From contig QZIR01000062.1 of NCBI GenBank assembly GCA_003604975.1, positions 62,001 to 126,000 of the forward strand: a DNA stretch of 64,000 nt, in the 5' to 3' direction. The notes beneath the pieces were generated by a model. It was not told where the DNA came from. It saw only the letters and a list, made by a program, of their open reading frames with translations, and ran no database searches. Below, piece after piece: positions 1 to 64,000 of this stretch (its first letter is position 1; every line of letters starts with the position of its first letter). The position numbers and the translations under genes were made by a program. This stretch comes from Desulforudis sp. (GTDB taxonomy: Bacteria; Bacillota; Desulfotomaculia; Desulfotomaculales; Desulforudaceae).

Positions 1-426
1 AACAGATCCGGGGTTCTCCGGCTGATTGCTTTTTTCCTTTTCGTCCACTGTCTATCCTCACCTCATTGTTTTAGGTTGGAACCACTTGTCCATTATATCA
101 CTTTACCGCGACGTGGTCATCCAAACCAAACCAGGTTGGTCCATGTCAAGAGTTAGTAGGATTACACACAGGCTGCTAGCAAGCTCTGTTAACAATTCGG
201 GGTGCAGTACAGCTTCTTCGGAAGTAACCCGCCAGAGGTCTCTTTCTATGTCGTCCCCCTGGTTACCTACTAAAACTTAAGAAGTACGAGGGATTGACGG
301 ATGAAAACGAAGTCAAAAAGTTCTTTAAGCAGCGTACGATGATGATAAAGAAAGTGGCCGATGATCTGAGGAAAAACCTCGACAGGATAGGAAGGTGATT
401 CCAGCTTATGATGACCGATCACTGAC
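1..426. other. Left-edge stretch without a confident gene
   Basis: No open frame here looks like a recognisable protein. One frame on the plus strand, ending with the TGA at about 397-399, reads as lysine-rich helical protein over its last 38 codons, from about 285. It has no convincing start, and a TAA at 225-227 closes the frame upstream. It may be the tail of a decayed gene, or chance. A hydrogenase maturation protease gene might be expected downstream of the cytochrome b gene (minus strand), but none is visible. Confidence 0.4.
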
Positions 427-1026
427 TTATTTATAACCGGTGAAAATGGACTTAAGTTTCTTGAGGCTGTCGGTGAGGGCAAAATAGATATGCCCGGCGG
501 CCAGGGCGGAAATGGACACGCTTGCCAGGTAGTGCAGTTTGCGCAGGGGATTCAGGCCGCCCGCCAGGGTGGCCGGCTTCTGAAATCTCTTTGTAACGTA
601 CAGACCCAGCCCGGTTACGATCTGCACCGGGATGAGCAGGGCAAAGCTGGTATAGACGATTTTCTGACCGGGGTTGTATTTAGGAAATTTAGGCTTCTTA
701 CTGGTAAGAAAGAGTTGGTATTTTAAGAACTCGGGCATGCGCACTATATCTTTAAGGTCGGGAATGATCTCCCTGTAATTTTTTGCTGAATAAGCGTAGT
801 AGACCCGGGCGAGGTAGGAGGAGATAAGCACGTACTGGGCAATGAAATGGGTTTTCCGGGCAGAATCCATGTTCGTGAAGCCGTGGACACGGGATGGTCT
901 GGTGATATAAAACCCGCTCAGGATACCGGCCAGCACGGCGGGGGCGTAAGACCAGTGCAAAAGCCTCGTGGGCCAGGGATGCCGTAGTTTTTTCCCTTTT
1001 ATCAATAATGACAGTAAACTTTTCAC
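427..1026 (-). CDS. Cytochrome b subunit of NiFe hydrogenase (b561/HyaC-like)
   Basis: A 199-residue membrane protein, probably the di-haem cytochrome b that passes electrons from the adjacent NiFe hydrogenase to the quinone pool. Hydrophobic segments lie at about 22-42, 60-80, 122-145 and 163-185. Candidate haem-ligand histidines sit in the LLHW motif (His24), at His60, and at two positions in the last helix pair (about 165 and 179). The start is GTG behind GGAGGTTGT. It lies just downstream of the large subunit in the same direction, the usual order small-large-cytochrome b. Length is slightly under the usual 200-240. Family assignment rests on membrane pattern, histidines and context. Confidence 0.75.
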   Translation of the reverse strand: MKSLLSLLIKGKKLRHPWPTRLLHWSYAPAVLAGILSGFYITRPSRVHGFTNMDSARKTHFIAQYVLISSYLARVYYAYSAKNYREIIPDLKDIVRMPEFLKYQLFLTSKKPKFPKYNPGQKIVYTSFALLIPVQIVTGLGLYVTKRFQKPATLAGGLNPLRKLHYLASVSISALAAGHIYFALTDSLKKLKSIFTGYK

Positions 1027-1063
1027 GACACAACCTCCAGTATACCGCTAGGTTCAGCCACCC

Positions 1064-2473
1064 TTAAGGTACGATAATCGTTTCCTTGACCGGCGTGCCC
1101 GGAACAATCAGGTGGACGGAGCATGAAGAGCATACGTCAAAGGCACGGACCACCCTGCCTATTTCCACCGGTTCATTCTCGTCTTCGATGGGTGTCCCGA
1201 TCAGGGCTTCCTCCACCGGTCCCAACTGGCCCGTATCGTCACGGGGCGAAAAGTTCCACGTGGTAGGGGTGATAATCTCATAGTGGGCGATCCTTCCTTT
1301 TTCGATCCGTAGCCAGTGCCCCAGCGGCCCCCGCATGGCCCCTGTCAAACCGGCTCCCTCCGCCTCCCGGGGTACATTAAAGGCGTTAAAGACGGGTGCG
1401 CCCGGCTGCAGTTCTTCCACCCAGCCCTCCATCGATTTCCCGATCATTTCTGCTTCCATGGCACGGGCAACGATTCGGTCCATGGTAGAAATACCCTTCC
1501 GGTAGTCTCCCCTGATCCAGAGCCGGGCCAGGGGCCCCCCTTCCATCGGCTTTCCCCCATAACGGGGTGCTTTGGCCCAGGAATAGGCACCCTCTTTTTC
1601 CCGGTCGGGTTCGGTCCGTCCCCGGGACGGATGCCGGGGTTCACTGTTTCCGGTAAACCAGGAGTACTTTAGATGTTCTCTAATAGCCGAGCTGTCTAGC
1701 TTTTGCGGGTGGCCATCGATTATGACACCTCCCGGGAAAGATCTTTCATTATCATCCTCACTACGCGGGAAGAGGCCGAATTCGAGCAGGTTGGGCGCCC
1801 GGCAGCCGATTTCGTAGTAGTCCGGGTAGGCCTCCGCCAGGGTTAATGTGTCGGGAACCATTATGTTTTTGATGAAATCGATAATCTTCCTTAACTTTGA
1901 GCCAAAATCCATTAGGATATCGGCTGCTGGGGATACGGTGCTTCCCCCGGCCAGTAGGCCGTGATTATGCGGGGCCTTACCTCCCAGCAGGGTCAACAGC
2001 TTGTGGGTCAGCCGGCTGATTTCCACGGCCTGAAAGTAGTGTTCAACCATAGCCTCGTTCACTTTTCCATGTAAACGGTAGCCTTTTGTATAACCGGGGA
2101 TGAAGGGTCGCTGGTTCGGCCCCCGGACGTAATCCAGCAGGCTGTACAGGTAGAAGTGACGGATGTGGCTTTGCAGGAAGTCGGCGCCCAGGATCAGGTT
2201 GCGCAACAGGTTGCCGTTGCGGGGAGGCCGTACGCCGGCAGCATCCTCGAGGGCGAAAGAGGCCGCCGTGCCGTGAGCCGCGGAACATATCCCGCAGATC
2301 CGCTCGGTCAGGTAGCTGGCGTCCCGGGGATCCCTGCCCCGCAGGATTAGCTCGAAGCCCCGAAAAAAGATGCCGCTGCAGCGGGCATCTACCACTCTTT
2401 TGTCTTCTACGGTAACCTCTACGGAACTGGAGTTGTTGGCCCGGGTAAGCGGGCCAACGATGATTTTCTTCAA
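1064..2473 (-). CDS. NiFe hydrogenase large subunit
   Basis: Catalytic subunit (469 aa) of a group 1-like uptake NiFe hydrogenase, which oxidises H2 at a Ni-Fe site. The N-terminal nickel motif RICGIC with a following His (Cys60, Cys63, His67) and the C-terminal motif DVCSSCSVH (Cys448, Cys451, His454) supply the four cysteine ligands. The usual Pro of the DPC motif is Val here. Fifteen residues follow His454, as expected for the peptide removed by a maturation protease. The start is TTG, with AAAGGATG about 8 bases upstream. It follows the small subunit closely and precedes cytochrome b. The protein is shorter than many group 1 large subunits (530-600 aa). Confidence 0.93.
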   Translation of the reverse strand: MKKIIVGPLTRANNSSSVEVTVEDKRVVDARCSGIFFRGFELILRGRDPRDASYLTERICGICSAAHGTAASFALEDAAGVRPPRNGNLLRNLILGADFLQSHIRHFYLYSLLDYVRGPNQRPFIPGYTKGYRLHGKVNEAMVEHYFQAVEISRLTHKLLTLLGGKAPHNHGLLAGGSTVSPAADILMDFGSKLRKIIDFIKNIMVPDTLTLAEAYPDYYEIGCRAPNLLEFGLFPRSEDDNERSFPGGVIIDGHPQKLDSSAIREHLKYSWFTGNSEPRHPSRGRTEPDREKEGAYSWAKAPRYGGKPMEGGPLARLWIRGDYRKGISTMDRIVARAMEAEMIGKSMEGWVEELQPGAPVFNAFNVPREAEGAGLTGAMRGPLGHWLRIEKGRIAHYEIITPTTWNFSPRDDTGQLGPVEEALIGTPIEDENEPVEIGRVVRAFDVCSSCSVHLIVPGTPVKETIIVP

Positions 2474-2502
2474 ATCCGGTCATCCTTTCTTCCATCCCCG
2501 AA

Positions 2503-3552
2503 TTACCGTAGTTTTTTCAACAATTTCTGTAACATGCCGTTACCGGAGAAGCCTTTCTTTAGGGTGTGGGGCAGCCGGTTGGTGACGATGCTGCCGATCA
2601 TGTGCCCGCTAATGCCCAAGGCCGTAATAACGCCGGTTATGGTCCCGATCCGGTCGGCGGTCGTTCGAATGCCTGGCAGTTTCACGTCCGGCAGGTGCTC
2701 GAAGAAGGGCATGTCGCCGTCGGGAAATTCCGGACTGACACAGCCGATGCAGGGGGTGTTGGCCTTCACCGGCCAGCTCAGGTGCTCGCTGTTCCACTGG
2801 CGGTAAGGGCAGTCGGCAAAGGTCACCGGTCCCTTGCACCCGATCTTGTACATGCACCAGGGGTCACCCGGCTTTTTGGCAAAAATACTGTTGTCGAAAT
2901 AGTGGCGTCGCTGGCAGAGGTTGTGGATGGTTTCGCCGTAGAACAGTTTGGGCCGGTTCAAATCATCCAGCTCCGGCTCTCCGTACCGGATCAGGTGTGC
3001 CAGCGTCCCCATCAGCCAGTCAGGGAGAACGGGACAACCGGGTACGTTGATGACCCGTCTCTCTAGGACGGCCTGGACAGATTTGGAATCAGAGGGGTTG
3101 GGCGCGGCGGCGTAAGGACCCCCGAACGCCGCGCAGGTACCTGCGGCTACCACGTACCGGGCGCTGGCACCCAGCTCCCGTACCGCCTGCAGGGCCGTCA
3201 GCGGCTCTCCGTTTCTTCTCCCGATAACGCAGTACAACCCGTTGGACCGGGTCGGGATTGTTCCTTCAACCACCAGGATGTACTCACCGGGGAGCTCGGC
3301 CATGGTTTCATCCAAAATCCCGGTAGCCATGTCCCCCTCGGCCGTCCCCAGCAGGTAATTGTAGCGGAAATCGATCAGGTCGGTAAGCAAGCTCCGGTAA
3401 CCCGGGTCGAGGGAATTCAGCAAGGAAAGCATATCACCTGCGCAGGTGTTGGTCCCCAGCCAGATTACGGGAGGTCTGCTTTCTCCGGCGCGGGGCTTAA
3501 GCAGCCGGGGAATCAGCTGTTCAAGTAGTTTATGGTTGGTCTTACCTTGCAT
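2503..3552 (-). CDS. NiFe hydrogenase small subunit with Asp in proximal cluster motif
   Basis: Electron-transfer subunit carrying three iron-sulfur clusters. I prefer ATG at 3552 (349 aa) because GGGGTGGAG lies 6-7 bases upstream; GTG at 3564 would add four residues. Proximal-cluster positions are Cys37, then Asp40 where the usual CxxC second cysteine stands, Cys140 (GTCAAFGG) and Cys173 (VPGCP). Distal-cluster ligands are the HxxC of IHNLC and two cysteines in WCMYKIGC. Medial-cluster cysteines lie in ADCPY and PCIGC. No twin-arginine signal is visible at the N-terminus, so export is doubtful. Asp in this position is known from actinobacterial-type (group 1h) enzymes, so the enzyme may belong near that group. 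Confidence 0.92.
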   Translation of the reverse strand: MQGKTNHKLLEQLIPRLLKPRAGESRPPVIWLGTNTCAGDMLSLLNSLDPGYRSLLTDLIDFRYNYLLGTAEGDMATGILDETMAELPGEYILVVEGTIPTRSNGLYCVIGRRNGEPLTALQAVRELGASARYVVAAGTCAAFGGPYAAAPNPSDSKSVQAVLERRVINVPGCPVLPDWLMGTLAHLIRYGEPELDDLNRPKLFYGETIHNLCQRRHYFDNSIFAKKPGDPWCMYKIGCKGPVTFADCPYRQWNSEHLSWPVKANTPCIGCVSPEFPDGDMPFFEHLPDVKLPGIRTTADRIGTITGVITALGISGHMIGSIVTNRLPHTLKKGFSGNGMLQKLLKKLR

Positions 3553-3617
3553 CTTATTCTCCACCCCGCGCCTATTCTGTGACGCAGCCTTTTATACCCG
3601 CTTTACAGGTATTGATG

Positions 3618-3905
3618 TCAGCGTCCTTCCCGGTCCACTATCTCCTTGTCCCGTTTGTCGTCCCGCTCCAGCATCTTAACGAGCATCGAGGTCAGCCCTC
3701 TTCTCTCCTCTTCGGTGCCCTCCAGCCACAATTCCTGAAGCAGGCGCTGCTCCCGGTTACCTGAGTCGATGTGGCCGGCCAAAAACCCTCCCATACGGTA
3801 GGACATGCCCTTGATCCTGTCTTCGGACAGCCCTATGAACTCCCCGATGTTAATTCCCGTCCTCAGCATCTTTGTCCATTGCTCCCACGTTACATCTGTT
3901 TCCAT
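3618..3905 (-). CDS. DUF3243 family protein
   Basis: Small soluble 95-residue protein that resembles the DUF3243 family of Firmicutes (Bacillus YmfJ type), whose role is unknown. The middle carries the pattern of a helix with GLSED, a Gly-rich turn with GGFLAGHID, and the ELW motif followed by acidic residues. The C-terminal 20 residues are charged (RDDKRDKE). GGAGGTGG lies 6 bases before the ATG. It is the first gene of the minus-strand run and lies about 65 bases upstream of the hydrogenase small subunit, so it may share its transcript. Nothing in the sequence links it functionally to hydrogenase. Confidence 0.65.
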   Translation of the reverse strand: METDVTWEQWTKMLRTGINIGEFIGLSEDRIKGMSYRMGGFLAGHIDSGNREQRLLQELWLEGTEEERRGLTSMLVKMLERDDKRDKEIVDREGR

Positions 3906-4274
3906 TTTTCCACCTCCAGCAGTAGTGTCTATAGATATTATGGCTAAGGAGCTCAGAATCTATGTGTTGCCTGCGCCGGCTTGTACCCCGCCTGACGGCC
4001 CCTGATCCTGCCTTTGGCCGTCGTCATCACCGCCCTGGCCGTACAGTCCTGGGCGAACATTTATAACCTTGCCGTTCCTCGTTGCACTCATAGGGTTTTG
4101 CTTTGAGTTGCTCGGCAGCCTGAGCCTCAAGAATCTGGTTTACCACCTGCTCGACGAGGAGTGCCAAACCGTTGTCACGCAAGAACAGTTGTTCTACAGA
4201 GGAAGAGTAAGAACAAGGTTGTAGGATTCGACGGGGGGACAGGATAAAGGAAAACCAAGCATGGTGGTGACAGT
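3906..4274. other. Gene-poor gap holding a transposase remnant
   Basis: This 369-base gap between divergent genes has no intact gene. Most of its right half is the IS256-type relic listed separately. Next to the relic on the minus strand, about 3955-4030, is another short readable frame containing GRIRGRQAGYKPA that I cannot assign. The presumed promoter of the minus-strand hydrogenase run should lie near 3910-3960, where AT-rich hexamers occur, but I cannot choose one. Confidence 0.5.
4026..4196 (-). pseudogene. Remnant of IS256-family (mutator) transposase N-terminus
   Basis: Read on the minus strand, codons from 4196 down to a TGA at 4026-4028 give about 56 residues. They contain LRDNGLALLVEQ, NQILEAQAAEQLKA and YECNEERQGY. 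This matches the start of IS256-group transposases, where a helix ending in LEAEMTEHLGA is followed by YERTEERQGYRNG. The frame then runs into PRTVRPG and a stop, the DDE catalytic core is absent, and no start codon or terminal inverted repeats are seen. It is therefore a short decayed relic. Assignment is from remembered family pattern, not a search. Confidence 0.7.
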
Positions 4275-5204
4275 ATGATCCTCAAGGTTATTCGCCCGAT
4301 GGAACCCGTTCCGGTGGACGAGCCTTTTGACGATCCGGCCTGGATCCACCAGATAAAGTGGGACGGGATCCGCCTGCTGGCCTATGCTGAGGGAAGCGGA
4401 GTGCGCCTCTACACGCGTCGTGGGCAGGATCGCACTGAATCCTATCCCGAACTGGCGGGGGCCCGGCTGGCAAAGGCGGAGACGGTGGTTCTGGACGGTG
4501 AAGTGGTGGCCATTGATTCAAAGGGGCGGCCGAGCTTCCAGCGCATAATGCGCAGGCACATGCGGGCCCGGCACCGTTCAACCGGAGCGGCGGAGATTTC
4601 GATCGACTACGTGGTATTCGATCTACTATATCTGGACGGGCAGTGGCTGTTTGAGGTTCCACTGTTGGAACGCCAGGCGCTGCTTCAGGATCGCGTCAAC
4701 TGGGACACCGGCGTTCACCCCTGTGACAACCACACTTCGGGGAAAGAACTTTTCCACGCCACCGGGCAGCTTGGTCTGGAAGGTATTGTGTCTAAGGAGA
4801 GAAACGGTCGTTATCACCCCGACCGTAAACACCCCACCTGGCGGAAGATCAAGCACTTTCAGCAACTGGACGCCGTGGTCATCGGGGTTGTGCTTAAGCA
4901 GGGACGGGCTAACGCCCTGCTAACCGCAGCCTACCTGGAGGATGAACTAACCTACATCGGCCGGGTGGCCACGGGGCTTTCAATGGAGGAACTGGGACTG
5001 TTCACCGATCTTGCCGCTCGTTCCGAGGCGCCAAGACCGTTGTTATTGAACGAAGGATACGCACGGGAGCGGAACATCCGCTGGCTCGACGTCCGACCTG
5101 TGGTCCGTGTCCGCTTTATGGGTTGGACCGAGCAGGGACTGCTCAGGGCGCCGGTGGTAGTCGGTTTCTCGATTCGGCCCGAAAAGGAATGCGTGATGGA
5201 ATAA
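4275..5204 (+). CDS. ligD: ATP-dependent DNA ligase, LigD-type ligase domain
   Basis: A 309-residue stand-alone ATP-dependent ligase that seals breaks in non-homologous end joining. The nucleotidyl-transferase domain begins at once, with catalytic Lys28 in QIKWDGIR (motif I, KxDG). Further motifs are the DGEVVAID block near residue 75, DYVVFDLLYLDG near 115, GIVSKER near 170 and PTWRKIK near 190. The last 100 residues form the OB-fold, ending with RVRFMGWTEQGLLRAP. Polymerase and phosphoesterase domains, fused in classical LigD, are absent; the polymerase is a separate gene 1.5 kb on. The start is ATG behind GGTGGTGA. The gene symbol denotes the family only. Confidence 0.9.
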   Translation: MILKVIRPMEPVPVDEPFDDPAWIHQIKWDGIRLLAYAEGSGVRLYTRRGQDRTESYPELAGARLAKAETVVLDGEVVAIDSKGRPSFQRIMRRHMRARHRSTGAAEISIDYVVFDLLYLDGQWLFEVPLLERQALLQDRVNWDTGVHPCDNHTSGKELFHATGQLGLEGIVSKERNGRYHPDRKHPTWRKIKHFQQLDAVVIGVVLKQGRANALLTAAYLEDELTYIGRVATGLSMEELGLFTDLAARSEAPRPLLLNEGYARERNIRWLDVRPVVRVRFMGWTEQGLLRAPVVVGFSIRPEKECVME

Positions 5205-5211
5205 GAGAGCG

Positions 5212-5240
5212 TTGCCCCCGTAAAGAACATATGCTATTAT
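5212..5240 (+). promoter_or_regulatory. Candidate sigma-A promoter for CGGC-domain gene
   Basis: TTGCCC (5212-5217) and TATTAT (5235-5240) are separated by 17 bases, just after the ligase stop. The predicted start would fall about 35 bases before the next gene. Inferred by eye. Confidence 0.5.
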
Positions 5241-5282
5241 CAACTAGTTAGAAAAAACTTCTATTTAGGGGGAGGGCTGCAC

Positions 5283-5642
5283 TTGGCCAGGATTGTGATT
5301 TTGTCCTGTAAAAAGATCAAAGACGTTACTTGTGTTTCTTGTATGAAGTGTTTTAAGGGGATTAAGGAGCGGGCCGGCGAATTTGCTCGCTACGGTGACG
5401 AGGAGATTGAAATTGTAGCGATGGGTAACTGCGGGGACTGCCCCGGCCTGGTAATGCCGAAGATGGGATTGATTATGGACCTTGCCAAGGTTTACGAACG
5501 GGAGGTCGACGTAATTCACTTTGGGACGTGCATGGTGCGAGCCACCGGTACCGCGAAGTGCCCGATTAACCTGAATGAACTAAAGGTAAAGCTGGAGGCC
5601 AAGTTCGAAAAGTCGGTCGTAATCGGAACCCATCCCTGGTAG
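5283..5642 (+). CDS. CGGC domain-containing small cysteine-rich protein
   Basis: A 119-residue protein of the CGGC family, whose members are thought to bind metal or an iron-sulfur cluster; no activity is established. Cysteines cluster at Cys9, Cys17, Cys20 and Cys23 (SCKK, TCVSCMKC). The family pattern appears again in GNCGDCPG near residue 55, FGTCMVRA near 87 and AKCP near 95. The start is TTG, preceded by the long purine run GGGGGAGGG. It sits alone between the ligase and a DUF1232 gene, with its own likely promoter. No signal peptide or membrane segment is present. Confidence 0.75.
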   Translation: MARIVILSCKKIKDVTCVSCMKCFKGIKERAGEFARYGDEEIEIVAMGNCGDCPGLVMPKMGLIMDLAKVYEREVDVIHFGTCMVRATGTAKCPINLNELKVKLEAKFEKSVVIGTHPW

Positions 5643-5755
5643 GTTAGTGTAACTGTCTGAAACCGGCGAACATATCCTGGTAGCGGGGGAGTCGTGCCAC
5701 CGGGGAAAACTGCCTTCCAATCGGGAAGACCTTAATCCGGAAGGACTTATGTTAT

Positions 5756-6226
5756 GTGAATTATTGGGAAATGGGTCCGGTTCTTTTAAGGTTGCCCAGG
5801 TACGGGAAGCTTTTGGTAAGCCTGTCCCAGGAGCCAACCCTGACACTGACGCAGCGTCTCACCCTAGCGGGAGCAGTCGTTTATACGTTCTCCCCAGTCG
5901 ATCTTATCCCCGGTGTGATTCCCCTCCTGGGACAATTAGACGACCTGGTCTTGCTCCTGATCGCCATCAGGCGAACCGTGTACCGTTGTCCGGGGGAGGT
6001 TCGCCGCAGGCATTTGAAGAAGGTGGGTTTGACACTGGAAGAGGTCGAAGGTGACTACCGGTTGCTGGTCTCCACGGCCAGAGTCTTGATCACCGGGGTA
6101 ACCCGTCTGGCAACGGAGATGGGGGCTCTCAGGGCCAGGGAGTTACGGCGTCTTGGCAAAACAATCGGACAGGGCAGCCTGCTTGGATTAGGAATGATGC
6201 GGCAGGCGATGGCGGGATCCAGGTAA
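5756..6226 (+). CDS. DUF1232 (YkvA-like) membrane protein
   Basis: A 156-residue protein with the DUF1232 signature YTFSPVDLIPG...LGQLDDLVLL at about residues 43-68. This is a hydrophobic hairpin found in YkvA-type proteins of unknown function. The N-terminal 40 residues resemble the usual lead-in helix. The C-terminal 70 residues are an extra basic helical tail (RARELRRLGKTIG) not needed for the domain. The start is GTG at 5756, with AAGGA about 10 bases upstream. The stop codon lies inside a perfect hairpin. It may have been acquired together with the small genes around it, but nothing shows this directly. Confidence 0.75.
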   Translation: MNYWEMGPVLLRLPRYGKLLVSLSQEPTLTLTQRLTLAGAVVYTFSPVDLIPGVIPLLGQLDDLVLLLIAIRRTVYRCPGEVRRRHLKKVGLTLEEVEGDYRLLVSTARVLITGVTRLATEMGALRARELRRLGKTIGQGSLLGLGMMRQAMAGSR

Positions 6227-6236
6227 CTGGATCCCG
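6213..6236 (+). terminator. Hairpin across the DUF1232 stop codon
   Basis: Ten perfect base pairs (CGGGATCCAG with CTGGATCCCG) and a GTAA loop containing part of the stop codon. No T-run follows, so it may be a transcript-end stabiliser rather than a true intrinsic terminator. Confidence 0.45.
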
Positions 6237-6263
6237 TCATCCGTTTGAAGGGGAAAAACAAAC

Positions 6264-6340
6264 GGGTACGGTAAGTGTTGGTAGGGGAGTAGAACTATCA
6301 GGGATAGAACTAAATCAACCTAACCGAACTTACCGTACCC
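6264..6340. repeat. 77-bp imperfect palindrome with 13-bp perfect arms
   Basis: The arm GGGTACGGTAAGT at 6264-6276 is repeated inverted at 6328-6340, and partial pairing continues inward for about eight more bases. A small inner hairpin (CTATC, loop AGG, GATAG) lies in the middle. It stands in the gap between the DUF1232 gene and a convergent small gene. It could be a bidirectional terminator, a miniature mobile element or a protein-binding site; no target duplication is evident. Confidence 0.6.
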
Positions 6341-6393
6341 CATAAGTCAATTATGGCCAGTCTTGAAGGGATTCATTCATCACCCCGTATCCA

Positions 6394-6615
6394 TTAAATG
6401 TCTTCGCGCGGTTTGCCTTTATATTCTTTATTGTCCAGATCCAACTCATCCAGGGCCTCCTCGCCGGCGCGTACCAGTTTTCGAATCATGTTCTTGCCAA
6501 TGGCGCCTGCTTCCCGCAGGACGGTCTCCGGATCGCCCTCTTCAATCCGCTCCACTGCTTCCAGACGTTCCATTCCCCTGATCTCGGGGTTCACTTGGTC
6601 ATCTTTTTTAGCCAC
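6394..6615 (-). CDS. Small acidic hypothetical protein
   Basis: A 73-residue charged protein that I do not recognise. It reads MAKKDDQVNPEIRG, then a helix rich in Glu and Arg, GDPETVLREAGAIG, and a C-terminal helix with EEALDELDLDNKE. I prefer GTG at 6615 because GAGGTG stands 6 bases before it. A GTG at 6624 overlaps that ribosome site and is unlikely. No membrane segment or cysteine is present. Codon use resembles the neighbours. It is divergent from the LigD polymerase gene, which starts 89 bases away, and might share its regulation. Confidence 0.6.
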   Translation of the reverse strand: MAKKDDQVNPEIRGMERLEAVERIEEGDPETVLREAGAIGKNMIRKLVRAGEEALDELDLDNKEYKGKPREDI

Positions 6616-6704
6616 AAATATCACCTCACGATTATGATCGACGCAATAGGTAAAGATTATGCTCGGGTAGGAATAAGGCTTTTTCCGGGCGGAGGTGAGG
6701 ACTG

Positions 6705-7679
6705 TTGTCTACGACTGTTGACGTTGACGGTCGTGAAGTCAAGCTGACCAACCTTGATAAGGTTTTGTGGCCGGAAGGGATTACTAAGGCGGATCTGGTT
6801 GCTTATTACCACCAGGTGGCGCCTTATGCGCTTCCCTACCTGGTGGGACGGCCGGCGGTCATGAGCCGGTACCCGGACGGTATCGACGGGGAGTACTTTT
6901 ACCAGAAAGACTGTCCGTCTTATGTCCCGGATTGGATCAGGACCGTCGCGGTAAGGCACGATGAGGGGCGCCGGGTGGTACACTATATTGTGCACCAGGA
7001 CCGGGCCACGCTGGTATGGTTGGCGAACCAGGCGGCGATCGAACTCCACGCCTGGCTTTCCCGGGTCGACCATCTCAAGCACCCGGATATTGGGGTCATC
7101 GACCTCGATCCGGCCGAGGGATCTACTTTTCAGCAGGTTGTGACCGTGGCTCTACTGGTGCAGGAAGCCTTGACGGAGTTTGAGATCACTGGTTTCCCAA
7201 AGACCTCGGGTGCGACCGGGCTCCACATTTACATCCCGCTGGAACCCGTATCCCCGTTTTCAGAGGTGACCCGGGCCTTAAAGACGCTGGCCGAAATGAT
7301 CACGGCGGTCTGTCCTTTCGCGACCATCGAGCGGGTGGTGGCCAAACGGACGGGAAAGGTGTACATTGATTACCTGCAAAACACGTTCGGAAAGACGATG
7401 GCCTCGGCCTACAGCGTCCGTCCCCGCCCCGGCGCTCCCGTGTCGATGCCATTGAAATGGCCGGATGTAGAGCGGGGGGGCCTAAACCCGGATGAATTCA
7501 ACATCTACACTGTTTTACCGCTACTTCGAGAGCAGGGAGATGCCTTCCGGGGATTCTTCGACCGCCGCTACCGGCTTAACGGGCTGTTGGAGGCCAAGCC
7601 CTTGCTAGAAAATATTCAACATTGGCAGGAAATGTCTGGTTCCGTCCCGAAGAATGGGTCGATCTACCAAGAACAATAA
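6705..7679 (+). CDS. LigD-type NHEJ polymerase/primase domain protein
   Basis: A 324-residue stand-alone polymerase of the archaeo-eukaryotic primase superfamily, as found in LigD. It adds nucleotides at broken ends during non-homologous end joining. Catalytic acidic pair: VIDLDP (Asp133, Asp135). The SGATGLHIYIPL motif follows near residue 170, and the third metal ligand lies in KVYIDYLQN near 225. The N-terminal LTNLDKVLWPEGITKADL is diagnostic for this family. The start is TTG behind GGAGGTGAGG. With the separate ligase 1.5 kb upstream it makes a split LigD. No Ku gene is seen in the window. dprA follows after about 50 bases. Confidence 0.9.
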   Translation: MSTTVDVDGREVKLTNLDKVLWPEGITKADLVAYYHQVAPYALPYLVGRPAVMSRYPDGIDGEYFYQKDCPSYVPDWIRTVAVRHDEGRRVVHYIVHQDRATLVWLANQAAIELHAWLSRVDHLKHPDIGVIDLDPAEGSTFQQVVTVALLVQEALTEFEITGFPKTSGATGLHIYIPLEPVSPFSEVTRALKTLAEMITAVCPFATIERVVAKRTGKVYIDYLQNTFGKTMASAYSVRPRPGAPVSMPLKWPDVERGGLNPDEFNIYTVLPLLREQGDAFRGFFDRRYRLNGLLEAKPLLENIQHWQEMSGSVPKNGSIYQEQ

Positions 7680-7727
7680 TCTCGAGAAGCGGTATGATTG
7701 TAGTGTTTTGAACCGGGGGAAGGGCTG

Positions 7728-8837
7728 GTGAGCTTGGAGCATTTGTTTTGGCTCGCATGGGCTAGTGTATTGCCGGCCGGGGGACAGCAGATTATCGACA
7801 TTGTGGAACACTTTGGTTCAGCCCACAAAGCCTGGTCGAACGGTGAGCGGGCGCTTGCCTTCCTTTGTGAGAAGGCTCCTTTGCGGGGACAGGCCCGGCG
7901 TTCACTGCCGGAGCTCACCACACGCTTCAAGGCCACGGACCCTGTCCGGGAGGAAGCGCTTCTAAAGCAGGCGGGCGCTGGTTACCTGACTTGGACGGAC
8001 GACCGGTACCCTGAACCTTTACGGCATATTTTCAATCCTCCCGCCGTACTCTACTATCTAGGTGAGATCAAGCCTGAGGACAAGCTGGCCGTAGCCTTGG
8101 TCGGCTCTCGCCGGGCTACCTACTACGGACGCGATGTGGCCCAAAAGCTGGGCCGTGACCTTGCAGCCGCCGGGTTGACAGTGGTTAGCGGGATGGCCAG
8201 GGGTATTGACACCGCGGCACACCGCGGTGCGCTTGAGGCCGGAGGCAGGACCGTTGCCGTACTCGGCTCAGGTTTAGATGTGGTCTATCCGCGGGAAAAT
8301 ATTAAGTTGATGCGTGAGATTGCCGGTTCGGGAGCCGTGGTCACGGAGTTTCCGCTGGGTGCGGCGCCCGAGGCGTGGCACTTCCCGGTGCGGAACCGGA
8401 TTATCAGTGGCATCTCACGGGGAGTGGTGGTCGTCGAGGCCGCCGAGCGTAGCGGGGCGTTGATTACGGCGGAACTTGCGCTTGAACAGGGCAAGGACGT
8501 AATGGCTGTTCCGGGCAACATCAGCAGTCCGGTCAGTCGCGGTCCCAACCGGTTAATCAAACAAGGCGCCCGGCTGGTGGACGACGCGGAGGACATCCTT
8601 GATGAAATTGGGCTCACGCGCCTGTTTGACGCTCAGGACGGCGGGTCCGGACCGGGGATAAAGCTTGACCCCGACGAGGAACGTGTGCTACAACTCATTT
8701 CAGTAGAACCGCTGGCGGTCGACCTGATCATTAGGGATTCGGGACTGCCGGCCGAACGGGTGGCCTCAGTGCTGGCCTTTCTGGAAGTGAAAGGACTGGC
8801 CCGGCGTTTACCTGCCGGCCTCTACTTAAAAAGCTAG
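7728..8837 (+). CDS. dprA: DNA-processing protein DprA
   Basis: DprA (369 aa) binds incoming single-stranded DNA and loads RecA during natural transformation. It is also kept in many bacteria not known to be competent. The Rossmann-like core has GSRRATYYG near residue 125, SGMARGIDTAAHRGAL near 155, AVLGSGLDVVYP near 180 and FPVRNRIISG near 220. A C-terminal winged helix (about residues 305-365) follows the core. The start is GTG with GGGGGAAGGG upstream. It leads a plus-strand run through topA, trmFO and xerC with gaps of at most 17 bases or overlaps, a common Firmicutes order. Confidence 0.95.
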   Translation: MSLEHLFWLAWASVLPAGGQQIIDIVEHFGSAHKAWSNGERALAFLCEKAPLRGQARRSLPELTTRFKATDPVREEALLKQAGAGYLTWTDDRYPEPLRHIFNPPAVLYYLGEIKPEDKLAVALVGSRRATYYGRDVAQKLGRDLAAAGLTVVSGMARGIDTAAHRGALEAGGRTVAVLGSGLDVVYPRENIKLMREIAGSGAVVTEFPLGAAPEAWHFPVRNRIISGISRGVVVVEAAERSGALITAELALEQGKDVMAVPGNISSPVSRGPNRLIKQGARLVDDAEDILDEIGLTRLFDAQDGGSGPGIKLDPDEERVLQLISVEPLAVDLIIRDSGLPAERVASVLAFLEVKGLARRLPAGLYLKS

Positions 8838-8854
8838 ATCCGAGGTGTACGTAA

Positions 8855-10942
8855 TTGTCGAAAACCCTGGTGATTGTGGAATCCCCGGCGAAGGCCCGGA
8901 CGCTGACCAAACTTCTGGGTCGCAAATATGAGGTCCGTGCCTCGATGGGGCATGTACGCGACCTGCCCAAGAGTCAGTTTGGAGTCGATGTAGATGAGGG
9001 TTTTGTCCCTAAATACATCACCATCCGCGGCAAAGGAGACGCAATCCAGGAACTGCGGGCCGCTTCCAAGAAGGCGGACCGGGTGCTGCTGGCTTCCGAC
9101 CCTGACCGCGAGGGAGAGGCCATTGCCTGGCACCTGGAGCACCTGTTGAAGCTTGACCACGGGTACCCGCACCGGATTGAATTCAATGAGATCACCAAGC
9201 AGGCCGTGGTCAACGCCGTCAAACACCCGCGGCGGATCGATGTTGACCGTGTCAACGCCCAACAGGCGCGGCGGATCCTGGATCGCCTGGTGGGCTACAA
9301 CCTCAGTCCCCTGCTCTGGCGCAAGGTGCGACGGGGTCTCTCCGCAGGACGGGTCCAGTCGGTGGCCGTCCACATGATCTGTGAGCGCGAGAAAGAGGTC
9401 GAGGCGTTTGTACCGGAAGAGTACTGGACCCTGACAGTGACCCTGGCCAACGAAAAGAAAGAGAAATTCCAGGCCAAACTGGCGAAAAAAGGCAAGGATA
9501 AGCTGACGGTACACAGTGAGGCGGAAATGAAGGAAATAACTGCTTCGCTGCAGGGCGCCCAATACCGGGTGGGGGACATCGTGCGCCGGGAAAAGGTACG
9601 CAATCCGTTGCCCCCCTTCACCACCAGCACCCTGCAGCAGGAAGCCTCTCGCAAACTGAACTTTACGACCAGGCGGACCATGATGATTGCTCAGCAGCTC
9701 TACGAGGGCCTTGAACTGGGCAAGGAAGGTCCTACCGGACTGCTTACCTATATCCGGACCGACTCCACGCGGGTCAGCCCGGTGGCCCAGGACGAGGCCC
9801 GCTTGTTTATACGTGAAACCTTTGGGGCGGAGATGCTCCCCAAGGAGAAACGCGCCTATACCTCTCGCGGCCGGGTGCAGGACGCCCATGAGGCGATTCG
9901 CCCCACTTCGATTTGGCGTACGCCAGAGTCGGTACGCCGCTACCTCAACGATGAGCAGTACAAGTTATACGAACTGGTCTGGTCGCGTTTTGTGGCCAGT
10001 CAGATGGCTTCCGCTGTATTCGACCAGGTCAGGGTGGATACCGTGGCCGGAGAATACACTTTCCGGGTCACAGGGTCTACCTTGCGGTTTGCTGGCTTTA
10101 TGAAGGTCTACATTGACGACCGGGAAGAAGACAAGGAAGAGGCTAACGGGCTTCCGGAAATGGAAGTCGGGGATATATTAAAACTGGTTCGATCACTGCC
10201 CAAGCAGCACTTCACGCAGCCCCCGCCACGGTACACGGAGGCGGCGCTGGTACGCTCCCTGGAGGAACTCGGGATTGGACGGCCGAGTACCTATGCACCT
10301 GTGGTTGAGACCGTCCAGCGCCGGGGTTACGTGGTACGGCGTGGCAAGAACCTCCACCCCACTGAATTGGGCATGCTGGTGGACGATCTGTTGAACGAGC
10401 ATTTCCCGGATGTTATTAACGTCGAGTTTACCGCGGAGATGGAGGAGAAGCTGGACCAGGTCGAGGAAGGCGGGCTGGACTGGGTTGCCGTGCTCGAGGA
10501 GTTCTACCAACCCTTCCGGCAGGAGGTGGCCCGAGCCGAAGAGGTAATCGGACGTCTGAAGCTGGAGGGCGACGAGGTCACCGACGAAATCTGCGAACAA
10601 TGCGGGCGGAACATGGTCATCAAGATGGGCCGGTACGGGAAGTTCCTGGCTTGTCCCGGGTTTCCAGAGTGTCGCAACGCCCGCCCGATCACGCAGGAGA
10701 CCGGTCACCGGTGTCCTAAATGTACCGGTAACGTTGTGGTACGGCGAACCCGGAAGGGGAAGACCTTTTTCGGCTGTAACGCTTACCCGAAATGTGATTT
10801 TGTTTCCTGGGATCCCCCGATCGACGAGAAGTGTCCCAACTGTGGGACCTTCCTGGTCGAAAAGTCGGCACGGAAGAGTAAGACCGTATACTGTCCGCAT
10901 CCGGACTGCAACTATAAAGAAAAGAAGGCTATCGGAGAATAG
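8855..10942 (+). CDS. topA: DNA topoisomerase I
   Basis: Type IA topoisomerase (695 aa) that relaxes negative supercoils. The N-terminal Toprim domain opens with [14 protein letters not shown] and carries the acidic triad in [13 protein letters not shown]. The active tyrosine is in [12 protein letters not shown] near residue 305. The C-terminus has three zinc-ribbon repeats: CEQCG...CPGFPEC, CPKCTG...CNAYPKC and CPNCG...CPHPDC. The start is TTG, 17 bases after dprA. Length is normal for Firmicutes. The trmFO start follows one base after the stop, so the two genes are surely co-transcribed. Confidence 0.97.
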
Positions 10943-10943
10943 T

Positions 10944-12275
10944 ATGGTGACCGAGGTTATCGTCGTAGGGGCGGGACTGGCCGGTTCCGAAGCGGCCTGG
11001 CAGATTGCGTCACGGGGAGTGCCGGTTCGCTTGTATGAGATGCGTCCGCAGAGAATGACTCCGGCGCACCAGACCGGGTACTTTGCCGAGTTGGTGTGCT
11101 CCAATTCCCTGCGGGCGGATGGGCTGGCCAACGCGGTGGGCCTCCTCAAGGAGGAGATGAGACGACTCGGCTCACTGGTGATGCACGCCGCTGATGTACA
11201 CCGGGTACCGGCCGGCGGTGCGCTGGCTGTGGATCGGGAAGGGTTTGCCCGGGCGGTCACCGAGATGGTCACGGAGCACCCCCTGATCACGGTGGTTACC
11301 GAGGAGGTAACCACAATCCCCGGCCAGCAGGTTGTCGTACTGGCCACCGGGCCCCTGACCTCCGATGCCATGGCGCGCGCCGTACAGGCCCTGACTGGAA
11401 CGGAGTATTTGTATTTCTACGACGCCGTGGCCCCAATTGTCACCCTGGAATCAATCAACCTCGATAAGGTCTTCTGGCTCTCCCGTTATGACAAGGGTGA
11501 ACCGGCCTATCTGAACTGCCCGATGTCACGCGAGGAATACGACGCTTTTTGGGAGGCCCTGGCCTCGGCAGAGCGGGCTGCGCTCCACGAGTTTGAAAAA
11601 GAAGTCTATTTTGAGGGCTGCATGCCTGTAGAGGTCCTTGCCTCAAGGGGACGCGAGACCTTGCTTTTCGGTCCGATGAAGCCCGTTGGACTGACCGACC
11701 CCCGCACTGGTACGCGGCCCCACGCCGTGGTCCAGCTCAGACAGGACAACCGAGAGGGAACTCTGTTTAACCTCGTCGGATTTCAGACCCACTTGAAATG
11801 GGGGGAGCAGAAACGGGTTTTCCACATGATTCCGGGGCTGGAAGAAGCAGAGTTCGTGCGCTACGGCGTCATGCACCGCAACACCTTTATCAACGCCCCG
11901 ACCCTCCTGCACCCGACCCTGGAATGCAAGATACGCCCCGGACTGTTCTTTGCCGGACAGATGTCGGGGGTAGAAGGATATGTGGAGTCCACTGCCGCCG
12001 GACTGATTGCCGGGATCAACGCCTCCCGACTGGCGTGTGGGATTGATCCCGTGGTGCTCCCGCCCGAAACCGCGCACGGCGCCCTGATTAACTACATCGT
12101 GAGTGCTGACCCGCAGCGTTTCCAGCCAATGAACGTCACCTTTGGTCTTTTTCCACCCCATCCCAAAAGGATCAGGAACAAAAAAGAGCGATACCTGGCT
12201 TATTCCAGGCGGGCCCTGGACAGGCTGGATAGCTGGATGAGCGAGGTGCAGGAAGAAAGTGTACCATTTAATTGA
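10944..12275 (+). CDS. trmFO: Methylenetetrahydrofolate-tRNA (uracil-54) methyltransferase
   Basis: TrmFO (443 aa) makes ribothymidine at position 54 of tRNA, using methylene-tetrahydrofolate and FAD. The N-terminal dinucleotide site is [13 protein letters not shown]. The family block [12 protein letters not shown] follows near residue 50 with its cysteine, and [12 protein letters not shown] lies near 192. The C-terminal FAD block holds [19 protein letters not shown] near 335. I start at the ATG at 10944, right behind the topA stop, rather than further upstream inside topA. The topA-trmFO-xerC-hslVU-codY order is the conserved Bacillus-type order. Confidence 0.95.
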
Positions 12276-13182
12276 CGGGTTTTTCTCCTACCTGCAGGTG
12301 GAGCGGAATGCTTCGCCGCAGACGGTACGTGCCTATCAGGCCGACCTGTTCCACGGGATCGACTTCTTTGCCCGCCGGCTGGGTAAGGCGGACGAGGCGC
12401 TTTCCGCCGAGGACCTTGACCACATCCTCTTCCGTCACTACCTGGCCCATCTGAGCCGCAAAGGTATGGCCCGAACCAGTATTGCCCGTCGGGTGGCGGC
12501 CTGGCGGTCATTCTTTCGCTATCTCGACCGGGAGGACGTACTAAAGTCCAACCCCCTGGAGAGAGTGGTTACCCCCAAGTGTTCGAAGAAGATACCGGCC
12601 GTGATGTACCCCGAGGAAGTGTTGGAACTCCTCCGAGTTCCCGGAAACAGCCCGGCGGGGTTGCGGGACCGGGCGTTGATGGAGCTGCTGTACGCAAGCG
12701 GGGTGCGCATCTCCGAGGCCGTAGGCCTTGACCTTGATGACCTTGATCTGGTGGCGGGATTCATCCGCGTCAGGGGCAAGGGGAACAAGGAGCGCTTGGC
12801 GCCGCTGGGCGGGCCGGCTGTGGACGCTATCGGCAACTATCTGCACTGGGGCCGACCCCTGCTGGTCCGCGGCGGACAGGCCGATCCGAAGGGGGTCTTC
12901 CTGAACCAGCGGGGTGGCCGTTTGACGGACCGCGGCGCCCGGAAACTGTTTTCGGGCTACGTTAATCAGGTAGCGAAGGAGCGGCAGATAACGCCGCATA
13001 CCTTGAGACACTGTTTTGCCACGCACATGCTCGAAGCCGGGGCTAACCTGCGTGTGGTGCAGGAACTGCTGGGCCATTCACGGCTTTCCACAACCCAGAT
13101 CTACACACGGATAACCACCGACCGGCTGCAGGAAGTTTATGCGAACACCCACCCACGTGCCCAGCCCAGGGACAAGGATTGA
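12259..13182 (+). CDS. xerC: Tyrosine recombinase XerC
   Basis: Tyrosine recombinase (307 aa) that resolves chromosome dimers at dif. The N-terminal SAM-like DNA-binding domain spans about residues 1-85. Catalytic residues are visible: Arg in [10 protein letters not shown] near 150, Lys in RGKGNKE near 175, the box [11 protein letters not shown] near 250, His in LGHSRLST near 275 and Tyr in TQIYTRI near 283. The start is GTG, overlapping the trmFO end by 17 bases, which implies coupling. The hslV-hslU-codY neighbours match the Bacillus codV-codW-codX-codY operon, supporting XerC over other integrases. Confidence 0.92.
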
Positions 13183-13198
13183 GTTTTACAATGCGTGA

Positions 13199-13222
13199 AG
13201 GGGGACAGTCCCCCTCGGTTAC
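13199..13222. repeat. GGGGACAGTCCCC-type palindrome
   Basis: A short palindrome with arms AGGGGGAC and GTCCCCCT lies between xerC and hslV, without a following T-run. A related GGGAGATAGTCCCC sequence occurs at about 36060-36077. This may be a dispersed repeat, with two partly similar copies in the window. Confidence 0.4.
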
Positions 13223-13298
13223 AGGTTGAAACTCCTTTTGGGATCGGTAATACTAAAGAGAATACAGGTGCACGAGAGTGCGCGAAAGGAATGTGAAC

Positions 13299-13841
13299 TT
13301 GTTTATCGGGACAACAATCATTGCGGTGCGTAAGGATGGTAAGACGGCGGTCGCCGGAGACGGTCAGGTGAGCCTGGCCTCTCAGACCATCATTAAGCAA
13401 AAGGCGGTCAAGATCAGGCGCCTGTACAAGGACCAGGTGGTCGCCGGGTTTGCGGGCGGAGTGGCCGACGCGTTTGCGCTGTTTGAGCGTTTTGAGGGTA
13501 AGCTGGAAGAGTCGCACGGAAACCTGCCACGGGCGGCGGTGCAACTGGCCAAGGATTGGCGGACGGACAAGTCCCTGCGTCGCCTTGAAGCCCTGCTGGT
13601 GGTCGCCGACGCCAAGACCCTGCTGCTGATTTCCGGCAGTGGCGAGGTAATCGAACCCGACGACGGAATTGTGGCTGTCGGGTCGGGCGGTTCCTTTGCC
13701 CTGGCAGCGGCACGTGCTCTGGCACGGCACGCCGACCTTCCGGCCCGGGAGATTGCCCGGGAGGCTCTTGAGATCGCGGCCGAGATCTGCGTTTTTACCA
13801 ATAAAAACATCACGATTGAGGAACTGACAGAGGGGAGGTAA
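13299..13841 (+). CDS. hslV: ATP-dependent protease subunit HslV
   Basis: Proteasome-like peptidase subunit (180 aa from this start) that forms the HslUV complex with the adjacent HslU. The nucleophile is the Thr of [22 protein letters not shown]. The structural motifs [17 protein letters not shown] and [16 protein letters not shown] are typical. I prefer TTG at 13299, with AAAGGAA about 9 bases upstream, which leaves only MFIG to be removed before Thr. GTG at 13278, giving 187 aa and an 11-residue propeptide, is the alternative. The hslU start follows 5 bases after the stop. Confidence 0.92.
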
Positions 13842-13846
13842 TACCC

Positions 13847-15247
13847 TTGGATTTGACGCCGAGACAGATCGTGGCTGAACTGGATAAATACATCGTGGGT
13901 CAGGAAAAGGCTAAACGTTCTGTGGCGGTGGCCCTGCGCAACCGTTACCGCCAAGCACGGCTCCCGGATGACCTGCGCGACGAAGTAGTCCCCAAGAATA
14001 TCCTGATGATCGGCTCCACCGGAGTCGGTAAGACGGAGATTGCCCGCCGGTTGGCCAGGCTGGTTAACGCCCCGTTTGTTAAGGTAGAGGCCACCAAGTT
14101 TACGGAGGTCGGTTACGTCGGGCGGGATGTTGAGGGGATGATCCGGGATCTGGTTGAGACGGCAATCAGGATAGTCCGCCAGGAGAAGTATGCCGAAGTT
14201 GAGGAGAAGGCCGCCCGGATGGCCGAGGAACGGATTATTGAGATCATGGCCCCGCTCCCGGAACCACAGACATACGGCCGCAACCCCCTGGAGATGCTGT
14301 TTGGGGGGGCAAACCGCCAGCCCCCCCCGACCGACCCTTCCATGGAAGAACAGCGGGTCAGACGGGGGGAGTTTGAGCGTGAATCCCTGCGCCAGAAGCT
14401 TTTCCGTGGTGAATTGGAAGGCGAATACATCGAGATCGAGGTCGAGGACAACGCCACGCCTATGCTTGAGGTCTTTTCCGGTGCCGGAGTGGAAGAAATG
14501 GGCGTCAACATGAACGACATGTTGGGTAATCTGTTCCCCAAGAAAAAGAAGCAGCGTAAGGTAACGGTGGTGGAGGCACGGAAGATTCTCACCCAACAGG
14601 AAGCCCAAAAACTGATCGATATGGACGAGGTAAAATCTGCAGCGATTAAAAGGGCCGAAGAGCAGGGCATCATCTTCCTGGACGAGTTGGACAAGATTGC
14701 CGGCCGGAACGAGGGTCACGGGCCGGACGTATCGCGCGGGGGCGTGCAGCGCGACATCCTGCCCATCGTGGAGGGCTCAACCGTGGTTACCAAGCACGGA
14801 CCGGTCTGCACAGACCGTGTCCTGTTCATTGCTGCCGGTGCCTTCCATACGTCCAAACCCTCGGACCTGATTCCCGAACTGCAGGGGCGCTTCCCGATTA
14901 GAGTCGAATTGCAGAACCTAACTGAAGAAGACTTCCTCCAGATCCTGATCGAGCCGCAAAACGCCCTAATCAAGCAATATCGGGAGCTATTAGCCACAGA
15001 AGGTCTTAAGGTGGAATTTTCAAAAAATTCTCTTGTGGAGATAGCTAAAATCGCTTATACTGTTAATGAACATACGGAGAATATCGGCGCCCGGCGTCTA
15101 CACACGGTTCTAGAGAAACTGCTGGAGGACTTGTCCTTTGAGGCTCCAGACATGCAGGACAAAGAGGTCTTGATTGATGAACGCTACGTCCGGGACAAGT
15201 TGTCGGAAATTGTCCGACACGAAGACCTGAGCCGGTACATTCTGTAA
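13847..15247 (+). CDS. hslU: ATP-dependent protease ATPase subunit HslU
   Basis: AAA+ unfoldase (466 aa) that feeds substrates to HslV. The Walker A is [15 protein letters not shown] near residue 60, and the pore motif [19 protein letters not shown] lies near 85-103. The intermediate domain (about residues 110-240) is long and charged. Walker B is [12 protein letters not shown] near 277, and the sensor block [21 protein letters not shown] lies near 420. The start is TTG with GGGAGG upstream. Spacing to hslV is 5 bases, and codY follows after about 28 bases in the usual cluster. Confidence 0.96.
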
Positions 15248-15275
15248 TCTCGGTTGTATTGAAAGAGGGGATTGG

Positions 15276-16052
15276 ATGAGCGCCCTGTTGGAAAAGTCAA
15301 GATCGATTAACCGGCTGCTTCAGAAATCGGCCGGCCAGTCTGTTAATTTTAGCGAGGTAGCTCAGGTCTTAGGTGGTAGTATTGAAGCCAACACCTACAT
15401 TGTTGACGACACCGGCAAAATCCTAGGAGCTGAGTTTATGGACGACTTCGGTTGCGAGGTGGTCCGTGGCATCGTCAATAAGGCTGGTTTTCCCAAGGAG
15501 TACAACGAGTGGCTGCTAAGTATCCCCCTGACCTACGCGAATTTCTGTCAGACGGAGAATGCCTGTGTCTTTAACGATAACCAGCATTGTACCTATGTAA
15601 ACAAAGTGACCACAGTGGTGCCGATCGTCGGTGCTGGTAAGCGTTTGGGTACGCTCGTACTGGCCAAGTTCAACCGGGAGTTTACGGACGATGACCTGAT
15701 CCTCGCGGAGTATGGGGCGACCGTCATCGGTATGGAAATCCTGCGCAACCGGGTGGATAAAATGGAGGAAGACGCCCGGAAACGAGCTGCTGTACAGATC
15801 GCTTTGGGCACCCTCTCTTATTCGGAACTAGATGCCGTACGGCACATCTTTGATCAGTTGGACGGCGAAGAAGGGCTGCTGGTAGCCAGCAAGATCGCTG
15901 ACCGTGTGGGCATTACCCGCTCGGTGATTGTCAATGCCTTACGGAAGTTTGAGAGTGCTGGGGTAATCGAGTCCAAGTCGCTAGGGATGAAGGGCACCTA
16001 TATCCGGGTTCTTAACGACCGATTGATGGACGAGCTAAGGAAACGGCGGTAG
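15276..16052 (+). CDS. codY: GTP/branched-chain amino acid-sensing regulator CodY
   Basis: Global regulator (258 aa) that represses adaptive genes when GTP and branched-chain amino acids are plentiful. The N-terminal GAF-like ligand domain covers about residues 1-150 ([29 protein letters not shown]). A helical linker leads to the C-terminal winged helix with [27 protein letters not shown] near residues 208-235, the well-conserved DNA-reading part. Length matches the family (about 259). The ATG follows GAGGGGATTG. It is the last gene of the xerC-hslVU-codY run and is followed by a clear terminator. Confidence 0.97.
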
Positions 16053-16089
16053 ACCTAAATCCCTTTCAGATGCGATAGTGGTATTAGAC

Positions 16090-16119
16090 AACGTCCCTTT
16101 TGGGGGGACGTTTTTGTTT
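16090..16119 (+). terminator. Intrinsic terminator after codY
   Basis: Stem AACGTCCC with GGGACGTT around a short loop, followed at once by a T-rich tract (TTTTTGTTTG). It closes the dprA-codY run. Confidence 0.85.
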
Positions 16120-16334
16120 GGGACACCGTATTGTGTGGAATAATCTGATCCCAGTTTATTAAATATTAGGTCCGATTAAGGGTTGTAACCTTGCAGAATG
16201 GTGTATCTTTGTGCTAAAATACTTGCTGGTGTAAACTACACACGTTACCTGATTCCGGTCGGGGTGCCTTCACAGGTTCGGACGGGAAATGAGGGTGGCG
16301 GAGGCTTAAAACCATGCGGGAGGAGGTGTAATAA
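16120..16334 (+). promoter_or_regulatory. Promoter and leader of rpsB
   Basis: TTGCAG at 16191-16196 and TAAAAT at 16215-16220 (18-base spacer) form a plausible sigma-A promoter. About 100 bases of leader follow, with GC-rich segments (CCGGTCGGGG, CGGACGGG) able to pair, before the strong GGGAGGAGGTG ribosome site. S2 leaders can be autoregulatory in bacteria; no specific motif was recognised. Confidence 0.45.
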
Positions 16335-17048
16335 TTGGCGATAGTTTCAATGAAACAGTTGCTTGAGGCGGGTGTGCACTTTGGACACCAGACACGTCGC
16401 TGGAACCCAAAGATGGCTCCATATATCTTTACAGACCGGAACGGTATCTACATCATCGACCTGCAGAAGACCGTACGGAAGATTGAAGAAGCGTACAACT
16501 TCGTGAAGCAGCTTTCCATGGAAGGCGGCACGGTGCTGTTCGTAGGGACCAAGAAACAGGCCCAGCAGTCGGTGACCGAGGAGACCGAACGCTGCGGGAT
16601 GTTCTATGTCAACCAGCGCTGGCTGGGTGGCATGCTGACTAACTTCCAGACCATCCGTAAGCGCATCGACCGGCTGAAGGAACTCGAACAGATGCAGGCG
16701 AGCGGAAAGCTGGAGTTGCTTCCCAAGAAGGAAGTGGCTGAGCTGATGCACGAGAAGAGCCGTCTGGAAAAGTATCTCAAGGGCATTAAGGATATGAAGA
16801 AGTTACCGTCGGCGATGTTCGTAGTCGATCCACGCAAAGAGCGCATTGCGGTAGCCGAAGCACGCAAGTTGGGTATCCCGATCGTGGCCATCGTAGACAC
16901 AAACTGCGACCCAGACGAAATCGACTATATAATTCCAGGCAACGATGACGCGATTCGGGCTGTACGGTTGTTGACTTCCAAGATGGCTGATGCCGTACTG
17001 GAAGGCAGACAGGGCGAGCAATTGGGCGTCGAAGGAGAGGAAGGGTAG
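16335..17048 (+). CDS. rpsB: 30S ribosomal protein S2
   Basis: Small-subunit ribosomal protein S2 (237 aa). Family blocks: [19 protein letters not shown] at the start, FVGTKKQAQ near residue 70, [16 protein letters not shown] near 92, and the C-terminal [13 protein letters not shown] and [13 protein letters not shown]. The start is TTG behind GGGAGGAGGTG. It opens the conserved rpsB-tsf-pyrH-frr cluster. A terminator sits directly on its stop codon, so tsf expression depends on read-through or its own promoter. Confidence 0.98.
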
Positions 17049-17073
17049 GGGCTAACGCCCCACCCTTTTTTTC
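17042..17073 (+). terminator. Terminator overlapping rpsB stop
   Basis: GC-rich hairpin (GGGT-A-GGGGC with GCCCC-ACCC) starting at the rpsB stop codon and followed by seven T's. It separates rpsB from tsf. Confidence 0.85.
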
Positions 17074-17104
17074 TAATTGATGCGTTATCAGGGGTTCTTT
17101 CGGT

Positions 17105-17110
17105 TATAAT
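17105..17110 (+). promoter_or_regulatory. Candidate -10 box upstream of tsf
   Basis: A perfect TATAAT lies 58 bases before the tsf start, after the rpsB terminator. No well-spaced -35 is obvious: TTGATG at 17077 is 22 bases away. A promoter here is plausible but weakly supported. Confidence 0.35.
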
Positions 17111-17167
17111 GAAAGCTAGGGAATTTTAGCGGAAAATTATGGCTATTGGGGGGGGTAAGTAAGACTA

Positions 17168-17773
17168 ATGGATGTATCAGCTAAATCTGTAAAAGAACTC
17201 CGGGAGAGAACCGGAGCCGGTATGATGGACTGCAAGAAAGCCCTTGTGGAAGTCGGCGGTGACATCGAAAAGGCCATTGATTTACTGCGTGAGAAGGGGC
17301 TTGCCGCGGCCGCCAAGAAAGCCGGACGAATCGCCAGTGAGGGGCTCATAGACAGTTATATTCACGGTGTGGGCAAGATCGGCGTCTTAATCGAGGTAAA
17401 CTGTGAAACAGACTTCGTTGCCAAGACCGATCAGTTCCGTACTTTCGTCCGGGATTTGGCTATGCAGGTGGCTGCAGCCAAGCCGGAATATGTCTCCCGG
17501 GAAGAAGTCTCGGAAGAGATCCTGAACAAGGAAAGAAGCATCTTGAGGGCCCAGGCGCTAAACGAAGGCAAACCTGAGAAGATCGTGGATAAGATGGTTG
17601 AGGGCCGGATCGAGAAGTATTACAAGGAGAATTGCTTGCTGGAACAGGCTTTTATCAAGGATCCCGATGTCTCGGTGCAGGATGTGGTCAAGGACGTCAT
17701 CGCCAAGCTGGGTGAGAACATCGTGGTACGTCGGTTTGTCCGGTATGAGCTTGGAGAAGGTATCTCCGAGTAA
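17168..17773 (+). CDS. tsf: Elongation factor Ts (short form)
   Basis: Guanine-nucleotide exchange factor for EF-Tu (201 aa). The N-terminal UBA-like domain reads [19 protein letters not shown]. The core signature [17 protein letters not shown] lies at about residues 68-84 and [17 protein letters not shown] follows. The protein has the short one-core-subdomain form seen in many Clostridia and Thermus, well below the roughly 280 residues of E. coli EF-Ts. The start is ATG; the upstream purine run GGGGGGGTAAGTAAG provides the ribosome site. pyrH follows after a 63-base gap. Confidence 0.97.
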
Positions 17774-17821
17774 AGGGATTGTTCTCCTAGTGTCGAATAT
17801 CAGTTTTCGAGAAAAGCCTAG

Positions 17822-18561
<740 letters not shown>

Positions 18562-18562
<1 letters not shown>

Positions 18563-19116
18563 TGCGCGAGATTATCGAGAACTCTGAACTGAATATGATG
18601 AAGACCATTGAGGTCGTGAAGAAGGAGTTTGGTTCTTTACGGGCGGGGCGTGCCACGCCCTCCTTACTGGACCGGATTAGCGTGGACTATTACGGCACGC
18701 CGACGCCGATAAATCAGTTGGCAACCGTTTCCGTTCCAGAGGCGCGCCTGTTGGTGATTCAGCCCTGGGACAAAGGTATTATTGCCGATATCGAGCGTGC
18801 GATCATGAAGTCCGATCTCGGTATTACACCGGCTTCCGACGGAAACGTAATTCGCCTGGCCGTACCCCAGCTGACCGAAGAGAGACGTAAGGAACTGGTC
18901 AAGTTCATCAAGAAGAAGGGCGAAGAAGGCAAGGTGGCGATCAGGAATGTCCGCCGTGATACCATGGAGCAGTTGAAGGCCGAGGAGAAGAACGCGGGTT
19001 ATTCAGAGGATGATTTAAAGCGCTACCAGGAAGAGGCGCAGAAGTTGACCGACCGTTACGTCAAGGAAGTTGATAAGGTAGTCGCCGAGAAAGAAAAGGA
19101 AATTATGGAGATATAG
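18562..19116 (+). CDS. frr: Ribosome recycling factor
   Basis: Ribosome recycling factor (184 aa), which splits post-termination ribosomes with EF-G. It shows the two-domain pattern: helices with KEFGSLRAGRATPSLLDRISVDYYGTPTPINQLA, the beta domain with VQPWDK-like IQPWDKGI, and the C-terminal helix pair with VRNVRRD-like AIRNVRRDTMEQLK. I choose the ATG at 18562, which overlaps the pyrH stop; a GTG 3 bases upstream is also possible. Length is standard. A small PASTA-like gene begins 2 bases after the stop. Confidence 0.96.
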
Positions 19117-19118
19117 CA

Positions 19119-19361
19119 ATGTCCGTACCGGATGTGCTGGGCTTTAAACTGGATGAGGCCTTAGGGATTTTGGCTCAGCAGGGTTGGACATCCTCAGTCG
19201 TGACGACCTATCCCCCCCGCCGGGCTAGTCTGGCGGAACGGGAGACCCGTGTGGTGCGGGTAAGAATATCGGGTGAACAGGCTGTGGAACTGGTTGTGGT
19301 TCACGAGGGTATGGGCGAGGGATGCTCAGTCCGCGAGCCCGCTTCGAGGCCGGATTTGTAG
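19119..19361 (+). CDS. Small single PASTA-like domain protein
   Basis: An 80-residue protein that begins like a PASTA repeat: VPDVLGFKLDEALGILAQQGW, the usual proline-aspartate opening and amphipathic helix. A central strand with TTYPPRR and a last strand with RVVRVR...VELVVVHE follow. PASTA domains bind peptidoglycan or beta-lactams in kinases and PBPs. Here there is no signal peptide or anchor, so the protein is predicted cytosolic and its job is unknown. It starts 2 bases after frr and ends before a terminator, in the uppS-cdsA cell-envelope neighbourhood. Confidence 0.65.
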   Translation: MSVPDVLGFKLDEALGILAQQGWTSSVVTTYPPRRASLAERETRVVRVRISGEQAVELVVVHEGMGEGCSVREPASRPDL

Positions 19362-19368
19362 CCACATC

Positions 19369-19396
19369 AAGACCCCCCACCACGGGGGGCTTTCTT
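19369..19396 (+). terminator. Terminator before uppS
   Basis: Six C's pair with six G's around an ACCAC loop, followed by CTTTCTT. It ends the tsf-to-PASTA-like transcript or attenuates into uppS, which starts 23 bases on. Confidence 0.7.
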
Positions 19397-19418
19397 ATAG
19401 GGAGGCGGGGAGGTACGT

Positions 19419-20183
19419 ATGTTCAATAGAAAACCACACCGGAACAAGCGGGCCGTTGAAGAGCCTCAAATTGACAAGAGCAGGCTGCCGGTTCACGTCG
19501 CGATCATTATGGACGGCAACGGTAGGTGGGCCAAACAGCGCGGTGTACCTAAAGTCATGGGGCACCGGGCCGGGGCCGAGTCTCTGCGGGACGTTGTACG
19601 TTATTGTGCGGAGACGGGCATTCTCATTTTGACCGCATACGCCTTCTCAACCGAAAACTGGAAACGCCCCCAAGATGAAGTGAGTAACCTGATGGGGCTT
19701 TTGGTGGAGTACCTATCCAAGGAGATTCAGGAGCTTAACGACAACGGTGTCCGGATTAAGAGTATCGGCCAGGTCGACGGCCTGCCTTCGGACGCCTATG
19801 AGGCCCTGATGGCCGCGGAGGATAAAACGAAAGAGAACAAAAGGCTAACTCTGAATCTAGCCTTGAATTACGGGGGGCGACTGGAGATCCTGGAAGCCGT
19901 TCGCAAGTTGGCGCACGAGGCCCACGAGGGGCGTCTGGACCCGGCGAGTATTGACGAAAGCCTTTTTGCATCGGCCCTGTACACCGCCGGGATACCGGAT
20001 CCGGACCTGCTGATCCGACCGGCTGGTGAATTCCGCCTGAGCAACTTCCTGCTGTGGCAGATTGCCTACACTGAGCTCTGGATCACCCCTGTATTATGGC
20101 CCGATTTTCGGCGATCGCACCTGGAACAGGCGATAGTTGATTACCAGTGCCGCGAACGTCGCTTCGGGGGGCGGAAGAGCTGA
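19419..20183 (+). CDS. uppS: Isoprenyl transferase (undecaprenyl diphosphate synthase)
   Basis: Cis-prenyltransferase (254 aa) that makes undecaprenyl diphosphate, the lipid carrier for cell-wall synthesis. The N-terminal signature VHVAIIMDGNGRWAKQRG carries the catalytic Asp. GHRAGAESLRDVVRYC and TAYAFSTENWKRP follow near residues 50 and 75. The C-terminal block PDPDLLIRPAGEFRLSNFLLWQIAYTEL is diagnostic; AGE stands where many enzymes have SGE. The ATG follows GGGGAGG. Its TGA overlaps the cdsA ATG. Confidence 0.96.
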   Translation: MFNRKPHRNKRAVEEPQIDKSRLPVHVAIIMDGNGRWAKQRGVPKVMGHRAGAESLRDVVRYCAETGILILTAYAFSTENWKRPQDEVSNLMGLLVEYLSKEIQELNDNGVRIKSIGQVDGLPSDAYEALMAAEDKTKENKRLTLNLALNYGGRLEILEAVRKLAHEAHEGRLDPASIDESLFASALYTAGIPDPDLLIRPAGEFRLSNFLLWQIAYTELWITPVLWPDFRRSHLEQAIVDYQCRERRFGGRKS

Positions 20184-20962
20184 TGGGTGCCCGAGTCTTT
20201 ACTGCCCTTGTTGGCACACCGCTGGCCCTGCTGGTTGGTTGGTTAGGCGGTTTACCTCTACTGGTGGCGACCGGGGTCTTGGTACTGGTGGCTCAGAGCG
20301 AGTTGGTACGCCTGTTGCGGGACTTTACACCCCACCGGGGGACGGTTTATGCCGGTGGTTTAATCCTGATCGCTTCTGCATACTTTTTTGGTGAACGGTT
20401 CCCTGGTCCGGGCTTTGCGGGGGTTCTCGTCGTGATTTTGGGGGCGATGGTCTTTTTCTACCCCCGGTTTTCGCCACAGGTGGCCGCGGGAACGCTGACC
20501 GCTGTTTTCTACCCAGCCCTGCTGCTGTACCTGTTTCTGGTCCGGGGTTTACCGGACGGTTGGCTCTGGCTGCTTGTGCTGTTGTTCGGAACCTGGGCCT
20601 TTGACACATTTGGTTGCCTGGTCGGGGTAAGGCTGGGCCGGATCCGGATCACCCCAGAGCTGAGTCCCAAGAAGTCCTTGGAGGGTCTTGTCGGGGGCAT
20701 TGTGGCTACGATTCTGATCGTCCAGGCCTTTGGGTATTTCCTTCTGGGTGGGATTGCCTACGATCTGCTGTTCCTGGGTGCGGCCCTGGCCTTAGCGGCC
20801 CAAGTCGGTGACCTGGCTGCTTCGGCCTTTAAAAGACCAGCCGGGGCCAAGGATTCCGGTACCCTGTTACCCGGCCATGGCGGGGTACTCGACCGCTTTG
20901 ACAGTTTGATCTTGACTGCTCCTTTGGTATATCATTTTGTTGTCTTGTTTAGAATGAGTTGA
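20183..20962 (+). CDS. cdsA: Phosphatidate cytidylyltransferase
   Basis: Membrane enzyme (259 aa from this start) that makes CDP-diacylglycerol from phosphatidic acid and CTP, the branch point of phospholipid synthesis. About eight hydrophobic segments span the protein. The C-terminal signature is present: GDLAASAFKRPAGAKDSGTLLPGHGGVLDRFDSL, with the conserved Ser, Lys-Arg and Asp residues. I start at ATG 20183, which overlaps the uppS stop, instead of a GTG 36 bases upstream inside uppS. The uppS-cdsA-dxr-rseP-ispG-proS order is widely conserved. Confidence 0.94.
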   Translation: MGARVFTALVGTPLALLVGWLGGLPLLVATGVLVLVAQSELVRLLRDFTPHRGTVYAGGLILIASAYFFGERFPGPGFAGVLVVILGAMVFFYPRFSPQVAAGTLTAVFYPALLLYLFLVRGLPDGWLWLLVLLFGTWAFDTFGCLVGVRLGRIRITPELSPKKSLEGLVGGIVATILIVQAFGYFLLGGIAYDLLFLGAALALAAQVGDLAASAFKRPAGAKDSGTLLPGHGGVLDRFDSLILTAPLVYHFVVLFRMS

Positions 20963-20963
20963 G

Positions 20964-22034
20964 GTGAAAGACTTGCCCAATTGGGTTCGGAATACGGTCT
21001 GGATTGCCGGGGCCTTGCTCCTGGTAACGCTGAACCTGATTATCTTCGCTGGCGTCGCGCGCTACCTGCTGCCGGTGTTACTGCCGTTTTTTGTAGCGGC
21101 GATCGTAGCCCTTCTGATCGAACCGGCCGTTGATTTCCTGCAGCGAAGAGTGAAGCTGCCGCGGGGTGTGGCGGTATTTACGATGATGATCGTACTACTG
21201 GGTTCACTGGGTAGCCTGTTTGCCTGGGCCCTGCTGCGGCTGATCGCAGAGTTAGTCCAGCTGTCGATGCAGTTGCCCTCTTACATCAGGATCATCGAGC
21301 ATACCGCGGCCGGACTGATCGAAGACGGGTTCTATACCACCCTGCCACCGGCGGTGGCTAACTGGCTGAACGACTTCCTCCTTTCCCTGGTCGTTACGCT
21401 GGAGATGCAACTCAGGTTGGCCGTGAATACCACATTAGGCCTGCTTTCTGGAATACCGGTGCTGGTCCTGGTGATTATCGTGACCCTTCTGGCTACTTAC
21501 TTCTTCAGCCGGGACAGGGAGGCCATCGTGAACCTGTGGTTGCGGACGATGCCTAATCCGTTTGGAGAGCGGAGCCTCCAGGTGGGCCGGCAGGGTTTCG
21601 GGGCGTTTATTCGTTTTCTGCGGGCCCAGTTTATCCTGGTCAGCATTACGACGATTATTACTCTGGTTGGTCTGCTGATTATTGACGTTCCCTACGCGGC
21701 GACTTTGGCCCTGCTGACCGGGGTTTTTGACTTTATTCCGATTCTGGGCCCCAGCACCATTTTTATCCCCTGGATTATCTGGTCGTTTATTACCGGGTCC
21801 CAGGCGCTCGCGATTAAGCTCCTCAGCCTGTACGTGATCCTCTTTCTGGTTCGCGGGTTTCTGGAAGCCAAGGTGATCGCAATGAACCTTGGGGTGCATC
21901 CGCTGGCCGTACTGGCGGCGATGTTCATCGGTTTGAACACCCTGGGCATCCTCGGGCTGGTACTCGGCCCGATTACACTGATCATTGTCCAAGCCGCGAT
22001 CAAGGCAGGAATGACGGCTTGGAGAGTGAATTAG
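20964..22034 (+). CDS. AI-2E family transporter (PerM/YdbI-type)
   Basis: A 356-residue polytopic membrane protein of the AI-2E exporter family. Some members export autoinducer-2, others work as ion antiporters, so the substrate is unknown. Paired hydrophobic segments appear at about 8-60 and 65-90, an amphipathic stretch at 95-145, and further helices at about 155-180 and 205-345. The family motif appears as [18 protein letters not shown] near residue 252 and [29 protein letters not shown] near 310. The start is GTG with TGAGGTG upstream. It is inserted between cdsA and dxr, where many relatives have no gene. Confidence 0.85.
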
Positions 22035-22086
22035 CAGGGGAATTAACGGTAAGATATTACAGTTGAGAAATGCAGAAAGGGATATA

Positions 22087-23241
22087 ATGAAGAGAGTAGC
22101 AATTTTGGGCAGCACGGGATCCATCGGGCGTCAGGCCCTGGATGTGGTGGCGACCCAGGGTGACCGTGTTTCGGTGGTTGGCCTTGCAGCCGGCCGTAAT
22201 TGGGAACTACTGGCGGAGCAAGCCGTCCGTTATAAGCCGTCGGTTGTTTCCGTGAGCCGGCGGGAGGACGCCGAGCGGGTCAAGGCGCGTCTGGGGTCTG
22301 ATATCGAGGTTTTACACGGGGAAGACGGCCTGCGGGCTGTGGCCTGTGCCCGGGGCGGCGATGTGGTGCTGGTGGCGATTACGGGGGTCGCAGCGCTCTT
22401 ACCCACCATCGACGCGATCATGATGAGCCGCAATATCGCCCTGGCCAACAAGGAGTTGCTGGTCGCGGCGGGCCTGATGATTACCGAAATGGCGAAGGGT
22501 ATGGGTGTGCGCCTGCTGCCCGTGGACAGCGAGCATTCGGCTGTGTGGCAGTGTCTGCACGGCCGACAGACCGAGGTCGGTAGCATCGTACTCACGGCTT
22601 CCGGCGGTCCCTTCCGTACCTGGTCGAGAGAGGCGATGGAGCGGGCGGTTGCGGCAGACGCCTTGCGGCATCCGACGTGGTCGATGGGTTCCAAGATCAC
22701 CATTGACTCTGCCACACTCATGAACAAAGGCCTGGAAGTGATCGAGGCCCGCTGGCTATTCGACGTGGACTATGACAATATTGAGGTGCTGGTGCACCCG
22801 CAGAGTATCGTACACGGGATGGCACGGCTGACGGACGGAACGGTGATGGCCTGCCTGAGCATAACGGATATGCGGATACCGATTCAGTATGCCTTCACCT
22901 ATCCCGACCGCTGGGAGATGGAACTGCCGGCTCTGGAATTTACGGCCTTAGGGCAATTAGCCTTTGAGAAACCGGACTTTGACCGTTTCCCGGGGCTGAA
23001 GCTGGCCTACGAAGCTGGCCGTGTAGCCGGAACCGCCCCTTGCGTTTTTAACGCGGCAAATGAGGTTGCGGTAAACGCTTTTCTACAGGGTGGCATAGGC
23101 TATTTTGATATCGTGAATACGGTTCAGGCCGTGCTTGATAAACATGAGGTTGTGGAACGACCGGGTCTATCCGAGATTTTGTCCGCGGACCAGTGGGCGA
23201 GAGGTTACGCCGGCAAGATTATCAGGAGGGTGAATGGCTAG
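22087..23241 (+). CDS. dxr: 1-deoxy-D-xylulose-5-phosphate reductoisomerase
   Basis: Second enzyme of the MEP isoprenoid pathway (384 aa), reducing DXP to MEP with NADPH. The N-terminal NADPH site is [17 protein letters not shown]; the loop [14 protein letters not shown] lies near residue 120. The metal site is [13 protein letters not shown] near 150 with SGGPFRTW, and [23 protein letters not shown] follows near 210. I choose ATG 22087, with GAAAGGG upstream, instead of the upstream TTG. Together with ispG two genes on, it shows that isoprenoids come from the MEP route, which feeds uppS. Confidence 0.96.
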
Positions 23242-24258
23242 ATGACAACGGCTGTGGCCGCGATTGTAATCTTCGGCATCTTAATCTTTATCCACGAACT
23301 GGGGCATTTCCTGGTTGCGAAGCGTGCCGGGATCCTCGTTCACGAGTTTGCCCTGGGCTTTGGCCCGAAGCTCTTCGGTTTTAAACGCGATGGGACCGAA
23401 TACGCGTTGCGTCTAGTTCCGCTGGGTGGCTTCGTACGAATGGCGGGCATGGACCCACGCGAGGAAGATGTGGAGCGCCACCAGAGCTTCCAGTATAAGC
23501 CCCTCTGGCAGCGCATGGCCGTGATCTTTGCCGGTCCGTTTATGAACTTTGTACTGGCGGCCGTACTGTTTGCGGCAATCTTCATGTTCAGTGGATACCC
23601 GGTGGCCTCGACCACTGTCCAGGATGTACTACCGGACCGCCCGGCGGAAGATGCGGGAATTGAAACCGGTGACCGGATTGTGGCCGTGGACGGGCGCCAG
23701 ATCGGGTCATGGAACGAGCTGGTCGCGGAGATCAACGCGAATGAGGGTGCACCGCTGGTGTTTACCGTGGAACGTGACGGAGTCACACGGGATATTACCA
23801 TTACTCCGGAGCGCGTTGACGACCGGGTTTTGATCGGGATTGCGCCACAACCGGTGCTGGAGAGGGTCGGGCCAGTAAAGGCCGTAACGGCTGGCGTCGA
23901 GTATACCTTGCGGGTCACGGCCCTGATTGTCACGATCCTGGGACAGATCATCACCAATCAGGCGCCCCTGGATGTGGGTGGCCCCGTACGTATCGTTAGT
24001 GAAATCGGGTTGGCCGCGGAGCAGGGTGTGATTATGTTGCTTCAATTGGCCGCCTTTCTCAGCATCAACCTGGGGTTGTTTAACTTGTTTCCGATCCCGG
24101 CGCTGGACGGCAGCCGTCTGATGTTCCTTGCCTGGGAAGGGATTACGCGACGCCCGATCAATCCGGAAAAGGAGAACATGTTCCACCTGGTCGGGTTCGC
24201 CCTGCTGCTGATGCTGATCGTGGTGATCACTTACAACGACATCCTGCAGCTCCTTTAG
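23242..24258 (+). CDS. rseP: Site-2 protease RseP (zinc metalloprotease)
   Basis: Intramembrane zinc metalloprotease (338 aa) of the RseP/RasP family, which cuts anti-sigma factors and signal peptides within the membrane. The zinc motif HELGH lies at residues 18-22 in the first membrane helix, and the second metal site is LFNLFPIPALDGSRL near residue 280. One PDZ domain lies at about 115-200 (VQDVLPDRPAEDAGIETGDRI). Membrane helices lie at about 4-22, 90-115, 260-285 and 315-335. The start ATG immediately follows the dxr stop. Confidence 0.94.
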   Translation: MTTAVAAIVIFGILIFIHELGHFLVAKRAGILVHEFALGFGPKLFGFKRDGTEYALRLVPLGGFVRMAGMDPREEDVERHQSFQYKPLWQRMAVIFAGPFMNFVLAAVLFAAIFMFSGYPVASTTVQDVLPDRPAEDAGIETGDRIVAVDGRQIGSWNELVAEINANEGAPLVFTVERDGVTRDITITPERVDDRVLIGIAPQPVLERVGPVKAVTAGVEYTLRVTALIVTILGQIITNQAPLDVGGPVRIVSEIGLAAEQGVIMLLQLAAFLSINLGLFNLFPIPALDGSRLMFLAWEGITRRPINPEKENMFHLVGFALLLMLIVVITYNDILQLL

Positions 24259-24320
24259 CGGGGGCTGCATCGCGAAAACATACGGGAAGTAACGTATTTC
24301 CCAGGAAAGGCGGGTAGCCT

Positions 24321-25388
24321 CTGCGCCGGGTAAGCCGTGCGGTGAAGATCGGCCGTTTAGAGATTGGTGGTGGCGCTCCGGTTTCGGTACAGTCGATGAC
24401 CAATACCGACACCCGGGACGTATCCTCCACCGTAGACCAGATTCGCGAACTGACCGCCGTTGGGTGTGAGTTGGTTCGTCTGGCTGTTCCCGACGCCGAT
24501 GCGGCACGGGCATTGCGTGAGATCCGGAGGCAGGTGCCGGATGTACCGCTCGTGGCGGATATCCATTTCGATTACCGGTTGGCGGTTGCCGTCCTGGATG
24601 CAGGAGTAGACGGGCTACGCCTGAATCCCGGGAATATCGGTGGTCGAAAAAAGGTGACCGCCGTGGTGGATGCCGCCCGCGACCGCCAGGTGCCGATCCG
24701 CATCGGCGTGAATGCCGGTTCGTTGGACAGACACTTGCTCTCCCGCTACGGGGGGCCCACGGCCGAGGCAATGGTGGAGAGTGCCCTGGAGCACATTGCG
24801 ATCCTGGAAGACCTCAACTATCCATATATGAAGATATCCCTGAAGACGAGCGATGTCTCCCTGATGGTTAAAGCCTACCGTCTGCTTGCCGGACAAATGG
24901 ACTACCCATTTCACGTGGGGGTGACCGAGGCCGGTACGCTTCGGGGTGGACTGGTAAAATCGGCGGTTGGGATCGGGATCCTGTTGGCCGAGGGGATTGG
25001 CGACACGATCCGGGTTTCCTTGACGGCGTCCCCACGCCACGAAGTCTGGGCCGGGTACGAGATCCTGAAGACTCTGGGGCTCAGGCGACGGGGCGTGGAA
25101 CTGATCTCGTGTCCTACTTGCGGCCGCACCGAAATCGACCTCATCGGCATCACGGAGGCAGTGGAAGAAAGGCTGCAGGGGATCACCAGGCCGCTTAAGG
25201 TAGCGGTAATGGGCTGCGTGGTGAACGGACCCGGCGAGGCGCGCGAGGCCGATGTGGGAATTGCCGGGGGACGGGGTGTCGGCCTGCTCTTCCGTAAAGG
25301 GCAGGTTTTGCGTACCGTACCCGAATCCGAACTGGTTGAGGCGTTGATGCAGGAGATTGAGAAGCTAGTCACAGATATGAACGAATAG
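24321..25388 (+). CDS. ispG: 4-hydroxy-3-methylbut-2-enyl-diphosphate synthase (IspG)
   Basis: Iron-sulfur enzyme of the MEP pathway, making HMBPP from ME-cPP. Motifs: GGGAPVSVQSMTNTDT, LRLNPGNIGG near residue 95, and two cysteine regions for the 4Fe-4S cluster (LISCPTCGRTEIDL and AVMGCVVNGPGEAREADVGIAGG). GTG at 24342 gives 348 aa. I favour the CTG at 24321 (355 aa): it adds LRRVSRA, matching the Arg-rich start of the family before VKIG. AGGAAAGG lies 10 bases before CTG, while GTG has no good ribosome site. A TAG just upstream rules out any longer form. Confidence 0.9.
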   Translation: MRRVSRAVKIGRLEIGGGAPVSVQSMTNTDTRDVSSTVDQIRELTAVGCELVRLAVPDADAARALREIRRQVPDVPLVADIHFDYRLAVAVLDAGVDGLRLNPGNIGGRKKVTAVVDAARDRQVPIRIGVNAGSLDRHLLSRYGGPTAEAMVESALEHIAILEDLNYPYMKISLKTSDVSLMVKAYRLLAGQMDYPFHVGVTEAGTLRGGLVKSAVGIGILLAEGIGDTIRVSLTASPRHEVWAGYEILKTLGLRRRGVELISCPTCGRTEIDLIGITEAVEERLQGITRPLKVAVMGCVVNGPGEAREADVGIAGGRGVGLLFRKGQVLRTVPESELVEALMQEIEKLVTDMNE

Positions 25389-25403
25389 GGGGCTGTTTCA
25401 GAA

Positions 25404-27113
25404 GTGCGACTTTCCCAATACCTGGTTCCGACCCTGCGGGAAGTGCCAGCGGAAGCCGAGATCATCAGTCACCAGCTGCTATTGCGGGCCGGATTTATCC
25501 GTAAGGCGGCTTCAGGTGTGTACACCTATTTACCCCTGGCGCAGCGGGTGCTGGCCAGGATCAAGGCCATCGTGCAGGAGGAGATGGACCGCGCCGGCGG
25601 TCAGGAGATCCTGCTGCCAATCATCCAACCGGCTGAGCTGTGGCTGGAATCCGGTCGGTGGAATGTCTACGGCCCGGAGCTCTTCCGTCTAAAAGACCGT
25701 CACGGGCGGGATTTCTGCCTCGGTCCCACCCACGAGGAGATCATCACAGACCTAGTGAAGGGTGATCTGCGGTCGTACAAGCAGTTGCCCCTGTTACTAT
25801 ACCAAATCCAAAACAAGTACCGGGACGAGCGTCGGCCCCGGTTCGGACTGATGCGCGGACGCGAGTTTATCATGAAGGACCTGTACTCTTTTGATCGGGA
25901 TGAGGCGGGGTTGGATGTAAGCTACCGGAAGATGTACGACGCCTACACCCGTATCTTCGAACGTTGCGGCCTAGAGTTCAGGCCGGTTGAGGCCGACTCG
26001 GGGCCGATCGGAGGCAGTGTCAGTCACGAGTTCATGGTGCTGGCCGATTCGGGAGAGGGCACCGTGGTGTACTGCCCGGATGCCGGCTGTAGATACGCGG
26101 CCAACATCGAGAAGGCGGTCGGAAAGCCCATCTTCTCCGGCACCGATGAGGAGCCCTCGCCCAGGGAAGAAGTGATCACCCCTGGGATGAAAACGGTGGA
26201 GCAAGTCACCGCATTTCTCGGAGTTGGCGCCGATCGACTGGTCAAGACCCTGCTTTATGAGACTCCGGACGGGGTGGTCGCTGCATTGGTGCGAGGAGAC
26301 CGGGAAGTAAATGAGATTAAGCTGCAGAACGTCACCGGTGTGGAGCGGCTGGAGCTTGCCGACGCGGAGATCATCAGGCGGGTCACCCAGGCCCCCGTAG
26401 GGTTTACCGGTCCGGTGGGGCTCGACGTGGAAACCATGGTCGTTGACGAGGAAGTAGCGAATATGGTTAACTGTATAACCGGGGCGAACAGAGCCGATGC
26501 TCATTACCGCAATGTGAACCCAGGTCGCGACTTTAGGCCGGACATCGTGGCCGATATCCGGGTCGTGGACGAGGGTCAGGTCTGCGCCCGCTGCGGCGCT
26601 TCTCTCAAGTCCCGCCGCGGTATTGAGGTGGGACAGGTGTTCAAGCTGGGTACCAAGTATTCAAAGTCCCTGAACCTCACCTACCTTGACGAGCAGGGCG
26701 GGGAGCAGCTCGTGGTCATGGGCTGCTACGGGATCGGCGTTTCCCGTACGATGGCCGCTGCCGTGGAACAGAACTATGACACAGACGGGATCATCTGGCC
26801 CGCGTCGATTGCCCCCTTTAAGGTGGTCGTGGTGCCGGTGAACACGAAGGATCAGGTCCAGACAGAGCTGGCCGAAAAGGTATACCGGGACCTGTGGGCT
26901 GCCGGTATCGATACGATGCTGGACGACCGAACGGAACGCCCGGGGGTAAAGTTCAAGGATGCTGATTTGGTGGGTTATCCGGTGAGGGTAACCGTGGGCA
27001 AGAAAGCGGCTGACGGCGAGGTCGAAGTTTTGCGGCGTCGGACTAGAGAGATGCATGTGGTGCCTGTGGCCAACCTTGCGGAAGCGGTTAGGGAGGTCCT
27101 CGCCGAGGGTTAA
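25404..27113 (+). CDS. proS: Prolyl-tRNA synthetase (bacterial type)
   Basis: Class II aminoacyl-tRNA synthetase (569 aa) charging tRNA-Pro. Motif 1 lies in [16 protein letters not shown], motif 2 in [25 protein letters not shown] near residue 140, and motif 3 in [17 protein letters not shown] near 440. An inserted editing domain at about residues 225-390 ([15 protein letters not shown]...) marks the long bacterial type that clears mischarged Ala-tRNA. The C-terminal anticodon-binding domain contains [19 protein letters not shown]. The start is GTG. It follows ispG by 15 bases, in the standard order. Confidence 0.97.
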
Positions 27114-27352
27114 GCAGTTGGGGCTTGGCAAACCTCAGTCATAATTTTTAATCCGATTTTAATTAAGCCTACACAGATCTGGGTTTACCCCCCGGCTCCG
27201 GTGCTCCGCTTCGACCGTTCAAGGAAACCGCCGCGTCCTCGCAGAGGGCTTGTTTTTCGCGGCCTCTGTACTTGTGGTGGGCCGATGAATAATGCTCTTA
27301 CCATTTCTGTTTTAGTCTCTTGGGTTGCCAGGAGAGGGAGGGGTTGAGAAAA

Positions 27353-28705
27353 GTGGGTCTCGTGATAAGATTCCGACGTCAGTTGGGTGTGTTGATTCTG
27401 CTTGCGCTTTGCCTCCCCTTTCTTCCAGTGCTGGCGGCCCATGCCGGTGCTCCGGCTGCGGATTCCAATAATGACAGCATCGTGGTGCTCAGGGTGGACG
27501 GCCCCATCGTGCCGATCGTAGCCCGGTACCTGGAGCGTGGTTTTACCTATGCCCGGGAGCACAATGCGTCCCTCGTGATCATCGAGTTGAACACACCGGG
27601 CGGGCTCCTGGACACGACCAACGACGTCGTACAGCAGATTATGAACCAGCCGATGCCGGTGGTGGTCTACGTTTCCCCGGCAGGCGGATGGGCCGGATCA
27701 GCCGGTACGTTCATTACCATTGCGGCCGATGTGGCGGCGATGGCCCCAGGGAGCCGTATTGGCGCGGCCCACCCGGTGGGAGGCCAGGGTGAGGAAATTA
27801 AGGGGCCAATGGCCGATAAGATCACCGAAGACACCGCGGCCTGGGTGCGCAGTATTGCGGAAACGCGGGGGCGGGACGCCGAGAAGGCCGAACTGGCCGT
27901 AATTGAGAGCCGCTCCTACACCGATAACCAGGCAAAGGAATTTAACCTGATTGACATCCAGGCCCGTGACATGAACGACCTGGTGAACAAGTTGGATGGG
28001 TGGGAGGTAACGCTGACCTCGGGCGCGGAACGGGTAATCCAAACCGAGGGTCTTACCCTGGACCGGTTGGATATGACGGGCGGGGAGCGCTTCCTCTATG
28101 CCCTGTCCAACCCGAACATCGCCTACCTCCTGCTGTCGATCGGGATGCTGGGGCTGCTACTTGAGTTCTACAACCCCGGCTCCATTTTCCCTGGCGCGAC
28201 CGGTGGGTTGGCCCTGGTGGTGGCTCTCTATTCACTCGGTACGCTGGAGGCTTCATGGGGCGGCATCCTTTTGATTATGCTGGGATTTGTGCTGTTTGGC
28301 CTGGAGATATTCGTGGCCAGTTTTGGCTTTTTGATCGCGGGAGGGGTGATTTCCATTTTACTGGGTTCATTTATGCTCTTTGCCGGTAACTCACCCGCTT
28401 TCGGGGTGAACTGGGGAGTTGTCGCCGGTGTGGTCGTGGGTCTGATCGCTTTTGTGGTGTTTACCGTACAGGCGGTGGTTAAGGCCCAGCGGCAGCGGGC
28501 CACGACCGGAGTCGAGGCCATTGTCGGCGATACCGGTCGGGTCGTGACGGCTCTGGATCCGACCGGCGAGATCTCGTTCCAGGGTGAGCGATGGACGGCG
28601 ATCACCGAGGACGGGCCGATCGAAGCGGGAGCAGAGGTCGTTGTGGTGTGGCAAAAGGGTTTGCGGCTCTACGTAAAACGGGCCGACGACGGCAGACAGG
28701 GTTAA
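27353..28705 (+). CDS. NfeD-type membrane serine protease (ClpP class)
   Basis: Membrane-bound serine protease (about 450 aa) of the NfeD1b / PH1510 type. An N-terminal signal sequence (LGVLILLALCLPFLPVLA) is followed by a ClpP-like domain. The nucleophile Ser lies in GWAGSAGTF near residue 110 with the general-base Lys some 40 residues on (MADKITED). Four to five membrane helices at about 240-380 precede a C-terminal NfeD OB-fold (GDTGRVVTALDPTGEISFQGERW). I choose GTG 27353 because GGGAGGGG lies 9 bases upstream; earlier TTG codons are possible. It is paired with the next gene, a slipin, the known substrate-partner arrangement. Confidence 0.88.
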   Translation: MGLVIRFRRQLGVLILLALCLPFLPVLAAHAGAPAADSNNDSIVVLRVDGPIVPIVARYLERGFTYAREHNASLVIIELNTPGGLLDTTNDVVQQIMNQPMPVVVYVSPAGGWAGSAGTFITIAADVAAMAPGSRIGAAHPVGGQGEEIKGPMADKITEDTAAWVRSIAETRGRDAEKAELAVIESRSYTDNQAKEFNLIDIQARDMNDLVNKLDGWEVTLTSGAERVIQTEGLTLDRLDMTGGERFLYALSNPNIAYLLLSIGMLGLLLEFYNPGSIFPGATGGLALVVALYSLGTLEASWGGILLIMLGFVLFGLEIFVASFGFLIAGGVISILLGSFMLFAGNSPAFGVNWGVVAGVVVGLIAFVVFTVQAVVKAQRQRATTGVEAIVGDTGRVVTALDPTGEISFQGERWTAITEDGPIEAGAEVVVVWQKGLRLYVKRADDGRQG

Positions 28706-28726
28706 AAGAGGAGTCGGGGCTTTGAG

Positions 28727-28756
28727 GCCGGATACTAAAGTGTGGTATACTACTTA
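28727..28756 (+). promoter_or_regulatory. Candidate promoter for the slipin gene
   Basis: TTGAGG and TATACT with an 18-base spacer lie between the NfeD gene and the slipin gene, ahead of an AAGGAGGTTG ribosome site. Its own promoter may boost slipin over the protease. Confidence 0.4.
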
Positions 28757-28776
28757 ATTAAGGAGGTTGATACAAG

Positions 28777-29544
28777 ATGTTTGAGTTCTTGACCTTTTGG
28801 GGCGTGATCATCGCACTCGTAGTCATGTTCTTCTCCTCAGCGATCAGGATCGTGCAGGAATACGAACGGGGTGTCATCTTTCGACTGGGCCGGTACGTGG
28901 GCGCCCGGGGTCCAGGGTTCTTCTTTATCATCCCCATCATCGAGCGTATGGAGAAGGTGGACCTGCGTGTGGTTACCGCCGATGTCCCGACGCAGGAGGC
29001 AATTACCCGAGACAACGTCACCGTGAAGGTAAACGCCGTGATCTACTTCCGGGTGGTTGATCCCGGGAATGCGGTGCTGAAGGTGCTTGATCATGTTCGG
29101 GCCACATCGCAGCTCGCCCAGACTACCTTGCGCAGTGTGCTCGGCCAGTCTGAACTGGATGAACTGCTGGCGAACCGGGACCAGATCAACCAGCGCCTGC
29201 AGAAGATCATCGACGAGGGTACCGAGCCGTGGGGTATAAAGGTGAGTCTGGTTGAGGTCAAAGACGTGGAACTGCCCCAGTCTCTGCAGCGGGCGATGGC
29301 GGCTCAAGCCTCGGCGGAACGCGAGCGGCGGGCCAAGATCATCCACGCCGACGGTGAGTTCCAGGCCAGTGCCAAGCTGGCCGAGGCGGCGGCGGTGCTG
29401 GCGGCCGAATCGGGCGCCATGCAACTCAGGTACCTGCAGACACTGACGGAGATTTCAGGGGACCGCTCCAATACCATCGTCTTCCCGCTGCCCATGGACC
29501 TGGTGAAGAATATCCTGGACCGGGTACCGGCGCCGAAAGAGTAG
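28777..29544 (+). CDS. Slipin (stomatin/prohibitin-family, SPFH) protein
   Basis: A 255-residue membrane-anchored scaffold of the slipin group, thought to organise membrane microdomains. The one N-terminal membrane helix spans about residues 5-25. The SPFH domain follows with [30 protein letters not shown] and [22 protein letters not shown] coiled-coil with [20 protein letters not shown], rich in Ala and Glu, covers about 180-220. Archaeal stomatin of this kind is cut by the NfeD protease at its hydrophobic C-terminus, and the neighbouring gene is such a protease. The ATG has a strong AAGGAGG. Confidence 0.93.
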
Positions 29545-29576
29545 TAAATTACTGGTGGGTATAGCGGTATATTAGA

Positions 29577-29606
29577 AAGCCGTCCGTTTATTCGGGCGGC
29601 TTCTTT
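29577..29606 (+). terminator. Terminator after slipin
   Basis: Ten-pair hairpin AAGCCGTCCG with CGGGCGGCTT (one G-T pair), loop TTTATT, followed by CTTTG. It isolates moaA from the NfeD-slipin pair. Confidence 0.8.
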
Positions 29607-29664
29607 GTCGAAATGGGGAGGTTTTCTCTGTAAAGCAGGAATTCGTACCGGATAAGGAGAATCC

Positions 29665-29790
29665 ATAAGCAAGAACACCTCCGAGCCCAGCGTCCTACCG
29701 TCTTGGACCACGGATCTGGGCCGTTAGGGTATATCGGGAAACTGATGTGCCTCCCGGAATTGGAAAGGATGGTGGGTAGAATGGGATTTC
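29665..29790 (+). promoter_or_regulatory. Probable Moco-type riboswitch upstream of moaA
   Basis: The 315-base gap before moaA holds the slipin terminator and then a structured block. CTCCGAGCCCAG (29679-29690) pairs by CCCAG with CTGGG at 29716-29720. Further on stand GTGCCTCCCGG (29748-29757) and GGAAAGGATGGTGGG (29762-29775). From memory these resemble conserved parts of the Moco RNA motif (CCGAGCC, GCCTCC, AAAGGA), known upstream of molybdenum cofactor genes including moaA. I could not run a covariance model. It could be the related tungsten-cofactor version. Confidence 0.55.
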
Positions 29791-29859
29791 TGTCATGCCC
29801 GGCGTGGTTCTCCGCTGACTGCCTGATTTTTGTTTGCTCACGGCCGGGGGGTGAGCCTG

Positions 29860-30834
29860 GTGCGTGATTGTTATCAGCGCAAGATTACTTACCTCCGTGT
29901 ATCGGTCACCGAACGCTGTAATTTCCGGTGCTTTTACTGCCGTCCGCGCGAAGGAGGAGCCGCCTCCGGTCGGGATATTCCGCTGGAGCACCTCGTACGC
30001 GTGGTTGACGCAGGGACTATGGTCGGCATCCGCAAGGTGCGGCTCACCGGTGGGGAACCGCTGGTCAGGAAGGACATTGTGGAATTGACGGCCAGGATCG
30101 CCGGTATGGAAGAGATTGACGATGTCGCTCTGACCACCAATGGTTCACTTCTTCGCCGCTATACGCCGGCGCTGCAAGAGGCCGGTCTGAAGCGCGTGAA
30201 CATAAGCCTCGATACCTTGAAACCGGACCGTTTCCAGAGAATCACCTGCAGCGGCAGACTCCAGGATGCCTGGGATGGTATCGAGGCGGCCCTGGAGTAC
30301 GGTCTTTACCCGGTAAAGCTCAACACCGTGGTCATGCGTGACGTAAACGACGATGAACTCCTGGATTTTGTCGCCCTTACCGAGAAGCTACCCCTGCACG
30401 TCCGGTTCATCGAGGTCATGCCGATTGGGGAGAGCAGTGAGCGGGCCAAGGGACAGCTAGTCACCGCCGAGGAGATAAAACAGGGGATCGAGTCTCGCTA
30501 CGGTAACCTGGAGCCGATCAAGTCTGCCGCCGGCGATGGTCCGGCCCGCTACTGGAAGGTGCCCGGAGCACCGGGAACGGTCGGGTTTATCGCCCCGCTT
30601 TCAGGCTATTTTTGCGACTCGTGCAATCGTCTGCGATTGACCGCCAGCGGTACCCTACGGCCCTGCCTCTGCCAGGGCGATGAATTGGACATGAACGATC
30701 TCCTGACCCGGGGCGCCAGTCGGACGGAACTGGCGGCGCTGATAGCCGAAGCGGTCACCAGAAAGCCGCAGGGGCACGCGGAGGATACTATCGAGCCGGT
30801 GGTGGATCGATTGATGTCACAAATTGGAGGGTAA
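29860..30834 (+). CDS. moaA: GTP 3',8-cyclase MoaA
   Basis: Radical SAM enzyme (about 324 aa) that starts molybdenum cofactor synthesis from GTP. The first cluster motif is TERCNFRCFYC; the SAM-binding RLTGGEPLVRKD follows near residue 60. The second cluster cysteines are in GYFCDSCNRLRLTASGTLRPCL near 250-270. I start at GTG 29860, giving MRDCYQRKITYLRVSVTERCN, which matches family N-termini; GGGGTGAG stands 5 bases upstream. The C-terminal double Gly (IGG) needed for activity is present. It is a lone moa gene here. Its radical chemistry yields 5'-deoxyadenosine. Confidence 0.95.
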   Translation: MRDCYQRKITYLRVSVTERCNFRCFYCRPREGGAASGRDIPLEHLVRVVDAGTMVGIRKVRLTGGEPLVRKDIVELTARIAGMEEIDDVALTTNGSLLRRYTPALQEAGLKRVNISLDTLKPDRFQRITCSGRLQDAWDGIEAALEYGLYPVKLNTVVMRDVNDDELLDFVALTEKLPLHVRFIEVMPIGESSERAKGQLVTAEEIKQGIESRYGNLEPIKSAAGDGPARYWKVPGAPGTVGFIAPLSGYFCDSCNRLRLTASGTLRPCLCQGDELDMNDLLTRGASRTELAALIAEAVTRKPQGHAEDTIEPVVDRLMSQIGG

Positions 30835-30836
30835 CC

Positions 30837-30866
30837 TTGACAGTATCTCCTGACTGAGCCTATAAT
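30837..30866 (+). promoter_or_regulatory. Consensus sigma-A promoter of the riboflavin operon
   Basis: Perfect TTGACA (30837-30842) and TATAAT (30861-30866) with an 18-base spacer, the closest match to consensus noticed in the window. It begins three bases after the moaA stop, and ribD starts about 130 bases downstream. Confidence 0.85.
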
Positions 30867-30994
30867 TTAAGCAGTTTTCAGGGGAATGAGCCAGGAAACG
30901 GTGGGCGTGACCGGTGCAGGCATTTGGTGCCGAGCGCCAGAGTTGCGCCCGTTTGGTTTTGTCGCTTGGTAGGCAAGCGGGGAGGACAGGCAAT
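30867..30994 (+). promoter_or_regulatory. Structured leader before ribD
   Basis: About 125 bases of untranslated leader between the promoter and ribD. A hairpin CGCTTG / CAAGCG lies at 30964-30980 directly before the GGGAGGA ribosome site, and other GC-rich stretches (GTGGGCGTGACCGG, GTGCCGAGCGCC) can pair. The conserved boxes of the FMN riboswitch are not recognisable. It may control the operon by another mechanism. Confidence 0.45.
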
Positions 30995-32098
30995 TTGGGC
31001 GATCGGGAATACATGCAGTTGGCTCTGGAACTCGCTAGTTGCGCCCGCGGGCGCACTAGCCCAAACCCGATGGTGGGCGCCGTTCTGGTTCGGGATGACG
31101 TTATCGTGGGCCGGGGATGGCACCAGCGGGCCGGTGAACCGCATGCGGAGATATTGGCTCTAAAGGACGCTGGAGAAGCAGCGCGGGGGGCGACGATGTA
31201 CGTGAGTCTTGAACCGTGCTGTCACACCGGCCGTACCGGACCTTGCACCGAAGCTGTGATTGGGGCCGGAGTGTCCAGGGTGATCGTGGCGATGCGCGAC
31301 CCCAACCCCCTGGTCGCCGGGAAAGGGATCACCCGGCTGAGGGATGCCGGCATCGAGGTCACGGACGGTGTTCTCGAGTCGGAGGCCAGGTCTCTCAACG
31401 AAGTGTTCATAAAGTACATTACCAGGCGCCTGCCTTTTGTAGTGTTGAAGGCGGCGGTAAGCCTGGACGGCAAGATTGCCACACACACCGGTGATTCACG
31501 CTGGATTACCGGTTCCGAGGCCAGGGAGTATGGACACCGGTTGCGCGATACTTACGACGCTATCTTGGTTGGGGCGGGTACGGTGCGCCAGGACGATCCG
31601 TCCCTGACCGCCAGACTGCCGGGTGCACGTGACCCGGTGCGTATCGTGCTGGACAGCCGTGGCACGATACCCCCGACGGCACGGGTGATCACTCAGACCT
31701 CAGACGCGCCGACGCTGGTGGCGGTGACTGCCGGGGCTCCGGAAGCGAGTCTTAAGGCCCTGGAATCGACCGGGGCCGGGATCGTCGTGGCTGGCGAGGG
31801 GTCGCGGGTGGATCTCCCACTCCTGATGCGGGAACTGGCCGCCCGTCAGATTACGAGTGTGCTAGTGGAGGGCGGCGGTCAAGTGCACGCATCCTTTATC
31901 GCCGCCCGCCTCCCGGACAAAGTGGTGTGGTTTATCGCACCGAAGATTATCGGCGGTATCCGGGCGCCTGGGGCCGTATCCGGCCTGGGGGCGGAGCGCA
32001 TGGCCGATGTACCGGTCCTGGACCAGGTTACGGTTAAGCGCTTGGGGCAGGATATCTGTATCGAAGGCTACTTTCCGCGTACCCAGGGAGCGGGTTAG
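30995..32098 (+). CDS. ribD: Riboflavin biosynthesis deaminase/reductase RibD
   Basis: Bifunctional enzyme (about 367 aa) that deaminates and then reduces the pyrimidine intermediate of riboflavin synthesis. The N-terminal deaminase has HAEILAL and PCCHTGRTGPCTEAV, the zinc-binding His and Cys residues. TSPNPMVGAVLV lies before them. The C-terminal reductase begins near residue 145 with VLKAAVSLDGKIATHTGDSRWITG and contains AILVGAGTVRQDDPSLTAR. I choose TTG 30995, with GGGAGGA 8 bases upstream, giving MGDREYMQLALELA, which fits the family better than the longer frame. Confidence 0.95.
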   Translation: MGDREYMQLALELASCARGRTSPNPMVGAVLVRDDVIVGRGWHQRAGEPHAEILALKDAGEAARGATMYVSLEPCCHTGRTGPCTEAVIGAGVSRVIVAMRDPNPLVAGKGITRLRDAGIEVTDGVLESEARSLNEVFIKYITRRLPFVVLKAAVSLDGKIATHTGDSRWITGSEAREYGHRLRDTYDAILVGAGTVRQDDPSLTARLPGARDPVRIVLDSRGTIPPTARVITQTSDAPTLVAVTAGAPEASLKALESTGAGIVVAGEGSRVDLPLLMRELAARQITSVLVEGGGQVHASFIAARLPDKVVWFIAPKIIGGIRAPGAVSGLGAERMADVPVLDQVTVKRLGQDICIEGYFPRTQGAG

Positions 32099-32146
32099 TA
32101 TAGGTTCCTGACGATCAAGACGTTTCCGAAATAAAGGTGGGATTCG

Positions 32147-32800
32147 ATGTTTACCGGAATCATTGAAGAACTTGGAACGCTGGAGCGCATCGAGCGGGGT
32201 TCGGTCTCGGCACACCTGAACATCAGGGTCAGAGAAATACTAAAAGACGTGCGCCTTGGGGATAGCATCTCGGTGAACGGGGTATGCCTGACGGTGACCG
32301 ATTTCGCCAGTGACCGTTTCACAGCTGATGTAATGGGGGAAACGCTTGCCAAGACCAACCTGGGTAATCTGCGTATCGGGGACCGGGTGAACCTAGAACG
32401 GGCGCTCAGGATGGGGGACAGGCTTGGTGGTCATCTGGTCAGTGGGCACATTGACGGGGTGGGTACCATCGTAGACAAGGCTCCGCACGGAATAGCCCAG
32501 GTTTTCACCGTGGAGGCTCCAGATGTGGTGATGCGTTACGTCATTCGCAAGGGCTCCTTGGCCATTGACGGGATCAGCCTGACGGTAGTGGACTGCACCG
32601 ACCGCTCCTTCCGGGTGTCCATCATTCCGCACACCGCGAAAATGACCACGCTCGGTTTTAAGAAAAAGGGTGACAGTGTCAATCTGGAGGCCGACATGCT
32701 GGCCCGGTATGTGGAAAAACTCCTTCAGGGTCGTGAACCCAAGGCTGATGGCAGCGGAAAACTTGATAACACATTTCTGAGTAAGCACGGGTTCCTGTAG
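32147..32800 (+). CDS. ribE: Riboflavin synthase, alpha subunit
   Basis: Riboflavin synthase (217 aa), which dismutates two lumazine molecules to riboflavin. It shows the two repeated barrels of the family. The first opens with MFTGIIEELGTLERI and SISVNGVCLTVT. The second has GHLVSGHIDGVGTI near residue 97 and SLAIDGISLTVV near 145, with HTAKMTTLGFKKKGDSVNLEADMLARYVEKL near 165. The ATG follows AAGGTGGG. It is the second gene of the rib operon. The symbol follows the Bacillus ribE usage; some databases call it ribC. Confidence 0.95.
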   Translation: MFTGIIEELGTLERIERGSVSAHLNIRVREILKDVRLGDSISVNGVCLTVTDFASDRFTADVMGETLAKTNLGNLRIGDRVNLERALRMGDRLGGHLVSGHIDGVGTIVDKAPHGIAQVFTVEAPDVVMRYVIRKGSLAIDGISLTVVDCTDRSFRVSIIPHTAKMTTLGFKKKGDSVNLEADMLARYVEKLLQGREPKADGSGKLDNTFLSKHGFL

Positions 32801-32955
32801 GGGCGGAAAAGATGGGGGAATCCACTTCGGTTCCAGAAAATGATTGATGCTTGTTTGACTTTCTGGCGGTGGTGAGCGACAATTTCAATTGGGGGTTCTC
32901 AGTATAGGGGACGCTGGACCAGTTGTTACAGCGTTTTCAAGGGGGAGGTAGTAGT

Positions 32956-34170
32956 TTGAAGTTTAGTACAATTGAAGAAGCTATCGAGGATTTTCGGCAG
33001 GGTAAGATGTTGGTCGTGGTAGACGACGAGGACCGGGAAAACGAGGGCGACCTGGTGATGGCTGCCGAGAAGGTTACCCCCGAGGCGATTAACTTCATGA
33101 CCAAGTACGGCCGGGGTTTGGTCTGCATGCCGATTTCCGGCGAACTCGCCGAACAGCTGGATCTTAATCCGATGGTGGTTAACAACACCGACCCGCACTC
33201 AACGGCCTTTACCGTTTCCGTGGATGCCCAGGGTACCACCACCGGCATCTCCGCCTATGAGCGGGCATTGACCGTCAAGAAAATTATCGACCCGCGGACG
33301 AGGGCCAATGACTTGCGCCGACCGGGGCACATCTTTCCGTTGCGGGCCAAAGACGGCGGTGTGCTGCGCCGAGCCGGGCACACCGAGGCGGCGATCGACC
33401 TGGCCCGGTTGGCCGGACTGTACCCCGCTGGCGTAATTTGCGAGATAATGAAGGAAGACGGTACCATGGCCAGGGTGCCGGAATTGCTGGAGTTTGTGGA
33501 GACACACGGTCTGCGCATCATTACGATTGCCGACCTGATCCGCTACCGGCGCCGGTATGAGCGCCTGGTGCGTCATGTGGGACAGGCCAAACTGCCGACC
33601 AAATACGGGGAGTTCGTGATTCACGCCTACGAAAGCCTGCTGGACGGGAAAGGTCATCTGGCCGTGGTTAAGGGTGACCTGAGCAAGGTGGAGGCGCCTC
33701 TGGTCAGGGTGCACTCGGAGTGCCTGACCGGCGACGTTTTTGGGTCCTTGAGGTGTGACTGTGGCAGCCAGATCGCCCGGGCCCTGAGCCGGATCGAGGC
33801 TGAGGGGGCAGGCATTCTGTTGTACATGCGGCAGGAAGGACGCGGAATTGGCATTCTGAACAAAATTAAGGCTTACGAACTGCAGGACAATGGCAAGGAT
33901 ACTGTGGAGGCCAACGAGGCGCTGGGGTTTCCTCCGGACCTGCGTGATTACGGAATCGGAGCCCAAATCCTCTCCGACCTGGGCCTGACCAGGCTTAGAA
34001 TAATGACCAACAACCCGCGTAAGATCGCCGGGTTGGAGGGTCACGGTTTGGAAGTTGTTGAGCGTGTGCCCATTGAGATTGAGCCCTGTGACGATAACTG
34101 TTTCTACCTGACGACCAAAAAGCGAAAGCTGGGACACATGCTGTCCTTGAAATCAATTAAGGAGCGGTGA
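32956..34170 (+). CDS. ribBA: Bifunctional DHBP synthase / GTP cyclohydrolase II
   Basis: Two-domain enzyme (404 aa) supplying both precursors of riboflavin. The N-terminal half makes 3,4-dihydroxy-2-butanone 4-phosphate from ribulose 5-phosphate ([46 protein letters not shown]). The C-terminal half opens the GTP ring with a zinc site in [15 protein letters not shown] and the loop [11 protein letters not shown] use TTG 32956, with GGAGGT about 8 bases upstream, giving [13 protein letters not shown]; the frame starts earlier but without support. Its stop overlaps the region of the ribH ribosome site. Confidence 0.96.
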
Positions 34171-34172
34171 TA

Positions 34173-34643
34173 ATGGCAAAGTTCTACGAGGGTCACCTTG
34201 TCGGAGAAGGCCTGCGCTTTGGGATTGTCGTTGGCCGGTTTAACGAGTTCATTACCCAAAAACTACTGAGCGGCGCGCTTGATGCCCTGGTTCGGCACGG
34301 CGTCGACGAGTTGAACATCGAGGTGGCCTGGGTACCGGGTGCTTTCGAGGTTCCGGTTGTCGCCAAACGCATGGCTGCTTCCAACCGGTATGACGCTATC
34401 CTTTGCCTGGGAGCCGTAATTCGTGGGAGCACGCCGCATTTTGACTACGTAGCCTCCGAAGTCTCCAAGGGCGTGGCCAAGGTTGGGCTGGACAGCGGTA
34501 CTCCGGTCATCTTTGGAGTCATCACCGCCGATACGATTGAGCAGGCTATCGAGCGGGCCGGAACCAAGGCCGGGAACAAGGGCTGGGAGGCCGCGGTCGG
34601 CGGTATCGAAATGGCCAACCTGATGCGAAACATGGGCATGTAG
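34173..34643 (+). CDS. ribH: 6,7-dimethyl-8-ribityllumazine synthase
   Basis: Lumazine synthase (156 aa), the penultimate step of riboflavin synthesis, which usually assembles into hollow shells. Motifs: [38 protein letters not shown] near residue 53, [16 protein letters not shown] near 77 with catalytic His, and [20 protein letters not shown] near 112. The ATG at 34173 has AAGGAG upstream, which lies in the ribBA end. The last blocks [17 protein letters not shown] are standard. It completes the four-gene pathway from this operon. Confidence 0.96.
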
Positions 34644-34666
34644 CTCCCCCCTTAAGGAGGCCAGTC

Positions 34667-35704
34667 GTGTCAAACAAGGATATTACAAGCGTTCACGATA
34701 TTCCCGGTTTTAAACCTGAACGTGATCGACTGCATTCGGCCACCCACGACGAAATCCGGCGGGGCTGGACAACCGACGTCTACTTTGCCAAGACTCTGGA
34801 CGTCCTGCGGGCGCTTGGACTTGAAGAGACCGATGTCATTGCCGAGGTTTTCTGCAACCGCCCGGGTGTGATTTCGGGTATCGATCAGGTAGTTCACCTC
34901 CTTCGTGACCGTGAAGTCCGGATTTGGGGTCTTTCTGAGGGAGAGGAGATGCACGAAAAAGAAGTCGTGATGCGTATCGAGGGGCGGTATGCTGACTTCG
35001 GTGTGTTCGAAACGGCCTTGCTTGGTATTTTGGCCAGTTCAAGCGGCTGGGCTACGGCGGCCCGAGCCTGCCGTCTCGCTGCGGGCGATAAGGGAGTTAT
35101 CTCCTTTGGCGCCCGGCACGTGCATCCTGCGGTGGCGCCGGTGATGGAGTTTGCGGCCCTGACCGGCGGATGTGACGGGGTCAGCTGTGTTTTGGCCGCG
35201 GCCTTAGCTGGGCGTGAGCCCATAGGTACCATTCCCCATGCCTGCTTCCTTATTGCCGGTGACACGCTCAGGGTGGCCAGGATGTACCCTGAGGCGATGT
35301 CTCCCGGTACACCGACAATTGTCCTGGTGGACACCTTTAAGGATGAAGTGGAAGAAACGCTGCGGGTGGCCCGGGAAATAGGGCCCAGGCTGGACGGGAT
35401 CCGCCTGGATACTCCCTCGGAACGAGGCGGTGTGACACCGGCGCTGGTGCGGGAGATTAAGGAACACCTGAGGTTGGAGGGGCTCACCGGGGTCCGAATA
35501 ATTGTATCGGGCGGTCTGGATCCGGAACGGATCCGTACGCTTTCTGAGGCCGGGGCCGATGTGTTCGGGGTTGGGAGTTACATTTCGGCGGCTCCGCCGA
35601 TTGATATGACCATGGACATTAAGGAAGTGGAGGGGCGGCCAATCGCCAAACGCGGCCGCATCCCCGGCAGGACTGCTTCTCCGCGTCTGAAACGCTTGTT
35701 GTAG
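34667..35704 (+). CDS. Nicotinate phosphoribosyltransferase
   Basis: Salvages nicotinate to nicotinate mononucleotide for NAD synthesis. The 345-residue protein is of the short type, shared with archaea and many Firmicutes, rather than the roughly 400-490-residue type of E. coli PncB. Blocks: TTDVYFAKTLDVLRALG, FCNRPGVISGIDQVVHLL, FETALLGILASSSGWATAA near residue 118, FGARHVHPAVAPVMEFAA near 148 with the phosphorylated-His-type region, GTIPHACFL near 190 and SGGLDPERIRTLSEAGADVFGVGSYI near 285. GTG start with AAGGAGG upstream. It follows ribH by 23 bases and probably shares the rib transcript. Confidence 0.9.
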   Translation: MSNKDITSVHDIPGFKPERDRLHSATHDEIRRGWTTDVYFAKTLDVLRALGLEETDVIAEVFCNRPGVISGIDQVVHLLRDREVRIWGLSEGEEMHEKEVVMRIEGRYADFGVFETALLGILASSSGWATAARACRLAAGDKGVISFGARHVHPAVAPVMEFAALTGGCDGVSCVLAAALAGREPIGTIPHACFLIAGDTLRVARMYPEAMSPGTPTIVLVDTFKDEVEETLRVAREIGPRLDGIRLDTPSERGGVTPALVREIKEHLRLEGLTGVRIIVSGGLDPERIRTLSEAGADVFGVGSYISAAPPIDMTMDIKEVEGRPIAKRGRIPGRTASPRLKRLL

Positions 35705-35745
35705 TAGTCCGTGCGTAACCGACCTCGGTGCGTTCCAAAAAAGAG

Positions 35746-35770
35746 AAAAACGGCCTTTTAGCCGTTTTTT
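35746..35770. terminator. Bidirectional terminator between the rib operon and rpmB
   Basis: AAAAACGGC pairs with GCCGTTTTT around CTTTTA, with T-runs on both strands. It serves the convergent nicotinate phosphoribosyltransferase and rpmB genes. Confidence 0.9.
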
Positions 35771-35774
35771 GCGC

Positions 35775-35966
35775 TTAGATGGTACGCTGTACCTTGCCGC
35801 TCTTCAGGCAGGTGGTGCACACCCTGATCCTCTTGGGGGAACCGTCTACGATGGCCTTGACCTTCTGCAGGTTAGGCTCCCAGCGGCGCTTGCTCCGGAT
35901 GTGGGAATGGCTGACGTTCATTCCAACCACGACACCCTTACCGCAGACTTCGCATACCTTGGACAC
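35775..35966 (-). CDS. rpmB: 50S ribosomal protein L28 (zinc-ribbon form)
   Basis: Large-subunit protein L28 (63 aa). The sequence opens MSKVCEVCGKGVVVGMNVSHSHIRSKRRW and continues PNLQKVKAIVDG with CTTCLKSGKV near the end. The two CxxC pairs mark the zinc-containing form. I start at GTG 35966, with GGAGGTGG 6 bases upstream; the frame runs further up but with unrelated residues. It is a single minus-strand gene facing the rib operon, with a T-rich hairpin just after its stop. Confidence 0.95.
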   Translation of the reverse strand: MSKVCEVCGKGVVVGMNVSHSHIRSKRRWEPNLQKVKAIVDGSPKRIRVCTTCLKSGKVQRTI

Positions 35967-36052
35967 ATTCTCCACCTCCTTAACAAACCACTTTCCCATT
36001 TTACCAGATCCATCTACGTGAATCAAGCACAATATCCAGTCCTGTTATCAGC

Positions 36053-36082
36053 CTGTGACAAGGGAGATAGTCCCCTTTTTCT
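36053..36082. repeat. GGGAGATAGTCCCC-type short repeat
   Basis: GTGACAAGGGAGATAGTCCCC followed by TTTTT on the plus strand, similar to the palindrome near 13200. It may be a dispersed repeat or act as a weak terminator between the activase gene and rpmB. Confidence 0.4.
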
Positions 36083-36087
36083 CAACT

Positions 36088-37095
36088 TTAGACGCTGAGC
36101 GGGGACTCGCGTTCTTCGGCGCGGTCATCCGAGGAGACGCTCAGGTTATACCATTTCCCACAGCGTGAACCCCACCGGCTGACCAACTCACCGCTGATAT
36201 ACACCTCGTTGACCTCGCAGTTGTTTGGACAGTCGGAACAACTAAACGTCCGGGGACTGCAGGTAAACTCGGCAATTTGGGACGCCCCCCGGAAATTACT
36301 CGCCCGCCGATAACGTTCGGCGTTACGCTTGGCCAGGATTGCGGAACCAAAAGCGCCCATGACCTTGAAGTATTCAGGGACGATAATCTTCATGCCAAGA
36401 CGCTTCTTGAAGGCCGCGCGGATGCCGACGTTAGCGGCTACCCCGCCCTGAAACAGGATCACGGGTTCAATCCGGCGCCCACGGGCGACGTTGGCAAGGT
36501 AGTTGCCTACCAGAGCCAGACAGAGACCGGCAATCAGGTCTTCCTTTCTATAACCCATCTGCTGCTTGTGAATCAGGTCTGATTCAGCGAACACGCCGCA
36601 GCGCCCGGCGATCTTGATCGGGCTGGTTGAACGCAGGGCATAGTCGCCGAATTCCTCGATTGGAATGCCCAGCCGGACAGCCTGGTGATCTAGAAAGGAA
36701 CCAGTACCGGCCGCGCATACGGTATTCATGTTAAAGCCTACGGGCACGCCGTCGCGAAAGAAGATAATCTTGGAGTCCTGGCCACCGATATCAATAACGG
36801 TACGTACCCTCGGCTCGATGTGTCTGGCAGCCATGGCGTGGGCGGTGATTTCATTCTTAATAACGTCGGCACCAACCATGATCCCCGCCAAGCGTCGCCC
36901 GCTTCCGGTGGTGCCGACTCCGGCGACCTTGACCTCGCCCATTTGGTTATAGAGATCCCGGAAGGACTGCTGGATGGCGTTGATCGGACCACCCTCGGTG
37001 CGCAGGTAACTTGAGAAATGAAGATTGAGCTCGTCGTCAATCAGCGCAAGCTTAGTGGTAACACTCCCGACGTCGATTCCCAGATAATATCGCAT
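36088..37095 (-). CDS. 2-hydroxyacyl-CoA dehydratase activase (BadF/HgdC family)
   Basis: An ATPase (335 aa) of the BadF/BadG/BcrA/HgdC family. These homodimers hold one 4Fe-4S cluster and inject an electron into an acyl-CoA dehydratase or benzoyl-CoA reductase at the cost of ATP. The actin-like fold shows GIDVGSVTTKLALID, the VGTTGSGR loop near residue 60 and DIGGQDSKII near 105. The cluster cysteines are in NTVCAAGTGSF near 132 and GRCGVFAESD near 170. A C-terminal 60-residue extension has its own cysteines (FTCSPRTFSCSDCPNNC), less usual for HgdC. The partner lies upstream on the same strand. Confidence 0.9.
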   Translation of the reverse strand: MRYYLGIDVGSVTTKLALIDDELNLHFSSYLRTEGGPINAIQQSFRDLYNQMGEVKVAGVGTTGSGRRLAGIMVGADVIKNEITAHAMAARHIEPRVRTVIDIGGQDSKIIFFRDGVPVGFNMNTVCAAGTGSFLDHQAVRLGIPIEEFGDYALRSTSPIKIAGRCGVFAESDLIHKQQMGYRKEDLIAGLCLALVGNYLANVARGRRIEPVILFQGGVAANVGIRAAFKKRLGMKIIVPEYFKVMGAFGSAILAKRNAERYRRASNFRGASQIAEFTCSPRTFSCSDCPNNCEVNEVYISGELVSRWGSRCGKWYNLSVSSDDRAEERESPLSV

Positions 37096-37239
37096 AAAGC
37101 CCTCCTTGGTTCCAGGAGCCCGCTTTCAAACATCGCTGGCTTTGCCACGCTCGATTTTTGCGGCCTCCGCTTCTTGCCTTTGTACGATTCAACAAGCCCG
37201 CTACCGAGGCATATCTGACCAGCCCTAAACTGAGAACAC

Positions 37240-39432
37240 TTAAGCTAAGCGCGGTTTATTAACGTCTTTCACCGAACTAATGTCGCGCCGGTCTCGAAGT
37301 ATATCCAAAAAGGCCTCCACCCTGGTTTCAAATCCTGCCTCACCGGTCTGGTCCGTAATAATGAAGGTGAGTATGGGCAGATCCAACTCCTCATTCAGCC
37401 GGACCATTATGTTCTGGGCCACGATCTCGGGCATACAGGTGAAGGGCAGCAGGTGAATAATACCGTCTATTTGTTCCTGTTTGGCGAGGGCCGTCAGCCC
37501 CACGCTCTTGTGCCCGTGCCCGCCCGGGTCGGCTCCCAGGTACGGTGCGGCCGCCTGTTTGATCTGGTTTTTCCGGGCAGTGGCTTCGCGGTTGGGGAAC
37601 AGGTGCTGGTGAAACCAGGATGTCGCCGAGATCTCCCGGTCCACCCATACCCGCGGTTCCAGCGACTTACCCAGCATTTCCTCCAGGTGCAGGTTGACGT
37701 GAGCCTCCAAAACAACCCAGATCTCGCCGACAATGCGTACACGTACCGGATCGGTGTCCAGGACCTCAATGGATTCGGCCTGATGGGTGAATTCTTCCGA
37801 CAGGTTCCATACCACCTCCATGGATGAGCCATTTTCAATTTTGCGTACAAACTGCCTGAAAGCCCTGTCTACGGTGCCCATCTTGGCTTCAAAGGCGCGT
37901 ACGCGGTGACAGATGGCCTCGGCCTTGTCGATAGCTGCCATTTTGTGGTAGCCGAAGTAGAGAGCCCGTAGTATCTTCAGCCAAGAGGCCTGCTTAGTTG
38001 TATGCTTGAGTGTATCTCGGAAATCCGCCCAGCGCTCTCCGAACGGCAAGGGTGAATCAATGATAATCATCTCGAACTCGTAGCCCAGACGGCGCAGGAG
38101 TTGCTCTTGGATTTGAGCATACCAGCCCAGTCGGCATTTACCTTTTCCACCGACCATCATTATGTGTGTGGCCCCGTGATCCAGCAGCCAGCGCATCTGC
38201 CCGAGGGTGATGGTAAAGGGTAGGCACACAAACTCCGGAGCCAGGACCTTGCCCAGTTCGATGACCTCTTTACTGGCGTGCGGGGTCTTGATTGTCTTTA
38301 CGCCGCACTCGGCCAGGGCCGAGCGAATGGCGACATCCAGGTAACCCATCGTGGGCATCCCAAGTACCACCGGTTCATGCCGGGGACCGGGCACAAAGAC
38401 CGGGCTTGGGGTCAAGTCGATCCGGACCGGTTCAATGGGTTGGACGTCCATGAAGGCCTCAATACGGGTGACCATTCCCGCTTCTGCGGTATGTTCATCC
38501 AGAGTCAGAAGGATAAAGGGAATACCCGCCCGTTCGGCCTCTTCTTCGATGTAGTTTTCGATAATCGACTCGGGTCCACACTCAAATGAACCGACCAGAA
38601 TGACCTTGTCGACAAGCCGGTTACGGATGTAGTAGAGGGCTGCACCCAGGATTTGAGCCTCGAAGCTCCACAGGCGTTCACCTTCCAGCAGGCTGTCCAT
38701 TTGCCGCCGCGTCTCCGCCGGGTCTACCATCTCTGCCGTAACCACGCGGGAGTAGCTGCCGACCTTACCCAAAAGGTCCAGACTGATGGCGTCATAGATT
38801 ATGTATGGATGGCCGATCACTGCGACCACCTTACCGTCCGGAGTGGCGGTGCAAGGTTTTAGGTTGACCGGACTGGTCGCACTGCGTCCGCAGCCAGAGT
38901 CGAGGAGATTTCGGTAAGCTATCTCGGTGGTCACCTTTTGGGACACACAGTAGTCTTCAAAAGCCCGTTGGGCCTGCCAGGCATTGGACAGGGCCTTCGA
39001 GACGGCCTCCCGGGATACACCCAGTTCGGTTCCCAACTCGTAAAAGCTCCGCTGCCAGTCGTTCTTACCATTGTAGAGATCAATCTGCGGTGACAACACA
39101 CGTGCGCCGTTACTGAGGGCGTTTTGTACCATGTAGGGGATGCCGATGAACTTCGGGCAGCAAAAGTTTTTGGGCTCCAGGCTGATCAGGCACGGAATCA
39201 GTAGCCGGTCGACACCCTTGTCCAACAACTCCTTGGCGTGTGCAAACAGGAGTTTGACAGCCACACAGGGTTCGTCGGTAGGACAGAACTCGAGGTTGTC
39301 CATCGTTTTTTTACTTGTAGGCGAGGAGACGACTAGTTCAACATCGATCGCCTTACAAAAAGCCGAGAAGAAGGGGTACATATAATAATAGGACATCGCC
39401 CGGGGTAAACCGAGTGTTTTCATGACTTTCAC
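37240..39432 (-). CDS. Large acyl-CoA dehydratase/activase-related protein with two DUF2229-like halves
   Basis: A 730-residue protein related to the CoA-activase/DUF2229 and 2-hydroxyacyl-CoA dehydratase group. It looks like an internal tandem. Residues 1-345 contain CPTDEPCVAVK, LIPCLISLEPKNFCCP and a closing FECGPES...DEHTAEAGMVTRIEAFMD. Residues about 350-730 repeat the theme with FVCLPFTITLGQM, GKCRLGWYAQI and FTCMPEIV...TDQTGEAGFETRVEAFLD. Many conserved cysteines suggest iron-sulfur clusters. In related genomes the halves are, as I recall, often separate genes. Substrate unknown. The ATG at 39432 follows AAAGGTGAAAG. It sits about 145 bases upstream of the activase gene. Confidence 0.75.
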   Translation of the reverse strand: MKVMKTLGLPRAMSYYYMYPFFSAFCKAIDVELVVSSPTSKKTMDNLEFCPTDEPCVAVKLLFAHAKELLDKGVDRLLIPCLISLEPKNFCCPKFIGIPYMVQNALSNGARVLSPQIDLYNGKNDWQRSFYELGTELGVSREAVSKALSNAWQAQRAFEDYCVSQKVTTEIAYRNLLDSGCGRSATSPVNLKPCTATPDGKVVAVIGHPYIIYDAISLDLLGKVGSYSRVVTAEMVDPAETRRQMDSLLEGERLWSFEAQILGAALYYIRNRLVDKVILVGSFECGPESIIENYIEEEAERAGIPFILLTLDEHTAEAGMVTRIEAFMDVQPIEPVRIDLTPSPVFVPGPRHEPVVLGMPTMGYLDVAIRSALAECGVKTIKTPHASKEVIELGKVLAPEFVCLPFTITLGQMRWLLDHGATHIMMVGGKGKCRLGWYAQIQEQLLRRLGYEFEMIIIDSPLPFGERWADFRDTLKHTTKQASWLKILRALYFGYHKMAAIDKAEAICHRVRAFEAKMGTVDRAFRQFVRKIENGSSMEVVWNLSEEFTHQAESIEVLDTDPVRVRIVGEIWVVLEAHVNLHLEEMLGKSLEPRVWVDREISATSWFHQHLFPNREATARKNQIKQAAAPYLGADPGGHGHKSVGLTALAKQEQIDGIIHLLPFTCMPEIVAQNIMVRLNEELDLPILTFIITDQTGEAGFETRVEAFLDILRDRRDISSVKDVNKPRLA

Positions 39433-39644
39433 CTTTACAGAGACAGAATCCGACTTATTATGCCCATTAGAGTTGATCTAATGCCAAAAACCTGGAATTG
39501 CTAGTCTTTTCAAGGTTAGTTTAGCAGAAGGTGGACATGTCGTCAAACCTATCCAATTCACCTGCGCTGGGATGCAGGAGCAGTTGACCAAAATGTCTAA
39601 TACCTGTAACCAAATTACTGGTTTTTATAGAATTGGAGCTACTT

Positions 39645-41699
39645 ATGCATCGACCGACCATCAACGACCCGGTTCAGTACCTTAAGGGAGTGGGCCCGCG
39701 ACGCGCGGTCCAGCTCCGGCGGGCCGGGATTGAGACCGTGGGAGATCTGCTCTATTACTTCCCCAAAAGATATGAGGATAGACGCACGACTATACCGTTT
39801 AACCGGATGGCAAAAGGACAAACGGTTTGGATGCAGGGACGGGTGCTTGGCGGGGCAGTACAGCGTCCCCGGAAGGGACTGTCTCTGACGAAATTGGCCC
39901 TGGAATCGCAGGGCGTAGTCTTTCACGCCACGTGGTTCAACCAGCCTTTTGTACTCCAGCAGCTTGTGCCCGGTACCGAGGTGGTGGTGGTTGGTCGATG
40001 CAGTCGGCGTTTTAACTCTATGGAGATTGCGGTAAGCGAGTGGGAGATTGCCGGACAGGGACCAGTTCTCTCTACGGGCCGGATCGTTCCCGTATATCCC
40101 TTGACCGAGGGACTGAATCAGAAGGCGGTCCGATGTCTCACCCACTCTGTTTTACACGCTCATCCAGATCCCGAGCCTGAGTTTCTTCCGGATGACATAC
40201 GCTCTCGTTATGATCTTCCGGAGCTGTATACTGCCCTATGGGAAATTCACTATCCATCAACACCGGAGAACGCAGCCAGAGCCCGTAACCGTTTTGTGTG
40301 TGAGGAGTGCCTGCTCTTTCAATTGGCCCTGGCCAAAAGGCGCATCGCTGGAGATGATCCCAAGCCTTTCCGGCACGGACCGGACGGTACTGGCATTTCG
40401 GCACTTATCGATTCGCTTCCGTTTGCGCTTACACGATCCCAGAGACGAGTCTGGACAGAAATATCCCATGACATGCAGAGTCCCAAACCAATGCGCCGGC
40501 TGCTGCAGGGGGACGTCGGGTCCGGCAAAACGATCATTGCCCTGCTTGCTTTGGTTAAGGCCACGGAGGCTGGTCTGCAGGGCGCCCTCATGGCGCCGAC
40601 CGAGATCTTGGCTGAACAGCACTACAGGCAAACGGCAAAAATGCTTACCCCGCTGGGGCTTGAGGTGGAGCTTTTACTTGGCGGTCAGCCACCTCGGGAA
40701 CGGGCTTTGGCCCTTAAGAACCTGCGTTCAGGCCAATCCAAACTGGTCGTCGGCACACACGCGCTCATCCAGGAGTCCGTAGTCTTTGCAAACCTTGGGT
40801 TGGTAGTTATCGACGAACAGCACCGCTTTGGCGTGAAACAGAGAATGCTGTTGCAGGACAAGGGTCTGGAGGTTGATTCGCTCGTGATGACGGCCACGCC
40901 GATTCCACGAACGTTGGCCCTTACCCTGTACGGCGATCTAGACGTCTCAACTATTAATGAACTTCCACCAGGCCGCCGCCCCGTAAACACTCACTTTGTT
41001 TATCCTTCACGCCTGCCACGGGTGTATGAGTTCGTCCGGCGGGAGGTGACCGCCGGGCGCCAAGCCTACATCATCTGTCCGCTGGTTGAAGAGTCGGAGC
41101 AGCTCGAAAACGAGGCCGCCGTCAACCTTTACGAAGAACTGCGCACCGGTCCGCTCCAGAGATTGCGCCTCGGCCTTTTGCACGGCCGGATGCCGGGAGA
41201 CGAAAAGAGCAGGGTGATTTCGGCTTTTAACCGAGGTGAACTCGATGTCCTGGTTTCTACCACCGTCGTTGAGGTCGGGGTTGACGTACCAAATGCCACG
41301 GTGATGGTGGTCTTTGATGCGGAGCGTTTTGGTCTAGCTCAACTGCACCAACTGCGAGGGCGTGTGGGACGTGGGGCAGCGCAGAGCTGGTGCATCTTGG
41401 TGGGACAGCCGAAAACGGATGAAGCCCGTGAACGCATTAAAACGATTACCTCTACAACCGATGGGTTCAAGCTGGCGGAGACCGATCTACGTCTTCGCGG
41501 TCCGGGCGAGTTTCTTGGCACCCGCCAGGCTGGACTGCCGGGGTTTAAAGTTACGGATCTGGTAAATGATTGGAAATTCGTGGAGGACATGCGCCGTGAA
41601 GCACAAATCCTTTTGGCTGGCGACCCTGACCTTTCCGCGCCCGAGTATCAGCCCATCGCGCAAAAGCTGGAACCCTTAATTCGAAAACTATCCTTATAG
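39645..41699 (+). CDS. recG: ATP-dependent DNA helicase RecG
   Basis: RecG (684 aa) remodels stalled replication forks and Holliday junctions. The N-terminal wedge domain contains YLKGVGPRRAVQLRRAGIETVGDLLYYFPKRYEDRR. Helicase motifs follow: LLQGDVGSGKTIIALLA (Walker A near residue 290), APTEILAEQHY, VVIDEQHRFGVKQR near 395, MTATPIPRTLA, and the C-terminal RLGLLHGRMPGDEK, STTVVEVGVDVPNA, QLRGRVGRG. The TRG-type tail LRLRGPGEFLGTRQ is present. I start at ATG 39645, with GGAG 6 bases upstream, not at TTG 39633 whose codon would lie on the ribosome site. Confidence 0.96.
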   Translation: MHRPTINDPVQYLKGVGPRRAVQLRRAGIETVGDLLYYFPKRYEDRRTTIPFNRMAKGQTVWMQGRVLGGAVQRPRKGLSLTKLALESQGVVFHATWFNQPFVLQQLVPGTEVVVVGRCSRRFNSMEIAVSEWEIAGQGPVLSTGRIVPVYPLTEGLNQKAVRCLTHSVLHAHPDPEPEFLPDDIRSRYDLPELYTALWEIHYPSTPENAARARNRFVCEECLLFQLALAKRRIAGDDPKPFRHGPDGTGISALIDSLPFALTRSQRRVWTEISHDMQSPKPMRRLLQGDVGSGKTIIALLALVKATEAGLQGALMAPTEILAEQHYRQTAKMLTPLGLEVELLLGGQPPRERALALKNLRSGQSKLVVGTHALIQESVVFANLGLVVIDEQHRFGVKQRMLLQDKGLEVDSLVMTATPIPRTLALTLYGDLDVSTINELPPGRRPVNTHFVYPSRLPRVYEFVRREVTAGRQAYIICPLVEESEQLENEAAVNLYEELRTGPLQRLRLGLLHGRMPGDEKSRVISAFNRGELDVLVSTTVVEVGVDVPNATVMVVFDAERFGLAQLHQLRGRVGRGAAQSWCILVGQPKTDEARERIKTITSTTDGFKLAETDLRLRGPGEFLGTRQAGLPGFKVTDLVNDWKFVEDMRREAQILLAGDPDLSAPEYQPIAQKLEPLIRKLSL

Positions 41700-41744
41700 T
41701 ATGTAAGTTATTTAAATTTTAACGCGTATCTCTACGGATTATTA

Positions 41745-41951
41745 ATGTCAAACTATAATAAGTCTTTAGCAAAGAGGGTGCTTAAATTGAGATATGAAAC
41801 TAAAAATTCCATTGATATTTTAGGAAAAAAATTTAACCCCAAAGCGCAACACGAAATGGGACGTGAAATCCAGATTGATTATCGCGGTTTAAAGTATTTG
41901 CAGGAACAAAAGGCCAAGGAAAAAGCACGAAGACGCGACAAAATGTTCTAA
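41745..41951 (+). CDS. Small basic hypothetical protein in AT-rich DNA
   Basis: A 68-residue Lys/Arg-rich protein I do not recognise. It opens MSNYNKSLAKRVLKLRYE, has a middle KFNPKAQHEMGREIQIDYRGLKYL, and ends in a charged helix EQKAKEKARRRDKMF. No cysteine or membrane segment. Local DNA is much richer in A and T than its neighbours, and the ribosome site is weak. It lies between recG and the SASP gene. It could be a small spore or DNA-binding protein, or a chance frame; the regular helix pattern slightly favours a gene. Confidence 0.4.
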   Translation: MSNYNKSLAKRVLKLRYETKNSIDILGKKFNPKAQHEMGREIQIDYRGLKYLQEQKAKEKARRRDKMF

Positions 41952-42025
41952 CATAAATGATGGACATCAGGCTCATACTAGCATCAAGCTACTAAATACA
42001 TTTAATTTAAGGAGGGGAATCAGGA

Positions 42026-42292
42026 ATGCCGCGTAATAACAACGAGTCTGTCGTACCGGGCACCAAGAACGCTCTGAACAACCTGAAATTTGAGGTGGCG
42101 AACGAACTCGGTATCGGTAACTACCAGCAGGTCGATAAGGGAAGCCTGCCTTCCAGAGTGAACGGTTACGTAGGTGGCAACATGACCAAGAAGATGGTCG
42201 CCTTCGCCGAGCGGGCGATGGCTGCCGGTGGTGCGATCCCGCAGGTTGCCCAGGCTGCGCCTCCCGAGCCGCTGAACAGTCAGGGACAGTAA
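42026..42292 (+). CDS. Alpha/beta-type small acid-soluble spore protein
   Basis: An 88-residue SASP that coats and protects DNA in the dormant spore and is broken down for amino acids on germination. Conserved blocks: ALNNLKFEVANELGI, which contains the GPR cleavage zone, then KGSLPSRVNGYVGGNMTKKMVAFAERAM. The C-terminal Ala/Pro-rich tail (about 15 residues) is longer than in Bacillus members. The ATG has AAGGAGGGG upstream. The gene for the protease that degrades it (gpr) lies convergently downstream. It shows the organism can sporulate or descends from a sporulator. Confidence 0.95.
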   Translation: MPRNNNESVVPGTKNALNNLKFEVANELGIGNYQQVDKGSLPSRVNGYVGGNMTKKMVAFAERAMAAGGAIPQVAQAAPPEPLNSQGQ

Positions 42293-42336
42293 TTAAGACC
42301 GGTAATCGAATTGAGCAGACATAAGAGGTTTACCCC

Positions 42337-42367
42337 GAGCAGACGGCGGCCGCCCGTCTGCTCTTTT
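42337..42367 (+). terminator. Terminator after the SASP gene
   Basis: Ten-pair stem GAGCAGACGG with CCGTCTGCTC, loop CGGCCGC, then TTTTCT. It lies between convergent SASP and gpr genes. Confidence 0.88.
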
Positions 42368-42380
42368 CTGGTACGCCCTA

Positions 42381-43325
42381 TCAGTGCAGATAGGTGGAGT
42401 ACTCCTCCGCTGGGACACCCGGGTGCAGGGCCGACGATATGCCACCGGCGATGATGCGGGCACAGTTCTGGATTAATTCATCGATCTCTTTGGGGGTGAC
42501 CATAAGGTGTCCGCCAAACGGTTGTAACAGCTGCCCAATGATCTGATCCAAGGTTTGCTGATCGGGAGGCGTGCGGTTATAGGACTCATAGAGTTTGTTG
42601 ATGGCGTCTCCTGCAATCAGCGCCGCATGGACCACGGTCGGCACTCCGACGGAAATCACGGGAACACCTATCTCTTCTTCCGTAATGCCCCGGCGCTTGT
42701 TGCCAATTCCCGAACCAGGACTGATGCCGGTGTCACAGAGCTGGATGGAAGAGGCGATACGCTCTACCGAACCGGCGGCAAGAGCATCAACGGCAATGAC
42801 CAACTCCGGCTTGATACTCTCAACGACGCCGCGGATAATTTCGGCTGTTTCAATACCGGTAATGCCTAGTACGCCGGGAGCCAGGGCACTGACTGAACGC
42901 ATTCCCTCCTGGACTTCCTCTGGTGCGTACTGGTAAAGATGGCGGGTGACCAGGGTGTGCTTTACCACCCGTGGTCCCAGAGCATCAGGTGTGGCGTTCC
43001 AGTTACCGAGACCGACGACCAGCACGTTGGCCTGCTCGGGCAGCTGGAACAAGCCGGTCAACGCCTGGGCGAAAACCTTAACTACCTCGCCATGAGCCTG
43101 CCGGTTGTTTTCCCTGATAACCGACGCCTCAATCGTGATGTATTTACCTTTTGGGCGTCCCATTACGGCTTCACCGTACTCGTCCACGATTTCAACCGTG
43201 GTTACAAGGCCGTGGGCAAAATTTTGACGATCCACAATCACACCCGGGATTTCTTGTCCCGTTTGCGCTCGCAGAGCATCGTGCGCCTCAAGCGCTAGAT
43301 CGGTACGTACACCTAGTGTCTGCAA
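42381..43325 (-). CDS. gpr: Germination protease GPR
   Basis: Spore protease (314 aa) that starts SASP breakdown during germination. It is made as an inactive zymogen cut after a short propeptide near RTDLALEAHD. The conserved core includes VVGLGNWNATPDALGPRVVKHTLVTRHL near residue 105, LAPGVLGITGIETAEII near 150 and PELVIAVDALAAGSVERI near 175, then ISPGSGIGNKRRGI. The start is TTG, with AGGGGGTG about 8 bases upstream. It belongs to the A25 aspartic-type peptidase family. It faces its SASP substrate gene, with a terminator between them. Confidence 0.95.
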   Translation of the reverse strand: MQTLGVRTDLALEAHDALRAQTGQEIPGVIVDRQNFAHGLVTTVEIVDEYGEAVMGRPKGKYITIEASVIRENNRQAHGEVVKVFAQALTGLFQLPEQANVLVVGLGNWNATPDALGPRVVKHTLVTRHLYQYAPEEVQEGMRSVSALAPGVLGITGIETAEIIRGVVESIKPELVIAVDALAAGSVERIASSIQLCDTGISPGSGIGNKRRGITEEEIGVPVISVGVPTVVHAALIAGDAINKLYESYNRTPPDQQTLDQIIGQLLQPFGGHLMVTPKEIDELIQNCARIIAGGISSALHPGVPAEEYSTYLH

Positions 43326-43421
43326 AGTTGCGCACCCCCTGCTAGTTTTCTAGACTATGGTAACCCCAGGCAAAGAGGTTTATGCTAACATTCTGGAAAG
43401 CCTATGATTTATGGCCTGATA

Positions 43422-43430
43422 TGGTATAAT
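43422..43430 (+). promoter_or_regulatory. Extended -10 promoter of rsmD-coaD
   Basis: TGGTATAAT, an extended -10 (TGnTATAAT), stands 36 bases before rsmD in AT-rich DNA. No clear -35 is needed for this class. Confidence 0.55.
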
Positions 43431-43465
43431 AATAGTTATATTTGGACTCATAGGGTGAATTTGAC

Positions 43466-44026
43466 TTGCGGATAATTGCGGGTGAGGGTGGAGGGAGGCG
43501 AATACGAGCACCGCGCGGTCGAGATACTAGGCCGACTGCCGACCGGGTTCGGGAAGCGCTTTTCAATATCCTTGCGTCTGGCCTTAAAGAATGCCGATTC
43601 CTCGATCTTTTTGCCGGTTCAGGCGGTGTCGGTCTGGAAGCGCTGAGCCGCGGAGCGGATGAAGTGGTGTTTGTGGAAAAGGATCCGGTAGCGGCGGGTG
43701 TGATTCGAAGGAACATAGATGATCTCAACCTTCCCGGGAAAAGATCGGTATACCAGGCGGATGTTTTTGCTTTTATCAGAAGCTGGTCGAGAGATGCCCC
43801 AGGATTTGATATTGTCTTTTTGGATCCTCCGTACAGGCAGGGACTAGAGGAGAAGACACTCGACGCGATCAGTCGTGCTACTCGTCTGCTCACCAACAAC
43901 GGCATAGTCGTGGTGGAGTCTGCGCGAAGCGATTTCCCTTTGGAGAGAATTGGATCGATGGTTCTCGAACGGCGCCGCTTTTACGGGGATACGGCGCTCT
44001 CCTTTTACCGGATGGAGGAAGCCTGA
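43466..44026 (+). CDS. rsmD: 16S rRNA (guanine-966-N2)-methyltransferase RsmD
   Basis: SAM-dependent enzyme (186 aa) that methylates G966 of 16S rRNA. The N-terminus MRIIAGEGGGRRIRAPRGRDTRPTADRVREALFNIL is the family signature. The SAM-binding motif is FLDLFAGSGGVGLEALSRGA near residue 45, and the catalytic (N/D)PPY motif appears as DIVFLDPPYRQG near 118. The start is TTG with AGGGTGA upstream. The coaD ATG follows 1 base after its stop, the near-universal rsmD-coaD pairing in Firmicutes. Confidence 0.95.
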   Translation: MRIIAGEGGGRRIRAPRGRDTRPTADRVREALFNILASGLKECRFLDLFAGSGGVGLEALSRGADEVVFVEKDPVAAGVIRRNIDDLNLPGKRSVYQADVFAFIRSWSRDAPGFDIVFLDPPYRQGLEEKTLDAISRATRLLTNNGIVVVESARSDFPLERIGSMVLERRRFYGDTALSFYRMEEA

Positions 44027-44027
44027 A

Positions 44028-44516
44028 ATGGCCTTACGGATCGCGGTTTATCCCGGCAGCTTTGATCCCATCACCAGCGGGCATTTGGATATTGTCAGGC
44101 GCGCGGCCGCGCTTTTTGATGAAGTCGTTGTGGCCGTTTCTCTGAATGCGTCCAAGAGTCCGCTTTTCAGTGTGGAAGAACGCTTGGGGATGCTGGCCAA
44201 TGTGCTGTCCGCTTTCAGTAACGTACGGATCGGCAGCTACGAAGGCTTGACGGTACGCTATGCCGAATCTCAGGGCGCTCAGGCGATTATTCGCGGATTA
44301 CGGGCGGTTTCCGATTTTGAGTTTGAGTTTACGATGGCGTTGACAAATAAGAAACTGGCCCCGTCTATTGAGACGGTGTTCTTGATGACGGAGGCCCAGT
44401 ATTCATTCATCAGTTCAAGCGCCGTGAAAGAAGTAGCGCGATATGGAGACTGTGTAAGGGGGATGGTTCCGCTGCAGGTGGAGGAGATGCTTAGGAAGAA
44501 GTACCGGAGCTTATGA
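44028..44516 (+). CDS. coaD: Phosphopantetheine adenylyltransferase
   Basis: CoaD (162 aa) makes dephospho-CoA from 4'-phosphopantetheine and ATP, the penultimate step to coenzyme A. The nucleotidyl-transferase site is VYPGSFDPITSGHLDIV. IIRGLRAVSDFEFEFTMALTNKKL lies near residue 85 and SFISSSAVKEVARYG near 125. I use ATG 44028, immediately after rsmD, rather than the longer frame overlapping rsmD. Length matches the family. CoA made here also serves acyl carrier protein and the acyl-CoA dehydratase-type enzymes upstream. Confidence 0.96.
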   Translation: MALRIAVYPGSFDPITSGHLDIVRRAAALFDEVVVAVSLNASKSPLFSVEERLGMLANVLSAFSNVRIGSYEGLTVRYAESQGAQAIIRGLRAVSDFEFEFTMALTNKKLAPSIETVFLMTEAQYSFISSSAVKEVARYGDCVRGMVPLQVEEMLRKKYRSL

Positions 44517-44553
44517 TAATACTTATTCACAAACTCTAAAGGAGGGGTGAAAG

Positions 44554-45000
44554 TTGGAACTGCTTTCGATCCTGAATGAGATGGAGGAATTTGTGCAGAA
44601 TTCTTCGCGGGTTCCAATGACCAAGAAGGTGTTAGTTGACGAAGATAAGATGTTAGATTTCCTGGATCGGATTCGAACCATTCTGCCGGAGGAGATTCGA
44701 AAGGCAAAGTGGGTGGTCCAGGAGCGCGAAAAGGTGATCAACGAGACCAAGGCCGAAGCAGCCCGGATGATGGAAGATACACAGAAGGAAATCCATCGCA
44801 GGGCTGAAGAGAGCGAGATCGTAAAGCAGGCTAAGGGAATGGCAGACGAGATCGTCCGCAAGGCCGAACAGACCTCCCGCGATATGCGGCTCGGGGCCCG
44901 CGACTACGCTGATGAGGTACTTGTGAAGCTGGAAAGCAGGCTCGAACGCCTGGTCAAGGAAATCGAGAGCGGCCGGTCGGAATTAAAGGCTATGAAATAG
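44554..45000 (+). CDS. Coiled-coil protein downstream of coaD
   Basis: A 148-residue, highly charged, mostly helical protein with heptad-like Ala/Glu/Lys/Arg runs from about 60 to 145 (ETKAEAARMMEDTQKEIHRRAEE). Relatives are often named ATPase or ATP synthase b-like only because of this coiled coil; there is no membrane helix and no nucleotide motif. The N-terminal 45 residues (LLSILNEMEEFVQNSSRVP...VDEDKMLDFLDRI) form a separate conserved unit. The start is TTG behind AAAGGAGGGG. It lies between coaD and convergent ylbJ, overlapping ylbJ by 18 bases. Function unknown. Confidence 0.75.
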   Translation: MELLSILNEMEEFVQNSSRVPMTKKVLVDEDKMLDFLDRIRTILPEEIRKAKWVVQEREKVINETKAEAARMMEDTQKEIHRRAEESEIVKQAKGMADEIVRKAEQTSRDMRLGARDYADEVLVKLESRLERLVKEIESGRSELKAMK

Positions 45001-46164
45001 CCGCCGCGTGGTAAACACGAGCATTCCGAGGCAAGCCAGGGAAAACGGTAATACCAAGGCCAAAATGGTGGACACCTTAAAATACTGGAACCAGGATGGC
45101 TCCAGGATCCCGGAAGGGCTGAACGTGGTCATCGTGAGATTGGCCTCAAATGGCGGAAAGAGCAGGATGGTCAGCACGGCGGCGAGAACCATGTGGACTA
45201 GTCTGCTTATTAAGTAGGGTGTAAAACGGATGTCCGTGGAGCCGATGAAGGCGGCCACTTGGGCCTGGATAGAGAGTCCGCTCCAGGCCAGGATCAATTG
45301 AATGGCGATCAATTGATGGAGGAGGGGAACTCCACTCTCCGCGACCAGCCGGACCCCGATCGTCATTTCAAACAGGCCGGCGGCCAGGGGCTCATAGAGT
45401 TCCGGGGACAGGCCGAGCGGGGCGACAATGATACCGATCAGGGTCGCAAGTAAGGACAGGCATTGCGTCTCCCGGAGCAGGCTGATCAATACCGCAAACA
45501 GGATGATGAAGCCCCCGACCACCAGGAGCTTGTTGATGGCGGAGCGAACGGCGTCTCCCATAATTTGGCCCGGGTGTTTCTCGTTGAAGGCGAGAAACTT
45601 GTGGTAGGACAACTGCCAAAGTCGTACTTGAGTTGTTGGTCGGCTGCGTTCAAACGGGGCATAGAACCGGAAGCAAATGCCGACTACGAGGTTACTGACG
45701 TAGTGAACACCGAGAATAAAGGGACCCAGGGCAGGGTTATGCAGCATGCCTACCGATACGGCCACCAGCATGAACAGGGGACTGGAATTGTTGGTGAATG
45801 ATACCAAGTGTTCCGCTTCGGACCTGGTGCAGAGTCCGTCAGCCCGCAGGCGGGCGGCGATGCTGCCTCCGATCGGGTAGCCCGAGCTGTATCCGACGGC
45901 CAGACCAAAAGACGCTGCGCCGGGCAGCCTAAAGAGTGGCCGCATTACCGGTTCCAGGAGAATCCCGATCGCGTGAACCAGCCCGAGTCCAAGCAGTAAC
46001 TCACTGATGATAAAGAAAGGTAACAGGGACGGAAACACGATATTCCACCAGGTATCCAATCCAAGGACGGCGCCTCCGAACACGACCTTCGGGTGGGTCA
46101 CCATCAGGGCCGTCAAGATGATGGTCAGTCCAGTGAATACAAAACGGAGACGGGTGCTTGGCAT
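44983..46164 (-). CDS. ylbJ: Sporulation integral membrane protein YlbJ
   Basis: Polytopic membrane protein (393 aa) required for a normal spore cortex in Bacillus; it belongs to the nucleoside-recognition/gate domain group. Ten or so hydrophobic segments are visible. Typical motifs: GLDTWWNIVFPSLLPFFIISELLLGLGLVHAIG near the start and GYSSGYPIGGSIAARLRADGLCTRSEAEHLVSFTNNSSPLF near residue 110. The start is ATG. It is transcribed opposite to coaD, with which it sits in many Clostridia. The neighbourhood of SASP and gpr fits a spore-related role. Confidence 0.9.
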   Translation of the reverse strand: MPSTRLRFVFTGLTIILTALMVTHPKVVFGGAVLGLDTWWNIVFPSLLPFFIISELLLGLGLVHAIGILLEPVMRPLFRLPGAASFGLAVGYSSGYPIGGSIAARLRADGLCTRSEAEHLVSFTNNSSPLFMLVAVSVGMLHNPALGPFILGVHYVSNLVVGICFRFYAPFERSRPTTQVRLWQLSYHKFLAFNEKHPGQIMGDAVRSAINKLLVVGGFIILFAVLISLLRETQCLSLLATLIGIIVAPLGLSPELYEPLAAGLFEMTIGVRLVAESGVPLLHQLIAIQLILAWSGLSIQAQVAAFIGSTDIRFTPYLISRLVHMVLAAVLTILLFPPFEANLTMTTFSPSGILEPSWFQYFKVSTILALVLPFSLACLGMLVFTTRRLFHSL

Positions 46165-46248
46165 GCCAATTGCTCCTGCGGTTTTGTTGCCGGGGTTCTT
46201 CAGTTAGAGTGTATGGTTCAGTGCAAGCCCTGAGACCATATTATTTTA

Positions 46249-46278
46249 TTGACAATTGTTTGACAGCTCAATTATAAT
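46249..46278 (+). promoter_or_regulatory. Promoter of yceD-rpmF-(fab) run
   Basis: TTGACA (46249-46254) and TATAAT (46273-46278), 18-base spacer, both perfect. A second TTGACA-like box overlaps the spacer, and the short inverted pair ATTGA/TCAAT flanks it, possibly an operator. No FapR gene or clear FapR site is seen. Confidence 0.75.
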
Positions 46279-46304
46279 GGGCTAGTTGGATTGAGGTGCC
46301 TGCA

Positions 46305-46829
46305 GTGCTAACTATTGATGTTTCTGAGGCAAGGGTCAGGCCGGGGCAGGTATTCACCCAGCACCTGATCCACCTACCCAAAACTGGTGACCTCGACGAT
46401 GAAGTAGGACTTGAGGAACCAGTGGTAGTGGATGTGGAATATTCATTCCTCAAGGGTGTGTATCTCGTTAAGGCGAAGCTAAAGGTCAAGGCTATGATGG
46501 CCTGCGGGCGATGCCTGGAACCCTTTACCTGCCCTCTTGAAGCGGAGTTTTATGAACAGTACGACACTGCGACCCAGGTTGACGAACACGATCCGGATGC
46601 CAATGTGGTCATTGAGGACCGGATTGACCTCACTGAAAAGGTCAGGGCCGCGATAATGGGCGTTGTGCCTATGAAACCGCTGTGCCGGGAAGATTGCCCC
46701 GGACTTTGTAGCAGTTGCGGGATCCCACAGGCCGAAGGTGGGTGTGCCTGTGTTAAGGATGATATTGACCCCAGATTGAAAGACCTGGCTCTTTTGATGG
46801 AAGGTCTCAAGAAAAAGGGGGTGGAATGA
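46305..46829 (+). CDS. yceD: DUF177 (YceD) family protein
   Basis: A 174-residue protein of the YceD/DUF177 family, encoded before rpmF throughout bacteria and linked with 23S rRNA accumulation in plants and bacteria; its exact action is unknown. Family cysteines are present: MACGRCLEPFTCPLEAEFYEQY near residue 65 and the C-terminal CREDCPGLCSSCGIPQAEGGCAC with a zinc-ribbon look near 125-150. I use GTG 46305, with GAGGTG 6 bases upstream. The rpmF ATG begins one base after its stop. Confidence 0.85.
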   Translation: MLTIDVSEARVRPGQVFTQHLIHLPKTGDLDDEVGLEEPVVVDVEYSFLKGVYLVKAKLKVKAMMACGRCLEPFTCPLEAEFYEQYDTATQVDEHDPDANVVIEDRIDLTEKVRAAIMGVVPMKPLCREDCPGLCSSCGIPQAEGGCACVKDDIDPRLKDLALLMEGLKKKGVE

Positions 46830-47009
46830 ATGGGTGTACCTAAGCGCAGGCATTCTAAGCAGCGCGGGCGGAAGCGCAGAGCGCAATGGAAGATCGAGGC
46901 GCCTAAGCTTGTACCCTGCCCGCAGTGTCGGGCGTTGACCCTGACCCACAGGGTGTGTCCCGAATGTGGCTTCTACAAGGCAAAAAAGATCGTAAATCTG
47001 GAGAAATAG
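46830..47009 (+). CDS. rpmF: 50S ribosomal protein L32
   Basis: L32, 59 residues, found by reading the sequence between yceD and plsX. It opens MGVPKRRHSKQRGRKRRAQW and has two CxxC pairs (PCPQCRAL and VCPECGFY), the zinc-binding form, and ends KKIVNLEK. The start ATG is directly after the yceD stop. The typical order yceD-rpmF-plsX-fabH is kept. A strong terminator begins one base after its stop codon, so plsX is likely to use its own promoter. Confidence 0.97.
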   Translation: MGVPKRRHSKQRGRKRRAQWKIEAPKLVPCPQCRALTLTHRVCPECGFYKAKKIVNLEK

Positions 47010-47039
47010 GCTTCTGGTGACACCAGAAGCTTATTTTTT
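47010..47039 (+). terminator. Terminator after rpmF
   Basis: Stem GCTTCTGGTG with CACCAGAAGC, followed by TTATTTTTTC. Confidence 0.9.
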
Positions 47040-47047
47040 CCTTATTG

Positions 47048-47076
47048 TTGCATTTATCTGGTAACTCAGTTATACT
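47048..47076 (+). promoter_or_regulatory. Candidate promoter of the plsX-fab operon
   Basis: TTGCAT (47048-47053) and TATACT (47071-47076) with a 17-base spacer, about 70 bases before plsX and after the rpmF terminator. Confidence 0.55.
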
Positions 47077-47146
47077 CTCACCTAGGAGTCTCAGGAATAA
47101 CATACACGACCTACAGGGTCAACCGTCCGGAGGAGGTTATTTCGTC

Positions 47147-48154
47147 TTGCGCATCGCGGTGGATGCCATGGGAGGCGATAATGCGCCTTCTGAGATCGTC
47201 AAAGGTGCCGTGATGGCGGCCGAGGAATTGGGTATTCGGGTACTGTTGTTGGGGGACGAGTCGCGGTTACGGGAAGAAGTTCAGGAAACGGCTAAGCTTA
47301 GGATTGTCCACGCCGGCGAAGTGATCGGTATGAGCGAGTCCCCGGTCTCGGCCGTACGGCGTAAGAAAGAGTCTTCCATAGTAAAAGCGGTACAGATGGT
47401 TAAGGACGGGATGGCTGAAGGGGTGGTTTCCGCCGGTCACACTGGAGCGACAATGGCCGCAGGCCTGCTAATACTAGGTCGCATTCGGGGCGTGGAAAGG
47501 CCCGCACTGGTCGGCATGATTCCGCACCTAACCGGATGTACCGTTTTGCTTGATGTTGGCGCAAACGTGGATTGCCGACCCAGCCACCTGTTACAGTTTG
47601 CGGTGATGGGATCAAAATATGCGGAAAAGGGCCTGGGTATTGTCCTGCCGCGCGTCGGACTTCTGAGTAACGGCGAGGAGAACTCCAAGGGTAATGAGCA
47701 GACACTAGCGGCCTATCCCCTTTTAGAAAGGGCGCCGATTCACTTTATCGGAAACGTGGAGGGACGGGACCTCTTCAACGGTCGGGTAGATGTTGTTGTC
47801 TGTGACGGTTTCATTGGCAATATTGTATTGAAAACCGGAGAAGGCCTGGCCAAGGCCTTTTCGAGCATGATCAAGAAACAATTGGCTGCCAGCTGGATGG
47901 CCAAGATGTCCGCGGTCGCGGCCGCGCACACACTCCGGGACATTCGGCGGCGTTTTGATTATAGCGAATACGGCGGTGTGCCGCTCCTAGGCGTTAACGG
48001 AGTGGTGGTTGTCAGCCACGGCAGCTCCAAGGCCAAAGCAATTAAAAATGCGATTGGGATTGCGGCCGAGGCGTCACGCCTAAACTTGGCGCAGACCATC
48101 GGCGAGGGGATCGGTGAAGTATTTGTGAAGGGAGCCGGAACGGTACATGCCTGA
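47147..48154 (+). CDS. plsX: Phosphate acyltransferase PlsX
   Basis: PlsX (335 aa) converts acyl-ACP to acyl-phosphate, the activated acid for phospholipid synthesis. Signature N-terminus: IAVDAMGGDNAPSEIVKGAV, then GVVSAGHTGATMAAGLLILGRIRGVERPAL near residue 90 and HLTGCTVLLDVGANVDCRP near 125. The C-terminal VVCDGFIGNIVLKTGEGLAK lies near 215. I choose TTG 47147, preceded by GGAGGAGG; the open frame extends upstream but lacks family residues. It leads a fatty-acid operon and overlaps fabH by 8 bases. Confidence 0.95.
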   Translation: MRIAVDAMGGDNAPSEIVKGAVMAAEELGIRVLLLGDESRLREEVQETAKLRIVHAGEVIGMSESPVSAVRRKKESSIVKAVQMVKDGMAEGVVSAGHTGATMAAGLLILGRIRGVERPALVGMIPHLTGCTVLLDVGANVDCRPSHLLQFAVMGSKYAEKGLGIVLPRVGLLSNGEENSKGNEQTLAAYPLLERAPIHFIGNVEGRDLFNGRVDVVVCDGFIGNIVLKTGEGLAKAFSSMIKKQLAASWMAKMSAVAAAHTLRDIRRRFDYSEYGGVPLLGVNGVVVVSHGSSKAKAIKNAIGIAAEASRLNLAQTIGEGIGEVFVKGAGTVHA

Positions 48155-49139
48155 TTTTGTGCCCGTCGGTATTGTGGGCGTTGGAACCTGCCTGCCGGAA
48201 CGTGTTGTTACCAATAAAGAACTCGAAACAATGATAGAAACCACCGATGAGTGGATTGTTAACCGCACTGGAATCCGTGAACGAAGAATTGCCAGAAGTG
48301 AAGAAGCCACGTCTGATCTGGCCGTACAGGCCGCCAGAAGAGCTCTGACATCGGCCGGGGTTGAGCCGGACGAGGTCGACCTAATTATTGTAGCTACGGC
48401 CACTCCCGACCATGTATTCCCGGCCACCGCCAGCCTCGTCCAGGATCAGTTGGGCTGTTCAAAGGCCGGCGCCTTTGATTTGTCGGCGGGTTGTACCGGG
48501 TTTATGTACGCCCTGGTCTCCGGGTCCACTTTCGTGTCCGGTGGCAACCTGGGCACCGTGTTAGTTATTGGTGCAGAGACAATATCCAAGATGCTTAACT
48601 GGAAGGATCGCTCAACTTGTATCCTCTTCGGAGATGGGGCGGGCGCCGTGGTCTTGCGTGAGGTACCCCGGAGTACCGGATTACTGGCATCCTATTTGGG
48701 TTCCGACGGTTCGGGTGGTCCGTTGCTGCAGGTACCCGCCGGGGGTTCAAGGATGCCTAATTGCCATCAGACCCTGGATGCAAGTTTGCATTGTCTGCAT
48801 ATGAATGGTCGCGAGGTCTACCGATTCGCGGTAAGGGTGATGGGTGACGCCGCCCTGGATGTTGTAAAACGCGCTGGTTTGAACAAAGAGGATATCGACC
48901 TTTTCATTCCGCACCAGGCGAATATCCGGATCATTGAGGCCGCAGCAAAGAGGCTCGGACTTTCGATGGACAAGGTACTGGTCAATGTTGACCGTTACGG
49001 TAACACCTCATCGGCCTCCGTGCCTATTGCCCTTGACGAAGCTCTTCGTTCGGGGCGGATAAAGTCCGGTAATAATGTGGTTATGGTTGGTTTCGGCGCC
49101 GGATTGAGCTGGGGTGCAGTGGTGATGAAGTGGCAGTAA
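48147..49139 (+). CDS. fabH: Beta-ketoacyl-ACP synthase III
   Basis: FabH (330 aa) begins fatty-acid synthesis by condensing acyl-CoA with malonyl-ACP. The catalytic triad is visible: Cys in FDLSAGCTGFMYAL near residue 112, His in FIPHQANIRIIEAAAKRLG near 250 and Asn in VDRYGNTSSAS near 280. The N-terminal GVGTCLPERVVTNKEL is typical, as is the CoA-binding TGIRERRI region near 40. ATG start overlapping plsX. Firmicutes FabH often prefers branched primers; the sequence does not tell. Confidence 0.96.
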   Translation: MPDFVPVGIVGVGTCLPERVVTNKELETMIETTDEWIVNRTGIRERRIARSEEATSDLAVQAARRALTSAGVEPDEVDLIIVATATPDHVFPATASLVQDQLGCSKAGAFDLSAGCTGFMYALVSGSTFVSGGNLGTVLVIGAETISKMLNWKDRSTCILFGDGAGAVVLREVPRSTGLLASYLGSDGSGGPLLQVPAGGSRMPNCHQTLDASLHCLHMNGREVYRFAVRVMGDAALDVVKRAGLNKEDIDLFIPHQANIRIIEAAAKRLGLSMDKVLVNVDRYGNTSSASVPIALDEALRSGRIKSGNNVVMVGFGAGLSWGAVVMKWQ

Positions 49140-49162
49140 CGTCTTAAGGGGGTTAATATTTC

Positions 49163-50113
49163 TTGATTAAGACTGAGATTTGCGAATTACTGGGGATTGA
49201 TTACCCGATTCTCCAGGGCGGTATGGCCTGGGTTTCGGAGGCGAATCTGGCGGCTGCGGTCTCCGAGGGCGGTGGTCTGGGCATTATCGGCGCGGGCCAT
49301 GCACCCGCTGATTGGGTCAGGGACCAGATTCAAAAGGCCAAAACGCTTACTAAGAAGCCTTTTGGGGTCAACGTAATGCTGCTTTCTCCTTTTGCCGATG
49401 AGGTCATTAAGGTGGTTGTGGAGGAAAGAGTGGCCGTGGTCACGACCGGAGCAGGCAACCCGGGCAAGTATGTACCCATGTTACAGGGAGCGGGTACCCG
49501 CGTGATTCCGGTGGTGCCGTCGGTGGCCCTGGCCAAGCGGTTGGAACAGACCGGTGTGGATGCCGTTATTGCCGAGGGGATGGAGTCGGGAGGGCATGTC
49601 GGTGAACTGACTACAATGGCCCTGGTGCCCCAGGTTGTGGACGCGGTCCGGGTTCCGGTGATTGCGGCCGGAGGCATTGGCGACGGACGGGGAATGGCCG
49701 CGGTACTGGCCTTGGGGGCGCAGGGTGTCCAGATGGGCACAAGGTTCGTGTGTGCCAGTGAGTGTACCGTTCACCCGCAGGTTAAAGCACGGATTATCAA
49801 GGCCCGGGATCGGGACACCGTGGTAACGGGCCGGTCGACCGGACATCCGGTGCGCTGCATCCGGAACAAGCTGACTCGTCAGTTTGAGGAATTGGAAAGC
49901 CGCGGCAGTGATCCGGCTGAGTTGGAGAAGCTCGGTGTGGGACGGCTGCGGGCGGCGATGGTGGACGGCGATATAAACTTCGGGTCCGTGATGGCCGGGC
50001 AGATATCGGGCTTGGTAAACCAGATTATGCCAGCTGCCGACATTTTAAAGGAGATTGCGTCTGAGACCGAAGACATCATTCGCCGGTGCAGCCGGTTGGC
50101 GGGTGTGGTCTAA
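49163..50113 (+). CDS. fabK: Enoyl-ACP reductase II (FMN-dependent)
   Basis: FabK (316 aa), a flavin enzyme of the nitronate monooxygenase fold that reduces the double bond in each elongation cycle. It replaces FabI, which is not seen. Blocks: LGIDYPILQGGMAWVSEANLAAAVSEGGGLGIIGAG, GVNVMLLSPFADEV, VIAEGMESGGHVGELTTMALVPQVVDAV near residue 135, and AAGGIGDGRGMAAVLALGAQGVQMGTRFVCASEC near 170 with the FMN phosphate site. TTG start behind AAGGGGG. Its TAA overlaps the fabD ATG. Fab context separates it from other nitronate monooxygenase relatives. Confidence 0.93.
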   Translation: MIKTEICELLGIDYPILQGGMAWVSEANLAAAVSEGGGLGIIGAGHAPADWVRDQIQKAKTLTKKPFGVNVMLLSPFADEVIKVVVEERVAVVTTGAGNPGKYVPMLQGAGTRVIPVVPSVALAKRLEQTGVDAVIAEGMESGGHVGELTTMALVPQVVDAVRVPVIAAGGIGDGRGMAAVLALGAQGVQMGTRFVCASECTVHPQVKARIIKARDRDTVVTGRSTGHPVRCIRNKLTRQFEELESRGSDPAELEKLGVGRLRAAMVDGDINFGSVMAGQISGLVNQIMPAADILKEIASETEDIIRRCSRLAGVV

Positions 50114-51054
50114 TGAAAACGGCCTTTCTTTTTCCCGGACAGGGTTCCCAGTATGTGGGGATGGGCAAGGAGCTTTACGATTCCTACCCGGTGGCCCGGG
50201 AGACCATTGAGACCGCGGATCAGGCCTTGGGCTTTGCCCTTAGCGAGCTCTGCTTTGCAGGGCCGAGGGAAGAATTGGCCAAGACCATAAACACGCAGGC
50301 CGCGGTATTGGTAATCAGTGTGGCCTGCTACCGTGTACTGTCCGGGTTCGGCTTTTCCCCGGCCGTAGTCGCAGGCCATAGTCTCGGAGAATACAGTGCT
50401 TTGGTGGCCTCAGGCGCGTTTCGCTTTTTGGATGCGGTGCGGGTGGTGCGCAAGCGCGGCCAGTTTATGCAAGAGGCTGTACCGCTGGGCAGCGGCGGGA
50501 TGTTGGCCGTTTTAGGTCTGGATGTCGAAGCGGCCCGCCGGGTATGTTCCGGGGCCTCGTCGGCCGGAGCCTTGGAAATAGCCAATTTCAACTGTCCAGG
50601 ACAGATTATCCTGGCCGGACAGGTAGCGGCACTGGAGACCGCGATTAAACTGGCCAAGGTTGAAGGAGCGAAAAAGTGCGTCCCGCTGGCGGTGAGCGGC
50701 CCCTTTCATTCATCCTTGATGCGTAATGCAGCGGAGCGCTTGGCCGTGGTCCTCAGTGAGACGGAAATATACGACCCCAAAATTCCGATCGTCTCCAATG
50801 TCAGTGCGGACTACCTGCGCTGGGCCAGTGATGTTCGCACCGCCTTGCTGCGCCAGGTGTACAGTCCGGTTCGCTGGGAAGAGAGCGTCCGGCGGATGCT
50901 TAGTGATGGGGTGGAGGCGTTCGTTGAGGTCGGTCCCGGAAACGTCCTGACTGGATTGGTGAAGCGAATTGCGCCACGGAATACAATCTTGCTGAACGTG
51001 GAAAATATGGAATCATTGGAGAAATCACTTGCGCGTCTGAGGGAGGTTGGCTAA
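50113..51054 (+). CDS. fabD: Malonyl-CoA:ACP transacylase
   Basis: FabD (313 aa) loads malonate onto acyl carrier protein. The active serine lies in AGHSLGEYSALVASGA near residue 92. The N-terminal KTAFLFPGQGSQYVGMGKELYDS is the family signature. The substrate Arg region RKRGQFMQEAVP lies near 115, the second catalytic His is in VSGPFHSSLM near 200, and EVGPGNVLTGL follows near 280. I use ATG 50113, overlapping the fabK stop (TAATG), not the longer frame into fabK. Confidence 0.96.
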   Translation: MKTAFLFPGQGSQYVGMGKELYDSYPVARETIETADQALGFALSELCFAGPREELAKTINTQAAVLVISVACYRVLSGFGFSPAVVAGHSLGEYSALVASGAFRFLDAVRVVRKRGQFMQEAVPLGSGGMLAVLGLDVEAARRVCSGASSAGALEIANFNCPGQIILAGQVAALETAIKLAKVEGAKKCVPLAVSGPFHSSLMRNAAERLAVVLSETEIYDPKIPIVSNVSADYLRWASDVRTALLRQVYSPVRWEESVRRMLSDGVEAFVEVGPGNVLTGLVKRIAPRNTILLNVENMESLEKSLARLREVG

Positions 51055-51055
51055 A

Positions 51056-51799
51056 ATGTTTCTTAATGGGAAGAGTGCCATCGTAACGGGGGCTTCCCGG
51101 GGCATTGGTCGCTCCATTGCCATAAAATTGGCACAATCGGGCGCCTCCGTGATGATCAACTACGTTAGTAAGGCGGGGGCGGCGGAGGATGTACGGGATC
51201 AAATCGTGGCCGCGGGCGGTCGGGCCGCTCTGTTTCAGGCTGACGTATCCCGTTTTGACGAGGCTGCGGAACTTGTTAATGCGGGTTTGGCCGAGTTTGG
51301 CCGGATCGACATCCTGGTGAATAACGCTGGTATTACGCGCGATAATCTTTTAATGCGGATGAAGGAAGAGGACTGGGATTCCGTCCTTACCGTCAACTTG
51401 AAGGGCGCCTTCAATACTACGCGGGCGGTCATGAAGCCGATGCTCAAGGCCCGCTGGGGACGGATTATTGCGGTGAGTTCGATTATTGGACTAAGAGGCA
51501 ATGCGGGACAGGCCAACTATGCCGCGGCCAAAGCCGGTCTAATTGGGTTTACCAAGTCCGTGGCCCGGGAGGTTGGCTCCCGGGGTATTACGGTCAATGC
51601 CGTTGCTCCCGGGTTTATTTCAACCGAGATGACCGGAAAACTGAGTGAATCGGTAAAGCAGAAGATGCTCTCGGAAATCCCGTTAGGCCGGTTCGGACTC
51701 CCAGATGACGTCGCCAATCTGGTTTCCTTTCTGGCTAGCGATGCAGCGGGCTACATTACCGGACAGGTGGTTGCCGTTGATGGTGGTCTGGCCATCTAG
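51056..51799 (+). CDS. fabG: 3-oxoacyl-ACP reductase
   Basis: FabG (247 aa), an NADP-dependent short-chain dehydrogenase reducing beta-ketoacyl-ACP. Motifs: VTGASRGIGRSIAIKLA, NNAGITRDNLLMRMKEEDWD near residue 85, and the Ser-Tyr-Lys active site in SSIIGLRGNAGQANYAAAKAGL near 138-158. The loop IPLGRFGLPDDVANLVSFLASDAAGYITGQVVAVDGGLA is standard. I choose ATG 51056, one base after the fabD stop, with GGGAGGT upstream in fabD; TTG 51047 is an alternative. Confidence 0.96.
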   Translation: MFLNGKSAIVTGASRGIGRSIAIKLAQSGASVMINYVSKAGAAEDVRDQIVAAGGRAALFQADVSRFDEAAELVNAGLAEFGRIDILVNNAGITRDNLLMRMKEEDWDSVLTVNLKGAFNTTRAVMKPMLKARWGRIIAVSSIIGLRGNAGQANYAAAKAGLIGFTKSVAREVGSRGITVNAVAPGFISTEMTGKLSESVKQKMLSEIPLGRFGLPDDVANLVSFLASDAAGYITGQVVAVDGGLAI

Positions 51800-51853
51800 G
51801 CATTCGATATAGAAGATGGTTTTATAGATTTTTAGAAAGGAGGGCGAAAGGTA

Positions 51854-52084
51854 ATGAGTATCTTTGAAAAAGTACAGTCGATAATCGTGGAGCAACTCGG
51901 AGTTGAAGAGGACGAAGTAACCGAAAGTGCTTCCTTTGTTGATGATCTGGGTGCCGATTCACTTGACCTGGTGGAATTGGTCATGGCTTTTGAAGAGACC
52001 TTTGACACGTCGATTCCGGATGATGAAGCGGAGAAGATTCGTACCGTGGCTGATGCCGTAAAATTTATCGAGTCCAGGATGTAG
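51854..52084 (+). CDS. acpP: Acyl carrier protein
   Basis: ACP (76 aa), the carrier for growing fatty acyl chains. The phosphopantetheine attachment site is Ser36 in [18 protein letters not shown]. It has the acidic four-helix composition of the family ([16 protein letters not shown] at the start). The ATG follows AAAGGAGGGCGAAAGG. The 54-base gap after fabG, which includes this strong ribosome site, probably serves high expression. fabF follows after 44 bases. The cofactor arm derives from the CoA pathway to which coaD belongs. Confidence 0.98.
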
Positions 52085-52128
52085 CTTAGTTCGTGTCTTT
52101 TTGAACTTTTAAGGGGGTGCAGTGTTTT

Positions 52129-53376
52129 TTGGGTGTACGCGCGGTGATCACCGGTATGGGCATCATCTCTCCAGTGGGAACCGGCCTGGAGGCTTTTTGG
52201 CAGGCCATTACCGGGGGTGTCTCAGGAATCCGGCGGATTACCCAATTTGACGTTTCCGAGTTCCGTACGCAAATTGCCGGTCTGGTTCTTGATTTCGAAG
52301 CCATGCGGTATATCGAGAAAAAGGAAGCACGCCGCATGGATCGAGTAGCCCAGTTTGCCGTCGCCACGGCCGGGATGGCCATTGAAGACGCCGGTCTGAA
52401 CCCGGATGACCTGGACGGTGATCGGGTGGGGGTTGTCCTGGGGTCTGGGATCGGCGGAATGCAGACGCTTGAGGAACAGGCACGGATATTGTTTGAGCGC
52501 GGACCGGGACGCATAAGCCCCTTTTTAGTGCCGATGATGATCGGGAACATGGCCGCCGGGCTGGTGGCTCTTAAGTTTGGGTTTTGCGGTCCCAATGCGA
52601 CCCTGGTGACAGCCTGTGCCTCCAGTAATAATGCGATCGGCGACGCTGCCAGAATGATTGAGCGCGGTGAGGCCGATGTGATTATTGCTGGAGGGACCGA
52701 GGCCGCCGTTACCCCGCTGGCTCTTGGCGGCTTTTGTGCGATGAAGGCAACCTCAGCCCGAAATGATGAGCCGGAGAAGGCGAGCCGGCCGTTTGATGCC
52801 GGAAGGGACGGGTTTGTGATGGCGGAGGGCGCCGCGGTCCTAATTCTTGAGAGTTTGGAACACGCCATAAAACGTAACGCCCGGATATACGCGGAGTTTG
52901 GCGGATACGGCACCTCTTGCGACGCCTATCATATGACGGCACCTGAGCCTGAGGGGCGGGGCGCAGCCCAGGCAATGGCGGCCGCATTGCACGACGCCGG
53001 GGTTCGGCCCGAAGAGGTGGATTACATCAACGCGCATGGTACATCCACACCTCTGGGTGACATTGCGGAAACCAAGGCTGTAAAAAGGGTTTTCGGTGGG
53101 AATCCCCGGTTGGTGGTCAGTTCCACCAAATCGATGACCGGTCATCTGCTCGGTGCGGCCGGCGGCCTGGAAGCCATTGCGTGTGTTTTGAGTATTCAAC
53201 ATGGCGTAATCCCCCCGACTATCAATTATGATGAACCCGATCCGGACTGCGACTTGGACTATGTACCGAACAAAGCCCGGCAGTATCCGGTTAAGATTGC
53301 TTTATCCAACGGTTTTGGCTTCGGGGGACATAACGCAACCCTTCTGTTCAGGAAATACGAGGACGGTGAACGGTAA
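52129..53376 (+). CDS. fabF: Beta-ketoacyl-ACP synthase II
   Basis: FabF (415 aa) elongates acyl-ACP by condensing with malonyl-ACP. Catalytic residues: Cys in TLVTACASSNNAIGDA near residue 163, His in NAHGTSTPLGD near 305 and His in TGHLLGAAGGLEAIA near 340. The N-terminal VRAVITGMGIISPVG is typical. I use TTG 52129, with AAGGGGGTG about 9 bases upstream; the earlier GTG lies inside that ribosome site. Its stop overlaps the rnc ATG (TAATG). Confidence 0.96.
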   Translation: MGVRAVITGMGIISPVGTGLEAFWQAITGGVSGIRRITQFDVSEFRTQIAGLVLDFEAMRYIEKKEARRMDRVAQFAVATAGMAIEDAGLNPDDLDGDRVGVVLGSGIGGMQTLEEQARILFERGPGRISPFLVPMMIGNMAAGLVALKFGFCGPNATLVTACASSNNAIGDAARMIERGEADVIIAGGTEAAVTPLALGGFCAMKATSARNDEPEKASRPFDAGRDGFVMAEGAAVLILESLEHAIKRNARIYAEFGGYGTSCDAYHMTAPEPEGRGAAQAMAAALHDAGVRPEEVDYINAHGTSTPLGDIAETKAVKRVFGGNPRLVVSSTKSMTGHLLGAAGGLEAIACVLSIQHGVIPPTINYDEPDPDCDLDYVPNKARQYPVKIALSNGFGFGGHNATLLFRKYEDGER

Positions 53377-54083
53377 TGACGCCGGACAGCCTGAAAAGAT
53401 TTCAGGCCAGCATCGGCGTTTTCTGGAGCAGGCCGGAACTGCTCCGGGAAGCCCTAACTCACAGTTCCTACAGTTTTGAAAATCCGGGGTGTCGAAATAA
53501 TCAACGCCTGGAGTTTTTGGGCGATGCTGTCCTGGAAATCGTTATTAGTGAGCATTTGTTTGCCCTGTTGCCGAATTCGAGCGAGGGTGAATTGACGAAG
53601 CTACGGGCCGTAGCGGTTTGCGAGCCGTCGCTGGCCTATGTGGCCCGGAAGATCAACCTTGGACGGTATCTGCGGATGGGACGTGGCGAGGAGCTTTCGG
53701 GGGGTCGAGAACGGCCCTCCGTTCTTGCTGATGCCTTTGAGGCCCTGCTCGGGGCGATGTATCTGGACCGGGAGTTGGAACCGACCAGAGCATTCATCCA
53801 GAGCGTGCTCAGGGAAACGGTCCAGAATGCCATGGACGGCCGCGTGGAGCCAGACTACAAAACACGGCTCCAGGAACTGCTGCAGAAGAGTTCACCCGAC
53901 CCGTTGAAGTACGTGATTATCCGGGAGGATGGGCCTGATCACTGTAAGACCTTCTGTTCGGCCGTTCTCTACCGCGGGTTGGTGCTGGGGACGGGTTGGG
54001 GGCGGACCAAGAAGGAAGCCGAGCAGGCGGCAGCCAAGCAGGCGCTCGTCGAGTCAAACCAGGGTACGCCAGAAGTAAAGTAG
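53376..54083 (+). CDS. rnc: Ribonuclease III
   Basis: RNase III (235 aa), which cuts double-stranded RNA in rRNA and mRNA processing. The catalytic signature is NQRLEFLGDAVLEIVISEHLF near residue 43, with the second acidic set in LADAFEALLGAMYLDREL near 117. The C-terminal double-stranded RNA-binding domain spans about 158-228 (DYKTRLQELLQKSSPDPLKYVIIREDGPDH, GWGRTKKEAEQAAAKQAL). Start overlaps fabF. In most Firmicutes smc lies directly after rnc; here ftsY follows after 40 bases and no smc is present. Confidence 0.96.
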   Translation: MTPDSLKRFQASIGVFWSRPELLREALTHSSYSFENPGCRNNQRLEFLGDAVLEIVISEHLFALLPNSSEGELTKLRAVAVCEPSLAYVARKINLGRYLRMGRGEELSGGRERPSVLADAFEALLGAMYLDRELEPTRAFIQSVLRETVQNAMDGRVEPDYKTRLQELLQKSSPDPLKYVIIREDGPDHCKTFCSAVLYRGLVLGTGWGRTKKEAEQAAAKQALVESNQGTPEVK

Positions 54084-54123
54084 ATTCAGGTAAAACCGGC
54101 AATATGTCTCCAGGGAGGACTCC

Positions 54124-55038
54124 GTGGGCATTTTCAATCGCTTTAAACAAAGTCTGACGAAGACCCGCGAAGCCGTGGCTGGACGCGTGGAGACGATGAT
54201 CTACGGGCGGGCGACGTTTGACGAGGAGCTTTATGAGAGGTTGGAAGAGATCCTGATTCAGACTGACGTAGGCGTAGCCACCTCTGTCGAGCTGGTTGAG
54301 GGTGTCCGGGCGGTCTTGAAGGAAAAAAGGTGGGACGACCCCACCAAGTTAAAACCGATCCTGCGCGAGAAGCTGGCGGAGCTCGTAGCCGGTGAGAACC
54401 GGGTTGCGCTCAACCTGCCGGATAAGCCTTCGGTAATCATGGTCGTTGGGGTCAACGGTACGGGTAAAACCACCACTATTGGTAAGCTGGCTCATATGCT
54501 GAACCAGGAAGGCAAGAAGGTGTTACTGGCCGCTGCTGACACCTTCCGTGCGGCGGCCATAGACCAGCTCGAAGTCTGGGGAAGACGCGCCGGAGTTGAG
54601 GTAATCAAGCAGAGTGAGGGTTCAGATCCGGCAGCGGTGGTTTACGACGCCCTGCATGCGGCCCGGGCCCGCAATTGTGACGTAGTCATCGTCGATACAG
54701 CTGGCCGCCTGCACACAAAGGTTAACCTGATGGAAGAATTGAAAAAGGTGTACCGCGTCCTTGGCCGTGAGGTTCCGGGCGCGCCGCACGAGGTGTTGTT
54801 GGTGCTGGATGCGACCACGGGACAGAACGCGATTAATCAGGCAAAGATGTTTGGTGAGGCCACCGGGGTCAGCGGGATTGTGCTAACCAAGCTGGACGGC
54901 ACGGCCAAGGGCGGTATCGTGGTGGCGATCAAGCGCGAACTCCGAATCCCGGTGAAGCTGGTCGGCACCGGTGAGGGAATCGGGGACCTGGCTTACTTTG
55001 ACGCTCAGGAGTTTATCGACGCCATTTTCGGCGAGTGA
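54124..55038 (+). CDS. ftsY: Signal recognition particle receptor FtsY
   Basis: SRP receptor GTPase (304 aa) that docks ribosome-nascent chain complexes at the membrane. It has a short N-terminal part without the long acidic A domain of E. coli. The NG domain has [15 protein letters not shown] near residue 108, [21 protein letters not shown] near 140, [21 protein letters not shown] near 190, [10 protein letters not shown] near 258 and [17 protein letters not shown] near 280. Start GTG with GGGAGG upstream. A terminator follows. The usual next genes, ylxM-ffh, are 7 kb away. Confidence 0.96.
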
Positions 55039-55060
55039 GTTGGGAATTCGGGACTATAGG

Positions 55061-55085
55061 AGCGCCCTGTTGGGCGCTTTTCATG
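55061..55085 (+). terminator. Terminator after ftsY
   Basis: AGCGCCC pairs with GGGCGCT around TGTT, followed by TTTTC. It closes the fab-rnc-ftsY run. Confidence 0.85.
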
Positions 55086-55143
55086 TTTTGGGGACAGGAA
55101 ATCCTTACAGGGAGAAGAATATATCAGGTAATCTAACCACAAC

Positions 55144-55195
55144 CTAGGACTTGAGAGGTGCGAAGCACACCTTCCCCAGGTCTTATATTTTGGAG
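55144..55195 (+). promoter_or_regulatory. Structured leader of the MTA/SAH salvage operon
   Basis: Outer arms GACTTG (55149-55154) and CAGGTC enclose an inner hairpin AGGTG-CGAAGCA-CACCT, followed by TTATATTTT and then the GGAGGAGG ribosome site. It resembles a leader terminator or attenuator. It does not match SAM or SAH riboswitch boxes that I know. Confidence 0.4.
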
Positions 55196-55205
55196 GAGGC
55201 TGTTC

Positions 55206-56012
55206 ATGACCGTACGCATCGCAATTATCGGCGGTACAGGTGTTTACAATCCGGAAATACTCGATGACATCCGCCCGGAGCAGGTGAGTACACCCTATGG
55301 GGACATCTCCGTTAACATCGGGTCCTACCGGGGTAAAGAGGTGGCCTTCATGGCACGGCACGGCCAGGCACACACCGTCCCGCCCCACCGTGTAAACTAC
55401 CGGGCTAATATCGCGGGCCTCAAGAGGCTTGGGGTACGCAGTATCCTGGCCACGGCGGCGGTGGGCTCCCTGAACCGTGCCATGAAGCCGGGCGGATTTG
55501 TTTTTGTCGACCAGTTCCTCGACTTTACGAAGTCCAGGCCCCAGACCTTCTTCGACGGTGACCAAAACGGCGTGGTCCACTGCGACTTTACGGATCCCTA
55601 CTGCCCAGAACTGCGGGAAATCTTGGTGCGGGCAGCCTGGGAGCTGCGTCAACCCGCTGCCTCCGGGGGGACTTACGCCTGTACCGAGGGCCCGCGTTTC
55701 GAAACCGCAGCGGAAATCACCATGATCAGGCAACTGGGTGGGGATCTGGTGGGGATGACCGGTGTGCCCGAGGTCGTCTTGGCACGGGAAGCTGAAATGT
55801 GTTACGCCACCATTGCCATGGTGACTAATTTCGCCGCCGGGATTTCGCCGGCCCGCCTCACTCACGAGGAGGTGCTCCAGGTGATGAGTCTGAATGCCGA
55901 AAACCTGCGCCGGCTGATTATGCAGGCCATCAGCCTAATCGACGACAATCGCGAGTGTGCCTGTCACTGGGCGGTCAGCGGTGGTCCGGTACTTTCGAAC
56001 GGGGAGGGGTAG
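55206..56012 (+). CDS. mtnP: Methylthioadenosine/methylthioinosine phosphorylase
   Basis: A 268-residue purine nucleoside phosphorylase of the MTAP branch; it splits the glycosidic bond with phosphate to give methylthioribose 1-phosphate and a purine base. Blocks: IIGGTGVYNPEIL, FMARHGQAHTVPPHRVNYRANIAGLK near residue 48, GSLNRAMKPGGFVF near 87, ACTEGPRFETAAEI near 158 and GMTGVPEVVLAREAEMCYATIAMVTNFAAGIS from 183. Asn208 stands where adenine-specific MTAPs have Asp, suggesting preference for 6-oxopurines such as methylthioinosine. ATG 55206 follows GGAGGAGG. First gene of a five-gene operon. Confidence 0.88.
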   Translation: MTVRIAIIGGTGVYNPEILDDIRPEQVSTPYGDISVNIGSYRGKEVAFMARHGQAHTVPPHRVNYRANIAGLKRLGVRSILATAAVGSLNRAMKPGGFVFVDQFLDFTKSRPQTFFDGDQNGVVHCDFTDPYCPELREILVRAAWELRQPAASGGTYACTEGPRFETAAEITMIRQLGGDLVGMTGVPEVVLAREAEMCYATIAMVTNFAAGISPARLTHEEVLQVMSLNAENLRRLIMQAISLIDDNRECACHWAVSGGPVLSNGEG

Positions 56013-56014
56013 GA

Positions 56015-57040
56015 TTGGAAACACTGTACTGGAAGGAAGGGGTCCTTTATGTCCTCGACCAGACCCTGATTCCTTACCGGATTGAATACGTGCCCTGCCG
56101 GACTCACACCGAAGCAGCGGACACCATTAGGTCCATGCAGGTGCGCGGTGCTCCGGCCATTGGTGCCGTGGCTGCCTACGGAATGGTGCTGGCGGCGCTG
56201 GGAGCTACGGCACGGGATCGTGAAGAGTTACGCGGCGCGCTGGCCTTAGCGTGCCGCAGGCTTGAAGAGACGCGTCCGACGGCGGTCAACCTGCGCTGGG
56301 CCCTGGAACGAATGATGGCCAAAGCCGAGGCCGTCGAAGGAGATGCCGGGACGGTCTGTACGGCGTTACTCAGCGAAGCGGATGCCATTTTCAGGGAGGA
56401 TGTCACGGCCAATGAACAGATGGGGGCCTACGGTCAGGGACTCGTTCCCGAGCAGGCCCGCATCCTGACCCATTGTAATGCAGGTGCGCTGGCCACCGCC
56501 GGGTTTGGCACCGCCCTGGGTGTGATTCGGGCCGCGCACCGGGCGGGTAAGAACATTGAAGTGTATGCCACCGAGACCCGTCCGTATATGCAGGGTACAC
56601 GTTTAACGACTTTTGAACTAATCCGGGAAGGGATCGAAGTCACCCTGATCACTGACAGCATGGCCGCGTCGCTGATGTCCGTCCGGGGTTTGGACCTGGT
56701 GGTTGTCGGTGCGGACCGGATTACGGCGAACGGGGACGTGGCTAATAAGATTGGAACCTACGGTCTGGCCGTACTGGCAAGATTCCACGGTATCCCCTTC
56801 TTTGTGGCTGCACCGCGCTCGACGATTGATATGCGGTTGGCCGGCGGTGCCCAGATCCCGATTGAGGAACGGGACCACGACGAGATTACCCATTTCCGCG
56901 GTCAGCGGGTGGCGCCGGAGGGAGTCAGGGTCTGGAACCCGGCTTTTGACGTTACGCCCAACGAGTTGATCACGGCAATTATTACGGAGGCCGGTGTTTT
57001 GCGTCCCCCCTACGGCCCGGCCCTCCGCGAAATAATGTAG
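56015..57040 (+). CDS. mtnA: S-methyl-5-thioribose-1-phosphate isomerase
   Basis: MtnA (341 aa) converts methylthioribose 1-phosphate into methylthioribulose 1-phosphate; it can also take 5-deoxyribose 1-phosphate. Catalytic Cys154 lies in ILTHCNAGALATAGFGTALG and Asp234 in VVVGADRITANGDVANKIGTYGLA. The N-terminal MQVRGAPAIGAVAAYG and TRPYMQGTRLTTFEL near residue 188 are diagnostic and set it apart from eIF2B-type subunits. TTG start at 56015, two bases after the mtnP stop, with GGGGAGGGG upstream. Its substrate is the direct product of the gene before it. Confidence 0.94.
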   Translation: METLYWKEGVLYVLDQTLIPYRIEYVPCRTHTEAADTIRSMQVRGAPAIGAVAAYGMVLAALGATARDREELRGALALACRRLEETRPTAVNLRWALERMMAKAEAVEGDAGTVCTALLSEADAIFREDVTANEQMGAYGQGLVPEQARILTHCNAGALATAGFGTALGVIRAAHRAGKNIEVYATETRPYMQGTRLTTFELIREGIEVTLITDSMAASLMSVRGLDLVVVGADRITANGDVANKIGTYGLAVLARFHGIPFFVAAPRSTIDMRLAGGAQIPIEERDHDEITHFRGQRVAPEGVRVWNPAFDVTPNELITAIITEAGVLRPPYGPALREIM

Positions 57041-57055
57041 ACGGAGGCTGTTTAA

Positions 57056-58300
57056 TTGAACTACCAGATTCGTAACCCTCAACTGGCTGATGCGGGGCGC
57101 CTGAAGATCGATTGGGTACGGGCGCACATGCCGGTGCTCAGCGTTCTACGGGCCGAGTTTGAGCGTGATCTGCCCTTCAAAGGAATTAGGATCGCGATGA
57201 GCATTCATCTGGAGGCGAAGACGGCCTACCTGGCCCAGGTCCTCAAGGCCGGTGGCGCCGAACTGGCGGTTACCGGGTGTAATCCGCTCTCCACCCAGGA
57301 CGACGTCGCGGCGGCACTCGTCTCCGCTGGTGTTCCGGTTTTTGCCTGGCACGACCCAACACCCGAAGAGTATGAGGCCCACCTGACAGCCGTCTTACAG
57401 ACCAGGCCGCATCTGATCATCGACGACGGCGGCGACCTGGTACACCTGTTGCACACGAAGCTCACTGACGTGGCTTCGGGGGTCATCGGTGGTGCAGAGG
57501 AGACTACTACCGGTGTGATGCGGCTACGGGCCCTGGAGCAGGAGGAACAGCTGTTATTCCCGATGTACGCGGTCAACGATGCTCGCTGCAAATTCCTGTT
57601 TGACAACCGTTACGGCACGGGCGAATCGGCCTGGTCCGGAATCTTGCGGACCACCAACCTGTTGGTTGCCGGCAAAACCGTGGTTGTTGTAGGATACGGC
57701 TGGTGTGGACGGGGGATTGCCATGCGGGCTGACGGTTTAGGTGCTAAGGTGATTATCTGCGAGGTTGATCCCGTCCGGGCGATCGAAGCCCACATGGACG
57801 GTTACCGGGTGATGAATAGCCTGGATGCGGCCGCCGAGGGGGATATATTCGTTACCGCTTCCGGCTGCAAAGATGTCTTGAGGAGTGAGCACTTCGCCCG
57901 GATGAAAAACGGAGCGGTGTTGGCGAACGCCGGCCACTTCAACGTCGAGATCAATCAGGGAGACCTGGAGGGGATGTCCATCCGCCGCTACCAGGCCCGC
58001 CAGAACATAGAGGGCTATGAATTGGCTGACGGACGGGTACTCTACCTCCTGGCCGAGGGCAGACTGGTAAACCTGGCCGCGGGGGACGGTCACCCGGCGG
58101 AGATAATGGATCTCTCGTTTGCCTTGCAGGCCCTTACCGCGCGACACATCCTGCTCCAGGCTGGTGCGCTGGAGAAGAGAGTCTACAATCTTCCGACCGA
58201 GCTTGACCGCCGGGTGGCGGGATTAAAACTGGCCTCGCTTGACATCACCATTGACAAGCTCACCGCGGAGCAGGAGCGTTACCTAAAAGGGTGGGAGTAA
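57056..58300 (+). CDS. ahcY: S-adenosylhomocysteine hydrolase (short, archaeal-like form)
   Basis: NAD-dependent hydrolase (414 aa) that splits S-adenosylhomocysteine to homocysteine and adenosine. The substrate domain has GIRIAMSIHLEAKTAYLAQVLKAGGAEL near residue 40, DDGGDLVHLLH near 123 and GGAEETTTGVMRL near 145. The Rossmann domain has VVVVGYGWCGRGIAMRADGLGAKV near 205. It lacks the insert of longer enzymes and ends KLTAEQERYLKGW without the terminal Lys-Tyr tail, like the archaeal and Thermotoga type. Some enzymes of this size act on S-inosylhomocysteine. TTG start behind GGAGGCTG. Confidence 0.92.
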   Translation: MNYQIRNPQLADAGRLKIDWVRAHMPVLSVLRAEFERDLPFKGIRIAMSIHLEAKTAYLAQVLKAGGAELAVTGCNPLSTQDDVAAALVSAGVPVFAWHDPTPEEYEAHLTAVLQTRPHLIIDDGGDLVHLLHTKLTDVASGVIGGAEETTTGVMRLRALEQEEQLLFPMYAVNDARCKFLFDNRYGTGESAWSGILRTTNLLVAGKTVVVVGYGWCGRGIAMRADGLGAKVIICEVDPVRAIEAHMDGYRVMNSLDAAAEGDIFVTASGCKDVLRSEHFARMKNGAVLANAGHFNVEINQGDLEGMSIRRYQARQNIEGYELADGRVLYLLAEGRLVNLAAGDGHPAEIMDLSFALQALTARHILLQAGALEKRVYNLPTELDRRVAGLKLASLDITIDKLTAEQERYLKGWE

Positions 58301-58333
58301 AGAGGGGCTAAACGGGGAGGAGGCGCTCAAACA

Positions 58334-58987
58334 TTGAGCCTGGCGGTTGAGAAAGCCAAGGAGCAACTAGTAAAAATGGGGCTGGCCGTGGTTCAGGCGA
58401 ACCTGGTCCTGGGTTCCTGGGGGAACCTGTCCTATCGGGTGGGGCGTGATGACGTGGTGGTGATTACCCCCAGCGGCCTTGATTACAGCCGCCTACACGC
58501 CAAGGACATGGTGGTGGTGGACCTGGAGGGAGCACCCGTGGAAGGGTACCTGCGCCCGTCCACGGAACTGCCGATGCACTTAGCGGTGTATCATTCCCGC
58601 CCCGACGTACACGCGGTAATCCACACCCACTCACCTTACGCAAGTGGCCTGGCGGTAGCCCGGCTGAGCATCCCGCCCATCCTGGAAGACTTGGTTTCGG
58701 TGGTCGGTGGGACGGTCCCGGTGACTGATTACGCTCCCGCCGGCAGCGTTCAGTTGGCGGACATCACTGCTGCCGCCTTGAAGAATGTGAATGCCGTCCT
58801 GTTGGCCAACCACGGTGTGGTGGGGGTCGGGGATTCCATGGAAGAGGCTTTTCAGGTCTGCCGTGTGGTGGAAAAGGCGGCTCAGGTTCTGGTTTTCGCC
58901 AGAATGGTCGGTAGCCCCGTACCCCTCGCTGAGGGGGATATCCAGGCACTCCGGGACTTCTACCGGAGTGCCTACGGGCAGAGATAG
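58334..58987 (+). CDS. Class II aldolase (fuculose-1-phosphate aldolase-like)
   Basis: Class II aldolase/adducin family enzyme (217 aa). It shows the zinc-site histidines His97, His99 (VIHTHSPYA) and His160 (LLANHGVVG), the phosphate loop GSWGNLSYRV near 27-35, VITPSGLDYSRL near 43 and catalytic-type Glu78 in RPSTELPMHLAVY. In this operon it may cleave methylthioribulose 1-phosphate or deoxyribulose 1-phosphate to dihydroxyacetone phosphate plus an aldehyde, the last step of the DHAP shunt. MtnB dehydratase belongs to the same family and is the alternative, but no other aerobic mtn gene is present. TTG start behind GGGGAGGAGG. Confidence 0.85.
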   Translation: MSLAVEKAKEQLVKMGLAVVQANLVLGSWGNLSYRVGRDDVVVITPSGLDYSRLHAKDMVVVDLEGAPVEGYLRPSTELPMHLAVYHSRPDVHAVIHTHSPYASGLAVARLSIPPILEDLVSVVGGTVPVTDYAPAGSVQLADITAAALKNVNAVLLANHGVVGVGDSMEEAFQVCRVVEKAAQVLVFARMVGSPVPLAEGDIQALRDFYRSAYGQR

Positions 58988-59000
58988 TGAGGTCGAAGAA

Positions 59001-60302
59001 ATGAGCATTTTGATCAGGGACGTAGATATCCTTCCGCTGGACGGATCCCCGCTGGTCCGCGGCGGGGAGATCGCCATCGAAGGCAACCGGATCACGGTGG
59101 TCGGGGGAACCGGATCCGTTACGGATGACTTCAAACCGGAAATCGTGATTGACGGTCAGGGGCTCCTGGCCAGCCCGGGACTGATAAACTGTCACACGCA
59201 CGCGGCGATGACCCTGTTCCGCGGCTATGCCGATGACCTGCCGCTGATGAAGTGGCTGAACAACAAGATATGGCCCATTGAGGATAAACTGACCGAAGAA
59301 GACATTTACTGGGCGACAATGTTGGCTTGTTTGGAAATGATTAAGTCGGGCACCACCGCTTTTGCGGATATGTATTTTCACATGGACCAGGTCGCACGGG
59401 CTGTCAGCGAGACTGGAATGCGGGCCTCCCTCTGCCGCGGCCTGATCGGTGTGGCCCCTAACGCGGACGAGGCGCTGGAGTGGAGCTTCGGGTTCGCAAG
59501 AGAGTTCCACGAATCGGCCGAAGGCCGCATCACGGTGATGCTAGGGCCGCACGCGCCTTACACCTGCCCTCCTGATTACCTGCGACTGGTTAAGGACGCG
59601 GCCGTCGAGCTTGGCGTGGGTGTCCATATTCACCTGGCGGAGACTCGGAGTGAGGTAACCCAGACGGCGGAAGGACAGGGGTGTACACCGGTTCAACTTG
59701 TGGAGCGGACCGGACTTTTCGAGGTACCGGTCCTGGCGGCACACTGTGTGCATCTTACTGACGAGGACATTGCCGTCCTGGCCCGTTACGCGGTACGGGT
59801 GGCGCACAACCCGCAGAGCAATATGAAACTTGGCAGTGGAGTAGCGCCCGTGGTCAAGCTGTTGGAAGCCGGGGTAATGGTAGGCCTGGGTACAGACGGC
59901 GCCGCCAGCAACAACGACCTGGATATGGTTGAGGAAATGCGTTCGGCCTCCTTCCTCCAGAAGGTCACTTACGAGGACCCCACGGTGCTGCCGTCCGACC
60001 AGGCCCTGGCGATGGCTACTCTTTACGGGGCCACGGCCCTGGGTCTGCAAGACGAGGTTGGGACGCTCGAGGTGGGAAAAAAGGCTGACATCGTCCTCTG
60101 GGATTTGCAAAAACCGCACCTCTGTCCGCTGCACGATGTCAGCGCCCACTTGGTTTACAGTGCCCGAGGAAGCGATGCTCGCACGGTGATTGTGGATGGG
60201 AAGGTGCTGATGCGCGACTACGAGGTGCTAAGCCTGGACGAAGAGGCCGTGATGGCCGAAGCAGAGCGCCGGGCCCGTCGCCTGATTGCCGAAGTCGGAT
60301 AA
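59001..60302 (+). CDS. mtaD: Methylthioadenosine/S-adenosylhomocysteine deaminase
   Basis: Metal-dependent amidohydrolase (433 aa) that deaminates MTA, SAH and often adenosine or 5'-deoxyadenosine to inosine forms. The metal motif is His65-Thr-His67 in LINCHTHAAMTLFRGYADD. Others are HIHLAETRSEV near residue 210, AAHCVHLTDEDI near 247 and GLGTDGAASNNDLDMVEEMR near 297 with the metal Asp. I use ATG 59001 because the longer frame runs back through the aldolase gene. It is the last gene of the operon, 13 bases after the aldolase. Family members differ in preferred substrate. Confidence 0.92.
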   Translation: MSILIRDVDILPLDGSPLVRGGEIAIEGNRITVVGGTGSVTDDFKPEIVIDGQGLLASPGLINCHTHAAMTLFRGYADDLPLMKWLNNKIWPIEDKLTEEDIYWATMLACLEMIKSGTTAFADMYFHMDQVARAVSETGMRASLCRGLIGVAPNADEALEWSFGFAREFHESAEGRITVMLGPHAPYTCPPDYLRLVKDAAVELGVGVHIHLAETRSEVTQTAEGQGCTPVQLVERTGLFEVPVLAAHCVHLTDEDIAVLARYAVRVAHNPQSNMKLGSGVAPVVKLLEAGVMVGLGTDGAASNNDLDMVEEMRSASFLQKVTYEDPTVLPSDQALAMATLYGATALGLQDEVGTLEVGKKADIVLWDLQKPHLCPLHDVSAHLVYSARGSDARTVIVDGKVLMRDYEVLSLDEEAVMAEAERRARRLIAEVG

Positions 60303-60322
60303 CCATTTGCACGTTAACCGAA

Positions 60323-60347
60323 AAGAACCTCGCTGTGCGAGGTTCTT
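60323..60347. terminator. Terminator between mtaD and the aminotransferase
   Basis: Eleven-pair stem AAGAACCTCGC / GCGAGGTTCTT. The T-rich tail is on the minus strand, so it mainly ends the convergent aminotransferase gene. Confidence 0.8.
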
Positions 60348-60381
60348 AATCATGGAAACCACGTTGATGCTGGACCGGGAT

Positions 60382-61776
60382 CTACTTCTTACCAATCCTT
60401 AAAGCCCCGGTCAGGGTAGAGGTGGCCGCCCCGAGGAACCCCTTTTTCTGCTTCAGTAACCCGGCCAGCGCTTCGATCACCCGGTCGCATTCCTCTCGGG
60501 TTACTGTGAGCGGTGGCTCCAGCCGGATCACGTTTGGGTTGTTTAAAGTGTACACCGTAAGTATGCGGTGCCGGTTGGCCAGGTCGACCGCGACCAGGCT
60601 GGCCATATGGCCAAAGTCACCTACCGTCTTCACCGACATATCTGACGAGAACCGGCTGAGAAAGCCCTGACCCGAGTGTTCAAACTCAAGACCGATCAAC
60701 AGCCCACGCCCTCTGACGTCCTTCAGGACGGGTGAGGTCTCCTTCAGTTTCCGGAGCTGACCGAGGAGATATTCACCCATCTCCGACGCGCGCTGCGGCA
60801 GGTTTTCCTCGACCAACACATTAATAGTAGCGATGGCCGCCGCACAGGCCATGGCGTTACCCCAATAACCTCCAAAGGTTGAGGTGTGGAGAAGCGCCCG
60901 ATCCATCGCGCTGTAGGCTTTTTTGAAAACATCCTCGGTGGTCAGGTAAGCCCCCGCCGGTATCACACCGCCGCCGAACGACTTGGCGAGGCAGATGATG
61001 TCCGGTACGATCTCCTCGCCCTCGCAGGCGAACATGTGGCCGGTTCGGCCCATCCCCGTCTGCACCTCGTCGGCAATGAAGAGGGTACCGCACCGGGTGC
61101 ACAACTCCCTGGCATTTTTGATGTAGCCAGCCGGAGGGACGATGATCCCGCCTTCTCCCTGGATCAACTCCACGATAAACGCCGCGGCCTTCTGCTCCCG
61201 TAATACGTCTTCCAGAGCGCTTGCGTCGCCATACGGAACCAGGACACACTCCGGCACCAGCGGTTCAAAGGGCGTTTTGTACTTATCCCTTCCGGAGACG
61301 GACAGGGCTCCCATACTCTTGCCGTGGAAACCACCCAGGGTGGACACCAACTGGCGGCGACCAGTTGCAGCCCGGGCGATCTTGATCGCTCCCTCCACAG
61401 CCTCGGTACCGCTGCTGCAGAAGAAGGTCCGGCAGAGTTCCCCCGGGGCAATCTCAGCCAGATTGTGGGCCAGCGCCGCAGGCAACTGCTGCAGGGCGGT
61501 CGGCATGATTTTAGGGGTATTTTCGATTTTCTTCAGGGCCTCAAGCACGCGCGGGTGGTTGTGGCCGACATTCACGGAGCCGTACCCGGCGACAAAATCC
61601 AGGTATTCTTTGCCCTCGGCATCCCATACCCGAGTGTCTTTAGCCTTGACGTACTGCCGGTCAAAGTTTAACAAGACCTGAATGCTGGCAAAGGGACTGC
61701 TTAAATAGGCCTTATATTTCTCACGCACCTGTTCCCGGCGAAGGCCCAAAGCATCGTCTACATTCATCAGAGACAT
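60382..61776 (-). CDS. Class III aminotransferase (putrescine/ornithine-type)
   Basis: PLP-dependent class III aminotransferase (464 aa). The N-terminal extension (about 60 residues) is longer than in ornithine aminotransferases and resembles putrescine aminotransferase PatA. Blocks: DAEGKEYLDFVAGYGSVNVGHNHPRV near residue 75, FFCSSGTEAVEGAIKIAR near 140, LGGFHGKSMGAL near 170, FIADEVQTGMGRTG near 255 and the PLP lysine in ICLAKSFGGGVIPAG near 285. I use ATG 61776, with GGAGGT about 6 bases upstream. It is convergent to the salvage operon. The amino donor cannot be fixed from sequence. Confidence 0.85.
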   Translation of the reverse strand: MSLMNVDDALGLRREQVREKYKAYLSSPFASIQVLLNFDRQYVKAKDTRVWDAEGKEYLDFVAGYGSVNVGHNHPRVLEALKKIENTPKIMPTALQQLPAALAHNLAEIAPGELCRTFFCSSGTEAVEGAIKIARAATGRRQLVSTLGGFHGKSMGALSVSGRDKYKTPFEPLVPECVLVPYGDASALEDVLREQKAAAFIVELIQGEGGIIVPPAGYIKNARELCTRCGTLFIADEVQTGMGRTGHMFACEGEEIVPDIICLAKSFGGGVIPAGAYLTTEDVFKKAYSAMDRALLHTSTFGGYWGNAMACAAAIATINVLVEENLPQRASEMGEYLLGQLRKLKETSPVLKDVRGRGLLIGLEFEHSGQGFLSRFSSDMSVKTVGDFGHMASLVAVDLANRHRILTVYTLNNPNVIRLEPPLTVTREECDRVIEALAGLLKQKKGFLGAATSTLTGALRIGKK

Positions 61777-61933
61777 TTGTGAACCTCCAGATACATTTTG
61801 TAGAGACAGTCTGTCCATAAACGTTTCGGTTGCGATCATGTACCGGTATGACTTGTATGATCTATTCTAATCCTCACCTATAGGTACCTGCAATAGATAC
61901 CGGTGCACCGACCGCAAATAGCCGGTCTTTTTC

Positions 61934-61963
61934 TTGACAAGAGCCCGGCTAATTGTTTAGAAT
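61934..61963 (+). promoter_or_regulatory. Promoter of ylxM-ffh-rpsP
   Basis: TTGACA (61934-61939) and TAGAAT (61958-61963) with an 18-base spacer, about 50 bases before ylxM. Confidence 0.7.
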
Positions 61964-62018
61964 CATATGGTGTAAAGGAAAACTACTTGATAGCAGGAAG
62001 AACAGCAAACGGGGGAAC

Positions 62019-62366
62019 ATGGAGAAGTTTACGCGGATCAATTTACTCCTTGATTTTTACGGCCCTCTACTGACCGAGCGGCAGCAGAGGATGCTGGAGG
62101 AACATTACGCCCAGGACCTGTCCCTTGGTGAGATCGCCACAGCGCGGGGTGTAACAAGGCAGGCCGTTCACGACACCATTAAGAGGGCGACTCTAGCCCT
62201 GGAGCACTACGAAGACAAGCTGGGACTGGTCGAGAAATTCCTCTACCAGCGCACCAGGATTACCGAGGCGGCTGAACTCCTGGATGCTCTGCCGGTCGAA
62301 CAGGGTGAGACCTATGAGCAGATCAAGGCACTGTTGCAGGACGTGCTGGGGGTCGCCGAAGGCTAA
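62019..62366 (+). CDS. ylxM: YlxM family helix-turn-helix protein
   Basis: YlxM (115 aa), a sigma-factor-like helix-turn-helix protein next to ffh in Gram-positive bacteria, linked with the SRP pathway. Blocks: RINLLLDFYGPLLTERQQRMLEEHYAQDLSLGEIATARGVTRQAVHDTIKRA, the DNA-binding region at about residues 4-58. The rest is an acidic coiled tail. I use ATG 62019, with GGGGGAAC just upstream; the longer frame has no support. ffh follows after 18 bases. Known in streptococci as a modulator of SRP GTPases. Confidence 0.9.
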   Translation: MEKFTRINLLLDFYGPLLTERQQRMLEEHYAQDLSLGEIATARGVTRQAVHDTIKRATLALEHYEDKLGLVEKFLYQRTRITEAAELLDALPVEQGETYEQIKALLQDVLGVAEG

Positions 62367-62384
62367 ATCGGGAGGTGAAGGCAG

Positions 62385-63743
62385 TTGGCTTTTCAAAGCC
62401 TGAGCGAGAGGCTTCAGGAAACCTTTAAGAAGCTGAAGGGTAAAGGCCGGCTTACGGAGGCGGACGTAAACGAGGCCCTGCGTGAGGTACGCCTGGCCCT
62501 TCTGGAAGCAGACGTCAACTTCAAGGTCGTCAAGGGATTTGTGAACAGCGTACGGGCCAAGGCTGTTGGAGACGAGGTGCTCACCAGTCTGACCCCCGCA
62601 CAGCACGTGGTGAAGATCGTCCGTGATGAACTCGCTTCCCTGATGGGTGGCGAGAACGCCAAGATCCAGATCGCGTCAAAGCCGCCCACGGTGGTGATGA
62701 TGGTCGGTCTGCAAGGTTCCGGCAAGACTACCACTTCGGCCAAGCTGGCCAACCATTTCAAGGGGCAGGGACGTCGGTCCCTGCTGGTGGCCGGTGACAT
62801 TTACCGCCCGGCGGCGATCAAACAGCTTCAGGTGCTCGGAGACAAGCTGGACGTTCCGGTGTTCCAGATGGGAGAACAGAAACCGCCGGCCATCGCCCGT
62901 GCTGCGGTGGAGAGTGCCCGGCGCAACGGCCAGGACTTCGTGATTATCGACACGGCCGGGCGTCTACACATCAACGAGGAACTGATGCAGGAGCTGGAGC
63001 AGATCAAGGCCGGCGTGGAACCCCACGAGATCCTGCTGGTGGTCGATGCGATGACCGGTCAGGACGCCGTGGCGGTTGCCGAGACATTTCACCGGCGACT
63101 GGGGTTGAGCGGTGTGGTGCTCACCAAGCTTGACGGCGACACCCGCGGCGGCGCCGCCCTCTCAGTACGGCAGGTCACGGGTTGTCCGATTAAGTTTGCC
63201 GGTGTGGGTGAGAAGCTGGACGCCCTGGAGCCCTTCCATCCGGACCGGATGGCCGACCGGATTCTGGGTATGGGTGATGTGCTTACGCTCATCGAGAAGG
63301 CTAAGGCCACCATGGATGCGGATGAAGTGATGCGCCTGCAGCAGAAGCTAAAGAGCGCCGATTTTGACCTGAATGACTTCCTGAGCCAGCTCAGGCAGTT
63401 CAAGAAGATGGGTCCCATCGACCAGGTTCTGGGGATGATCCCCGGCTTTGATAAGATGAGCAAGAAGATGAAAGGTCAGCTGGACTTTGACGAGAAGGAC
63501 CTGGTCTTCGCGGAGGCGATTATCAATTCAATGACCGCCCGAGAACGGGCTCATCCGGAGATTATGGACGGCAGCCGGCGTAAGCGGGTGGCCCGCGGTA
63601 GCGGGACCTCGGTGCAGGAAGTGAACCGTCTGCTGAAGCAGTTCGAGCAGACGCGAAAGCTGGTCCGCCAGTTTTCCGACTGGGAAAAGACTGCGAAAAA
63701 GGGCGGTAAGAAACGGCGGCTTCCCAAGTTCCCGTTTATGTAG
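62385..63743 (+). CDS. ffh: Signal recognition particle protein Ffh
   Basis: SRP54 homologue (452 aa), the GTPase that binds signal sequences together with SRP RNA. The N domain starts AFQSLSERLQETFKKLKGKGRLTEADVNEALREVRLALLEADVN. The G domain has GLQGSGKTTTSAKLA near residue 108, DFVIIDTAGRLHINEELM near 185 and TKLDGDTRGGAAL near 248. The methionine-rich M domain (about 325-450) ends in FEQTRKLVRQFS and a basic tail. TTG start behind GGGAGGTG. Partner FtsY lies 7 kb upstream. Confidence 0.97.
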   Translation: MAFQSLSERLQETFKKLKGKGRLTEADVNEALREVRLALLEADVNFKVVKGFVNSVRAKAVGDEVLTSLTPAQHVVKIVRDELASLMGGENAKIQIASKPPTVVMMVGLQGSGKTTTSAKLANHFKGQGRRSLLVAGDIYRPAAIKQLQVLGDKLDVPVFQMGEQKPPAIARAAVESARRNGQDFVIIDTAGRLHINEELMQELEQIKAGVEPHEILLVVDAMTGQDAVAVAETFHRRLGLSGVVLTKLDGDTRGGAALSVRQVTGCPIKFAGVGEKLDALEPFHPDRMADRILGMGDVLTLIEKAKATMDADEVMRLQQKLKSADFDLNDFLSQLRQFKKMGPIDQVLGMIPGFDKMSKKMKGQLDFDEKDLVFAEAIINSMTARERAHPEIMDGSRRKRVARGSGTSVQEVNRLLKQFEQTRKLVRQFSDWEKTAKKGGKKRRLPKFPFM

Positions 63744-63760
63744 TCCTAAGGCTGATCGAA

Positions 63761-63785
63761 TGAAACGCCGGTCTCCGGCGTTTCA
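63761..63785 (+). terminator. Hairpin between ffh and rpsP
   Basis: Perfect stem GAAACGCCGG / CCGGCGTTTC with loop TCT. Lacking a T-run, it is weak as a terminator and may regulate the rpsP operon. Confidence 0.45.
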
Positions 63786-63832
63786 GATAAACCAAATGCG
63801 TAGTAGTAATTCTGGAAGGAGGTGTCACAAGA

Positions 63833-64000
63833 ATGGCTGTTAAGATCAGGCTGAGACGCCTGGGGGCGAAGCGGGATCCTTTTTACCGCATCGTGGTTGC
63901 CGACTCCCGCTCGCCGCGTGACGGGCGGTTCATCGAGGAGATCGGTTACTATGATCCTCTTCGCAAACCGGCAGAAATCAAGATCGATGAAGAAAAGGCA
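63833..64000 (+). CDS. rpsP: 30S ribosomal protein S16 (cut by window end)
   Basis: First 56 codons of S16, which continues beyond the window. It reads [43 protein letters not shown], the family signature. The ATG lies after GGAAGGAGGTG. The ffh-rpsP order is the standard one and is normally followed by a KH-domain protein, rimM, trmD and rplS outside the window. Confidence 0.96.

Follow-up and report, generated by a model that had tools for sequence, protein, structure and literature searches.

The 64,000-nucleotide stretch of Desulforudis DNA analyzed here (the window) encodes what is probably a functional [NiFe]-hydrogenase linked to quinone, from a distinct group-1-like lineage; in it, the proximal iron-sulfur cluster would be held by three cysteines (C41, C144, and C177) together with the carboxylate of an aspartate, D44. 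The data directly show the sequence pattern and that it is conserved within a single clade under purifying selection, that the NiFe ligands are all in place, and that the genes for small subunit, large subunit, and cytochrome b form an operon. The features concerned are the following.

427..1026, minus strand: b-type cytochrome subunit (PF01292, 6.8e-32)
1064..2473, minus strand: [NiFe]-hydrogenase large subunit, 469 amino acids, with a C-terminal extension past H454 (PF00374, 1.5e-114)
1334..1336, minus strand: M380, occupying the site of the EAPRG Pro next to the active-site Arg (motif comparison)
1961..1963, minus strand: H171, a family-specific His two residues past a cluster-contacting His (comparison with relatives)
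2435..2437, minus strand: N13, where the proton-gate Glu of TRIEGH would be (motif comparison)
2503..3564, minus strand: [NiFe]-hydrogenase small subunit, 353 amino acids, without a Tat signal (TIGR00391, PF14720, PF01058)
2584..2676, minus strand: C-terminal helix of the small subunit, residues about 297-327, with conserved H321, a likely membrane anchor by cytochrome b (hydrophobicity)
3034..3036, minus strand: C177 codon, proximal ligand kept (sequence)
3133..3135, minus strand: C144 codon, proximal ligand kept (sequence)
3433..3444, minus strand: CxGD motif C41-A-G-D44 (codons TGC GCA GGT GAT, read directly)
3433-3435, minus strand: D44 codon, where the proximal cluster would have its fourth Cys ligand

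The initial annotation had described the second Cys of the CxxC motif as an Asp encoded by GAT, which the codons at 3444-3433 confirm, and had reported the other proximal, distal, and medial ligands as kept. These are indeed all present: C144 and C177 of the proximal cluster, H214, C217, C237, and C243 of the distal cluster, and C252, C272, and C275, with Pro265, of the medial cluster. Residues are numbered here from the GTG at 3564; the Asp40, Cys140, and Cys173 of the initial annotation follow from an in-frame ATG four codons downstream. When the small subunit is aligned with the [NiFeSe] structures 1cc1 and 4kl8, D44 falls in the column of the fourth Cys ligand, with no gap across the motif. 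The small subunit scores 253 bits against TIGR00391 (cut-off, 179.5). An AlphaFold model of this subunit was set aside as too poor (mean pLDDT of 57.7, below 50 in the motif region), and a PADLOC run returned no match.

The large subunit retains all four NiFe cysteines (C60, C63, C448, and C451), and its D114 and active-site Arg, R381, are conserved. With these cysteines and with TIGR00391 and PF00374 matches above their cut-offs, the enzyme is a group 1 [NiFe]-hydrogenase in the broad sense. Its L1 motif reads TERICGICSAAH (RICGICSAAH in the form compared with group 1h below) and its L2 motif AFDVCSSCSVH. In the enzyme of the window and those closest to it, the Pro of the C-terminal DPCxxC motif is replaced by Val, Ile, or Leu (FDVC; window about 1121-1138, minus strand), a change that is limited to this sub-clade and shared by L018, L019, L021, L026, L040, and L115-L119. 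The operon runs from small subunit to large subunit, b-type cytochrome (TIGR02125, 111.4 bits, under the cut-off of 121.5), and a PpiC-like gene, and three maturation protease genes occur in the genome. Directly upstream of the small subunit (window 3618-3905, minus strand) lies a gene for a DUF3243 protein (PF11588, 6e-24), for which no association with hydrogenase was found at other loci. The operon is also flanked by NHEJ-looking genes (window 4275-5204 and 6705-7679; L009:8140-8979), which, named from their sequence only, may encode LigD-type ATP-dependent DNA ligase/polymerase proteins and a Ku-like protein.

Relatives were collected by one scan of genome contigs (15 loci) and by searching 113 genomes from the same class and 398 from the same phylum. 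The resulting 144 distinct small subunits comprise a large C-x-G-[D/N/E] set (with one C-x-G-G), an 'ETNDSGDNN' set, and a remainder with C-x-G-C. At the position of D44, the relatives carry GAC (27), GAT (24), Asn (17), Glu (2), or Gly (1). Cys never occurs at this position in the family clade, which spans many Bacillota families and includes Desulfoscipio geothermicus, Desulfotruncus arcticus, D. alcoholivorax, and a Thermincola ferriacetica metagenome-assembled genome. Since Asn, Glu, and Gly stand beside Asp, the conserved trait is the absence of the thiolate. Both subunits show a dN/dS of about 0.1-0.2 (NG86, computed with close relatives whose dS is moderate or not saturated), and this value, the clade-wide conservation, and the use of both Asp codons rule out sequencing error or decay. 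A cytochrome b gene neighbors 28 of 32 CxG[D/N/E/G] loci, and a maturation protease gene 14 of the 32.

Unrooted trees were built from both subunits concatenated, with the motif columns excluded; they represent the HydDB subgroups only in part and leave out several group 1 and 2 subgroups. The non-Cys sequences group together in them, except for group 1h and two plasmid-borne enzymes. Support for the family clade is 94 without its basal pair, L138 and L142 (109 rows), 99/100 with the pair (49 rows), and 100/97.7 with the pair under a simpler model (32 rows). The placement of the pair depends on sampling, as it sided with the C-x-G-C enzymes in a 110-row quick tree. The initial annotation had named a placement among Cys-keeping enzymes as counting against its reading; the window enzyme belongs instead to a clade without Cys at the position. 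Full-text literature searches found no paper on this large and distinct group-1-like lineage of anaerobic Bacillota, which is apparently undescribed.

Group 1h, represented by HofKG of Cupriavidus necator (PDB 5AA5), has C-D-G-D (L113, L182, and L185), its Asp matching in position that of C-A-G-D in the window enzyme. The C. necator actinobacterial-type small subunit compared here, HofK, is identical to chain A of 5AA5. The likeness extends to the loss of the proton-gate Glu and the EAPRG Pro (TRIVG and EAVRG, as seen in the 5AA5 sequence) and to the absence of a Tat signal. However, the group 1h large subunit has 603 amino acids, in contrast to 469 in the window, and its L1 motif reads RICGICGDNH instead of RICGICSAAH. 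The published group 1h motifs (PMC10080006), TSRICGICGDNH for L1 and SFDPCLPCGVH for L2, are replaced in the window enzyme by TERICGICSAAH and AFDVCSSCSVH. The neighborhoods differ as well, with NifU-like, DUF5947, and DUF6084 genes downstream in group 1h (same three loci) and cytochrome b and protease genes in the family. Finally, the group 1h references, taken from C. necator, Mycobacterium, and Streptomyces, group separately as a clade with a support of 100/100, and the branch leading to them exceeds two changes per column. Separate clades (99/100 versus 100/100), operon, active-site motifs, and subunit size rule out membership in group 1h. The likeness to group 1h drawn in the initial annotation therefore does not extend to membership, the enzyme lying in a separate clade and the partner genes being missing from its operon. 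As the family and group 1h appear as sisters with a support of only 45/49 (32-row tree), their common Asp may reflect either shared origin or convergence. In plasmid records, the group 1h small subunits (L113:4963-6018, L182:3462-4517, and L185:3435-4523) are labeled 'hydrogenase expression protein HypE'; the mislabeled protein in the C. necator record is identical to the solved HofK.

The best solved-structure matches of both subunits are [NiFeSe] and related C-x-G-C hydrogenases (1cc1 and 4kl8), which have a similarly short large subunit. The C-x-G-C relatives (e.g., L010 and L083) differ in keeping C-x-G-C, TRIEGH, and EAPRG; most have a Tat signal and many a fourth medial Cys. A [NiFeSe]-hydrogenase was ruled out, as the window large-subunit gene contains no in-frame TGA and scores 539.8 against 600 for NF033181 and 501.3 against 780 for NF045518. 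Assignment to the Tat-exported membrane-bound uptake hydrogenases was rejected because the small subunit has no twin-arginine signal. The substitution as such is already known: Asp occurs naturally at the second proximal position in Geobacter metalloreducens and Asn in Nostoc punctiforme, and the C81D and C81N variants of the Alteromonas enzyme, altered at the position of D44, are active (PMC4070099). Plasmid-borne enzymes of Sulfobacillus acidophilus and Sulfurimonas paralvinellae (L114 and L183) likewise have Asn for the fourth proximal Cys (CDGN and CAGN) and a cytochrome b gene. However, they fall on the C-x-G-C side of the tree, keep Tat signal, Glu, and Pro, and lack H171; their Cys loss is of independent origin. 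What appears new, in the literature searched, is the clade-wide fixation, the linked loss of Glu, and a lineage without either CxxC Cys.

In the large subunits of the family, TRIEGH has become TRAN, TRIN, TRIH, TRLS, and others, and EAPRG mostly AMRG. The initial annotation had placed the Asp correctly and overlooked these linked changes. The TRIEGH Glu is regarded as the proton gate of canonical enzymes (PMC11212049, citing Dementin 2004) and is described as essential in work which that paper cites; its loss could mean low or no activity. Among 109 tree rows, 33 keep both Cys and Glu, 70 have lost both, and 5 have lost Cys alone, compared to none with loss of Glu alone (one row undetermined). 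By parsimony, three changes per trait suffice, leaving two to three independent comparisons, with which the association cannot reach significance. The basal pair combines C-x-G-N with TRVEGH, its Glu still there, and the Glu is gone in the remaining family. If the 49-row tree is right, this branching order suggests that Cys was lost before Glu. The Cys loss would then have been followed by loss of the Glu and of the Pro by the active-site Arg in the family; in group 1h, both occur together.

A sister lineage of 27 sequences (L055-L079, L112, and L156) has 'NDSGDNN' in place of C-x-G-C. Read without gaps, the motif has Ser and Asn at the two cysteine positions, and with one compensated gap it becomes D-S-G-D, so that no Cys is present either way. 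The sole other small-subunit Cys specific to this set lies in an N-terminal stretch, MQKEEFVELC, which, compared to RREFIKLC, looks like the vestige of a Tat peptide. All NiFe cysteines are intact wherever the whole large subunit is readable. With a dN/dS of about 0.1, these genes are under selection and are not relics. Their operons lack cytochrome b, the small-subunit C-terminal helix, and a Tat signal, and some have adjoining hyp genes; the enzymes are apparently soluble.

Other hydrogenases were met in the course of these searches. The other group-1-like hydrogenase of the genome, L010, reads TGA in frame where the second Cys of its N-terminal RICGxC motif would be encoded (RICGV-TGA-P; G000 contig C11, about 7992-7994, minus strand), and L017 and L088 have a similar N-terminal TGA. 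In L010, this codon is a candidate selenocysteine, outside the usual C-terminal site. The genome has a selD gene, which contains one TGA of its own (L186). By contrast, L081 and L089 have their in-frame stop at the C-terminal DPC motif, as expected for ordinary NiFeSe enzymes. Another gene resembling a large subunit, this one of a different hydrogenase type, lies at G000:C5:95937-96173 (L006 and L011) and likewise has a single in-frame TGA, within the N-terminal part of its PF00374 match. Lastly, L152, L159, and L166 combine a C-x-G-C, Tat-bearing small subunit with a large subunit without NiFe cysteines (RTSG.DF, no DPCxxC), which leaves these complexes devoid of a NiFe site; the small subunits of L154 and L163 are related to these operons.

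No twin-arginine motif is present in the window small subunit or in-frame upstream of it, which rules out a hidden upstream Tat signal. The C-terminal helix stretch is the most hydrophobic part of the subunit and is helical in the low-confidence model, and H321 is conserved in relatives. Across the whole sub-clade of the window enzyme, the Tat signal is absent and the C-terminal helix, with H321, and cytochrome b are retained; other, more basal branches of the family retain a Tat signal (RREFI). The pairing of a missing Tat signal with a cytochrome b partner, called an odd mix in the initial annotation, is thus real, involves the C-terminal helix as well, and is a lineage trait. A quinone-linked hydrogenase facing the cytoplasm, an orientation read from the missing Tat signal alone, is the likeliest arrangement. 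A dsrA gene is present in the genome, and an oxidase search confined to the cytochrome bd type found none; the host is an anaerobe and probably a sulfate reducer. The genome also carries L010, a second C-x-G-C hydrogenase that is exported by Tat. With these features, the Asp enzyme is unlikely to serve aerobically, and the function in air that the initial annotation cites for group 1h does not transfer to it.

We consider the enzyme functional because its dN/dS is low, its NiFe cysteines are kept, cytochrome b and protease genes neighbor the family loci, and C81D and C81N variants are active. In the reading that we favor, D44 would bind the fourth iron of a [4Fe-4S] proximal cluster, as reported for group 1h, and the catalytic dimer would face the cytoplasm, held at the membrane by the C-terminal helix and cytochrome b. 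Electrons would move from the NiFe site to the proximal cluster, on to the medial [3Fe-4S] and distal clusters, and finally to heme and quinone, the direction of flow not being readable from sequence. The non-thiolate ligand may alter the potential or the lability of the proximal cluster. Because Glu is lost in the window enzyme and in group 1h, protons would exit along a different path that bypasses the usual Glu gate. As relatives carry Asn, Glu, and Gly, the family does not depend on a carboxylate here, which counts against D44 as a ligand. This variation would also fit a three-cysteine [3Fe-4S] cluster of higher potential, in which D44 is merely a tolerated non-thiolate and the loss of the thiolate, not the gain of a carboxylate, is conserved; the three clusters of Mycobacterium Huc were assigned as [3Fe-4S] from their fourth coordinating residues (PMC10017518). 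We regard this as unlikely, as Asp is the commonest residue in the family (C-x-G-D in 41 of 69 clade rows, plus group 1h, in the tree set) and in group 1h, whose enzyme is described as catalytically active, the proximal [4Fe4S] cluster is reported to have a specific aspartate as a ligand (PMC7174314).

Alternatively, the fourth ligand may have moved to the large subunit, with H171 binding the fourth iron or relaying protons in place of the lost Glu. The His two residues before this position contacts the proximal cluster in Desulfovibrio vulgaris and Huc (PMC10017518), and H171 occurs in 71 of 80 family members, including the basal pair that still has Glu, and in all 22 readable large subunits of the SGDNN lineage, compared to none of 35 C-x-G-C enzymes. 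However, nine family members do without it despite Asp, Asn, or Glu in the small subunit, and neither group 1h nor the two enzymes that acquired Asn independently have it, making such a relocation quite improbable. We give still less credit to a complex that is no longer a hydrogenase and whose scaffold serves another redox task. The losses of the TRIEGH Glu, the EAPRG Pro, and, in the window enzyme, the DPC Pro would suit it, and the NiFe-free relatives L152, L159, and L166 indicate that the scaffold can outlive catalysis. Yet the four NiFe cysteines, R381, and D114 are conserved, a maturation protease gene adjoins many relatives, and group 1h is described as active (PMC7174314) with the same losses of Glu and Pro. 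For the clade as a whole, we tentatively propose a rewired path from the NiFe site to the electron transfer chain: the fourth thiolate may have been lost first, then Glu and Pro, with a new His arising near the cluster. The NDSGDNN enzymes, with their full NiFe site, might then run on a two-cysteine proximal cluster, on ligands from elsewhere, or on none; we hold this scheme to be possible, if doubtful.

The lineage offers a graded natural series in which the fourth thiolate is lost, then the Glu, and, in the sister lineage, both CxxC cysteines, with the NiFe site kept throughout. In the textbook [NiFe]-hydrogenase, the proton leaves by way of a Glu, and the electron goes to a proximal cluster with four Cys ligands. 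The series makes two questions testable: how protons are gated without the Glu, which group 1h also lacks, and how few ligands suffice for a working proximal cluster. Since the window's genome has dsrA and lacks cytochrome bd oxidase, Asp at the proximal position is a poor sign of oxygen tolerance or trace-H2 uptake.
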